Assembly (NCBI GenBank): GCA_020054475.1
Contig: JAHWGJ010000012.1
Coordinates: 1-46,610, forward strand
Length of the DNA stretch: 46,610 nt
Reading direction: 5' to 3'
From: Thermoplasmata archaeon
GTDB lineage: Archaea > Thermoplasmatota > E2 > DHVEG-1
Made by a program: the position numbers and the translations under genes. Positions 1 to 46,610 of the stretch are shown here, one piece after another. Every line of letters begins with the position of its first letter. The first letter of the stretch is position 1. The notes beneath the pieces are model-generated. The model was given only the letters and a program-made list of their open reading frames with translations. It made no database searches and was not told where the DNA came from.

Positions 1-2
1 AA

Positions 3-332
3 ACTCTACAAAACCCTAATCCACCAAACTATCCAAACCAAAGTATTGATTTTTTAATTGTTCATCCACATTTTGATGATTGGGATGATTATTTACAAAT
101 TGAAGAGGATATTTTTATAACTCCCATAAATCAAAGTCAAAAGGGAAAAAATACTATAGAAATATGTGGATTAAATAGATTAGAATTAGCAGAAGATAGA
201 GCATGTTTTTTAAATATAAACATCCAAGAACATAAAAAGAAATTAGTTTTACTTCTTTCGAAACCAAATGATCCAAATGTGATTAATTCATGTTTGTTAA
301 GACAAATTACTAATTTTATAAATACTTACTAA
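3..332 (+). CDS. 3' end of an unidentified protein (5' truncated by window edge)
   Basis: An open frame enters from the left edge and runs 109 codons to a TAA. It is acidic, with runs such as HPHFDDWDDYLQIEED and a C-terminal helix-like stretch (NVINSCLLRQITNFINTY). I do not recognise a family. No signal peptide or membrane segment is visible in the part present. The start lies outside the window. Codon use is AT-rich and similar to its neighbours, so I think it is real coding sequence, but no function can be assigned. Confidence 0.5.
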   Translation, partial: TLQNPNPPNYPNQSIDFLIVHPHFDDWDDYLQIEEDIFITPINQSQKGKNTIEICGLNRLELAEDRACFLNINIQEHKKKLVLLLSKPNDPNVINSCLLRQITNFINTY

Positions 333-378
333 AATTACACTTAATAATCTCATAATTACTATCACCCAGATCTTTATA

Positions 379-417
379 ACACAAAAAACTTTGTTTTGAA
401 GCCTCCTGAAAGACAAA
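379..417. repeat. Dispersed repeat family G, copy A (extended form)
   Basis: This 39-bp stretch matches 7366-7404 with a single mismatch. Both contain the core CCTCCTGARAGACAAA preceded by TTTTGAAG and by ACACAAAAAACTTTG. Other core copies are at 1419-1442 and 8149-8172. A few bases further on, 429-447 resembles the T-loop region of the tRNA-like sequence at 7437-7455, so this copy may be the worn end of a relative of the element at 5335-7455. Confidence 0.75.
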
Positions 418-512
418 ATAGAAAGATATATACTAGAATTCAAATTCTTTCTCCTAATATTTTAAAAGAATAAACAACTATTTAAAGATCCCTTCAATAA
501 ATATGAAATAAT

Positions 513-1355
513 ATGGTGGAACATATACTACCTCGTGGCTGGCAATTTTACCATCAAGAACATCTTTTTATTCGAGCAAATATAGGTTCACCTATGGTGC
601 AATTAAAATTTTTCCATTACCCTTCTTATCAACAAACTGTAGATATCATCCAACCTCCTTTAGATTGTATATTAAAAACAAAAGGAAACAACAATTTTTT
701 TCTCTTTCAAAAGAAAGTACGACAAAAATATTCAATTTCTCTTGAAAGAACAATAAATGTTTTTCCAACCCAATTTTCTGCTCCGCATAACATGGATTGG
801 GGTGTTATATCAAAGATCCCGCAAAACCTTCGGTGTAAATATAAACAAAGTTCATATTATTGGCCAGTTCAATCATCATTGCTTCAAAAGTTATCCGAAG
901 AAAATTGGTTTGAAATTGATGATCTTTTAACATGGGTAAAGACAATAGGCTATTACTTAATTAATAAAATAAAACATCCTGAAAAACAAGAAAAAAGATT
1001 AGGAGCGGAAAAAGCCTTTCAAGTTGGTAATGGCGATTTTGATGAATTCACTGATCTTTTCATTACGTTAGCTCGGATGCGAGGGATCCCTTGTAGGCGA
1101 TTGACCGGATATTTCATACGTAATAAAAAAGCAGAAGCGGAACCACATGCATGAGGGGAAATTCTATCACAAACCATTGGATGGATTCCAATCGACATTG
1201 CTTTGCACAATATTGGGAACCATACGATTCATTATGTTATTTCTAAGATTGAAGAATTTAATCCCTCATTATCTGGTTATCAAATTCTTAAACCGCAATC
1301 TTCTGTCACTTATCACTGGGAGAGACCTATTCCAATCATAACACCAATCTATTAG
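513..1355 (+). pseudogene. Transglutaminase-like protein, decayed (in-frame TGA and lost catalytic Cys)
   Basis: The frame runs 281 codons from ATG 513 to TAG 1355, interrupted only by TGA at 1152-1154. Around residues 168-200 it has the transglutaminase-like core (GDFDEFTDLF, then RGIPCRRLTGYF). The family normally has GDC with the nucleophilic Cys; here the Cys codon reads TTT (Phe). The next family motif, HAWxE, which carries the catalytic His, reads His-Ala-stop-Gly-Glu, so TGA replaces the Trp codon TGG. Past the stop the frame continues sensibly (IGWIPIDIALHN), as the family does. Two hits on catalytic motifs point to a pseudogene. TGA acts as a normal stop elsewhere in the window, so Trp recoding is unlikely. 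An isolated sequencing error could explain the TGA but not also the missing Cys. Confidence 0.7.
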
Positions 1356-1392
1356 TCTTTACATTTTTTTATAGTATAAATTCTTTACTTAG

Positions 1393-1442
1393 ATAAACAT
1401 TACTTACCGATTATCATGTTTTGAAGCCTCCTGAGAGACAAA
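1393..1442. repeat. Dispersed repeat family G, copy B, with a weak family E copy in front
   Basis: The core CCTCCTGAGAGACAAA preceded by TTTTGAAG lies at 1419-1442, just 7 bases past the stop of the minus-strand hydrolase gene at 1450. Positions 1393-1418 (ATTACTTACCGATTATCATG) look like a worn family E element, giving the same E-then-G order seen at 8107-8172. On the minus strand the core reads as CTCAGGAGGC immediately downstream of the gene. Confidence 0.65.
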
Positions 1443-1449
1443 AGCATTA

Positions 1450-2688
1450 TTATAAAAAATGAGAGAAGTATGATTGAATGAATGGAAATCGTTCAAACAA
1501 CCATAAAAAGATTCTAGGTAATTGATTGAATATCTTTGTTTTTGGCATACTAACAGATAACGGGTCAGACCACTCGCTTTCGGCACCAAACTGATCAATT
1601 GCTTTTACTTTTATCTCATAGGTTCCCTGTTCTGTCCATTTATGGGTTGCTTTTATACTACCAAAAACTGGTGTCTTAATCCAAACAGAATAAGATCCAT
1701 CACCCCAATCAAATAACATCATCATATCATCACCATCAGGATCCGTTGTTTTGGTAGCTCTATATTCATAGTCAACTCTGGGCTTACCAGAAATATCACC
1801 AGTTGGAGCAGAAGGTTTTAATGGTGGGTGATTATCCTCTGGTTCAAAAAGAGACCCCAGATGGATGTTTCGTTCACCCTTTGCAAGTTCTTCGTTTAAA
1901 TCAAATTCTAATGTTTTGTCATAGTTATATTTATAATTGACATAAAAAATTCCTTGCTTTAAATCATATACATTTGAAAAAACAGTCCCACTTTGATGTG
2001 TTGCATTGCATATAGATCTAAAATATTCATCAGATAAATCAGTCATATTTTCTAGCATACTAACAGCTGTTGCATATCTCAAGCATGGATACCCGCCAAC
2101 TTCGGGATGTGTTTGATAAAAATTTGTAACAACCTGAAAATCACCTTCTCTATAAACAATATCATCACCCTCAATAATCACTGAATCGCCATATTTATCA
2201 ACAACAAAGACTTGAATAAAATACATACCTTCAAGATTATACTGATCAAATATTTCCAAAACCTCAGAAACATTGGAACATTTTGCTAGACAATAAGCCC
2301 AAATCGCATATTGATAATAATCTGGATCATCACTATCAAATGTGGGTTTATCACTTGAATTAACAGGTATTAAATCTGGTGTAAATAATAAATCAAAATA
2401 TAATCCCTGATCATTCATACCTTGCTTAGGTACTATATAATCTGGAAGATAATAAGGGTATTTTTCTATCAGTAGTGGAAAGTTAAACTCGAATATAACA
2501 CGTCCAAATTTTCCTTCCTCAGCTGGAAAAGTATGCATATATACATTAAAATTTGGTGTCCAATCATGGTTGGCTCCAACTAAAATTGTATCATCTTCAG
2601 ATGCTGTAAAACCAGTACAAGCAGAAACCTGAAAGAAAACAGTTCCAATCAAAAGCGTTAAAATAAAAATTCCAATAATTTTCTTCAT
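1450..2688 (-). CDS. Secreted Ntn-hydrolase (C45/choloylglycine-hydrolase-like) with C-terminal PKD/Ig-like domain
   Basis: The 412-residue protein begins with a signal peptide (MKKIIGIFILTLLIGTVFF, then QVSA). Cleavage after Ala23 would expose Cys24 in ACTGFTASEDD, as expected for an N-terminal-nucleophile amidase of the linear amide C-N hydrolase or C45 type, with the conserved GANHDW stretch close behind. The hydrolase domain covers about residues 24-280. A PKD/Ig-like domain follows at about 285-380 (TTDPDGDDMMMLFDWGDG, then WSDPLSVSMPK). The protein ends in an aromatic-rich amphipathic tail (residues about 383-412) that may be a surface-retention signal. It is probably exported and cleaves an amide or acyl bond in an unknown substrate. 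The ATG has GGGG upstream on the minus strand. An E repeat lies 64 bases upstream and a G repeat just downstream. Confidence 0.7.
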   Translation of the reverse strand: MKKIIGIFILTLLIGTVFFQVSACTGFTASEDDTILVGANHDWTPNFNVYMHTFPAEEGKFGRVIFEFNFPLLIEKYPYYLPDYIVPKQGMNDQGLYFDLLFTPDLIPVNSSDKPTFDSDDPDYYQYAIWAYCLAKCSNVSEVLEIFDQYNLEGMYFIQVFVVDKYGDSVIIEGDDIVYREGDFQVVTNFYQTHPEVGGYPCLRYATAVSMLENMTDLSDEYFRSICNATHQSGTVFSNVYDLKQGIFYVNYKYNYDKTLEFDLNEELAKGERNIHLGSLFEPEDNHPPLKPSAPTGDISGKPRVDYEYRATKTTDPDGDDMMMLFDWGDGSYSVWIKTPVFGSIKATHKWTEQGTYEIKVKAIDQFGAESEWSDPLSVSMPKTKIFNQLPRIFLWLFERFPFIQSYFSHFL

Positions 2689-2751
2689 TTTGATTTGCCC
2701 CCCATAGACAGAGTAATAAATATAATACTTTTTGTATTTAAAAGATTATCT

Positions 2752-2779
2752 TAGTATTATTACTTGCTGATAATAATGT
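2752..2779. repeat. Dispersed repeat family E, copy 1
   Basis: The family consensus is TAGCATTATTACTTGG followed by TGAATATGATGT; this copy reads TAGTATTATTACTTGC then TGATAATAATGT. It lies in the divergent gap between the minus-strand hydrolase (start 2688) and the plus-strand radical SAM gene (start 2855). Read on the minus strand, it is followed after about 7 bases by TTTTAAATA, a likely TATA box. Four of the six clear or partial copies lie 60-120 bases upstream of a minus-strand start codon. Confidence 0.6.
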
Positions 2780-2854
2780 TAATTGTTAGTATGATTATAG
2801 TTTTAGAAAGGTTAAAATCTTACAACTTTCATATATAATATCGGAGGGAGTGAT

Positions 2855-4090
2855 ATTAAGAAGATTTATATAACAACTAATACAAATTGTCGTAGAAGAC
2901 TTCTTGATACGCAAAAAATTAAATTATACTTCCAAAGAAATAATTGGGATGTTCTTGATAAACCTAATAAAGCTGATCAAATAATTTTTGTTACCTGTGC
3001 ATATAGAGATGAAATTGCAGATGATTGTTTAGAACAAATAAAAGAAATGCAAAATCTTTCAGGAGAACTTATTGTTGTTGGATGTCTGCCTGACATTGAA
3101 CCAAAGAAATTAAAAAAAATATTTAACGGAAGAACCATAAGTACGAAAAATCTCAATTTTATAGATAATTATTTTCCTGAGAATACCATAAAATTTAAAG
3201 ATATTTCTGATTCTGATGTCATTTCAGAAGGAATAACTCAAACTCAAGTTAATAAAGGAATTAATATGATTCCATTAATTAGTAAAACCTACTCACATCT
3301 ACAAAAAAATATCATAAAACATCTATTTAATCGTCATTTATTACTATATTTATACCCACATGAAAAAAATAATTATCATGTTAGAATATCATGGGGGTGT
3401 TTAGGTAGTTGTACGTATTGTGCCATTCGAAAGGCTATTGGTACATTAAAAAGTAAACCAATCGATGATTGCATAAATGAGTTTGAAATTGGATTAAAGC
3501 AAGGTTTTAAGAATTTTATTATAACTGCTGATGATGTTGGAGCTTATGGAGTTGATATAGGGTATACTTTTCCACAATTAATAGAGAGATTATCTTCATT
3601 TAAAGGAGAGTATAAAATATCAATCCAAGATTTTGATCCGAAATGGATTGTAAAATATATCGATGATTTAGATGGGATCTTCAAGAAAAATAGAATTTCA
3701 AGCATAAATGTTGCATTACAATCTGGAAGTAAAAATATACTCAAACTTATGAACAGGTATAATGATATTGGCAAAATAAGTGATGCGATTCAAAGATTAA
3801 GAAATAGTAATAATGATTTCTCACTTGATACTCACTTTATTTTAGGTTTCCCATCTGAAACAAGAGAGGATTTTCATCAGACTATGAAATTTGTTATAGA
3901 TAATGGATTTGATATGGGTTTTATCTATCGTTTTTCACTAAGATCAAATACTAAAGCTGATAAGATTGAACCAAAAACTCCTCAAGATGAACTAGATTAT
4001 AGAATGCTTACTGGAATGAAAATACTAAAAAACCATAAATACAAAGTATTATCTCTATCAAAAAATAGTTTTTATTCATTCTACAAGTAG
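2855..4090 (+). CDS. Radical SAM methylthiotransferase-like (MiaB/MtaB family) protein, apparent ATT start
   Basis: The protein is 411 residues long and follows the methylthiotransferase plan. An N-terminal UPF0004-like domain has three Cys in family positions (NTNCRRR, FVTCAYRDE, VVGCLPDIEP). A radical SAM domain follows with CLGSCTYC, the CxxxCxxC cluster that binds SAM, then LDTHFILGFPSETREDF. No C-terminal TRAM domain is visible. This family adds methylthio groups to tRNA adenosine, or to ribosomal S12 in one branch. There is no ATG, GTG or TTG between the in-frame TAA at 2813 and the cluster-ligand region. ATT at 2855 sits 7 bases after GGAGG at 2843-2847 and begins IKKIYITTNTNC as family members do. 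Starting at the first ATG (3047) would delete the N-terminal domain. The stop TAG overlaps an E repeat. Confidence 0.72.
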   Translation: MKKIYITTNTNCRRRLLDTQKIKLYFQRNNWDVLDKPNKADQIIFVTCAYRDEIADDCLEQIKEMQNLSGELIVVGCLPDIEPKKLKKIFNGRTISTKNLNFIDNYFPENTIKFKDISDSDVISEGITQTQVNKGINMIPLISKTYSHLQKNIIKHLFNRHLLLYLYPHEKNNYHVRISWGCLGSCTYCAIRKAIGTLKSKPIDDCINEFEIGLKQGFKNFIITADDVGAYGVDIGYTFPQLIERLSSFKGEYKISIQDFDPKWIVKYIDDLDGIFKKNRISSINVALQSGSKNILKLMNRYNDIGKISDAIQRLRNSNNDFSLDTHFILGFPSETREDFHQTMKFVIDNGFDMGFIYRFSLRSNTKADKIEPKTPQDELDYRMLTGMKILKNHKYKVLSLSKNSFYSFYK

Positions 4091-4115
4091 CATTATTACT
4101 TGCAGAATATGATGT
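4088..4115. repeat. Dispersed repeat family E, copy 2
   Basis: TAGCATTATTACTTGC then AGAATATGATGT. The first three bases are the TAG stop codon of the radical SAM gene. This is the only copy that is not upstream of a minus-strand gene. Confidence 0.6.
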
Positions 4116-4329
4116 TTTCGGGAGGGAAGAAAGAGAACAGTCAAAAAATAAGAAATTGAATAACTGTCCCCTTTCTAACTGATATTGGCATCAAGATATT
4201 ATATATAAAAATTTTCATTGATTGCTATCAATTTCGATAAAGTAAATATAGATTTCTGACTGTTTTTCAACCTGCTGACCAGCTTCATTGTATTCCTTTT
4301 TTAGTAATTATTAAATGATTTATTCAATG

Positions 4330-4422
4330 TATTATATCATAAATTAGGATATAATAAAATTGTTTTCAGTATGTTTTCACTATGTATATTCGTGCCATTA
4401 TATCGTGTAACAGGATATAATG
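4330..4422. repeat. Two matching hairpins with a 66-bp repeat distance
   Basis: Hairpin 1 is TATTATATC, a 9-base loop, then GATATAATA (4330-4356). Hairpin 2 is CATTATATC, a 9-base loop, then GATATAATG (4396-4422). Both have perfect 9-bp stems and equal loop lengths but different loop sequences, which suggests a duplicated operator or structured RNA element rather than chance in AT-rich DNA. Confidence 0.55.
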
Positions 4423-4525
4423 AGTAGCGAATTAACAAGCTCTTAGTCTATCGGAAACGAAATGGATTTTTTCAAAAATTCCTTCTGATAACCAACGGAT
4501 AGAAGAAGTACACTTGATATTCATA

Positions 4526-4537
4526 CACGTTAACGTG
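4526..4537. promoter_or_regulatory. Perfect 12-bp palindrome, possible operator
   Basis: CACGTTAACGTG reads the same on both strands. It lies 215 bases upstream of the nitroreductase gene in an otherwise AT-rich gap. A dimeric regulator site is possible, but no regulator gene sits beside it. Confidence 0.35.
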
Positions 4538-4554
4538 AAAAAGGGTTATTTTGT

Positions 4555-4577
4555 ACGATATATTTATATCGTTTTTT
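4555..4577 (+). terminator. Short hairpin followed by T run
   Basis: ACGATATA, a 2-base loop, then TATATCGT form a perfect 8-bp stem directly followed by TTTTT. It could end a transcript from the hairpin-rich stretch to its left. The stem is AT-rich, so the call is tentative. Confidence 0.35.
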
Positions 4578-4751
4578 ACCTAATTTTTCAAAAAATAAGA
4601 AAAAATGGCAAAAAAACCAACTTTGACAAAAAAAACAATTTATGATATCATTTTTAAACTGATTCGTAGAAACAACAGATATAAAAAACGAACCTACGAA
4701 AATAGTCACAAAAGATATTAAAGAAAAATCTGTTGAGGATTACTTAGGTTT

Positions 4752-5249
4752 ATGTCATCAATTGATTTTATTTTGACCCGCAGAAGCATTAGACACTACG
4801 ATAAGAAAGATATCCCTGAGGATATATTGAACCAGGTCTTTGAAGCTGGAAGAAATGCTCCTTCAGCTGTCAATAGGCAACCAATTCATTTTGTCATCGT
4901 AAATGATGAAGAAGCAAAGAAAGAATTGTCCAAAGGAATGTTTAACCGACATATCAAAGGTTCTCCAGCTGTTATTGTTGGTTGTGCCGATGTAAATTCG
5001 GTTTTGACTGGAAAATGGGCAATTGTTGATGTTGCAATCGCGATGCAGAACATGGTTATTGCCGCATGGACTTTTGGAATTGGTTCTTGTTGGATAGGGG
5101 ACTTCAATGAGAAAAAAGTGAAGAAGTTGCTGAAAATTCCTGATAAATGGAAGGTTGTTGCGTTGGTAACCCTTGGTTATCCTGCTGAACAGCCAAAGCA
5201 ACGAAAGAAGAAACCAGTTGAAGAACTATTTAGCTTCAACAGTTTCTGA
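4752..5249 (+). CDS. Nitroreductase-family FMN oxidoreductase
   Basis: The 165-residue protein is typical of the short nitroreductase family. RRSIRHYDKKDIPEDI at the N terminus and AGRNAPSAVNRQP at about residues 32-44 form part of the FMN site. GIGSCWIGDF at about 110-119 and VALVTLGYPAE at about 137-147 match the C-terminal motifs. Members reduce nitro, quinone or flavin-linked substrates as FMN-bound dimers using NAD(P)H; the substrate here cannot be told. The ATG follows TGAGGATTACTTAGGTTT, giving a usable GAGG site. It stands alone between a hairpin-rich gap and the left attachment site of the mobile element. Confidence 0.85.
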   Translation: MSSIDFILTRRSIRHYDKKDIPEDILNQVFEAGRNAPSAVNRQPIHFVIVNDEEAKKELSKGMFNRHIKGSPAVIVGCADVNSVLTGKWAIVDVAIAMQNMVIAAWTFGIGSCWIGDFNEKKVKKLLKIPDKWKVVALVTLGYPAEQPKQRKKKPVEELFSFNSF

Positions 5250-5334
5250 TTTTTTGGATAGAACCGGTATTTTGGTATTCAAATACCTTCTCTTGCATTA
5301 ATCAATTAATTTATATTTTTACTAGTAAATTGCA

Positions 5335-5355
5335 GTTCGAATCCCGACGGGAGCA
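5335..5355 (+). other. Left attachment site: tRNA 3'-end fragment
   Basis: GTTCGAATCCCGACGGGAGC plus a final A has the layout of a tRNA end: T-loop TTCGAAT, T-stem strand CCCGA, acceptor strand CGGGAGC and discriminator A. The bases to its left cannot form the rest of a tRNA. A 5' acceptor GCTCCCG would fit an archaeal tRNA-Glu. The integrase starts 53 bases downstream. Confidence 0.55.
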
Positions 5356-5408
5356 CTTTCGATTATAGTTAAATGCCCCACAACATATACATCTGGTTGT
5401 GAAAAAAA

Positions 5409-6611
5409 ATGGGGGATAACTACTACAATAAAAAAAGACTGAACAACGCGATAAAAAAATATCTTCAACAAAATCAAAACAACAAAAATAAAATACAATT
5501 CATCGAATTTATAAAACATTTAGCTGCAAAAGATATATCCCCAAGTCGGCAGTTAAAATATTTTTACAATCTAAAGATATTAATAACAAAAATCAACAAA
5601 CCATTCAATGAAATCACAAGAAAAGATATTGAAGAAATTGTAATCTGGATAAACGATTCCTACAAAAATTTCTGGACTAAAAGAGATTTCAAAATTGAAT
5701 TAAATATATTTTTCAGATGGATAAAAGAAGAACAAGGCTTTGAGTTTCAAAAACATGAATACCCAAAAGAGGTAAGATGGATAAGCTCTGGTAAAAAAAA
5801 TAATCAAAGAAAACTACCTAAAGATATGCTTACATCAGATGAAATAAAAGAATTAGCAAATCATACTAACAATCTGCGAGATAGAGCATTTATTCTTTCT
5901 CTCTATGAAACAGGAGCGAGAATAGGTGAATTATTAGATGTAAAAATAAAGGATGTTGAATTTGACAAATATGGTAGTCTAATAAATCTCAATGGAAAGA
6001 CAGGTCCAAGAAAGATACGTATACTTGCATCATCGCCAGCGATTAGTAATTGGCTGATGGAACACCCTAAAAGAGCTGATAGGGAAGCACCACTTTTTGC
6101 AGGGATCTGGTCAAAGAAGAGAGGAAAACCAATAGGATACCAGACATATAGGAAAATGCTTAGAGAAGTTGCAGAAAAAACAGGGATAAAGAAACCTGTT
6201 AACCCCCATAATTTTAGACATTCACGTTCGACTGAACTTGCAAAACTGTTTACAGAGAGTCAACTATGTGAATACTTGGGATGGGTTCAAGGGAGTAAAG
6301 AGGCGGCAACCTACGTTCATCTATCAGGACGTGATATGGATACTGCGGTTCTAAGGATGAATGGTATAATAGATAAGGGGGAAGAAGAAAAAAATAGATT
6401 CAGGATGATAACATGCCCGCGATGTAATACAAAGAATTCACCAGGGGGTAAATTTTGTAGCAACTGCAGTCTTGGTTTAGATCTTAAAACTGTTAAAATC
6501 TTTGAAGAAACAAAAGATGATTTAAATACAAATATTCTAAATATTTTTCAGGATAAAGAATTAGCGCTTCAAACACTTGATGCATTGACAAAATTAATAC
6601 AAAAACAATAA
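5409..6611 (+). CDS. Tyrosine recombinase/integrase with C-terminal zinc ribbon
   Basis: The 400-residue protein has an N-terminal SAM-like core-binding domain (about 20-115, with FNEITRKDIEEIVIWI) and a catalytic domain (about 140-320). The catalytic residues are visible: Arg in ETGARIGELL, HNFRHSRST (HxxR) and the Tyr of EAATYVHLSGRD. After the catalytic domain comes a four-Cys zinc ribbon, CPRC then CSNC, near residues 337-353, and a short helical tail. It would integrate and excise the 2.1-kb element that carries it, acting on the tRNA-Glu-like ends. A zinc ribbon fused behind the catalytic Tyr is a less common arrangement and may help in DNA binding. The ATG at 5409 is preceded by an A run rather than a good ribosome site, so a leaderless message is possible. 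Confidence 0.88.
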   Translation: MGDNYYNKKRLNNAIKKYLQQNQNNKNKIQFIEFIKHLAAKDISPSRQLKYFYNLKILITKINKPFNEITRKDIEEIVIWINDSYKNFWTKRDFKIELNIFFRWIKEEQGFEFQKHEYPKEVRWISSGKKNNQRKLPKDMLTSDEIKELANHTNNLRDRAFILSLYETGARIGELLDVKIKDVEFDKYGSLINLNGKTGPRKIRILASSPAISNWLMEHPKRADREAPLFAGIWSKKRGKPIGYQTYRKMLREVAEKTGIKKPVNPHNFRHSRSTELAKLFTESQLCEYLGWVQGSKEAATYVHLSGRDMDTAVLRMNGIIDKGEEEKNRFRMITCPRCNTKNSPGGKFCSNCSLGLDLKTVKIFEETKDDLNTNILNIFQDKELALQTLDALTKLIQKQ

Positions 6612-6803
6612 CAAAAAAAAATATTTTTTCTGAATAACACTCTGTTTTATTTTAAGTTTATAAAGAAGTGATATCATATATTTTTGTAATAGTAATTGGA
6701 ATGAATTGACTATTTGATTCATTTGCTGGTAGTGGCACATGCAAAATGAGAATATTCAAATCGAGAATAACCAATATTACAAATATCAATTAGAAGAATA
6801 ATT

Positions 6804-6986
6804 ATGAAAAATAAAGCTGAAGACATAACATTAAAAAAATATCCACATCTAAAAAAATATTTAGAGGAATCTAACCAGAAATATAATCTTGATTCATCAG
6901 AGGATCTATTTAATTTATTCAATATAATTTTAAAGAGGATTAACAAAAAACATGAGATAACAATAGATGAAAATGAAAAAAAATGA
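6804..6986 (+). CDS. Small hypothetical protein of the integrated element
   Basis: A 60-residue, charged, predicted helical protein (KYPHLKKYLEESNQKYNLDS, then LFNLFNIILKRI). No family is recognised. It ends 12 bases before the ribbon-helix-helix-like gene and is probably co-transcribed with it. Location inside the element and pairing with a small DNA-binding-type protein suggest a role in copy control, addiction or excision. That is inference from position only. Confidence 0.5.
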   Translation: MKNKAEDITLKKYPHLKKYLEESNQKYNLDSSEDLFNLFNIILKRINKKHEITIDENEKK

Positions 6987-6998
6987 ATTGGTTTAAAG

Positions 6999-7214
6999 AT
7001 GAATAAAGTAGTTGGTGCAAGGATAAATGATTCATTATACAATAAAATGAAAAAAGATGGTAGACCTCAAACAATCATAATACGCGAAGCATTAACTCAA
7101 TACTACTTTAAGAATGAAAGAAAAATCGATGTTAACAGTCTGTTTACAGCTGTTAACAATAAAAAAAATAATGATAGGCATAAAATGATCGCCAAGGAAG
7201 TTGATGATCTATAA
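6999..7214 (+). CDS. Ribbon-helix-helix-like small protein (possible regulator or antitoxin)
   Basis: The 71-residue protein begins with a beta-strand-like VVGARINDSLYNKMKK followed by GRPQTIIIREALTQYYFKN, which fits the strand-helix-helix plan of CopG/Arc-type DNA-binding proteins. These act as dimers and often repress their own operon or serve as antitoxins. No toxin-like partner is evident; the only neighbour is the 60-residue protein just upstream. It is the last gene inside the element before the right end. The ATG follows AATTGGTTTAAAG, a weak ribosome site. Confidence 0.55.
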   Translation: MNKVVGARINDSLYNKMKKDGRPQTIIIREALTQYYFKNERKIDVNSLFTAVNNKKNNDRHKMIAKEVDDL

Positions 7215-7365
7215 AGATATTAAGAAACAAAATAATAAATAAATTTATATTTATCAATAGGCGTGTAACAAAGTAGCTATCTTACAAAAATCCCCAAAAA
7301 AACCGCTGAAAATATTAAAATAATTTTTTGAAAAACCTTATTTTGTTTATTTTAAAAATCATTCA

Positions 7366-7404
7366 ACACAAAAAACTTTGTTTTGAAGCCTCCTGAGAGA
7401 CAAA
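7366..7404. repeat. Dispersed repeat family G, copy C (extended form)
   Basis: A 39-bp match to 379-417 with one mismatch, with the core CCTCCTGAGAGACAAA. It lies inside the integrated element, directly before the tRNA-Glu-like fragment at its right end and 44 bases from the minus-strand methyltransferase stop. Confidence 0.75.
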
Positions 7405-7411
7405 CTCTTGA

Positions 7412-7455
7412 GTCATCATTCTGGCCTCTCGAGCCGTATACTAAGGTTCAAATCC
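7412..7455 (+). other. Right attachment site: tRNA-Glu(CTC)-like fragment
   Basis: The stretch reads GTCATCATTC, then GGCCTCTCGAGCC, then ACTAAGGTTCAAATCC. This matches the D-arm 3' side, anticodon arm (loop CTCTCGA, anticodon CTC for Glu) and T-loop of a typical archaeal tRNA-Glu. The anticodon stem keeps four of five pairs. The T-stem and acceptor are absent to the right, where methyltransferase coding sequence begins. It is not a functional tRNA gene. It pairs logically with the 3'-end fragment at 5335-5355. Confidence 0.55.
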
Positions 7456-7990
7456 ACCGTCCGACTTGCTTCTTAAAATCTCGATATTTTTCTCCAAATT
7501 CCTCTTCAAGGATGACCTCTTCTCTCTTGATGAAGACAAACCTGAATATAAGGTATACAACAATTAGAAAAAAGGCAGTAACAATACTACTCCATACAAT
7601 GACCAGCCCCAACATCATCAGGAGGCATCCAAGGTAGATGGGATTCCTAGTAAATCTATATGGTCCAACCAAAACTAGATCCGAAGGTCTCTGCATGGGT
7701 TCTCGATCTTTAAAGCTAATTCTGCCAATCCAAAGGAGAGTATAATTCGCCCAAATGATCAAAAACATTCCAACTGGAATGAACAGAATCCCGACATAAT
7801 TGTAAGGTTGGGGAATTACGTTTGGTGGAAATGTGAAGATGTCTTCCATGTTCTGCGCAGAAATGTCGAAGATATTGATTAGTAAAATTAGGATGTATGA
7901 TAATATGGTTGCGACTATCGTTATCCACAACAATTGCACGATTATCATGGTGCGAGGGTACTTTTTCTTCATCTTCTCAAAATCAACCAT
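7448..7990 (-). CDS. Isoprenylcysteine carboxyl methyltransferase-like membrane methyltransferase
   Basis: The protein has 180 residues and several membrane helices (starting ILIVQLLWITIVATILSYIL-like, then GILFIPVGMFLIIW). The family signature is clear: GPYRFTRNPIYLGCLLMMLG, which binds SAM, and KREEVILEEEFGEKYRDFKK near the C terminus. Relatives methylate prenylated or lipid substrates at the membrane; bacterial and archaeal versions often have unknown substrates. ATG at 7990 is preferred over the TTG one codon upstream. Its stop codon lies within the 10-bp core at the right end of the integrated element, so the last codons or 3' flank may have been altered by the insertion; the ending KKQVGRWI still looks natural for the family. 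Confidence 0.78.
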   Translation of the reverse strand: MVDFEKMKKKYPRTMIIVQLLWITIVATILSYILILLINIFDISAQNMEDIFTFPPNVIPQPYNYVGILFIPVGMFLIIWANYTLLWIGRISFKDREPMQRPSDLVLVGPYRFTRNPIYLGCLLMMLGLVIVWSSIVTAFFLIVVYLIFRFVFIKREEVILEEEFGEKYRDFKKQVGRWI

Positions 7991-8106
7991 CAAAATATTA
8001 CATATTCAATTGGTTATAATAGTTTCATTATGTTTCTTCAAATGATCTAACATAATTGATCTTGAAATAGAATTGCACTCCTATCACAACATTTTTTCAT
8101 CATTTG

Positions 8107-8172
8107 TAGCATTATTACTTGGTGATTATGATGTAGACTTACATCATATTTTGATGCCTCCTGAGAGACAAA
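8107..8172. repeat. Composite repeat: family E copy 3, hairpin, family G copy D
   Basis: The E element (TAGCATTATTACTTGG then TGATTATGATGT) covers 8107-8134. Its end starts a perfect hairpin, TATGATGTA, loop GACT, TACATCATA (8126-8147). The G core (TTTTGATG, then CCTCCTGAGAGACAAA) follows at 8149-8172. It lies between two minus-strand genes, 28 bases past the stop of the beta-propeller gene. This is the only place where full E and G copies are joined, and it suggests they are two parts of one element. Confidence 0.65.
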
Positions 8173-8199
8173 AAGAAAAAGAGAAGAGGGAATAACTTA

Positions 8200-11133
8200 T
8201 TATCCATCGCAGATATAAACACAATTCAAGAAATGATCTTTCAATGTTAAACTTTGAATGCTATCATCACAAATCTCAATATTTGCATTAAAGAAAAGCC
8301 TTGATCCCATGAAACCTATCAAAACATAACCATAAACTACCTCATTTGTTTCACAATGAGCGAACGTTCCAATTGCTAAAATATGCTTTTCAGCTAATAT
8401 CTTATCTTCATCATTTTCAGTTGTGGCAGCATTATTTTTAGGCATTGTAACAGTGAGAGGATCAGACCATTCAGATTCTTCACCATATACATCTTTTGCC
8501 TTCACTTTTATCTCATAATCATTATCTTCATTCCAGATATGAGGTGTTGAGATTGTTACTCCACTATCATAGGGTCCTAGCCATCCGCTTGTTTCGCTTC
8601 CCCAATCCCATTTATAATAGACTTGATCACTATCAGGATCAGTTGTTGAAGTTTGATAATTATATTCATCACCAGTTTTACCAGTGGTTTCTCCCGATGG
8701 TTTTGATGGTTTATTTGGCGGATTGTTCTCTATTGGGTCTTCATGATTCTTTATTGTAAACCAATCACTACTGTCATGTCTTATGAGGCTATTACTATCA
8801 ACTGCTTCAATAAGAAGTTTATATTCACCATCTGGAAGTGTTGTTGTATCCCAATTATGCTCACCGTCATTTTCAAGAATACCATTGATTCTATGCCATA
8901 TTCCAGTATCATAATAGAATAAATGTATGGGTAGGTTATCTTCATCCTCTGAATCCTCTGCAAACCATTCAACTGTTATTGTATCTTTTAGAATTTCGCC
9001 TCCAGTTGGATAGATAAGTTGAACAATTGGTGGGCTTCCATATCCTATTGTTGCATATGTTGTATCTGTACCCGTTTTCCCGCGATTATCAGTTACATTA
9101 AGTATAATAACATAATCACCTAAATCATCATAGAAATGGGTTGGATTGATTCCAATGCCTGTGTTTCCATCACCAAAACTCCATTCATAGGAAATTATGG
9201 TTCCATCAGGATCATAGCTGCCTGAACCATCAAAAGTAATTGTTTTTAAAGGTTTTTCATGATATGGTCCATCTGCATCAGCAATTGGTCGTTCATTTTC
9301 GATTACTGTAACAGTTAAACTACCTGACCACCCACTTTCATAACCATGTTCATCACGAGCTTGAGATCTCACATAATATGTTCCATTAAGATTCCATGAG
9401 TGAGACATGCCCCCAGGGTTACCTGAATCAACCAGACTTGTCCAACCTGAAATGATTCCATCATCCCAGTCAAAACGATACTGCACACTGTCATTATCAG
9501 GATCGATTGCAGATGAAATATATAAGGCAGATTCGCCTTCTTTTAGACTTGTCAGACCAGAAGGAATAGATGGAGTTAATGGTGGGCTTAAAATATTTAC
9601 TGTAAATCCGCTAGACCAGTTACTTAGAAGACTATTTTCATCACGAGCTTGAGCTTTGACTACATATATGCCGCCAATTGTCCAAAAATTCTGTAATGAA
9701 CCTATATGACCTGATGAATCTAAACTAGTCCAATCACTATAATCATGAGTTCCATTTGCACCCCAATCAAAACGGTACTGTACCTGATCACTATCTGGAT
9801 CAATGCTAGAGGTATTATATGTGCCGGATTCCCCAACACCTAAAACAGGTGGACCATCAGGAGTATCTGGATTGTTTGGAAATTTGTTTTCACTCCCGAT
9901 AATTGCTGTGCCATAATCAGAATTACCGGCATCTTCGTATACTATTATGAATTTGTCAGCGCTAAGATTAGCAACCGATATTGAGGATGTAGTATCTTGG
10001 TTGAATACATATTCTTCGCTGCTGTACGTGATGGTCTGACCTGAGTAATAATCTAATCGTTCGAAGAACATCGCTGTTCCATAATTAGAATTAGCAACAT
10101 CTTCATATGCAATAACGAATTCGGTTTGGGATAGTGCTGAAGCTGAAATATGACCTGTTGTATCTGGGTTAAACACAAACTGTATCTCGGGTGTGAACCA
10201 AACGCCGTTCTCTAATCTAGATATATATCCTTTACCTTGACCAGAGTCAGTAGTATGACTATATGTTATTAAGAATTCGGATGGGCCAAGTGTTGTAACA
10301 GAAACATTATCGATTATACCCCCTTCAAAATAAATAGGATGATCCGTGTAAACGTAGTTGTCATGTTCATCACCATAAGCCATACAATTTTCTCCCCAAA
10401 AATTATCATATACAACCGTGAATTGATCATCCAAAAGAGCTGTAACTGATACATAATTAATACCAGCAGAGGCTTCTTCTAAACGTTCTTCATTGCCATA
10501 TGTGATAGTATTACCTGATACCTCACCACTTCTTACTAATCCACCATACATAGATAATGGAGCGCCATATGCTACTACAAATGTAGTTGATGTAAGAGAT
10601 GCGACTGAGATTGGCGTGGTGTACAAAATATTAAACACATAACCCGAGCCATATGATATAGTATTACCTGAGACATCACCTATTACAGCTGTACCATTAC
10701 CAAAATTACTACTATCATTAAAAGCAACTACGAATTTGGTTGATGTAAGAGCAGCAACTGAAATATCATTAGTTTCAGCAGAATTAAATACATACTCTGA
10801 ACCATAGGTTATGGCATCTCCTGATACATCACCAATTATAGCTGTACCATAACCTGAATTACTTTCATCTCCATAGACAACTATAAATTTGGTTGAGGAT
10901 AGAGATGCTACTGAAACATTATTGGTAATAGCAGAATTAAAAACATATTCCGAACCAAAAGCAAGACCAGTACCTAAAGTAAATTGTGTTTGAGCAACAC
11001 CATTCAAGTAACTATTACTATCAGCAGATGATAAAAAAGTTTCAATATCTTCTATTTCATTAGCTGGAGATACAATGATACAGGACGTCAGCAAAGAGAT
11101 AAAAATTAGAATTCCAAATACTTTATTTTTAAT
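8200..11133 (-). CDS. Large secreted protein: seven-repeat beta-propeller plus PKD/Ig-like domains, apparent ATT start
   Basis: Read from ATT at 11133 the protein has 977 residues. It begins with a signal peptide, KNKVFGILIFISLLTSC then IIVSPANE; LTSC also fits a lipobox. ATT sits 6 bases after AGGGGGA. The nearest conventional start, TTG at 11094, would cut into the signal peptide. About residues 65-425 hold seven repeats of 45-55 residues built on ISVASLTSTKFVVAYxD followed by GxGTAIIG, which suggests a seven-bladed propeller. Next come several PKD/Ig-like domains (DPDSDQVQYRFDWG, SYDPDGTIISYEWSFGDG, DPDSDQVYYKWDWG). A C-terminal domain of about 75 residues has four Cys. It is probably surface-displayed, for adhesion or polymer binding; no catalytic motif is seen. 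E repeats flank the gene. Confidence 0.72.
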   Translation of the reverse strand: MKNKVFGILIFISLLTSCIIVSPANEIEDIETFLSSADSNSYLNGVAQTQFTLGTGLAFGSEYVFNSAITNNVSVASLSSTKFIVVYGDESNSGYGTAIIGDVSGDAITYGSEYVFNSAETNDISVAALTSTKFVVAFNDSSNFGNGTAVIGDVSGNTISYGSGYVFNILYTTPISVASLTSTTFVVAYGAPLSMYGGLVRSGEVSGNTITYGNEERLEEASAGINYVSVTALLDDQFTVVYDNFWGENCMAYGDEHDNYVYTDHPIYFEGGIIDNVSVTTLGPSEFLITYSHTTDSGQGKGYISRLENGVWFTPEIQFVFNPDTTGHISASALSQTEFVIAYEDVANSNYGTAMFFERLDYYSGQTITYSSEEYVFNQDTTSSISVANLSADKFIIVYEDAGNSDYGTAIIGSENKFPNNPDTPDGPPVLGVGESGTYNTSSIDPDSDQVQYRFDWGANGTHDYSDWTSLDSSGHIGSLQNFWTIGGIYVVKAQARDENSLLSNWSSGFTVNILSPPLTPSIPSGLTSLKEGESALYISSAIDPDNDSVQYRFDWDDGIISGWTSLVDSGNPGGMSHSWNLNGTYYVRSQARDEHGYESGWSGSLTVTVIENERPIADADGPYHEKPLKTITFDGSGSYDPDGTIISYEWSFGDGNTGIGINPTHFYDDLGDYVIILNVTDNRGKTGTDTTYATIGYGSPPIVQLIYPTGGEILKDTITVEWFAEDSEDEDNLPIHLFYYDTGIWHRINGILENDGEHNWDTTTLPDGEYKLLIEAVDSNSLIRHDSSDWFTIKNHEDPIENNPPNKPSKPSGETTGKTGDEYNYQTSTTDPDSDQVYYKWDWGSETSGWLGPYDSGVTISTPHIWNEDNDYEIKVKAKDVYGEESEWSDPLTVTMPKNNAATTENDEDKILAEKHILAIGTFAHCETNEVVYGYVLIGFMGSRLFFNANIEICDDSIQSLTLKDHFLNCVYICDG

Positions 11134-11231
11134 GTATATTCCCCCTAAATTATATATTTATCAATAATTATAATGATAAAATGATTTAAAAGATTAACGC
11201 ACTTTAACCAAACATATGTTTGCAACATTTG

Positions 11232-11259
11232 TAGCATTATTACTTGGTGAATATGATAT
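11232..11259. repeat. Dispersed repeat family E, copy 4
   Basis: TAGCATTATTACTTGG then TGAATATGATAT, preceded by ACATTTG as in copies 3 and 5. It is 99 bases upstream of the apparent start of the beta-propeller gene on the minus strand and 11 bases past the end of the gene at 11270. Between it and the start lies TAATCTTTTAAAT, which also occurs upstream of the hydrolase gene at 1450-2688. Confidence 0.65.
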
Positions 11260-11269
11260 TGTAGATTAC

Positions 11270-11542
11270 TTATTTTTTATTTTCAGATTCTATACCATAC
11301 AAATGCTTAGCAGCCACTATATGTATATGGGGGGCTAAACCAATTATACCGAAAAAAACTGCAAGTAGGAACCAAGACATTGAATCCAATCCAAGAGTAA
11401 TGTTAAATAATCCAGCAATAACTCCCGATATAGCAAACAAAAAACCAAATAATTCACAAATGTTACACCACATTCCACAGATTCTAATCTCTTTCTTAAC
11501 TTCCTCACGATTCTTAAAAGGTTTCTCAGAAATATTCATCAC
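11270..11542 (-). CDS. Small two-helix membrane protein, function unknown
   Basis: The 90-residue protein has a charged N terminus (FKNREEVKKEIRICGMWCN) and two predicted membrane helices (about 30-50, LFGFLFAISGVIAGLFN, and 55-72, SWFLLAVFFGIIGLAPH). Three Cys lie close together at the first helix (CGMWCNIC), and a His pair follows the second (HIHIVAAKH), so metal or haem binding is conceivable but unproven. I recognise no family. On the minus strand the promoter looks clear: the E repeat at 11611 is followed by ATTATATAAG, and AGGTGTGATAA precedes the start region. Two adjacent ATG codons are possible starts. Confidence 0.6.
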   Translation of the reverse strand: MMNISEKPFKNREEVKKEIRICGMWCNICELFGFLFAISGVIAGLFNITLGLDSMSWFLLAVFFGIIGLAPHIHIVAAKHLYGIESENKK

Positions 11543-11610
11543 TTCCTTTTTTCCATTTTATCACACCTGATTATTATCAACAAAAGACATCTTATATAAT
11601 TTCACATTTG

Positions 11611-11638
11611 TAGAATTATTGCTTGGTGAATATAATAA
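11611..11638. repeat. Dispersed repeat family E, copy 5
   Basis: TAGAATTATTGCTTGG then TGAATATAATAA, preceded by CACATTTG. It lies 69 bases upstream of the small membrane protein start on the minus strand, and on that strand it is followed by a TATA-like ATTATATAAG after about 10 bases. Confidence 0.6.
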
Positions 11639-11754
11639 TAAATAATATAAATAACTATACTAACCCTAGTTAAATTATTAACAAAGTTACTTCTTATTAA
11701 ATCTGATAAGTTCTCTATTACTAGTTTATAATTTACCTTAATTTGATATTCGAT

Positions 11755-12009
11755 TTAATCTGAAAACGTAGTTGTTTTCACTTTTTTGCTAATAGAAGAG
11801 ATGTAAACTTTGATATCTTCATCTGTTATTTTATCATACGGTTTTTTTAGTTGCCTTGAAAATACTTTAATTGTTTCAGTTTTATTAAAACATGTATTCT
11901 CTGCAAGTCCTTTTAATGAATTATCTCTATAATATTTATGTAGAACTTCAATTTGTTCTGGTAATAATCCTTTAAATCTAGCTTCCGCTGAACAATCATT
12001 ATGTTCCAT
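11755..12009 (-). CDS. Truncated recombinase: core-binding domain only
   Basis: The 84-residue protein resembles the N-terminal SAM-like domain of tyrosine recombinases. It has LLPEQIEVLHKYYRDNSLKG, then TIKVFSRQLKKPYDKITDED and IKVYISSI, similar in pattern to residues 20-115 of the integrase at 5409 (FNEITRKDIEEIVIWI). It stops at the point where the catalytic domain would begin (KTTTFSD), and no catalytic-domain remnant is seen downstream on the minus strand. It could be the worn end of an old integrase gene or a small protein made from that domain. The family match is by pattern only. Confidence 0.5.
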   Translation of the reverse strand: MEHNDCSAEARFKGLLPEQIEVLHKYYRDNSLKGLAENTCFNKTETIKVFSRQLKKPYDKITDEDIKVYISSISKKVKTTTFSD

Positions 12010-12151
12010 AATAAAAACCCCAATAAAATCACATTTAAACTATTATAAATTATTGACTTTTTCTTCTGTAACTTTACTTAAATTTAGGTATTACTTTCGG
12101 GAATATAATCGTTTCGGTAATATAAAAATAAGTATTTCATTCGAGGATTAC

Positions 12152-12164
12152 TTTAATATATAAG
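12152..12164 (+). promoter_or_regulatory. TATA box of the FKBP gene, implying a leaderless message
   Basis: TTTAATATATAAG is centred about 26 bases before the ATG at 12184, and no ribosome site precedes that ATG. The distance fits transcription starting at or next to the start codon. Confidence 0.5.
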
Positions 12165-12183
12165 AATTTCATTCAAAGCTGCC

Positions 12184-13323
12184 ATGCAAAGTGAGAAATT
12201 AGCAATAATAGCATTGGTGATAATTATAGCAGGAGCTTTATCAGTATATCTTGTTTCATCAAATTCTGATTATATATATGAAAATCTTTTTGGAAAACCA
12301 GATATAGGACATTCAAATGATATAATTGAATATGGTGATAATGTTGATTTGCATTATATAGGCAGGTATGCTTCAAATAATTCAATATTTGATTCATCTT
12401 ATAATGATACTACAACAATGACAGGTGGATCTCCATTGAAGGTATTTGTAACTTTAAACAATAGTGAAATATCATCAATGAGTGGATATACTAATGTGAT
12501 AGAAGGATTTGCCGAAGGATTAATTGATTTAAAAGAGAATGAAAGCAAAATAATTGGTCCGATTTTACCTGAAAAAGCTTATGGTATTAAACCTGTTGTT
12601 GGAGATAATTTAGATTTGACTGATTTAATTGGTGTAACTCAGATTTATGAGATTGTAAATATTATAGAAAATGCTGAAATGCCTGAAGAACTAATTCCAT
12701 ATTTTGGAATGGATAATACTAATATTTATGTTCTTAAAGAAGATTGGCATTTTATTGGTGAAGTACTTGATATAACTTCGATTTATCTTTCTTGGGGAAA
12801 TTCATCTGTTGTAACAAAAATTAATGATACAAAATTATGGATGTATACTACTCCAACTAATGAAGTTGGGGAATATTTTACTTGGAGATATTTAGATATA
12901 ATTTCTGGTTCAGAAATAACATTTCCTGAGAGTACAAGTATTATAACTGACATGGATAAGAATTCAATTATTGTATCTAACGAACCAGAATTAAATTCAA
13001 TAATCAATGTTTCATATGGTGGTTTCTATTTTATGGATTATGTTATTCAAAATATTACAGAAGATACAATAAATGCATCATTTTCTGACCCTTCAACTGG
13101 CGATGTTCAATATATGAATTTTGAAAAACAACAGTTAATAATGAGAAATGAAACGCAAAATATAACAATGGATATACCAGAAGAATATCTTGAAATTATA
13201 TTACAACAGTTAAGAATGTCTTTAGATAACTTTGATTTAAGTTTAGATAAACTGGCTGGAGAATCCTTGATATTTGAAGTTGAAATAATAAAAATCTATA
13301 AAAATTCTCAAGAAGAAAGCTGA
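12184..13323 (+). CDS. Membrane-anchored FKBP-type peptidyl-prolyl isomerase
   Basis: The 379-residue protein starts with a membrane anchor (about 5-26, LAIIALVIIIAGALSVYLV), placing the rest outside the membrane. An FKBP domain follows at about 52-160: VDLHYIGRYASNNSIFDSSY and TNVIEGFAEGLIDLKENESK are the family signatures, with the SlyD-like inserted flap between them (about 95-145). The remaining 200 residues form a second domain also seen in long archaeal FKBPs. It probably assists folding of exported proteins by proline isomerisation. The stop overlaps by 16 bases the end of the convergent RecJ-like gene. Confidence 0.8.
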   Translation: MQSEKLAIIALVIIIAGALSVYLVSSNSDYIYENLFGKPDIGHSNDIIEYGDNVDLHYIGRYASNNSIFDSSYNDTTTMTGGSPLKVFVTLNNSEISSMSGYTNVIEGFAEGLIDLKENESKIIGPILPEKAYGIKPVVGDNLDLTDLIGVTQIYEIVNIIENAEMPEELIPYFGMDNTNIYVLKEDWHFIGEVLDITSIYLSWGNSSVVTKINDTKLWMYTTPTNEVGEYFTWRYLDIISGSEITFPESTSIITDMDKNSIIVSNEPELNSIINVSYGGFYFMDYVIQNITEDTINASFSDPSTGDVQYMNFEKQQLIMRNETQNITMDIPEEYLEIILQQLRMSLDNFDLSLDKLAGESLIFEVEIIKIYKNSQEES

Positions 13324-14681
13324 GTTTTTATTCTTTTTTCAAGAAGTTGCAAAAACTCTTCTTCTTTTCCCTTTGGTATTGTTGCACCAGCCGCAATATT
13401 ATGACCGCCACCAATTCCATTTAAATCTTTTGCAGCTTGATTCATTGCAATTGACAAATTCAATCCTTTTTCAACGAGTTCTTGTGTGCCACGAGCTGAT
13501 GCTTTAACATCACCATCCTCTTTAAATGAAAAACCAATTAATGGTAAATCATTACTTACTTCAAATGAATTTAGTAGCATATTTGTAACAATACCTATAA
13601 TAGTATCACGTATACCGGATTTGGCATGATAGAATTGCAAAAATTCACGTCTTTCAATTCCTTCTTCTTTTGCAAATTGTAATCCCTCAACAAGATTTTT
13701 TCGATGGCCTCTCAAAAGATTTTGAGCATCATTTAACCATTTATTTCTATCACCTAAACATACATTTAATCCAACCATGTATTGTCCATATCTTGCTGTA
13801 GAATTTAGTAATGTTGCATATTCTTTTGCGTCATGAAGCTCTGTGCCTTCCTTCTCATTTTTCAATATATATACTTCACTAATAATTCTTTTAGTTATTT
13901 TATGGCCAAATCCTTTTGTAAGTAATAATTCAGCAATATTTGATATGATTTTTCGTCTTTCATTCTTACTTAGATGAACCCAGCATCTCGATTTATCTCC
14001 ATCTTTAATTTTTATATTTAATTTTTTCAAAAAAGATATACATGCTGATTCACGACCTGTTAATCCAGGTATTATTGGATTATTTGCGAATTGTAATAAT
14101 TTATAAACAGGTCGGGTTTCTCTACCAAAATAGCTTATATCCTTTTTTATAACAATTTGGTTAGATTTTTTACCATCTTTTAATATATCTTGATTTAGAC
14201 CGATCAACTTACAATTTTTTTTATCTTGAAGATCCCCACATGCGCCAATAATCGCTAGGGATGATAAATCAATATTTTTTTTATCAATAGATTTTGAAAC
14301 AAGATAAGTTGCACCAGCTCCACTTAATTCAAAACTACCATCAAATCCAAATAAATGAGGATTGAAGTGATAAGAATGATCTGCATCTTGATTGCATGAA
14401 TGATGATCTGTTATTATTTTGTTTTTTATAATTGAATTTGAAGAAATACTACTTCCTAAATCTGTAAACCATATTAGTTTATGATTTTCATTTTTTAATT
14501 TTTCTTGTATATTATTATCAAGTTGTTTTACGAATTCTATTGAATATGGTTTTCCTAATCTTTTTAATGTTAATGCTGCTATTGCACCAGCAGTAATTCC
14601 ATCTGCATCGATATGAGTAACAACATGAATCTTTTCTGAATTATGTATGATTTCAGCTAATTTACTCGCCCTATTTATCAA
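13308..14681 (-). CDS. recJ: RecJ-like DHH-family phosphoesterase/exonuclease
   Basis: The 457-residue protein has DHH-family motifs in order: HIDADGITAGA (about 19-29), IITDHHSCNQD (about 88-98), IIGACGDLQDKK (about 143-154) and the C-terminal DHHA1 signature GGGHNIAAGATIPKG near residue 425. In archaea this family includes the RecJ homologues that act with the replisome (GAN with GINS) or degrade single-stranded DNA or RNA using manganese. Which of these applies cannot be told from sequence alone. The start is TTG at 14681 with GGTG seven bases upstream; no ATG is available in frame before the first motif. Confidence 0.82.
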   Translation of the reverse strand: MINRASKLAEIIHNSEKIHVVTHIDADGITAGAIAALTLKRLGKPYSIEFVKQLDNNIQEKLKNENHKLIWFTDLGSSISSNSIIKNKIITDHHSCNQDADHSYHFNPHLFGFDGSFELSGAGATYLVSKSIDKKNIDLSSLAIIGACGDLQDKKNCKLIGLNQDILKDGKKSNQIVIKKDISYFGRETRPVYKLLQFANNPIIPGLTGRESACISFLKKLNIKIKDGDKSRCWVHLSKNERRKIISNIAELLLTKGFGHKITKRIISEVYILKNEKEGTELHDAKEYATLLNSTARYGQYMVGLNVCLGDRNKWLNDAQNLLRGHRKNLVEGLQFAKEEGIERREFLQFYHAKSGIRDTIIGIVTNMLLNSFEVSNDLPLIGFSFKEDGDVKASARGTQELVEKGLNLSIAMNQAAKDLNGIGGGHNIAAGATIPKGKEEEFLQLLEKRIKTQLSS

Positions 14682-14738
14682 GGAAGTGCACCAGTATTTG
14701 TAATTAAAAATACTTCTAAATAGTTTTTCTTTTTTTAA

Positions 14739-18260
<3,522 letters not shown>

Positions 18261-18298
18261 TTATTTTGCAAATTTTATCTAATAATTATTTTTATTTA

Positions 18299-18306
18299 AT
18301 ATAAAT
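18299..18306 (-). promoter_or_regulatory. Likely TATA box of the pyruvate:ferredoxin oxidoreductase gene
   Basis: On the minus strand TTTATATT lies about 55-60 bases before the ATG at 18245, leaving room for a leader of about 30 bases with the GGTGA ribosome site. Confidence 0.4.
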
Positions 18307-18421
18307 GTGTTAGAGTTGATGATGGTTAGGTGGTATAATAGTTACATAAATAAATATTTGGTTTAGTAAATTTATTATTTATTGAAATATATTTATTAAT
18401 AAAAAATAAAGATTTAATTAA

Positions 18422-21400
18422 TTATTTGAATTTCCTTGGAGAAATGATAAATCCATTTTTTGTTTTTCTCCATTGTCCCCATTTTTTTAGGATAGGGGGT
18501 AATATTATTATTGAAGTGATGTATGAATAAATTATTGTCATTGAAGTTATTATTCCAAATTGCTGTTCAGGCGGCATTGGAGCTAATATAAGTATGCCAA
18601 AACCTGCTGCTGTAGTAAGTGCTGCAATAAATAATGCACTTCCGGTATGGCGTATAGTTGCATTTATTGCCTTATCAACGTTTCCACTTAAATCTGCTGT
18701 TAATCTAAATCTTTGTGTTGCGTGTATAGAATAATCAATACCTATACCTATGGTCAGACTAGTTACCATTATTGTCATGATATTAAATGAATAACCCATA
18801 TAGAAAATTGAACCTATTATCCATATTAGACAAATTATTACTGGTAATATTGCTATTAAACCAAGTAATGGATTTTTAAATACAATCATTAGAACTAATG
18901 CTGCTAAAATGATTGATATGAAAGTTGAAATTATTTGGCTTTCTGTCATTGATTTTAATATAGTAAATAATGAAGAATGATAGCCGGTTACTATAGAATT
19001 GGTATAACCATAATTTGTGATATCTTGATTTAATTGTGTATACACTATTTCCATTTGTTTATTAGTATCAATATCATTTTCTTCTGAATAAATAATACTT
19101 GTATAAATTCTAATAATTGTGGAATCATATATTTCACCATTATAATGCAAAACACTTTGAGTCTCAAATTTGTATAATTCAGTATTATAGAGATAATCAA
19201 AAATTCGTATAACATCCATATTTGTTCGGGGAATACCATTTGCATTAATATTATAATCATTTCTTAGGGTTGAATTTTCCTTTATTGCTTTTCTAATCAG
19301 TGAAAGAATCGATGTTGCTTTAGGATTACCTAAAGGATCTTTAGTAACATAAGTATCATCTTTGAAATTTTTAAAAGTTTTATCAATTCCTATTAAAGTG
19401 TCAATAGTAGCAACATTTCCATCAATTAAAATATATTCTTCTGTTTCACTTGCATATGGAAATATTTCTCCAATATCTATCCATAATTTCATTGATTCAT
19501 TTTCTTCAGGTAAAAAATCATTCATATCAAAAGTAGTTTGAACCTGAACAGCACCGATAATCATTATTGATGTGAAAAAAACTGAAAATATTAAAATAAA
19601 TAATCGCCTTTTTAATACAAATTTAGAAATTTTATCCATACTTTTTTCTAAAGTAATTTTTTTTCTATTATTGATAAAGGAAAATTCTTTTTTATTTCTA
19701 TCCAAAATATATCTAAAAGCGGCTTGTATTGTGATAGCAGTAATAAAAGTATAAACTATTCCAATTGCGCAGAGTAATCCAAAATCTCTTAATGGTGGTA
19801 CGCTAGCAGTTAGAAATGATAGAAAAGCTATAACTGTTGTCAAAGTTGCAAGAAACATGGCTAAACCCACATCTTTAATTGATGTAATTATAGCTTTTCC
19901 CGGCGTATTACCTTTTTTTAATTCAGTTCGATAATTGTGAAATAAATGAACTGAATAATCGACACCTAAACCCATTAACAAAGGTACAAGGGCTACGGTC
20001 ATAGTATTAAAACTCATTCCAAGTAAAACCATTGTTCCAAAGATCCATATCATAGATATACTGAGACTAACTAAGGGTAGAATAACATATGAAAGACGTT
20101 TAAACATGAAAAAAAGTATTAAACATATTACGACAAATATTCCCGGAATAATAATTATATTCGCGTCCTCAGTAATCTTATTTAATTCATTTGATATTAT
20201 TGCATTTCCTGTTGCTTTTAATTTAACGTGAAATTCTCGATTATCGCTGTTTTCCAATATATTCACAATTTCCTCACTTGTTTTTCTAATCTCCCCCATC
20301 TGGTGTTTTGCTTTATTCAACTGTACTATTATAAGAGTTGCTTTTGGACCAGATTTCTGATCATAATCTCCAGATAATAAAATCAAAGATGTTGATCTTA
20401 ATTGTTCAAGAAAATAAGGTTGATAGAAAAAATTTATTTTAGATTTATCTTCATTTGGAGCGATATCTAAATTTTCCCATCCATATTCAATATCTTTTAA
20501 AGAAATACTTTCTTTTTCAAAATCCACGTTTTCTAATAAATCAAATAGTTCATTGATATCTTCCCATGAGAAATCTGCAAATTGATTTAATAATTTATTT
20601 GAAATAGATTTGATTAACGGTTTGTTTTGTATTTTTTCAATAAAATTCTGGAGATAAGTAATGTTTACTGTTAACCGTGACCAAGGTTTATTAAAAATTG
20701 GATTTTGATAAATTCTTACCCCCGCTTGGGTTTTTCCAATTTTAGCCGGTATTTCTATATTATTGATTCTGGGTGAAATTCCATAGGCGGATAGTTCTTT
20801 TTTATCTATTTCAATATTAATTCTGTTCTCTTTAAAATTAAAATCTATATTTCCTGTTTCTAATAGTAGGGGAAAAGAAAAATCCTGATCTAAGGTTTTT
20901 ATCCAGAGATAAGCATTTGTTTTGTATGTGTCTGATAATTGTCCTTTACGAATATTATTTATTATATTTTTAATATTTTTAAATAATCCATCTCCGATTT
21001 CCCAGATGGGATATTTAGGTTCCACATGAGCTGAAATGTGATATTCAAGATCTAATCGTTTATCTGGAACTATTAGATTTTTAAAATTAATATACCATTC
21101 CCATGTGTTAATTTTCCTGTGGGGGGATGATATTTCATTTTTAAAATATGATAAATTATAAACTTCTATTGAGAAAATAAATGTTTCATTTGTTGTTTTA
21201 ATAAAATAATTTTTTATATCTAGACTATCTATAGATTTTCCTTCTGTTAATTTTGGATAGGGGTTATAATCAATTTTTTCATTATTATCATCTGATTCAA
21301 TCATAGATATTTCATTATTTTGGATATCCGATAGGAGATCTTTGTATGTATTTTCTATTTGCTCATCTGAACAGTTCATTATTGAATTTCCATATTCGAT

Positions 21401-21748
21401 TTGGCACAATATGTCTATAAATCCAACAAGGCTTACCGTCATATTAATTTCTTCAACTTTTTCAATATCCTTTATTATTCTATATTCCTCTTTTAATGAT
21501 TCAGGAGTTATTACATTAGCAGAATTTTGTCTTTCTACTAATATCATTATTACTTCTCCTATATTTCCAAAATCATCTATAATCTGTAGATTTGCATTAA
21601 CTATATTACTGTCGGGATAGAATTCTTCTGCTGTTGTTTCCATTTCAAGAGAAGGAATTAATAATGAGAAACCAATGGTTATTGTTAGGATGGTTATTAC
21701 AACTATCCATGGTTTTTTTTCAATAAAAAATCCAAGTTTTTCTAGCAT
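18422..21748 (-). CDS. Large MMPL/RND-superfamily membrane transporter
   Basis: The 1108-residue protein has the RND layout in two halves. Each half is one membrane helix, a long outside loop, and a group of five helices. The diagnostic MMPL motif appears twice: LMGLGVDYSVHLFHNYR in the first half and LTIGIGIDYSIHATQRFR in the second, each with Asp-Tyr near the proposed proton path. The first outside loop is very long (about residues 35-520). Archaeal and bacterial HAE3-type relatives export lipids, hopanoids or other hydrophobic compounds using the proton or sodium gradient. The substrate here is unknown. No accessory subunit lies next to it. The ATG has no strong ribosome site but follows a clear AT-rich promoter region. 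Confidence 0.85.
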   Translation of the reverse strand: MLEKLGFFIEKKPWIVVITILTITIGFSLLIPSLEMETTAEEFYPDSNIVNANLQIIDDFGNIGEVIMILVERQNSANVITPESLKEEYRIIKDIEKVEEINMTVSLVGFIDILCQIEYGNSIMNCSDEQIENTYKDLLSDIQNNEISMIESDDNNEKIDYNPYPKLTEGKSIDSLDIKNYFIKTTNETFIFSIEVYNLSYFKNEISSPHRKINTWEWYINFKNLIVPDKRLDLEYHISAHVEPKYPIWEIGDGLFKNIKNIINNIRKGQLSDTYKTNAYLWIKTLDQDFSFPLLLETGNIDFNFKENRINIEIDKKELSAYGISPRINNIEIPAKIGKTQAGVRIYQNPIFNKPWSRLTVNITYLQNFIEKIQNKPLIKSISNKLLNQFADFSWEDINELFDLLENVDFEKESISLKDIEYGWENLDIAPNEDKSKINFFYQPYFLEQLRSTSLILLSGDYDQKSGPKATLIIVQLNKAKHQMGEIRKTSEEIVNILENSDNREFHVKLKATGNAIISNELNKITEDANIIIIPGIFVVICLILFFMFKRLSYVILPLVSLSISMIWIFGTMVLLGMSFNTMTVALVPLLMGLGVDYSVHLFHNYRTELKKGNTPGKAIITSIKDVGLAMFLATLTTVIAFLSFLTASVPPLRDFGLLCAIGIVYTFITAITIQAAFRYILDRNKKEFSFINNRKKITLEKSMDKISKFVLKRRLFILIFSVFFTSIMIIGAVQVQTTFDMNDFLPEENESMKLWIDIGEIFPYASETEEYILIDGNVATIDTLIGIDKTFKNFKDDTYVTKDPLGNPKATSILSLIRKAIKENSTLRNDYNINANGIPRTNMDVIRIFDYLYNTELYKFETQSVLHYNGEIYDSTIIRIYTSIIYSEENDIDTNKQMEIVYTQLNQDITNYGYTNSIVTGYHSSLFTILKSMTESQIISTFISIILAALVLMIVFKNPLLGLIAILPVIICLIWIIGSIFYMGYSFNIMTIMVTSLTIGIGIDYSIHATQRFRLTADLSGNVDKAINATIRHTGSALFIAALTTAAGFGILILAPMPPEQQFGIITSMTIIYSYITSIIILPPILKKWGQWRKTKNGFIISPRKFK

Positions 21749-21964
21749 TTAATTTCCTTCTCTTAAGTTTTTAAAGAGTTTTTTTTAATTGTTCAATATC
21801 TGATTTATTTGTTCCCCTTTTTATATAATATTAATAATAAGTTTGCACAATATATTAATTTTATTATATAATTATGTACTATACTATTCTATTCATTAAT
21901 TAATAATTTTTTTATTTCAAACAAATCATAATAATTAAATATAAATGAAAAATAATGAATAAAA

Positions 21965-22045
21965 TTAATTAACATTGATTAATTTGATTTCTGTATAGTT
22001 GAAAGAAACTTCTTTATCTAAATCTAATGCCTTAATTTCTGCCAT
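21965..22045 (-). pseudogene. Truncated duplicate of the 68-residue gene at 22971-23177
   Basis: The first 20 codons (MAEIKALDLDKEVSFNYTEI) differ at only three positions from the start of the intact copy (MAEVKAVDLDKEVTFNYTEI). The frame then runs into unrelated sequence and stops after 26 residues. Similarity also extends upstream of the ATG for about 65 bases, so promoter and gene start were duplicated together. Confidence 0.7.
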
Positions 22046-22131
22046 ACAATCAATATGAAAATAATTTTTTATTAGATTTTGTAGTAAAATAATGAAAGTA
22101 TATATTATGTTCAAAAATGTTAGTAGAAGTA

Positions 22132-22189
22132 TGAGAGAAAGGAATGCAGGTAGGATTATATGTACACATATAAAAAATACTTTCTCTCA
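22132..22189 (+). ncRNA. Nested hairpin, possible small RNA
   Basis: TGAGAGAAAG (22132-22141) pairs perfectly with CTTTCTCTCA (22180-22189), and inside it TATATGT pairs with ACATATA. It lies upstream of the truncated duplicate gene in the same relative place that another hairpin pair (23263-23327) takes beside the intact copy. Confidence 0.35.
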
Positions 22190-22230
22190 GTTTAAAGTCC
22201 CCTACTTACTTACCTTCGTTTTTAATAAAG

Positions 22231-22244
22231 ACATATTAATATGT
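22231..22244. promoter_or_regulatory. Perfect 14-bp palindrome, possible operator
   Basis: ACATATTAATATGT reads the same on both strands, 94 bases upstream of the 34-residue reading frame. AT-only palindromes arise by chance in such DNA, so confidence is low. Confidence 0.3.
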
Positions 22245-22338
22245 TCATTATAATATAAATGTTATTGTGTTAATATGAAACATTTGTTTCTTTTAATGCC
22301 GATAAACATAAAATCTTAGTATGTGATAATAAAAACTA

Positions 22339-22443
22339 ATGCTTGATATAAAAAAGATAAAGCCAGAACCATATAATAAAGATGAAAAGGAATTTCTTGA
22401 CGAACTTATAAAAAAATATGGTAAAGGATTAGGAACTAAATAA
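22339..22443 (+). CDS. Possible 34-residue peptide
   Basis: ATG to TAA encodes a charged peptide, KIKPEPYNKDEKEFLDELIK then KYGKGLGTK. It has a helix-like second half and no membrane segment. No family is recognised and there is no clear ribosome site. It is listed because the composition is protein-like and it sits in a row of similar tiny genes. Confidence 0.35.
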   Translation: MLDIKKIKPEPYNKDEKEFLDELIKKYGKGLGTK

Positions 22444-22633
22444 GAGAAATATAGAGTATTTAAGCAAAAAAAATAATGTTTGAGGGATGGTGAGACAATT
22501 AATCTTTCTTCTTTCTTTGAACATATATTAAATATGATTTTATTTTATTGATATTTTGTAATAAAAAATTGTATTAAGTTTTATGTTCTAAAATAATTTA
22601 ACCAAATTTACTAAAGTTAATGAGGTTTAATAT

Positions 22634-22825
22634 ATGGTAAAAACAAATGATGAATTCGATAGCAGAATCAATGAATTTTATCAATATCTAGAACAAAGAC
22701 TTGAAATCCAAGAAGAAATAGATAAACAGATAAATTTTGATAAAACCTCTAAATCAGATAAGATTATCTTTAAAAAAGATGGACAACCTATTCCTTCTAT
22801 CTATTTAATTTATTTAAATAGATAA
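22634..22825 (+). CDS. Small hypothetical protein
   Basis: A 63-residue protein with a strongly charged, probably coiled helix (DEFDSRINEFYQYLEQRLEI, then QEEIDKQ) and a beta-like tail. The ATG has GAGGTT at a proper distance upstream. No family is recognised. It belongs to the small-gene island at 22,300-24,500. Confidence 0.5.
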   Translation: MVKTNDEFDSRINEFYQYLEQRLEIQEEIDKQINFDKTSKSDKIIFKKDGQPIPSIYLIYLNR

Positions 22826-22970
22826 AAGGAAAGATGGGAGAATAGAGGTATAAAAGAGAGATGGGAGTGAAGGAGGAGGGATGAAAAAATAATCCGAATT
22901 CCCTATTCTCAATAACATATTCTGTAACTTTGGTTATATAAGGGTTATTTGACAGATATTATCCAGAAGA

Positions 22971-23177
22971 TTAATCTTTAAATAGATGTGGTTTTCTTTG
23001 TCTAATAACATCAAATCTATAATGAAGTTCTTTAGTTTTTTTTATAGTGTGTGATAACATAGGATATGCAATATCAAGAGATACTAGCATATCTATAAAC
23101 TCATTAGTTTTATTGATGATTTCTGTATAGTTGAAAGTAACTTCTTTATCTAAATCTACTGCCTTAACTTCTGCCAT
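22971..23177 (-). CDS. Small hypothetical protein, duplicated in the island
   Basis: A 68-residue protein, helical after a short N-terminal strand (TNEFIDMLVSLDIAYPMLSH, then KTKELHYRFDVI). No family is recognised. A copy cut after 20 codons lies at 21965-22045 and shares its upstream region, which supports it being a real transcription unit. Upstream on the minus strand, TTATATAC and CTTATAATAC are TATA-like; there is no ribosome site. Confidence 0.55.
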   Translation of the reverse strand: MAEVKAVDLDKEVTFNYTEIINKTNEFIDMLVSLDIAYPMLSHTIKKTKELHYRFDVIRQRKPHLFKD

Positions 23178-23262
23178 AAAATCAAGATGAGACTGATTAT
23201 TTATTAGAAGTATTATAAGAATAATAAAAGTATATAATATCTCTAAAAATTAGGAGAGAGGG

Positions 23263-23327
23263 GAGATGATGGCAGAACCTCATCGTCTCAAGATTAGGAT
23301 TGGGTAGGCTAAAAAACGATATACCCA
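23263..23327 (+). ncRNA. Two-hairpin structure, possible small RNA
   Basis: GAGATGATG, a 9-base loop, then CATCGTCTC form a 9-bp stem with one G-U pair, and TGGGTA, a 15-base loop, then TACCCA form a second stem. The stretch is richer in G and C than its surroundings, as structured RNAs in AT-rich archaea often are. It is not a recognised family. Confidence 0.4.
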
Positions 23328-23376
23328 AATTATTACTCCCCACTCAATAATATACTTGTAACTAATGGTATTAATA

Positions 23377-23392
23377 GTTAACGATTGTTAAC
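23377..23392. promoter_or_regulatory. Paired GTTAAC motif
   Basis: GTTAAC, four bases, then GTTAAC. Each half is itself a palindrome. It lies just upstream of the first 29-bp motif copy and could be a binding site for a dimeric regulator. Confidence 0.3.
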
Positions 23393-23411
23393 TCGTCAAT
23401 ATATGATAAAT

Positions 23412-23440
23412 ATTAACATCTACTATGCATAGGTTTAATA
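23412..23440 (+). promoter_or_regulatory. 29-bp upstream motif, copy 1
   Basis: ATTAACATCT, 7 bases, then ATAGGTTTAATA. The same layout occurs at 23684-23712 and 23852-23880, each time upstream of a small gene on the plus strand. Here the gene starts 77 bases later at 23517. Confidence 0.6.
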
Positions 23441-23516
23441 TGTAGGCTTATGTTATGGGATATGGGTTAGTATATTCTTATTAAATAATTTTGTAAATTT
23501 TTGAGGTATAAAAAAA

Positions 23517-23669
23517 ATGAAATATCAACTAAACCGAGGTAATTTCTGTGATATATCTGAATGTAGTAATAGAGCTAGAATAAAAGGATTGTGTGGGAAT
23601 TGTTATCAACGTAATAAGATCAAGAAAAAGAAAGAACTAATTCTTAAAAGATTTGCTCTAAACTTTTAA
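23517..23669 (+). CDS. Small four-Cys zinc-finger-like protein
   Basis: A 50-residue basic protein. Cys residues at CDISEC and CGNC, 13 residues apart, could bind one zinc ion, and the Lys/Arg-rich C terminus (QRNKIKKKKELILKRF) suggests nucleic-acid binding. Such mini-proteins are common in archaeal viruses and plasmids. The ATG follows TTGAGGTATAAAAAA, a good GAGGT ribosome site. Copy 1 of the 29-bp motif lies upstream. Confidence 0.6.
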   Translation: MKYQLNRGNFCDISECSNRARIKGLCGNCYQRNKIKKKKELILKRFALNF

Positions 23670-23683
23670 ATTTGAAAATATCC

Positions 23684-23712
23684 TTTAACATCTAATAAGA
23701 ATAGGTTTATTA
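23684..23712 (+). promoter_or_regulatory. 29-bp upstream motif, copy 2
   Basis: TTTAACATCT, 7 bases, then ATAGGTTTATTA. It lies just after the zinc-finger-like gene and 37 bases before the next ATG at 23750. Confidence 0.6.
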
Positions 23713-23749
23713 GTTAAGTTATACTTATAATAAATAGGGGAATTTATAA

Positions 23750-23851
23750 ATGTCTGAAACATCTAATAAATTTAATTTGCATAAAGAAAGAAGATATAGT
23801 GAAATAGCTCAAAGAAGGAAAGAATCAAGAATACGTTATAAGAGAAAATAG
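23750..23851 (+). CDS. Tiny basic protein
   Basis: A 33-residue, Arg/Lys-rich peptide (HKERRYSEIAQRRKESRIRY then KRK). The ATG follows AGGGGAATTTATAA, a good ribosome site, which together with the upstream motif makes expression likely. It could bind RNA or DNA, but no family is recognised. Confidence 0.5.
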   Translation: MSETSNKFNLHKERRYSEIAQRRKESRIRYKRK

Positions 23852-23880
23852 TTTAACATCTGTTAAACATAGATTTATTA
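23852..23880 (+). promoter_or_regulatory. 29-bp upstream motif, copy 3
   Basis: TTTAACATCT, 7 bases, then ATAGATTTATTA. It begins directly after the stop of the tiny basic gene and lies 99 bases before the ATG at 23980. Confidence 0.6.
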
Positions 23881-23979
23881 GATATGGTTAATTTATAAGA
23901 ATATTTGCATATCGTTCAAATATTATAGATTTGGTTTTTAATATATTAAAATTTATAAGATATATTAAGGAATGATAAA

Positions 23980-24294
23980 ATGGAAAAAATGTTTGGAATA
24001 ATTGGAATAGTAATGATTTTAGTAGGTTCTATTTTTATTATACCCTCATTAGGCGTGAGTGTAGAAGAAGACTTTGGAGAATTAGAATTGAATTTGAAAG
24101 TTCTTTTGGTTATAGGTGGTAGAATAAATGTTTATAATGATGAAAATTAGTTATATGGTTTTGGAACAATAGTTTATACAGATGGAGAAACATCTATACT
24201 TAAAAGTTATGTTTTTAATTTTAAAGGAATACCTTTTTTCGTTACAAAAGGATTATTGATATCAATTTGTATTTACACACCAGCAGATATTTAA
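23980..24294 (+). pseudogene. Small membrane-anchored protein with an internal in-frame TAG
   Basis: ATG 23980 has AAGGA at proper spacing. It opens with a membrane segment (MFGIIGIVMILVGSIFIIPS). The frame meets TAG at 24148-24150 after 56 residues, then continues open for 47 codons to TAA 24294 (LYGFGTIVYTDGETSILKSY, then IPFFVTKGLL). The second part reads as beta-rich protein in the same style, so the full product was probably about 104 residues. Either the gene is broken by a nonsense change or the 56-residue form is the product. TAG ends other genes in this window (for example 4090 and 23851), so pyrrolysine reading is not supported. Confidence 0.5.
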
Positions 24295-24325
24295 AATTTA
24301 ATATGGAAGATTTGAAAGATATCAT

Positions 24326-24472
24326 TTAAGATCTTTTAATTATAGATATATTAGATTTTATAACCTTATCACAATAAGGACACTTACTTTCATTAAAATG
24401 TTCTACATATTCTCTATTAATTCTATTTCTCCAATCCTTATCAATCTTCTTTACGAAATCTAAATCTACCAT
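24326..24472 (-). CDS. Possible 48-residue protein with one CPYC motif
   Basis: MVDLDFVKKIDKDWRNRINR, then ESKCPYCDKVIKSNISI. One CxxC pair followed by a short strand is half a zinc knuckle, so it may work as a dimer or be a fragment of a larger protein. It runs convergent to the interrupted membrane gene. No family is recognised. Confidence 0.45.
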   Translation of the reverse strand: MVDLDFVKKIDKDWRNRINREYVEHFNESKCPYCDKVIKSNISIIKRS

Positions 24473-24697
24473 TACTATCAAAAGAGAAATATTGTATAAA
24501 GTATATTAATAATCAGAAAATGTTAGGATTAAACCAAATAATTTAAAAAAAATATATTAAATTTACCAATAATTTTAAATAAAATTTCTTTTTTCACTGA
24601 CAAAATGAAAGTTGTTAAGATATCTTATTATCATTCGTAAAAATACTATAATTATTAAATACGAATAGTCAATAACAACAGAAGGTGAAAATCTAAA

Positions 24698-26716
24698 ATG
24701 GATATGTCTATAATTGTACCTATTAGTGGAATTTTTGCATTATTATCTGCAATTTTCCTCTTTTATTCTGTAAAAAAACAAAATCCCGGAAATGAGAAGA
24801 TGCAAGAGTTGAGTAGTGCTATAAGAAAAGGGTCAATGGCGTTTTTGAAAAGTGAATATAAAATATTAGTAATTTTTGTAATAATAGTTACTTTATTACT
24901 ATATGCTGCTTCATTTATAGAAGGTAGTCAAATGGAATGGGGCTTATCTGTTTCATTTATTGTTGGTGCTCTTTTTTCAGCAATTACAGGTAATATTGGA
25001 ATGAGAACAGCTACAATGTCAAATTCAAGAACTGCAGAAGGAACAAAAAAATCTCTAAGTAAGGGGCTTTCAATAGCTTTTTCCAGTGGTGCTGTAATGG
25101 GGATGTCTGTAGTTGGCTTAGGTGTTTTAGGAGTTTTTGTTTTATATACAATTTTTAATAATACAAGTATATTATTTGGGTTTGGATTTGGTGCTTCATC
25201 AATAGCATTATTTGCTAGAGTTGGTGGCGGAATTTATACAAAATCAGCTGATGTAGGTGCTGATCTAGTAGGTAAAGTTGAAGCAGGGATACCTGAAGAT
25301 GACCCCAGAAATCCAGCTGTTATCGCGGATCAAGTAGGAGATAATGTAGGTGATGTTGCTGGTATGGGTGCCGATCTTTTCGAATCTTATGTTGATTCAA
25401 TTATAGCAACAATGGCTTTAGCTGCAATTGCGGGAGGTTTCGCGTCAATTGAAAATGCGGTAATGCTTCCATTAATCATAGCTGGATTTGGAATTATATC
25501 ATCAATTATTGGGACATTATTAGTTGTTTTTGGAAAGGGAAAAAATTTGTATAGTGTATTAAGAAATTCATTATTTTTAGCGACTTTTTTAACTGCTTTA
25601 TTTGCAGGAATTGCCACTTGGTATTTCATTGGATCATTATATCCATTCTATGCAATGCTGGCGGGTCTTATCGCGGGAATAATTATTGGATTAAGTACTG
25701 AATACTTCACTTCAGAAAAAAGAAAACCTGCTCAAGATATTGCAAAATCCGCAAAAACAGGTCCTGCCACTGTTATTATTCAGGGTATGATGACTGGAAT
25801 GATTAGTACAATTGTTCCTGTACTTGCAGTGGTTGCAGCTATGCTTATAGCATATTATTTTGCAGGTTTTTATGGTGTAGCAATTTCTGCTGTTGGAATG
25901 TTAAGTATTCTAGGTGTTTCACTTGCAACTGATTGTTATGGTCCAGTAGCTGATAATGCACAAGGAATATCCGAAATGGCCGGAATGGGTAAAGAAATTA
26001 GGGGGAGAACAGAACAATTAGATGCAGTTGGAAATACCACTGCTGCAATGGGAAAGGGTTTCGCAATAGGTTCAGCTGCGATAACTTCTCTTGCATTGAT
26101 ATTTACATATATTGTAACTGCTAATTTTCTTTTACCAGAAGGAGAAACACTTAGTCTGTCTTTAGGTGATCCATATGTTATTGCAGGAATATTTATTGGT
26201 GCAATGTTACCATTTGTTTTTACAGCTTTAACTTTAGGAGCAGTTGGAAAAGCAGCTTATGCCATGGTTGAAGAAGTACGAAGACAATTTAAAGAATTAA
26301 ATCTTTTAAATAATGATAAAAACAAACCAGATTATGAACGATGTATTAAAATAAGTACAAATAGAGCGTTAAAAGAAATGATTTTACCAAGTTTAATGGC
26401 TGTAATTTCTCCAATAATTGTTGGAATTGTTCTAAAACCAGCGGGATTAGGTGGGTTACTCATAGGTTCAATTGCATCAGGTTTCTTATTAGCCGTATTC
26501 CTTGCAAATGCAGGAGGAGCTTGGGATAATGCAAAAAAATATATTGAATCTGGAAATATGGGGGGTAAAGGTTCGGAAGCGCATAAAGCAACAGTTATTG
26601 GTGATACAGTTGGAGATCCGATGAAAGATACTTCAGGTCCATCTTTGAATATACTTATAAAACTAATGTCAATTGTATCACTTGTATTTCTACCATTAAT
26701 TATTGCTCTAGGTTAA
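24698..26716 (+). CDS. hppA: Membrane-bound ion-translocating pyrophosphatase, potassium-dependent type
   Basis: The 672-residue protein has about 16 membrane helices. Substrate and magnesium motifs are intact: DVGADLVGKVEAGIPEDDPR at about residues 185-204, DNVGDVAGMGADLFESY close behind, and DNAQGISEMAG plus the C-terminal GDTVGDPMKDTSGPSLN. It hydrolyses pyrophosphate and pumps protons or sodium out across the membrane. The stretch GNTTAAMGKGFAIGSAA at about residues 446-462 has Ala where potassium-independent enzymes have Lys, so it should need potassium. The ion pumped is not settled by what I can see. AGGTGA precedes the ATG. It has its own promoter region, with the transcription/ribosome operon following after a short gap. 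Confidence 0.95.
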   Translation: MDMSIIVPISGIFALLSAIFLFYSVKKQNPGNEKMQELSSAIRKGSMAFLKSEYKILVIFVIIVTLLLYAASFIEGSQMEWGLSVSFIVGALFSAITGNIGMRTATMSNSRTAEGTKKSLSKGLSIAFSSGAVMGMSVVGLGVLGVFVLYTIFNNTSILFGFGFGASSIALFARVGGGIYTKSADVGADLVGKVEAGIPEDDPRNPAVIADQVGDNVGDVAGMGADLFESYVDSIIATMALAAIAGGFASIENAVMLPLIIAGFGIISSIIGTLLVVFGKGKNLYSVLRNSLFLATFLTALFAGIATWYFIGSLYPFYAMLAGLIAGIIIGLSTEYFTSEKRKPAQDIAKSAKTGPATVIIQGMMTGMISTIVPVLAVVAAMLIAYYFAGFYGVAISAVGMLSILGVSLATDCYGPVADNAQGISEMAGMGKEIRGRTEQLDAVGNTTAAMGKGFAIGSAAITSLALIFTYIVTANFLLPEGETLSLSLGDPYVIAGIFIGAMLPFVFTALTLGAVGKAAYAMVEEVRRQFKELNLLNNDKNKPDYERCIKISTNRALKEMILPSLMAVISPIIVGIVLKPAGLGGLLIGSIASGFLLAVFLANAGGAWDNAKKYIESGNMGGKGSEAHKATVIGDTVGDPMKDTSGPSLNILIKLMSIVSLVFLPLIIALG

Positions 26717-26800
26717 TAAAATAATAAACCTTATTCAAAAAGCATATAAGGAGTAAGAATATAACAGGTCGACTGTTTATTATATTGAGTAGTGAATTAT

Positions 26801-27406
26801 ATGTATACAATAACAAGAGTTGAAGATACAATAAGAATTCTTCCAGAACAATTTGGGGAAGATCTTGATGAAGTTATTAAAGATAGTGTTCAAAAAACTT
26901 TTGAAGGAACTGTACGAAAAGATCAAGGTATAATTGTTGTAGCTCAAAACATTATACCAGTTGGAGATGGCATAGTGATTCATGGTGATGGTGCAATGTA
27001 CCAAAAAGTTGCTTTTGATGCTTTAACCTATATGCCACATTTACAAGAAGTTGTTAATGGTGTTGTATGTGAAATTGTTGAATTTGGAGCATTTTGTCAT
27101 ATCGGGCCAATTGATGCATTGATACATATGAGTCAAATCATGAATGATTATGTTGAAGTAGATTCAGAAAATGAAATAATTACTGGTAAAGAAAAGAAAA
27201 AAACTTTGAGAGTAGGTGATCCTATTAGAGCGAGAATAGTATCAGTAAGTTTAAATGAATTATCAGCAAGAGAAAGTAAAATAGGACTTACTATGAGACA
27301 ACCTGCGTTAGGTGCTTATGATTGGATTTACAAAGATGAAGGGGACGAGAAGAAAAAGGAAAAAGATAAAAAAGAAACTAAAAAGAGAAGGAAGGGGAAA
27401 AAGTGA
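26801..27406 (+). CDS. rpo7: RNA polymerase subunit Rpo7 (RpoE')
   Basis: The protein is 201 residues from ATG 26801 (MYTITRVEDTIRILPEQFGE), the usual Rpo7 start; GTG at 26792 would add three residues. The N-terminal half is the RNP-like tip domain and the C-terminal half an S1/OB fold (VVNGVVCEIVEFGAFCHIGP, then DALIHMSQIM). With Rpo4 it forms the stalk of archaeal RNA polymerase. A Lys/Glu-rich tail extends beyond the usual end. Its stop overlaps the GTG start of spt4 by 4 bases. Confidence 0.95.
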   Translation: MYTITRVEDTIRILPEQFGEDLDEVIKDSVQKTFEGTVRKDQGIIVVAQNIIPVGDGIVIHGDGAMYQKVAFDALTYMPHLQEVVNGVVCEIVEFGAFCHIGPIDALIHMSQIMNDYVEVDSENEIITGKEKKKTLRVGDPIRARIVSVSLNELSARESKIGLTMRQPALGAYDWIYKDEGDEKKKEKDKKETKKRRKGKK

Positions 27407-27588
27407 AAAATCTGAATGCATGTAAAAATTGTCATGTGCTAACTAGTGAAAATATTTGCCCAAACTGTGCCGTGCCTACTTCAAAGAGATGGAGAGGATA
27501 TGTGATTATTCGAGATCCTAGTAAATCTCAAATAGCAGAAAAAATGAATATTAAAAAACCTGGAAAATATGCACTAAAGGTAAGCTGA
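27403..27588 (+). CDS. spt4: Transcription elongation factor Spt4 (RpoE'')
   Basis: The 61-residue protein has a four-Cys zinc site, CKNC (7-10) and CPNC (19-22), then SKRWRGYVIIRDPSKSQIA, the Spt4 signature. It binds Spt5 NGN and keeps RNA polymerase processive. The start is GTG at 27403, overlapping the rpo7 stop, and its TGA overlaps the next ATG by one base, so the genes are translationally coupled. Confidence 0.93.
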   Translation: MKNLNACKNCHVLTSENICPNCAVPTSKRWRGYVIIRDPSKSQIAEKMNIKKPGKYALKVS

Positions 27589-28103
27589 TGGTAAAAAAAA
27601 AATGCATATTACCAGATAAATTAAGGGATGAATTAAAAAAACCTTTAGGTTTTCTATTTAATGAGAGAAAGTTTTTAGACTTTATTAAAAATGAAAAATA
27701 TATAGTATCAATTGGAGATCAGGTAACATATACAATACTAAAAAATAATATATTGCCACTTTTTTGTATTGTTGATTTTAAAACAAAGAGAAAATCATGT
27801 AATGATGAAATGATAAAAGTAATAAAATCATATGGTCAAAAAAAAATTATAGTACAAAATCCCCCTGGTTGTATAACCGATGATTTATGGAATTCTATAA
27901 GAGAATCATATAAGGTTATGGGTGAAAATACTATTAGAATTGAGGTTGAAGGTGAAGAAGATTTAGCTACTCTTCCTGCAATCTTATTAGCTCCAAATAG
28001 AGACGTAACTATAATATATGGATTGCCGGATAAAGGGGTCGTAATAGTAAAGACAATTGAAGAAAATATAATTAAAGCTAAGAAAATAATTGACGAGATG
28101 TGA
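27588..28103 (+). CDS. GTP-dependent dephospho-CoA kinase (DUF359)
   Basis: The 171-residue protein matches the archaeal DUF359 family: IVSIGDQVTYTIL, FCIVDFKTKRK, VQNPPGCITDDLW, then IRIEVEGEEDLATLPAILLA and YGLPDKGVVIV. The Thermococcus member is the last enzyme of archaeal coenzyme A synthesis and uses GTP to phosphorylate dephospho-CoA. The acidic GEEDLA motif is part of the active site. It lies in the overlapping operon between spt4 and rps24e, a conserved archaeal neighbourhood. Confidence 0.9.
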   Translation: MVKKKCILPDKLRDELKKPLGFLFNERKFLDFIKNEKYIVSIGDQVTYTILKNNILPLFCIVDFKTKRKSCNDEMIKVIKSYGQKKIIVQNPPGCITDDLWNSIRESYKVMGENTIRIEVEGEEDLATLPAILLAPNRDVTIIYGLPDKGVVIVKTIEENIIKAKKIIDEM

Positions 28104-28108
28104 AATTC

Positions 28109-28579
28109 ATGGATATAGAAATAAATGAAAAGAAAAATAATCCTTTATTTAATAGAACAGAAGTTCATTTTACAATTAATCATGAGGGTGAAGGAACACC
28201 CAATCGTGAAATTATTCGTAGTGAAATTGCTGATAAATTAAATGTAAAAAAAGAAAATATAATAATAAATAATATAACCTCAAGTTTTGGTATTCAAAAA
28301 AGTCGAGGTTATGCAAAAATTTATACAAATCCAAAAAAGGCTGCAAATCTTGAGAGAAAATATATTTTAAAAAGAAATCAAGCAACTCAAAAAGATAAAA
28401 AGAAAGATGAAGATAATAAACAACCTAAAACAGAAGAAACAAAGGATGAAACAACAAAGGAAGAAGATAAAATAACTGAGCCAACAAGTAAAAAAGAGGA
28501 AACCGATGCTAAAACAAAAGAAGAAAAAGATGATACATCGAAAATAAACTCCGAAAAATCAGAGGAAAAGAAGGAATAA
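28109..28579 (+). CDS. rps24e: Small-subunit ribosomal protein S24e with long charged tail
   Basis: From ATG 28109 the protein has 156 residues. The S24e core is at about 1-92 ([48 protein letters not shown]). The usual archaeal S24e is about 100 residues; here a tail of about 60 residues made almost only of Lys, Glu, Asp, Thr and Ser is added. A GTG at 28100 overlapping the upstream stop is a second possible start, but the ATG begins exactly like other S24e proteins and has GAGATGTG upstream. Confidence 0.92.
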
Positions 28580-28581
28580 TT

Positions 28582-28803
28582 ATGAAGGGACGAGAAATTT
28601 TTAAAGTAGATGGAAATAAAATAACTAGGTTACGAAGACATTGTCCAAAATGTGGAGATGGATTTTTTTTAGCGGATCATAAAGATCGTTTAAGTTGTGG
28701 AAAATGCGGATATACGGAATTCAAGAAAAGTGAAAAAAAACCATTGAAAACCGATAATCAGATTAAACCTGAAGGGGCAAAAGAAAATAGTAATGAGAAA
28801 TAA
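28582..28803 (+). CDS. rps27ae: Small-subunit ribosomal protein S27ae
   Basis: The 73-residue protein has the S27ae zinc ribbon, [20 protein letters not shown] then GKCGY, with four Cys. A short Lys-rich tail follows. It starts 3 bases after rps24e and closes the operon; an 11-bp inverted repeat begins at its stop codon. Confidence 0.93.
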
Positions 28804-28849
28804 TTATTGTTTTGAATCTAAAATTAAATATCATTCTTAAAACAATAAT
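28803..28849 (+). terminator. Inverted repeat at the end of the ribosomal operon
   Basis: ATTATTGTTTT (28803-28813) pairs perfectly with AAAACAATAAT (28839-28849) across a 25-base loop, starting at the last base of the rps27ae stop codon. It probably ends or stabilises the transcript. Confidence 0.4.
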
Positions 28850-28930
28850 ATTTGATAATATATTTAATATATAGCAAGGATAATTGTCTTTTGTAATAAT
28901 TTTTTTTATATTAGAATTTAAATCTGATAA

Positions 28931-28939
28931 AAATATAAA
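28931..28939 (+). promoter_or_regulatory. TATA box of tRNA-Arg
   Basis: AAATATAAA is centred about 25 bases before the first base of the tRNA, the standard archaeal spacing. Confidence 0.5.
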
Positions 28940-28959
28940 CAATACATTATGTTTATTAG

Positions 28960-29033
28960 GGGTCTGTAGTGTAGCATGGATATCACAAGGGCTTCCGGAG
29001 CCTTTTACCTGGGTTCAAATCCCGGCAGACTCG
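28960..29033 (+). tRNA. tRNA-Arg (anticodon CCG)
   Basis: The acceptor GGGTCTG pairs with CAGACTC (one G-T), followed by discriminator G. The anticodon arm AGGGC-TTCCGGA-GCCTT gives anticodon CCG, and the T-arm CTGGG-TTCAAAT-CCCGG is intact. The gene is 74 bases with no intron and no encoded CCA. A T run follows directly, a likely end signal. Confidence 0.93.
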
Positions 29034-29051
29034 TTTTTTTCTCGATTATTT

Positions 29052-30059
29052 TTAAAATATATTTAGAAATTCTAATTCTTTACTAAATATAGTTAAAAAA
29101 GCAAATCCTAGAGCGAAGAAAATATATTCTACATACATAATTGACCAAGCATGAATGTTTTCTAAGGTTTTACTTTCTTTATCACCTTTGATCATAAGAT
29201 AAAATATTATCAGAGATGCGAACATAAAAAATGTTAATGGCCAGTAATAAATAGCTATTATATCTATGTTGATCATTAGTGGAATAATTATAAATGGGAA
29301 AAACATAAATGGTAATGAAATAAATGCAGCCATTTTTATTCCATAAGTATTAACTAGGGTATGAACTCCAGTGAGTTTATCAGCTTTACTATCAACAATA
29401 TCTTTTGTTGACATGCCGCCAATTAGAAAGATTGTTGCTATTATACCCATAATTAATGGTAATCTTTGGAAAGGATCTCCGAAGACACTCCAACTGGCTA
29501 AAATTCCAAATAAACCTCTAGGTATTGCTATCCATATTTGATTTAAAAAAAGAAATTTTTTTGTTCTTGGCGGGAGTGAATAAGTTATAGTGAATATCAT
29601 TATTAGGAAAATAAATGTTCCAAACCATGCATTTATTGTAACTGCTCTTAATAAAGCAAATAAGTAAAATATATATGCTAGACTCTGTGCTTCCTCTGGT
29701 TTAATTATTTTTTGAGGTATTGGACGATATGGTTTGGATATCATATCTCCTTCAAAATCAGTAGCTTGATTCAATGCATTAGATGCTGCATTTACTAGTG
29801 CAATTGTTAAACTAGCATTTCCAACTGTTATCCACCAGTCTGTGGGAATTTCTAAACCAAAAAAACGAAAATTGTATACTAAACTTGCTACTATTATTGA
29901 CATTGAAACAATGATTGGTGCTAATAAAGTGAATGGTCTTAGAAGATCAAGGTAACCTCTGATATGGTCTGAAAAGAACCTTTTTTTTCTATAAGGTTCT
30001 TTCATTGTTAATTTACCGAATGATATATTTTTGTCCATTTCAGGTTCAATCATCGACAT
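29052..30059 (-). CDS. UbiA-family prenyltransferase
   Basis: The 335-residue protein has about eight membrane helices and both Asp-rich motifs of the family. NALNQATDFEGDMISKPYRP at about residues 85-104 is the first (NxxxDxxxD), and STKDIVDSKADKLTGVHTL is the second. These bind prenyl diphosphate through magnesium. The YRPIPQKII stretch and the second motif are closer to chlorophyll-synthase/DGGGP-synthase-like members than to the other three UbiA genes here. It may make the second ether bond of archaeal lipids or prenylate another acceptor; sequence alone does not decide. It is the last gene of a minus-strand run with the CrtI-like, reductase and second UbiA genes (gaps of 44, 44 and 13 bases). 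Confidence 0.82.
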   Translation of the reverse strand: MSMIEPEMDKNISFGKLTMKEPYRKKRFFSDHIRGYLDLLRPFTLLAPIIVSMSIIVASLVYNFRFFGLEIPTDWWITVGNASLTIALVNAASNALNQATDFEGDMISKPYRPIPQKIIKPEEAQSLAYIFYLFALLRAVTINAWFGTFIFLIMIFTITYSLPPRTKKFLFLNQIWIAIPRGLFGILASWSVFGDPFQRLPLIMGIIATIFLIGGMSTKDIVDSKADKLTGVHTLVNTYGIKMAAFISLPFMFFPFIIIPLMINIDIIAIYYWPLTFFMFASLIIFYLMIKGDKESKTLENIHAWSIMYVEYIFFALGFAFLTIFSKELEFLNIF

Positions 30060-30103
30060 CGAGTATCATTCTTTCTATTAAATGTTTTTTCATACTAATA
30101 TAT

Positions 30104-31495
30104 TTATTTTTTTGATAGGTGTTCTACTAGATCTCTAGCAGAATTTAATGCACAATTGAATCCTATTCCTGTTGCTTTTACGCTATCTCCAACTATGAAT
30201 AGATTTTTTATTGGTGTTTTTATATCAGGTTTTTCATTTTCAATTGTTTTTGCTACTCCATCAAGATGCCATATTGCGGGGTATATTGCCCAATTCAAAT
30301 TTTTTTTATAATCTGGAATAATTATCTCAAGATTTTTATCAAGTAAAATTTTTAATTTTTTAAGTATTTCAAAATTTTTTGCTTCATCAGGATTACAAAT
30401 GATATAAGATTGTACAATAAATTTATTTTTAGGTGCAATTCCTGAATCCGGGGATGATGCCATGAAATCTATCATTCCAACAGTATCATTTCCATCTATT
30501 CCAATATTTCTTTCAATAAAATGAAAAGTTTTTCCAATTAATTCTTTATCTAATTTATTGAGAGAATAATATGCACATAAACTTCCTGTGCCTTTAAGAG
30601 ATTTAATATTTTTAGTATAATCTTTTGGGAAATTTTTTTCGTCTACAATTTTGAATAAGTCTTGGACAAGAGTGTTTGAAATTACAATATCTGAAAGATA
30701 TTTTTTATTATCAACTATTACTCCTTTTGTTTTTTGTTTTTCAATTATTATTTTTTTAACTTTTTTGTTTAGATAAATTTTCCCACCGTTTTGTTTTATA
30801 TAGTCTGCTAGTTTTTCAGTAATGCTTTCTAATCCATTTTTTGGATAACCTACTGGTTTTGATCCTCGATATAAATTTCTTTGTGAGCGGAACATTTCAC
30901 CTGTTGATATTAAATCAAGGTTGTTAATGGTTGTAATTGAACGTGAAAAAATTTCTAAAATTAATTTCATTTTTCCTCGCCCGTATTTATTTATTGTTTC
31001 TGTTATTGATATGGGGTCAAGTTTTTTTAGTGTTTTTTCACTTACTAATAGAAGTCTTAATATGTTAGGAAAAATTTTTATTTTATCAATTTTTGATAGG
31101 AATGGAAATACGTATTCGTTTTCTTTGATTAATCCAACGTAGGATTCTAATATATCTACATGATTATTTAATTCTGCTAGAACTGAATTTGCATTAGATA
31201 ATACTCCTCCACCGATTGCGTGATAGCCGAGATCTAATTTATATCCTAATAATTTTTTTTTTTCAAAAATTGTTTTTAATTCAGGTTCTGAAAATGGTAT
31301 CATCATGTTATAATTTGATAGTATTTTTAGATATGAATCAATTGTCAAATTTGATGTGTTAAATGATAAAGCTCTTCCTCCTATTAATGATTCTTTTTCA
31401 AAGATTATTACTTTAAAACCTTTTTTTGTTAATAAAGCACCTGCAGTTAATCCACCTATACCTGATCCAATTATTATGATATCCTTTTTTTTCAT
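30104..31495 (-). CDS. CrtI/phytoene-desaturase-family FAD oxidoreductase
   Basis: The 463-residue protein opens with the FAD-binding motif IIIIGSGIGGLTAGALLTKK then FEKESLIGGRA. YRGSKPVGYPKNGLESITEK at about 217-236 and the C-terminal NLFIVGDSVKATGIGFNCAL complete the family pattern shared by phytoene desaturases, carotenoid isomerases and retinol saturases. It probably removes or adds hydrogens, or isomerises double bonds, on a long polyprenyl chain. No phytoene synthase lies in the window, so a carotenoid substrate is not proven. The next gene upstream is the geranylgeranyl reductase, 44 bases away. Confidence 0.8.
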   Translation of the reverse strand: MKKKDIIIIGSGIGGLTAGALLTKKGFKVIIFEKESLIGGRALSFNTSNLTIDSYLKILSNYNMMIPFSEPELKTIFEKKKLLGYKLDLGYHAIGGGVLSNANSVLAELNNHVDILESYVGLIKENEYVFPFLSKIDKIKIFPNILRLLLVSEKTLKKLDPISITETINKYGRGKMKLILEIFSRSITTINNLDLISTGEMFRSQRNLYRGSKPVGYPKNGLESITEKLADYIKQNGGKIYLNKKVKKIIIEKQKTKGVIVDNKKYLSDIVISNTLVQDLFKIVDEKNFPKDYTKNIKSLKGTGSLCAYYSLNKLDKELIGKTFHFIERNIGIDGNDTVGMIDFMASSPDSGIAPKNKFIVQSYIICNPDEAKNFEILKKLKILLDKNLEIIIPDYKKNLNWAIYPAIWHLDGVAKTIENEKPDIKTPIKNLFIVGDSVKATGIGFNCALNSARDLVEHLSKK

Positions 31496-31539
31496 AATTT
31501 TAACACTTTGATATTTTATTTAGGCTATTAAAATTTTTA

Positions 31540-32754
31540 TTAATATCTATTTTTTAATTTATCACGGAATACACAGTAAAGATAACGTCTTATTAGTTTC
31601 CATCTTGTTTTATAAATACTAATATTTCCACTTGCTATGTCCATTAATAATTCAGATAGTTTTTCATCCTTGCAGACATGTTTTATGAAATCTTCATTTT
31701 CTGAATTCCATAATCTCGCTGATTTTAAAAATAATTTCAAATCTTTTCCAAATTCTTTTTTCCATTTTCTTTCATAATTTGATAGGAATTCTGATTTTAG
31801 ATTATTATTTTCAAATGCTTTATTTATTGTTTCGGCAGCCATTTTAGCTGAATCCATGGCATAGAAAATACCTTCGCCAGTAAAAGGATTGGCGAAACCT
31901 GCTGCATCACCTACTATTAGTAATCTATCTGAATATGTTTTCTCTAAAGGATAATTAGGTATTGCTGCTCCCTTTATTTTATTGATATTTAGATCTTTAG
32001 GAATAAGTTCAGATTCTTTAAGTAATTTAATATATCTTTCGATAATTGATTTTAAATTTATCTTACTTTTTTTATTATCTTTATCTAAATTAATTTCGCC
32101 TATTCCAATGTTAATATGGTTTTTTTTTGGAAAAACCCAACCGTAACCTGATATTCCAAATAATTTTAAATGCATTATTCCATTTCTTTTTTGAGAGAAA
32201 TATTTATTCATTTTTTCGTATTTCATTGATGACTCAGAATATAGAGAGATGCTCACATTTCTTTTACCTTTAATTAAGCCAGTTTTTTTTGCAGTTGTAC
32301 TGAATACTCCATCTGCTCCTACAATTATATCTGATTCAATTTTTGTTCCATCATTGAATATTATTAATCCTTTTTTATTTGATATCTTTAAATCAATTGT
32401 TTTTTTCCCATCAATGAATTTTGTTCCATTATTTACAGCTAGTTTTACTAGATCATGATCAAATTTTTTTCTGATAACCATCCCTAATATTGGTTTGGTT
32501 TTTTTTATTTGAACTCTATATTTGAGAGATGAGGAATATATAACTCCGCCGTATGTATATGATTCAATTAAATCCTCATCTTTTAAGTATTGAAATTTTT
32601 CAAAAATTTTTATTGGTAATCCTCCACCACAAGGTTTATCCCTAGGGAATTTAGATTTATCTGTTAATATAACATTGTATCCCTTTTCAGAGAGGTTTTT
32701 TGCAACTGTGGAACCTGCAGGGCCCGCTCCAATTATTGCAACATCATATTTCAT
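31540..32754 (-). CDS. Geranylgeranyl reductase-family flavoprotein
   Basis: From ATG 32754 the protein has 404 residues. MKYDVAIIGAGPAGSTVAKN is the FAD motif, KPCGGGLP at about residues 42-49 is the geranylgeranyl reductase signature, and LLIVGDAAGFANPFTGEGIF near 285 closes the FAD site. A ribosome site AAAGGGAAA precedes this ATG. Family members saturate geranylgeranyl chains of archaeal lipids or of chlorophyll. The gene ends 44 bases before the CrtI-like gene and starts 13 bases after the stop of the UbiA gene upstream, so the three form one unit. Confidence 0.85.
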   Translation of the reverse strand: MKYDVAIIGAGPAGSTVAKNLSEKGYNVILTDKSKFPRDKPCGGGLPIKIFEKFQYLKDEDLIESYTYGGVIYSSSLKYRVQIKKTKPILGMVIRKKFDHDLVKLAVNNGTKFIDGKKTIDLKISNKKGLIIFNDGTKIESDIIVGADGVFSTTAKKTGLIKGKRNVSISLYSESSMKYEKMNKYFSQKRNGIMHLKLFGISGYGWVFPKKNHINIGIGEINLDKDNKKSKINLKSIIERYIKLLKESELIPKDLNINKIKGAAIPNYPLEKTYSDRLLIVGDAAGFANPFTGEGIFYAMDSAKMAAETINKAFENNNLKSEFLSNYERKWKKEFGKDLKLFLKSARLWNSENEDFIKHVCKDEKLSELLMDIASGNISIYKTRWKLIRRYLYCVFRDKLKNRY

Positions 32755-32767
32755 GATATTTCCCTTT

Positions 32768-33775
32768 CTACATTCTTGGTTTAAACATTTTTTCTCCTGA
32801 TAAAGGAACAAAAATTATATACCACCCAATAGGAATTATAATTAAAATAATTGAGTATAATATTCCAATTGTTGAAATAAGCATTATTGGTACTAATGAA
32901 TATCTGATAAAAGATTGAATTGATATATATTTTTTAATAATATTTCTGTCAAAATTTTTCACATTTAACAATTTAAAATTGATGTATAACATAAATATTA
33001 TTCCTATAAATAAAATTGCTATTTGCCAATAGTAGAAGTTGATTCCATATAAAATGAAGGGAATTAATAATAATGATGATGAAAATATTCTTATTCCAAA
33101 ACTAAATACTTTAAACTTTTTTGGTATAATAATTTTTTTATCATTAACTGAAACGCCTAATTTTAATGCGATGTTTTTTACACCAAATTTTTTATCATGT
33201 TCCGCATCTTTTATTCCACCGTCTATTGCATTCATATGTAATAAATTGTTAAATGTTAATATAAAAATTATCCATATGAGAAGAGTTGATTCACCAATTG
33301 ATAATGCTCCAAAGAGAAAAACTAGTGAAACGGAGAGTGCAACAAGAATATCAGATCCGATAAAATCTTTACTATGGAAATCATATATGCTTCCTAAGAA
33401 CCAAGCAATTGAAATGGATATTGCTGCTGCAAATATGTGCCCTTCAATTAGTTTTCCATAAAATAATATAAATATTAATAAAAATTCAGAAATCACACAA
33501 AAGATGCAAATGCCTATAGCTTTTTTTTGAGATATTTTTCCGCTTACTAAAGGTCTTTCTTTTAATTCAAGAGATAGTTTATCTAATTCAATATCTATAT
33601 AATCATTTAATACAAAACCATATATGGCGGCTAGTGATCCTATTATAAATAATATTAATAATGTAAAAAAATCGATATTAGGGTTAACTGTTAATGCTCC
33701 GATTACAGGGGGGATTGCAAGGCCACCTAATCCAGGTATTCTTAGTAGCTTTATATAAGATGAAAGATTTGACAT
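32768..33775 (-). CDS. UbiA-family prenyltransferase
   Basis: A 335-residue membrane protein whose first motif is LNDYIDIELDKLSLELKERP followed by LVSGKIS. The second motif is MNAIDGGIKDAEHDKKFGVK. This motif pair is shared with the genes at 33872 and 37073, so the three are paralogues distinct from the one at 29052. All keep the Asp residues for binding prenyl diphosphate. The gene heads the minus-strand run and faces away from the paralogue at 33872; on the minus strand AAAATATAAAATATT lies about 30 bases before the ATG, suggesting a leaderless message. Confidence 0.8.
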   Translation of the reverse strand: MSNLSSYIKLLRIPGLGGLAIPPVIGALTVNPNIDFFTLLILFIIGSLAAIYGFVLNDYIDIELDKLSLELKERPLVSGKISQKKAIGICIFCVISEFLLIFILFYGKLIEGHIFAAAISISIAWFLGSIYDFHSKDFIGSDILVALSVSLVFLFGALSIGESTLLIWIIFILTFNNLLHMNAIDGGIKDAEHDKKFGVKNIALKLGVSVNDKKIIIPKKFKVFSFGIRIFSSSLLLIPFILYGINFYYWQIAILFIGIIFMLYINFKLLNVKNFDRNIIKKYISIQSFIRYSLVPIMLISTIGILYSIILIIIPIGWYIIFVPLSGEKMFKPRM

Positions 33776-33871
33776 TTTTTTTTTCTTAAATAACTGTTAA
33801 TATTTTATATTTTCTATCATATTTATTTTTATTATGATAAGTTTTTTAAATATTAAATAAATCATGTAAAT

Positions 33872-34903
33872 GTGAAATCTAAATTATCTTTAATTGAAAG
33901 AATAAGGGGGATAGCAGTTTTAATTAGAATTCAACAATTGGGGACATCTATAACTGCTGTTATTGGCGGATTAACAGTAAAGGGATTAGGTTTAGATTTT
34001 TTTGATTTTCTATTATTAATTCTTATAGGTATGATTGTTAATATTGGTGGTCAAGTTCATAATGATATTGTTGATTTTGATATTGATAAACATTCAAAGG
34101 ATTTGAAGGAGAGGCCTCTTGTTAAAGGTACTGTATCTTTTCAAACAGCAAAATTAATCATTTTATTATGTCTATTTTTGGTTTTTGCTTTAATTTTATA
34201 TTTTTTTCCAAATATTATTGCATTATTAACTATTATTATTTCATTCATATTTGGGGTACTTTATAATTTATATAGTAAGAAAATACCAGGTTCAGATTTG
34301 TTTTTGTCTCTTTCTTTGTCATTGTTTTTATTATTTGGTGCAATAGTGGTTACTGATAATTTTCAGGGTTTTAATGATATAGGATTGATAACTTGGATTG
34401 TTTTTGCCTTAACTTTTATACATGTTTTTCTTATGGATGCCTTAGGGGGCGGATTAAAAGATGCGAAAAACGATCGAGAAGCAGGAGCTAAAACTTTAGC
34501 AATTTTCTTGGGCGTTACTGCTAATGAAAAGTTGTATATTCCATTTATTTATAAGTTAATAATTTTATTATTTGAATTTTCTACAATTATTTTTGTTTTT
34601 ATACCATACTTTTTTCTTGATTTTGAATATTTAATTTTTCAGATGATTTTAATAATTATTTTAATTATTTTTATGGTTTTTTCTACTTTAAAATTATTAA
34701 ATGTTAAAACTTTTGATAGGAAAAAAATTAAGTATCATAATAGGAATCATGAGTTAGCTGCTTATGTTCTTGTACCTATTGTTTTATTAAATGTAATTGG
34801 TTTTTATTGGGTTGGTTTTTTAATTTTTTTCCCTATTGTTTGGTTTATTGTTTTTAATTATATTTTTTATAAAGATAGTTGGGTAAATCCAAAAAATTTT
34901 TAA
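33872..34903 (+). CDS. UbiA-family prenyltransferase
   Basis: A 343-residue membrane protein with NDIVDFDIDKHSKDLKERPL then VKGTVS at about residues 70-95, and LMDALGGGLKDAKNDREAGA at about 188-207. It is a close paralogue of the genes at 32768 and 37073. The start is GTG at 33872, with TTTTTAAATATTAA about 25 bases before it, fitting a leaderless start. It is the only plus-strand gene of the cluster. Its last 50 bases overlap the end of the convergent reductase gene at 34854. Confidence 0.8.
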   Translation: MKSKLSLIERIRGIAVLIRIQQLGTSITAVIGGLTVKGLGLDFFDFLLLILIGMIVNIGGQVHNDIVDFDIDKHSKDLKERPLVKGTVSFQTAKLIILLCLFLVFALILYFFPNIIALLTIIISFIFGVLYNLYSKKIPGSDLFLSLSLSLFLLFGAIVVTDNFQGFNDIGLITWIVFALTFIHVFLMDALGGGLKDAKNDREAGAKTLAIFLGVTANEKLYIPFIYKLIILLFEFSTIIFVFIPYFFLDFEYLIFQMILIIILIIFMVFSTLKLLNVKTFDRKKIKYHNRNHELAAYVLVPIVLLNVIGFYWVGFLIFFPIVWFIVFNYIFYKDSWVNPKNF

Positions 34904-36032
34904 TTATTTTTTTTTTTAATATTTCAATTTTCTTAATATCTTTTTCAAGTAATTTTGTAATTTGATTTTGATAAAAATTTGGTATTATTTTATTTAATAT
35001 ATTTATTGTTGAAAATAATCTATTAAAGGTTTTGTTATATTTTTTAGTTGATGTTAATTTACTTTTATTTATATATGTTTTTTTTATTCTTTTCATTTTA
35101 TTTTGCATTAATTTTTGATAAATGTCTAATGATTTATTTTCTCCTTTTATATAGCCTGCTGCAGTTAATCCTGCTAGTGTACCTGAAAAAACAGCGTTGT
35201 GAATTCCAGCTCCTGAAGCGGGATCAACAAGTCTTGCTGAATCGCCTACAAACATTACATTATTTATAACAATGTTTTCTAAGGGTTTATACATTGGTTC
35301 ACAAGCTCTGAAAGTGTTGATAATTTTATATTTTTTATTCGTCATTAAATTTGTATATTTTTGAAGTAAGTTTTTTATATCTAATTTTTGACCTCCGATT
35401 ATTCCTATTCCAATATTTGATAATTCTTTATTTATTGGGAATAACCAGGCATATCCAGATGGGGCATAAGGTTCTCCCCACCACATATTCATTATATTTG
35501 GATTAGATTTACTTTGAATTCTGTGTTGTATGCATACTCCAATGTCTTCTGGTTTTAATTTAGTATTTATTCCTATTTGCTTACCTATTATGCATGATAT
35601 TCCGCTGGCATCGATTATTATTTTTCCTTCTATTTTCCTTTTATTATCCATTATTATTTCATTTGGCGGATTGAATTTTATCATTCTTCTGCCTAGAAAT
35701 AAATCCACATTTTTTTCTTCAGCTTCTTTTAATAGATCATTTTCAAGATAATTTCTATCTATAACGTATATCTTATCTTTACTTAGATTAATTGTATATT
35801 CTTTTGAATTGGTGATGTTTATTCTTATTTTTCTTATTTCATTTTTTGGGCATTTTCTCTCATCAATTTTTAATATATTTGCAGTAACATGTGATATTGC
35901 CTCGCCACAGTGAGCCGGTGTTAATGGTTTTTTATGGCGTTCAATTATTGCTACTTTAACTCCCTGGTTTACTGCGTTTATGGCTGCTATTGCTCCGGAT
36001 AGATTCCCTCCTATGATTATTATATCATACAT
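34854..36032 (-). CDS. Geranylgeranyl reductase-family flavoprotein (second)
   Basis: A 392-residue protein with the FAD motif MYDIIIIGGNLSGAIAAINA, the signature PAHCGEAIS at about 38-46, and MFVGDSARLVDPASGAGIHN near residue 270. It is more divergent than the copy at 31540 and has a Lys-rich C-terminal helix region. It probably reduces or hydrates double bonds in a polyprenyl product of the neighbouring transferases; the exact substrate is unknown. A GGTTGA site precedes the ATG. It follows the CrtC-like gene by 25 bases on the minus strand. Confidence 0.8.
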   Translation of the reverse strand: MYDIIIIGGNLSGAIAAINAVNQGVKVAIIERHKKPLTPAHCGEAISHVTANILKIDERKCPKNEIRKIRINITNSKEYTINLSKDKIYVIDRNYLENDLLKEAEEKNVDLFLGRRMIKFNPPNEIIMDNKRKIEGKIIIDASGISCIIGKQIGINTKLKPEDIGVCIQHRIQSKSNPNIMNMWWGEPYAPSGYAWLFPINKELSNIGIGIIGGQKLDIKNLLQKYTNLMTNKKYKIINTFRACEPMYKPLENIVINNVMFVGDSARLVDPASGAGIHNAVFSGTLAGLTAAGYIKGENKSLDIYQKLMQNKMKRIKKTYINKSKLTSTKKYNKTFNRLFSTINILNKIIPNFYQNQITKLLEKDIKKIEILKKKIIKNFLDLPNYLYKKYN

Positions 36033-36057
36033 TTTTCAACCATCTAGAAATATTTAT

Positions 36058-37056
36058 TTAGTTAAATTTTAAATATTCCATTATTTCAATATTATTAACT
36101 ATCTCTTTCTGATTGTTAATGGAGATATATCCTTTATTTTGTACATGGTATCTCCAGTAAGGTGCAGATAATACGCTGCTAAAATGAATATTTTTTACTT
36201 TTATTTCTATTTCAGCTTTTATTTCATTATTTCTTATTGTTTCATCTATTATTAATTTAAAATTTGTAGGCATTTTGCGACGATGATCTTTAATATATTT
36301 ATTTGTTTGAAAATGGATCTTTTTTGGATTTATATTATAGTATGAGTCCTGCTCTTTGCTTATTATTGCTAATAAATCTTGTTTATTTGATTTTTTTATT
36401 ACATTTGCCCATACAATATTATAATTTTTACTTCTAATTTTTCCCCAATACCATGCTTTGCCATAGGTTAATGCAGATAAAAAACTATAATTCCAGTTAT
36501 GATCATGATATCCTATTCCTTCAACGATCATTTTTTTTCCTTTTATTGTTATTTCACCTATTACCTCTGCTTTTGGTAAAGAAACTGTCCAACTCTCAGC
36601 ATTTGTTTCAATTTTAAATCCCTTTGTCAATCCTTTAAAAAATAGATTTATTTTAATATCGTTAATATTATAATTTATTTTATAGATCCATTGTTGTTTA
36701 TCTTTAAATTTATAATTATCAAATTCTATTATTGGATTATTAAATAATTTTATAATAGGAAATTCCTTTGATGTCTTAAAATTTTTTAATAAAAATCTTT
36801 TTCTTTTTTCTATTTCTAATATTCCATTATTATAGATTTCAATAAATGGAGATACTATTCCAATTTTTTTCCGGGATATTACTCTAAATCCAATATGTAT
36901 GCTATAATTATTGTTAAAAATCGCATCAAAATACCACCATTCAGCTGATATACGTTTTGGTGAGCCATGAAAAGCATCATCAGCTGGTGTTATATTTTCT
37001 ACTATATTGATTTTTTCACCCTTAGGTTTGTAATAATATAAAAATGTGATACTATT
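36058..37056 (-). CDS. CrtC/AttH-like hydratase-family protein (lipocalin-like), no conventional start codon
   Basis: The frame is open from 37056 to TAA at 36058, 332 codons. Two hallmarks of the CrtC/AttH family (carotenoid 1,2-hydratases and relatives) are present: SAEWWYFDAIF at about 36945-36910 and EGIGYHDHNWNYSF near 36520. Members have two lipocalin-like barrels and, in CrtC, add water to the end of a carotenoid without oxygen. No ATG, GTG or TTG precedes the EWWYFD motif. The only one, TTG at 36630, would leave 190 residues and lose the first barrel. GGGTGA at about 37016-37021 lies before ATC (37011) and ATA (37005), either of which may start translation. Alternatively an 8-A run at the end of the upstream gene hides a frame change. 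Confidence 0.65.
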   Translation of the reverse strand, partial: NSITFLYYYKPKGEKINIVENITPADDAFHGSPKRISAEWWYFDAIFNNNYSIHIGFRVISRKKIGIVSPFIEIYNNGILEIEKRKRFLLKNFKTSKEFPIIKLFNNPIIEFDNYKFKDKQQWIYKINYNINDIKINLFFKGLTKGFKIETNAESWTVSLPKAEVIGEITIKGKKMIVEGIGYHDHNWNYSFLSALTYGKAWYWGKIRSKNYNIVWANVIKKSNKQDLLAIISKEQDSYYNINPKKIHFQTNKYIKDHRRKMPTNFKLIIDETIRNNEIKAEIEIKVKNIHFSSVLSAPYWRYHVQNKGYISINNQKEIVNNIEIMEYLKFN

Positions 37057-37072
37057 TCAGTGTTTCTTTTTT

Positions 37073-38086
37073 TTACATTGTTTTTGGCTGTAATATTGTA
37101 CCATGTAAAATTATATTTGATAATATAAAGCCTAATGCTGGAAAGAAAACTAATAGTCCTGCCCATGGATTTAATGTCATTAGTAGTATTGGTACTAGGG
37201 CAAAATTTATTATGTAGTGACTACCGATATATCTCCTTGCTTTCTTTCTCTCAAATCGTTTCATAAATAATAATTTATATGATAGCAAAAGCATCATAAA
37301 TGCAATTATTGCAATGATTATCCATTGAAAATATTTTAAATTTTGATTTTGATTAATGAATAATGTTAATATTAAATAGGGAATATAAATTAATATTACA
37401 TTTATTATTTGAAGAAAATATGCAACTATTTTGAAGATATTTGATACGAATAATTTTTTTTCAGTAACTCTTACGCCCATCATTATAGCTGCAGTTTTTA
37501 CTCCTTTTTTATAATCATTTTCAATATCTTTCATTCCGCCTGCTACTATCTGCATATATAGAACTTGTATTGATCCTAGTAAACATACCATCCATGCTAT
37601 GGTTGTAATTTCAAATATGTTTGTTGTTACTGTTGAAGCTCCATATAATATGAAAAAGAATACTCCTATCGCTACGAATATGTCCATAAATGGTAATTTT
37701 TTACTGGTTAGATCATATATTATTATGAAAAGAGCAGACATTGCTAGTATAAAAATTGGGTAAAAATTCATTGTATAATATGCTAAAATGATGGCTATTA
37801 GAAAGGCGACTGTTATTGATGCAACGGAAAAAATCCATGCCCTTTTAAGGGTAATAGTTCCGCTTATAAGTGGTCTATCGCTTATTTCTTTTGATGTTTT
37901 ATCAATTTTATAATCGATTACATCGTTAAATACAAATCCAAATGTATGGCCAAGAAAACCTATTATGAATAGTATTAATAATGTTAAAATATGATATTCG
38001 CCCATTGCGATTGCTCCCATTACGGGGGAGATCCCTGTTAGAACTGCATTGAATGAGCGTGATAGTTTAAGATATTCTCTTATCAT
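37073..38086 (-). CDS. UbiA-family prenyltransferase
   Basis: A 337-residue protein of about eight membrane helices with FNDVIDYKIDKTSKEISDRP then LISGTIT (about 55-81), and MQIVAGGMKDIENDYKKGVK as the second motif. It is a paralogue of the genes at 32768 and 33872. It leads a minus-strand run into the CrtC-like gene (about 16 bases or more away) and the second reductase. Haloarchaeal lycopene elongase is also a UbiA member, so a role in elongating a carotenoid-like chain is possible, but archaeal lipid synthesis is equally compatible. Confidence 0.8.
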   Translation of the reverse strand: MIREYLKLSRSFNAVLTGISPVMGAIAMGEYHILTLLILFIIGFLGHTFGFVFNDVIDYKIDKTSKEISDRPLISGTITLKRAWIFSVASITVAFLIAIILAYYTMNFYPIFILAMSALFIIIYDLTSKKLPFMDIFVAIGVFFFILYGASTVTTNIFEITTIAWMVCLLGSIQVLYMQIVAGGMKDIENDYKKGVKTAAIMMGVRVTEKKLFVSNIFKIVAYFLQIINVILIYIPYLILTLFINQNQNLKYFQWIIIAIIAFMMLLLSYKLLFMKRFERKKARRYIGSHYIINFALVPILLMTLNPWAGLLVFFPALGFILSNIILHGTILQPKTM

Positions 38087-38220
38087 TTTAAATGTTGGGA
38101 AATATAATTAGAATAAAAAACCATCGATTTTTAAGGATTATAATTTTTTTTTAATATATAGTAAAGTATGTATATGTAATTTCTATTGCGGATTTTAAAT
38201 TAACTTGGGGAATAATTATA

Positions 38221-39198
38221 ATGTCACATAAAAATATGAAGAATATTCTTGTAACTGGTGCTGTTGGACAGATAGGGTCTGAATTAACATTAGCTTTGAG
38301 GGAAAAATTTGGTAATGATAATGTACTTGCAACTGGTAGAAAAACTAAACCTAGTGATGTATTATTAAATTCAGGTCCATTTGAATTTATTGATATTGCG
38401 AATCAGGATACTATTGAAAAAGTAGTAAAAGAGTATGATATTGATACAATATATAATATGGCAGCGATTCTTTCAGCTGTTGGTGAGAAGAATCCGCAAT
38501 TATGTTGGAATGTAAATATTAATGGTTTATATAACATATTTGACTTGGCAATAAAATATGATATGGCACGTGTTTTTGTTCCAAGTTCAATTGCTGTTTT
38601 TGGTCCTCAGACACCGCGTATTAATACTCCTCAGGATACAATTTTGAAGCCAACAACGATGTATGGGGTTTCAAAAGTAGCTGGGGAGCTTTTAGGAGAT
38701 TATTATTTTAAGAAATTTGATATTGATGTTAGAGGTCTTCGCTACCCTGGAATTATAAGCAGCGAAACTTTACCGGGGGGCGGTACTACTGATTATGCTG
38801 TAGAAATATTTTATGAGGCAATTAAGAATAAAAGATATACTTGTTTTGTTAATGAGAAAACGATATTACCTATGATGTATATGCCTGATTGTATTAAAGC
38901 TTCGATTGATATCATGGATGCAGATATTACTAAATTACAACATCATAGTGATTTTAATATTTCAGCTATGAGTTTTTCTGTAGGTGAATTAGTAAAAGAA
39001 ATTAAGAAACACATTCCTGAATTCGAATGTAAATATAAACCAGATTTTAGACAAGATATTGCTGATTCATGGCCTCAGTCAATAGATGATTCTATTGCAC
39101 GTAATGAATGGAATTGGAAACCAAGGTATGATTTAACTGAAATGACTAAAGACATGATAGAAAAGTTATCTAAACGATATGATGAAGGTACTATGTAA
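38221..39198 (+). CDS. tdh: L-threonine 3-dehydrogenase, epimerase-like (SDR) type
   Basis: The 325-residue protein is an extended short-chain dehydrogenase. The NAD motif is ILVTGAVGQIGSELTLALRE at about 8-27; FVPSSIAVFGP and MYGVSKVAGELLGDYY (Tyr and Lys of the catalytic YxxxK) follow at about 117-165. The pattern GLRYPGIISSETLPGGGTTD, and TILPMMYMPDCIKA later, match the archaeal and bacterial SDR-type threonine dehydrogenase rather than a sugar epimerase. It oxidises L-threonine to 2-amino-3-ketobutyrate with NAD. GGGGAATAATTATA precedes the ATG. The aldolase gene follows 64 bases later. Confidence 0.85.
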   Translation: MSHKNMKNILVTGAVGQIGSELTLALREKFGNDNVLATGRKTKPSDVLLNSGPFEFIDIANQDTIEKVVKEYDIDTIYNMAAILSAVGEKNPQLCWNVNINGLYNIFDLAIKYDMARVFVPSSIAVFGPQTPRINTPQDTILKPTTMYGVSKVAGELLGDYYFKKFDIDVRGLRYPGIISSETLPGGGTTDYAVEIFYEAIKNKRYTCFVNEKTILPMMYMPDCIKASIDIMDADITKLQHHSDFNISAMSFSVGELVKEIKKHIPEFECKYKPDFRQDIADSWPQSIDDSIARNEWNWKPRYDLTEMTKDMIEKLSKRYDEGTM

Positions 39199-39262
39199 TA
39201 AATTATCATAAAGTTTTTAGATGTCTAATTATATTCAATAACGTTAGGTAGGTTGAGGTTTA

Positions 39263-40369
39263 ATGCAAGAATTGAGAGAAATTAAGAATGATGATACTGT
39301 TGTTATTAATAAAATTCATAATTATTTAGGCGAGGAAGCAAATTATCTTTTTAATCACAAATGTGAAAAAATTTTAAAGGCTAAATTACATCTTCCAGGT
39401 CCTGATTTTATTGATGAAACCTTTATTGATTCTGATAGGAATAGTCAGGTATTGAGAAATTTGAAATCAGTTTTTAATCATGGTCGTCTTAGTGGTACAG
39501 GTTATCTTTCAATTTTACCTGTTGATCAAGGAGTTGAACATTCAGCTGGAGCATCTTTTACACCAAATCCTGATTATTTTGATCCAGAGAATATAATTAA
39601 ATTAGCTATTAATGGAGGTTGTAATGCCGTTGCTTCAACTCTTGGTGTTTTAGGATCAATTTCTAGGAAATATGCTCATAAGATTCCTTTTATTGTTAAA
39701 ATAAATCATAATGAACTTTTAACATATCCTAATAATTTTGATCAGATAATGTTTGCAAGTGTTGATCAAGCTTGGAATCTTGGCGCTGCTGCAATAGGGT
39801 GTACTATCTATTTTGGTTCCCCTGATTCAAATAGACAAATTGAAGAAGTTAGTCGTGCTTTTAGATATGCTCATGAAATTGGAATGGCTACAGTGTTATG
39901 GTGTTATCTAAGAAACCCTTCTTTTAATGTTGAAAATAATAATTATCATAGTTCAGCGGATCTAACGGGGCAAGCTAATCATTTAGGGGTTACAATTGAA
40001 GCTGATATAGTTAAACAAAAATTACCTACAATAAATGGTGGTTACGTCGTATTAAATAAAGGTGATCTAAGTTATGGTAAGTGGGATGAAAGGATTTATA
40101 CAGAGTTATCTTCTGATCATCCTATTGATCTTACAAGGTATCAGATTGCTAATTGTTATATGGGTAGAATTGGTTTAATTAATTCTGGTGGTTCTTCTGG
40201 TGAAGATGATTTTGCGCAAGCTGTTAGAACCGCTGTAATTAATAAACGTGCAGGTGGAACAGGTTTGATTTCTGGTAGGAAGGCATTTCAAAAACCGATG
40301 GAATCTGGTATAAAACTTTTAAATGCTATTCAGGATGTTTACTTGTGTGATGAAATCAGTATAGCATAA
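39263..40369 (+). CDS. fba: Class I fructose-bisphosphate aldolase (DhnA/FbaB type)
   Basis: The 368-residue protein matches the long FbaB form. [20 protein letters not shown] at about 90-109 starts the TIM barrel, [12 protein letters not shown] holds the likely Schiff-base Lys (about 251), and [16 protein letters not shown] near 310-325 binds phosphate. It cleaves or forms fructose 1,6-bisphosphate in glycolysis and gluconeogenesis. Many archaea have a shorter version of about 260-280 residues; this one resembles the 350-residue bacterial FbaB. GGTAGGTTGAGGTTTA precedes the ATG. Confidence 0.88.
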
Positions 40370-40370
40370 C

Positions 40371-40395
40371 AATAACATATTTTTTTTATGTTATT
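40371..40395 (+). terminator. Hairpin just after the aldolase gene
   Basis: AATAACATA, seven T, then TATGTTATT form a perfect 9-bp stem starting 2 bases after the aldolase stop codon. It is a plausible end of the tdh-aldolase transcript. Confidence 0.4.
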
Positions 40396-40468
40396 GATAA
40401 ATAAATTTATAATTATCATTCTGATTACAAAATTGGATGCGTATTCTTCTAAAAAATGGTGGGAATGA

Positions 40469-42409
40469 ATGTCAAAAATAACTGCGTTGGATCTTGCAAA
40501 AAATCAAAAAGAAATATCTGTTGCTGAGTTTTTTGAGAGAAATAAACATATTCTTGGCTTTGGGAATTCAACAAGAGCTCTTCTTACAAGTATAAAAGAA
40601 GGAGTTGATAATAGTCTTGATGCTTGTGAGGAGGTTAATATACTCCCTGATATTTATGTTGAAATTTCTAATCATGAGGATGGCGAATGCAGGGTAATAA
40701 TTGAGGATAATGGTCCTGGTGTTGTTAAGAAACAAATTAAACATATTTTTGGTAGATTACTTTATGGTTCAAGATTTCATGCGATTCGTCAGAGTAGGGG
40801 TCAACAGGGTATTGGAATTTCAGCTGTTGTGTTATATGGCCAGTTAACTACAGGTAAACATGCTACAGTAATTTCAAAGATCCAGGAGGATAGACCTGCT
40901 GCCGTACTTGAACTTGCTATTGATACTAATAAGAATCGCGCTGAGGTAATCAATCAAACTATTACTCATTGGGATAAACCATCTGGAACTCGGGTTGAAA
41001 TAAGTATTATTGCAGATTATAAGAGGGGTAAGAGATTTGTTTATGATTATCTTCAGAGTACTTCTATTGTTAATCCTCATGCTCAGATAACTTATAAAGA
41101 ACCGGATGGCGCTATTCATGTTTTTGAGAGAACTTCAGAAGTTTTACCTAGAAAATCTGTTGAGATTAAACCACATCCATATGGCATTGAACTTGGTACT
41201 CTTATTAAAATTGCTAAAAATTCTAAGAGTAGGAAATTGTCTTCTTTTTTAAAGACTGAGTTTTCTAGTATGGGTGATAGAACAGTTAATGTTGTATGTG
41301 AAGAAGCACAGTTGGAGAAAAATTTGAATCCTAAGGATATGACGCGAAATGAATTTCTAGCCATTCATAAGGCATTTAAGAAAGTAAAAATTATGTCACC
41401 TCCGACTGATTGTTTATCTCCAATTGGTGAAACATTAATTAAGAGAAGTTTAAAGCATGAGACAAGAGAGATATCTCCCGAGTTTATTATTACTGCCTCT
41501 AGACCAGCTGCTACTTATTCAGGTAATCCTTTTCAAATAGAGGCGGGTCTAGTTTATGGGGGTAATTTACCAAAGGATTCTTCGGTTAAGATAATGAGAT
41601 TTGCTAATCGCGTTCCTTTATTGTATCAGCAGGGTGGTTGTATAACAACTGAAGCTATTTCATCTATTGATTGGAGGCGTTATGGTCTTGAACAGAAATC
41701 GGGGAAGGGGATTCCATCTGGTCCTGCGATTTTTTTAATACATATGTCTTCTACTCAGATTCCTTTTACCTCTGAGAGTAAGGAGGCAATAGCTGATGTT
41801 TCTGAGATTGAAAATGAAATAAGACTTGCCTTAAGGATTTGTGCAAGGAAGGTTCAGCATCATATCCATAAAAAAGTTAGACGTAAGAAGACTAAAGAGA
41901 AATTTGAATTGATTACAAAAATTCTTCCCGAGATTGCTAATAAATCTTCTAAAATGTTGAATAAACCTGTTCCATCTTTGGAGGCTATTATTACTGAAAT
42001 TATGGATGTTGTTTGGATTGAGGATTTAATTGAGTATGAGAAAGTTAAATCAAATGATGTTAAACCTGTTCAGACGACCCTTATTGATGAAAAAATGGAG
42101 AAACATGGCGTGGGTGTTATTACTAAGAGTACTATAATGGTAGTGAATTATAAGCGTAAACCTCAGAAATTTAATTTATATGTATTGATTCCAGAGGATG
42201 CTGTTGTTGGAATGGTAGAGCCCAAACCTGTTAAAATTTCTGATAAATATATTAAATGGAATTTAGATGATATACCCTCTGCTGATAAGGTTGATATAAT
42301 TTTTGAATTAGCGGGTCTTGAAGAAGGTGATTTTGATGAGAATGATATTTATACAGAAGATATTAATCCTTCTTTTGTTATTGGTGCAGATAAATGGGAG
42401 GGTGATTAA
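40469..42409 (+). CDS. top6B: DNA topoisomerase VI subunit B
   Basis: The 646-residue protein has the GHKL ATPase motifs: [20 protein letters not shown] at about 34-53, [14 protein letters not shown] at about 77-90 and [17 protein letters not shown] at about 110-126. The H2TH and transducer domains follow ([17 protein letters not shown] region), and the tail has an added C-terminal domain. With subunit A it passes duplexes through a double-strand break using ATP, relaxing DNA during replication. GGTGGGAATGA precedes the ATG. Subunit A begins 2 bases after its stop. Confidence 0.95.
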
Positions 42410-42411
42410 AT

Positions 42412-43509
42412 TTGGTTAAAGATTATTCTAATGTTATTAAAAAAATTGATTCAATTGCTTCAAAGATTTATGATGATCTTCAGAAACCTGAAATACCATA
42501 CCTTAATCTTCCTACTCGTTCAAAGTCAAATATACAATTTGATGAGAAACTAAATGTCTGGAAATATGGTTCTAATCAAATTGAAAGATCAGCTAAATCA
42601 CTTGATGGAGCGATGATGCTTCTAAGAACAATGTATATGGTTGATTTTATTAAGCAGATGATTAAAGTAAAAAAATCATCAACACTAAGAGAAATGTATT
42701 ATATATCTGAAGGATGGGATCTTGGAAAGTTTCATTCTCAAAATGAATCAAATTTACTTGCAGAGGATTTAGAGGTTATCACAAGCTGTATGAGGGAGGA
42801 TTTTAAACTTCGACCTGAAGAAGATGGAGCAAGAGTTATCGGTAATCTTACAATTGAAGAATTAACTCGTAATAATCGTAAAAAGAAGATTCATTGTCAG
42901 GATGATGTTGGAGATTCTGGGTATACGATTCCTTATAACGTGGAATCTGAGAAAATCAATTTTAAGAGTATTGATGCTGATTTCATTATTGCTATTGAAA
43001 CCGGTGGTATGTTTGATCGTCTCGTTGAAAATAGATTTGATACTTCATACCGAGCGATTCTTGTTCATTTGAAGGGTCAACCAGCAAGATCAACTAGACG
43101 TTTTATTAAAAGAATGAATGAAGAGAGTAATATTCCTGTAGTGGTTTTTACTGATTGCGATCCTTGGAGTTTTAGAATATTTGCAAGTCTTTCATATGGT
43201 GCAATAAAAACAGCTCATATTTCAGAGTATCTTGCAACGCCTTCCTCTCAATTCCTGGGAGTTACTCCTTCAGATATTGAGAATTATAAGCTTCCAACTG
43301 ATGTTTTAAGTAGGGAGGATATTAAATCTTTAAAAAGTGAGCTTACTGATCCTAGATTTCAGGATCAATTCTGGAAGAATGAGATTAAACTTCAGTTGAA
43401 ACTTGGTAAGAAATCTGAACAGCAGGCTTTAGCGAAATATGGTCTAGATTATGTTACTGATACTTATCTACCTGAGAAATTAACTGAGATGGGAATGATA
43501 AAAAAATAA
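42412..43509 (+). CDS. top6A: DNA topoisomerase VI subunit A
   Basis: The 365-residue protein carries the catalytic Tyr in [18 protein letters not shown] at about residues 98-115 and the Toprim acids in [18 protein letters not shown] and [18 protein letters not shown]. It cuts both DNA strands and is the relative of Spo11. The start is TTG at 42412 with GAGGGTGATT placed just upstream within the end of top6B, so the pair is translationally coupled. Confidence 0.95.
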
Positions 43510-43526
43510 GCTTGTAACCAAAATTT

Positions 43527-43964
43527 TTAGAGCTCTTCTGGCGGTATCATTTGATTTCTAATTCTAAGTACACTCTCATTATTTATTTGAATATATGTTT
43601 TACTGAAAACACCGCCCTTTGAATCTTTTGGATTAGTATAAATATATACTTTTTTACCATGGAGTTTTTCAGGTTCAAATTCTTCAAATTCTATTATTTT
43701 TTCTGAGAAATAATATGTATAGATATAGTATAGAATTTCAATTACTGCGAAAATAAGTATAGTTATAATGCTGAATAACACCCAGTTTTCAAGTGATAAA
43801 TATGCCCAATTTGAATCCATTTCATTAATTATTATCCCTGCAGCTACTATAATGATCCAAAGAAGTAATATTATTGATAAGAATATAAATAATCTAGATA
43901 TTATTTTAAATAAATGAATGGGATTATCCACATTTTTCTCTGAATTTTCCTTTTTTTTATACAT
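43527..43964 (-). CDS. Small membrane protein, function unknown
   Basis: The 145-residue protein has two predicted membrane helices (about 24-49, ISRLFIFLSIILLLWIIIVA, and 63-85, WVLFSIITILIFAVIEILYY) followed by a soluble tail of about 55 residues (EFEEFEPEKLHGKKVYIYTN). No family is recognised. It converges on top6A with a 17-base gap and lies downstream of the metalloprotease genes on the minus strand, but a 130-base gap separates them, so shared transcription is uncertain. Confidence 0.6.
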   Translation of the reverse strand: MYKKKENSEKNVDNPIHLFKIISRLFIFLSIILLLWIIIVAAGIIINEMDSNWAYLSLENWVLFSIITILIFAVIEILYYIYTYYFSEKIIEFEEFEPEKLHGKKVYIYTNPKDSKGGVFSKTYIQINNESVLRIRNQMIPPEEL

Positions 43965-44096
43965 AATAATCTTTAATCTATTTCTTTAAATACTTTTTTA
44001 TTTGAGAAAATATATGATATATGAGGATTTAAAACTTGTTGAATAAAATATTAATAAGAAGTATAAATGTTTTAAAATTTGGTTTTTTAAATTTTT

Positions 44097-45644
44097 TTAG
44101 AACCATTGTTGTTCAAACCAGGATAAATCTATTCTTTCCCAGTCATCAAAGTCGTTTCTTCCTCTTGAGCCATCTGAGTAATCCACAATTTTATACATGT
44201 ATCCATAGTTCATATTACTTTTATATGGCCTCCATTTCCACCAGTCTATCTGCCATGGGTAGTAGCTATCTGTATCATGACCGCCTATTGGGTTAAATCC
44301 AAATGTATGACCGCATTCATGCATATACGCACTTGCAAATACGGTCTCTAGATTAAGGAACGGTATTCTTGCTTTTTTGAACATATGTTTAGCTGATATC
44401 TGATATGCATTTGCATTAAATATAAATCCGGGGAATCTTGCTGAATTGTATATAACGAGTCCATAGTGGAATACTCCTCTTCGCCAGTTATTATCATCAT
44501 TATGTAAAAAATAATCTGTGAAATATCCTCTTAATTCATCATCATCTGTGCTGTTGTCAAATGGTATCATGTCTCCTCCGCCCATATTTCCATCATCAAT
44601 ATGGTAAACCATGTTTCTCCTGTTGAATGCTGTGGTTATTAATTCTTTGGATTCTTCTGGTAGTATACTTATTTCTCCATTTGGTCCTGTTTCCATCTGA
44701 TCAAGTTCAACAAATACATCCCTTCTAAACGGATCTGATCCCCATTGTGATGTTAGGTATTCTTCATAATTGGTTAATGAATCTTTATCTGGATCTAGAT
44801 TTTTATGATCATTAAAGGTTGAGTCTGTGTAAATCCATCCATGTTCAAATTCATCATCATGGTGATGAGAATCAATATAATATCCCCATTTGTATTCCCA
44901 TTCTATTGGGATATCATCGTTGTCTAAATCTTCTCCCCTGTTATCTATTTCAGGATCTGTCTGAAAAATATTTGTTTCCGTCCAATATGGTATGTTGTCA
45001 CCATCGTAATCGGTTTGGTATATATCAAACCAGAGTTCACAATCTCGCTCTTTATCATATATACTTCCATCATCGCATCCATTTAATCTTCCATAGCCGC
45101 TTGGATCTGTTGCGAATGCCATATTTGCTATTGAATCATCGCCGAACCAATGACCTGTTTTTATGCTATATATTAATTCTACGTCGTAAGAATCTCTTAA
45201 AATATTATCTGAGTATGATGTGCTTATATCACATATTTTATTTAACCCTAGATTCCAGTCATATAATTGTATTGTTATGTTTACGAATTCTTCATCATCT
45301 GGTACATCAAGTGTTGCTTTAAAATCTGGATTATATACATATTTTTTATTGATATATTTTTGACTTTTGAATTTCTCATTATTTATGGTTATTTGTACAT
45401 AGAAATCTGGTTTTGAATGTTTATCTATTGTTTTTTCTTTGTTTAGTTGTGGTTCTTCTTTTTCTAGTGATCTTATTTTTTGGATTTCTACTGTGACTTC
45501 AATGTTTGTTAGTGGATCAAAATCTTCTATTTGGTTTGTCTCTTTTGTTTTTTCTATTGTTTTTATTGATGATGCTGGTATATTGTTTGCTATTAAAACA
45601 ATAATTATTAAATATATTATCAATTTATATAAAATTTTTATCAT
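44097..45644 (-). CDS. Secreted metzincin-like metalloprotease with C2-like and calcium-repeat regions
   Basis: The 515-residue protein starts with a signal peptide (ILYKLIIYLIIIVLIANNIP). Residues about 50-160 look like a C2-type beta domain (DFYVQITINNEKFKSQ, NITIQLYDWN). Next comes an acidic Asp-rich stretch (DNRGEDLDNDDIPIEWEYKW, LDPDKDSLTNYEEYLTSQW) typical of calcium-binding repeats. The C-terminal half has HECGHTFGFNPIGGH: His442, Glu443 and His446 form a zinc HExxH, His456 may be the third ligand, and SNMNYG (Met478) fits a Met-turn. Metzincins normally have HExxHxxGxxH, so the third ligand is four residues later here. It is probably exported and degrades proteins. AGGAG precedes the ATG. 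A tandem paralogue follows at 45735. Confidence 0.65.
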   Translation of the reverse strand: MIKILYKLIIYLIIIVLIANNIPASSIKTIEKTKETNQIEDFDPLTNIEVTVEIQKIRSLEKEEPQLNKEKTIDKHSKPDFYVQITINNEKFKSQKYINKKYVYNPDFKATLDVPDDEEFVNITIQLYDWNLGLNKICDISTSYSDNILRDSYDVELIYSIKTGHWFGDDSIANMAFATDPSGYGRLNGCDDGSIYDKERDCELWFDIYQTDYDGDNIPYWTETNIFQTDPEIDNRGEDLDNDDIPIEWEYKWGYYIDSHHHDDEFEHGWIYTDSTFNDHKNLDPDKDSLTNYEEYLTSQWGSDPFRRDVFVELDQMETGPNGEISILPEESKELITTAFNRRNMVYHIDDGNMGGGDMIPFDNSTDDDELRGYFTDYFLHNDDNNWRRGVFHYGLVIYNSARFPGFIFNANAYQISAKHMFKKARIPFLNLETVFASAYMHECGHTFGFNPIGGHDTDSYYPWQIDWWKWRPYKSNMNYGYMYKIVDYSDGSRGRNDFDDWERIDLSWFEQQWF

Positions 45645-45734
45645 ATTAATTTTTTCTCCTAATAATTTTTTTATATTATTATATATTATAATTATATAAT
45701 ATAATAAATTACATAATATATATAATTTTAATTA

Positions 45735-46610
45735 TTAAAAATCTCGTTGGAAGGATCTTAAATCCATTCTTTCCCAATCATCATAATCGCCATTTGTTCT
45801 TGATCCATCGGAGTAATCAACTGTAGTATACATATAGCCATAGTTCATGCAGCTTTTATATGGTCGTGCTTGCCACCATCCTATCTGCCATGGGTAGTAA
45901 CTTCTCAAGTTATGTCCCGGTATTGGGTTAAATGATAATGTATGTCCCATCTCATGCATATATGCACTTGCAAAGACTGTGTCTCTTTCAAGCCATGGAA
46001 ATGTTCTTAATTTTTCTTCCATTCCATTCGCTGAAATTTGATATCTGTTTGCTCCAAACATGTTACCTTTCACAAGTGAACTTTGAAATATTACAACACC
46101 ATAATGGAATACTCCTTTTCTCCATTCATCTGGGTTGTTCTCTAGGAAATATTGGTCATAAATTTGATCTAACTCATCATAATCCCTCCATTCACACTCA
46201 GTTAGAGAATCAAATGGTATGAGATCGGATCTCGAAGCTTCTCCCCATTTACCATCATCTAGATGATATACGACATTTTGCCGATCATATGCTGTATATA
46301 ATAATTCTTTTGATCCCTCGGGAAATAGGCTAGTTTCTCCATTTGGGCCTTCATCCATTTGATCAAGTTCAACAAATAGATCTCTTCTGAATGGATCTGA
46401 GAACCATTGTGAAGTAAGGAATTCTTCATAGTTGTTTATTCCATCCTTTTCTGGATCAAGATTTTGATGGTTATCTGCTGTTAACGGATCATACCCCCAT
46501 TTATATTCCCATTCAATAGGGATTCCATCCTCATCAACATCTTCCCCCAAATTATTAATTTCAGGGTCAGTACCATAAACATATGTCTCCATCCATTCAG
46601 GTATTCTATC
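45735..46610 (-). CDS. Second secreted metalloprotease paralogue (5' truncated by window edge)
   Basis: The frame is open to the right edge of the window (292 codons including the stop), so the N terminus lies outside. It is closely related to the gene at 44097: the Asp-rich LDPEKDGINNYEEFLTSQWF stretch, HEMGHTLSFNPIPGH (HExxH and a His ten residues later) and SCMNYGYMY are all kept in the same order. The zinc spacing is identical to the first copy, so the unusual motif is conserved and not a local error. The pair is separated by 90 bases of nearly pure AT, with this copy upstream. They may be expressed together or have diverged for different targets. Confidence 0.65.
   Translation of the reverse strand, partial: DRIPEWMETYVYGTDPEINNLGEDVDEDGIPIEWEYKWGYDPLTADNHQNLDPEKDGINNYEEFLTSQWFSDPFRRDLFVELDQMDEGPNGETSLFPEGSKELLYTAYDRQNVVYHLDDGKWGEASRSDLIPFDSLTECEWRDYDELDQIYDQYFLENNPDEWRKGVFHYGVVIFQSSLVKGNMFGANRYQISANGMEEKLRTFPWLERDTVFASAYMHEMGHTLSFNPIPGHNLRSYYPWQIGWWQARPYKSCMNYGYMYTTVDYSDGSRTNGDYDDWERMDLRSFQRDF

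Follow-up and report, generated by a model that had tools for sequence, protein, structure and literature searches.

An eight-gene cluster at 29,052-38,086 of the window (the whole stretch of 46,610 nucleotides that was analysed) from an uncultured Thermoplasmatota archaeon encodes four UbiA prenyltransferases, two geranylgeranyl-reductase-family enzymes, a CrtI-like flavoenzyme and a CrtC-like protein. With a probability of roughly one half, we read it as a clade-specific isoprenoid-modification cluster for a polyprenylated membrane compound, which is neither a carotenoid nor menaquinone, and which is most likely an ether-lipid-derived or similarly built lipid. The enzyme families themselves are already known, while a description of their combination here was not found in the literature searched. 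That search was confined to papers outside subscription and returned nothing relevant on UbiA clusters in Thermoplasmatota.

Widely used sediment biomarkers are based on archaeal membrane lipids, and to our knowledge the enzymes behind many modified archaeal lipids are not known, nor is the lipid content of most uncultured archaea.

A conserved gene cluster in part of the Thermoplasmatota

The preliminary description of the window had placed eight genes in this interval and given each a family label. All coordinates and strands were confirmed (Table 1), and Pfam and NCBIfam agree with the labels. Genes within the minus-strand runs are separated by gaps of 10-44 bp, and the start of GGR1 is most likely the ATG at 32,757, not the TTG upstream.

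Table 1. Genes of the proposed isoprenoid-modification cluster.
Gene	Coordinates	Strand	Description
UbiA1	29052..30059	-	UbiA-superfamily prenyltransferase in a clade of its own; Asp-rich motifs DFEGD and DSKAD intact
CrtI-like FAD oxidoreductase	30104..31495	-	Better conserved than any other cluster member; not a carotenoid CrtI/CrtD
GGR1	31540..32757	-	Geranylgeranyl-reductase-family flavoenzyme, closest to the BchP/ChlP subfamily; TIGR02032 211.5 bits
UbiA2	32768..33775	-	Prenyltransferase; forms the minimal conserved pair with CrtI
UbiA3	33872..34903	+	Belongs to the UbiA2/3/4 superclade but is divergent; encoded on the opposite strand
GGR2	34854..36032	-	Geranylgeranyl-reductase-family flavoenzyme; TIGR02032 180.0 bits; paralog on contig C31, 50% identical
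CrtC-like protein	36058..37056	-	Predicted double-lipocalin hydratase/lyase; open frame of 332 codons
UbiA4	37073..38086	-	Prenyltransferase; in relatives its gene usually heads the cluster

All 47 Thermoplasmatota loci found with the CrtI ortholog have a UbiA gene at a distance of no more than 1.5 kb, in 45 of them on the same strand. The eight-gene set is therefore a conserved cluster rather than a chance grouping, and the earlier proposal of a single isoprenoid-modifying unit agrees with this synteny. The usual gene order in relatives is UbiA4-UbiA2-(reductase)-CrtI-UbiA1, with the UbiA1 ortholog adjoining CrtI in most near relatives; GGR1 is accessory, and no clear ortholog of UbiA3 was found in the loci examined. 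The cluster occurs in 60 of 390 Thermoplasmatota genomes, which belong to several families of one class; most of the phylum lacks it.

Genes for possible decorating enzymes adjoin the cluster in some relatives, including sulfotransferase-like genes and, at three loci (L057, L060, L095), HpnB/CruG-like GT2 genes, which score 159-213 bits and thus below the curated cut-offs; no HpnB/CruG-like glycosyltransferase gene is found in the window. An MMPL transporter is encoded at 18,422-21,748, and in some relatives its ortholog is found about 2-4 kb away from the cluster. We do not argue for a link as a lipid exporter, because the MetF/MetV-like and epimerase genes of that region are nothing more than common shared neighbours.

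Prenyltransferases, flavoenzymes and the CrtC-like protein

All four UbiA proteins belong to the UbiA superfamily, scoring 87-107 bits on PF01040 (cut-off 34.2), and all carry both the NxxxDxxxD motif and the second DxxxD motif. In the UbiA tree, UbiA1, UbiA2 and UbiA4 fall into distinct clades (support 100, 99 and 100, respectively), apart from LyeJ/CrtEb (98) and also from the DGGGP synthase group, in which the M. jannaschii enzyme is found together with the C38 and C5c copies of the host genome. None of the four lies inside a DGGGP-synthase or quinone clade, a placement that would have spoken against a single pathway if the CrtC-like gene had also never co-occurred with them. On the DGGGP synthase model PRK12882 (cut-off 296) they reach 44-65 bits, compared with 179 for the C38 copy, and they are not assigned to that family. 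The view that three of them share a distinct ERPLVSG motif stands only in part: UbiA2, UbiA3 and UbiA4 form one superclade (SH-aLRT 96), but the exact motif is present in UbiA2 alone, reading ERPLVKG in UbiA3 and DRPLISG in UbiA4, and it was rejected as a special feature because the DGGGP-synthase-like copies of the same genome carry the near-identical DRPLVRG and NRPLSTG at this position. UbiA enzymes that share a prenyl acceptor are reported to group together (Hemmi et al., 2004, as cited in PMC9385802). Since the clades of the window enzymes are unfamiliar, their sequences suggest acceptors other than the characterized ones.

The CrtI-like protein is an Amino_oxidase/CrtI-type flavoenzyme according to Pfam and NCBIfam. 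Its clade is separate from that of the carotenoid enzymes CrtI/CrtD, with a support of 100 on either side, and on the CrtID model (cut-off 640) it scores 63 bits versus 720 for the CrtI copy at C30. The nearest solved structures are 3ka7, an oxidoreductase from M. mazei whose function is not stated, and 3nrn; the structure model of the window protein is of modest confidence (pLDDT 70). Hydroxyarchaeol is reported to be made by a Methanosarcina CrtI homolog (Mori et al., 2015, as cited in PMC10821996). Plasmid searches with the window CrtI and UbiA2 as queries returned no match; a search with the C30 CrtI yielded haloarchaeal, actinobacterial and Roseobacter reference genes. Both reductases exceed the cut-off of the TIGR02032 model (GG-red-SF, 158.8 bits) and are family members, with prenyl reduction as their predicted activity.

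The CrtC-like gene appears as a truncated ORF of 190 aa in a start-codon search. The homology spans about 325 codons of the longer open frame, the 5' half of which holds no ATG, GTG or TTG. The protein scores just below the cut-off of the CrtC family PF07143 (22.4 versus 22.5 bits). Its structure model (pLDDT 92.8) matches AttH, kievitone hydratase and 25-phosphosteroid lyase in Foldseek searches (2ich, E 1e-12; kievitone hydratase 7a0t, E 2e-11), so that a CrtC/AttH double-lipocalin fold is predicted, in line with its earlier assignment to the hydratases. Four residues are essential in CrtC, namely His239, Trp241, Tyr266 and Asp268 in R. gelatinosus numbering (PMC4717167). In an alignment that is weak (hhalign probability 32%), Trp149, Tyr176 and Asp178, which 41-43 of 43 homologs retain, correspond to catalytic residues of CrtC, whereas the His239 position is not conserved. 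In this superfamily, kievitone hydratase hydrates the prenyl side chain of a non-carotenoid (PMC5805349), and the compounds hydrated by CrtC itself include many C12-C20 terpenes (PMC12402844).

Proposed pathway and rival readings

The cluster product is probably a lipid and not a carotenoid pigment, and we infer its substrate, the order of steps and its structure as follows. UbiA2 and UbiA4, here also UbiA3, would transfer polyprenyl groups onto one or more polar acceptors, and UbiA1, which belongs to another UbiA clade, would catalyse a second transfer of a different kind. The CrtI-like flavoenzyme would then oxidize, isomerize or hydrate the chain, and one or two enzymes of the geranylgeranyl reductase type would saturate it in part. 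In genomes that have it, the CrtC-like enzyme would hydrate an isolated double bond that is left, yielding a tertiary alcohol, a hydroxyl which in some relatives could be decorated by the nearby HpnB/CruG-like glycosyltransferases and sulfotransferase-like gene products. We judge the odds to be even that the acceptor is polar and probably glycerol-derived, with a chain that is partly saturated or rearranged and, in some species, hydrated to the tertiary alcohol. GGGPS, an enzyme of ether-lipid synthesis, is present in all 25 genomes that carry the CrtI ortholog; as it is near-universal in these archaea, its presence says little about an ether-lipid acceptor. Better candidates for the DGGGP-synthase and DGGGPL-reductase roles are encoded elsewhere in the genome (C38 and C45), so that the window genes would be extra.

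A C50, bacterioruberin-like carotenoid had been proposed as one possible product, with the UbiA proteins as lycopene elongases, the CrtI-like enzyme as 3,4-desaturase and the CrtC-like protein as hydratase. The gene set does resemble the haloarchaeal CrtI-elongase-CruF arrangement, and all 8 relatives with a phytoene synthase have the CrtI ortholog. A phytoene synthase is encoded elsewhere in the genome as well, at C30, in a separate and complete carotenoid cluster with its own lycopene cyclase and CrtI. However, phytoene synthase was not found in 17 of the 25 carriers, including two single-contig genomes and six that are at least 90% complete, and the probability that missing genome sequence is the sole reason for this comes to about 2e-17 as a simple product. 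This distribution already largely refutes the proposal, and together with the UbiA and CrtI trees it led us to reject a C50 carotenoid: a bacterioruberin-type pathway calls for phytoene synthase in all carriers, a UbiA of the LyeJ/CrtEb clade and a CrtI/CrtD of the carotenoid clade, none of which was observed, and LyeJ-like copies are present elsewhere in the genome (C30b, C6b, C12). We thus consider this product very improbable, and the hydroxylated lipid chain, offered alongside it in the preliminary description, fits better. In these archaea, CrtI- and CrtC-like genes do not mean carotenoids. An unlikely, though less remote, product is a prenylated quinone or aromatic redox lipid, for which the UbiA enzymes would prenylate an aromatic acid or quinol, the reductases would saturate the tail and the CrtI- and CrtC-like enzymes would modify it. 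The tails of saturated menaquinones are saturated by geranylgeranyl reductases; furthermore, among enzymes of known function UbiA1 is most similar to the BchG/HPT type, GGR1 belongs nearest to BchP/ChlP, and MenA-like UbiA copies occur elsewhere in the genome (C30a, C12). Menaquinone itself is disfavoured because none of the 25 carriers has MqnA/D (PF02621) or a MenD match over the cut-off, and no conserved methyltransferase or aromatic-precursor gene was seen beside the cluster.

It is also conceivable, if doubtful, that several separate small functions are gathered here, the UbiA-CrtI pair serving one pathway and UbiA3, the second reductase and the CrtC-like protein working in others, as mere neighbours in this genome. 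UbiA2-CrtI alone is the minimal conserved unit in distant Thermoplasmata (L104, L105, L108, L109, L111-L116, L118, L120), and reductase and CrtC-like genes are variable, many of the latter standing alone. The CrtC-like gene is accessory, being present at 14 of the 47 loci and often located elsewhere in the genome, and its product may therefore serve another pathway. Against such a separation, it repeatedly lies directly beside UbiA4, UbiA2 or C6a-type UbiA genes in differing orders and in several genera (L056-L062, L095, L099, L119), and it co-occurs with CrtI: both genes are found in 21 of 40 relatives and neither in 13, with 4 and 2 carrying one of them singly (plain counts, kinship ignored). 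Among the relatives surveyed, the CrtC-like gene and the UbiA set thus do occur together, as expected of a single pathway.

The cluster offers a small testable core, consisting of UbiA2-CrtI, followed by UbiA1, UbiA4, a reductase and the CrtC-like protein. More tentatively, the UbiA expansion, which reaches up to 20 genes per genome in this group, and the cluster may together make an undescribed class of membrane isoprenoids, a multiply prenylated polyprenyl lipid that is partly saturated, carries water added to an isolated double bond in a step needing no oxygen and, in some species, bears a sugar or sulfate group. An entire group of uncultured Thermoplasmatota from sediments would then produce it.

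Comparison with known systems

The haloarchaeal bacterioruberin pathway (CrtI, LyeJ, CruF) likewise combines a UbiA prenyltransferase adjoining a CrtI-family flavoenzyme with a hydratase. Here, however, UbiA and CrtI belong to other clades, the hydratase is CrtC/AttH-like and most carriers are without phytoene synthase. With the superfamily of CrtC, AttH and kievitone hydratase, the CrtC-like protein shares the predicted double-lipocalin fold and the aligned catalytic Trp, Tyr and Asp, but it is only 9-14% identical to solved members and differs at the catalytic His. A likeness to the hopanoid and carotenoid glycosyltransferases HpnB/CruG is confined to the GT2 genes beside the cluster at three loci. 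Archaeal DGGGP synthase, DGGGPL reductase and the Methanosarcina hydroxyarchaeol CrtI homolog represent the same UbiA, geranylgeranyl reductase and CrtI-like families, acting on prenyl ethers. The Asp-rich motifs are likewise intact in the window enzymes, and the nearest solved relative of the window CrtI is from Methanosarcina (3ka7), whereas the window UbiA proteins differ from DGGGP synthase in forming clades of their own and in scoring lower on its model than the C38 copy of the same genome.

Layout and conservation of the isoprenoid cluster

Open reading frames bear out the eight-gene isoprenoid cluster of the preliminary description, which comprises four UbiA prenyltransferases (UbiA1-4), two geranylgeranyl-reductase-family enzymes (GGR1 and GGR2), a CrtI-like FAD oxidoreductase and a CrtC-like protein. 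All eight family labels are backed by Pfam and NCBIfam, the CrtC label only at the edge of the cut-off. Within the minus-strand runs, intergenic gaps measure 10-44 bp, and UbiA3 and GGR2 have 50 bp in common at their 3' ends. Both Asp-rich motifs, NxxxDxxxD and DxxxD, are retained in the four UbiA proteins. The host genome (1.68 Mb, 72% complete), of which the window is contig C2, holds 15 UbiA genes.

Features of the cluster, the host genome and compared genomes (order of genes is that of transcription)
Feature	Location	Strand	Remark
Eight-gene cluster	window 29,052-38,086	both	open reading frames
UbiA2-GGR1-CrtI-UbiA1	window	minus	open reading frames
UbiA3	window, between the two minus-strand runs	plus	open reading frames
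UbiA4-CrtC-like-GGR2	window	minus	open reading frames
CrtC-like frame	window 36058-37056	minus	open for 332 codons
MMPL/Patched-type transporter	window 18422-21748	minus	sterol-sensing-like domain matches; ortholog a few kb from cluster at L080, L082-L084, L098
Carotenoid cluster (contig C30, own genome)	L047:8625-12358		phytoene synthase, CrtZ-like fatty-acid-hydroxylase-family protein, lycopene cyclase, CrtI
Sulfotransferase-family genes (own genome)	L049:8361-9506; L052:862-2010		near UbiA genes
CrtI-ortholog match (same-genus genome)	G001:C150:1349-2728		in-frame TAA, possibly an assembly error
CrtC-like gene directly adjoining CrtI-like gene (Pseudomonadota MAG)	L124:8918-11521		PF07143 over cut-off; CrtI-like gene distantly related to window CrtI clade

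Each of the 47 Thermoplasmatota loci has a UbiA gene no more than 1.5 kb from CrtI (same strand in 45). The most common order is UbiA4-UbiA2-(GGR)-CrtI-UbiA1, and in more distant Thermoplasmata the cluster is down to the UbiA2-CrtI pair. GGR and CrtC-like genes vary between loci, the latter occurring in 14 of 47. The CrtC-like gene, whose co-occurrence with the three-UbiA set was proposed for checking, co-occurs with CrtI among 40 relatives: 21 hold both genes, 4 and 2 hold one singly and 13 neither (Fisher p 3e-5, uncorrected for kinship). The CrtI ortholog occurs in 60 of 390 genomes of the phylum, all in a single class; named matches are uncultured Thermoplasmatota/Euryarchaeota assemblies (e.g., SG8-52-3, ex4572_165, JdFR-43, CP070724), except for five distant bacterial ones at 27-29% identity. 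The median number of UbiA genes is 10 in genomes with the ortholog (maximum 20) and 2 in relatives without it, and many genomes of the host's family carry 8-20 versus 0-6 in most other relatives.

Carotenoid, quinone and ether-lipid pathways

A phytoene synthase, sought elsewhere in the genome, is present on contig C30, within a complete, separate carotenoid cluster. The C50-type carotenoid suggested earlier as a possible product is not upheld. Among the 25 relatives carrying the CrtI ortholog, no phytoene synthase passes the cut-off in 17; two of these are single-contig genomes and six have a completeness of 90% or more, and the chance that incompleteness alone hides it everywhere is about 2e-17 (simple product). 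With the CrtID model, the C30 CrtI scores 720 bits (cut-off 640) and the window CrtI 63 bits, and the latter sits in a clade separate from carotenoid CrtI. In a 110-row UbiA tree (quick search, SH-aLRT support only, long reference branches), UbiA1 (100), UbiA2 (99) and UbiA4 (100) form supported clades, UbiA2/3/4 form a superclade (96), and LyeJ and CrtEb fall together in another clade (98), apart from the window UbiAs. Together, phytoene-synthase distribution, CrtID score, CrtI clade and UbiA tree make a carotenoid pathway very unlikely. Members of the UbiA family reportedly cluster according to the acceptor they use (PMC9385802), so that clades of their own suggest as yet uncharacterised acceptors for the window proteins. 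A UbiA just past the C30 carotenoid cluster shows some similarity to LyeJ.

Neither a quinone pathway nor a DGGGP synthase is obvious in the cluster. None of the 25 carriers has MqnA/D or a MenD match over cut-off, and GGGPS is present in 37 of 40 genomes, including every carrier. Better candidates for DGGGP synthase (C38: PRK12884, 266 bits, cut-off 269; PRK12882, 179 bits) and DGGGPL reductase (C45: NF041160, 332 bits, below the 780 cut-off) lie elsewhere in the genome, so that the window enzymes come in addition to those of the standard ether-lipid pathway.

Proposed pathway and related enzymes

The UbiA enzymes would link polyprenyl groups to polar acceptors, the chain would be modified by the reductases and the CrtI-like enzyme, and an isolated double bond would be hydrated by the CrtC-like enzyme. 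Adjoining the cluster, three relatives have HpnB/CruG-like glycosyltransferases and three have sulfotransferase-like genes (strong in L095; weak and under the Pfam cut-off in L057 and L059). Both types of gene would be consistent with a hydroxyl being decorated later; the window contains neither.

By sequence, the CrtI-like protein is closest among solved structures to 3ka7 from Methanosarcina mazei and 3nrn from Pyrococcus furiosus, ahead of CrtI 4dgk; neither of the two has a stated function, and 3ka7 also ranks first by fold (model pLDDT 70). A Methanosarcina CrtI homolog reportedly makes hydroxyarchaeol (Mori et al., 2015, as cited in PMC10821996), which is at most a lead to the function of the CrtI-like protein.

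The 5' half of the CrtC-like frame holds no ATG, GTG or TTG, the earliest such codon lying far downstream at 36,630, and near 37,005 a GGTGA box is followed by ATC/ATA codons; translation may begin at a rare start codon, or the 5' sequence may contain an error. Its AlphaFold model (43 homologs, pLDDT 92.8) matches AttH (2ich, E 1e-12) and kievitone hydratase (7a0t, E 2e-11), as well as Diels-Alderases and 25-phosphosteroid lyase. Since hydratases, lyases and cyclases share this fold, hydration ranks as the likeliest, not the sole possible, reaction. Trp241, Tyr266 and Asp268 are essential in CrtC; their counterparts, in a weak alignment, are Trp149, Tyr176 and Asp178, and the position of CrtC His239 shows no conservation. 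More than 20 terpenes of C12-C20 size are substrates of CrtC itself (PMC12402844), and the substrate of kievitone hydratase is a prenyl group on a non-carotenoid (PMC5805349).
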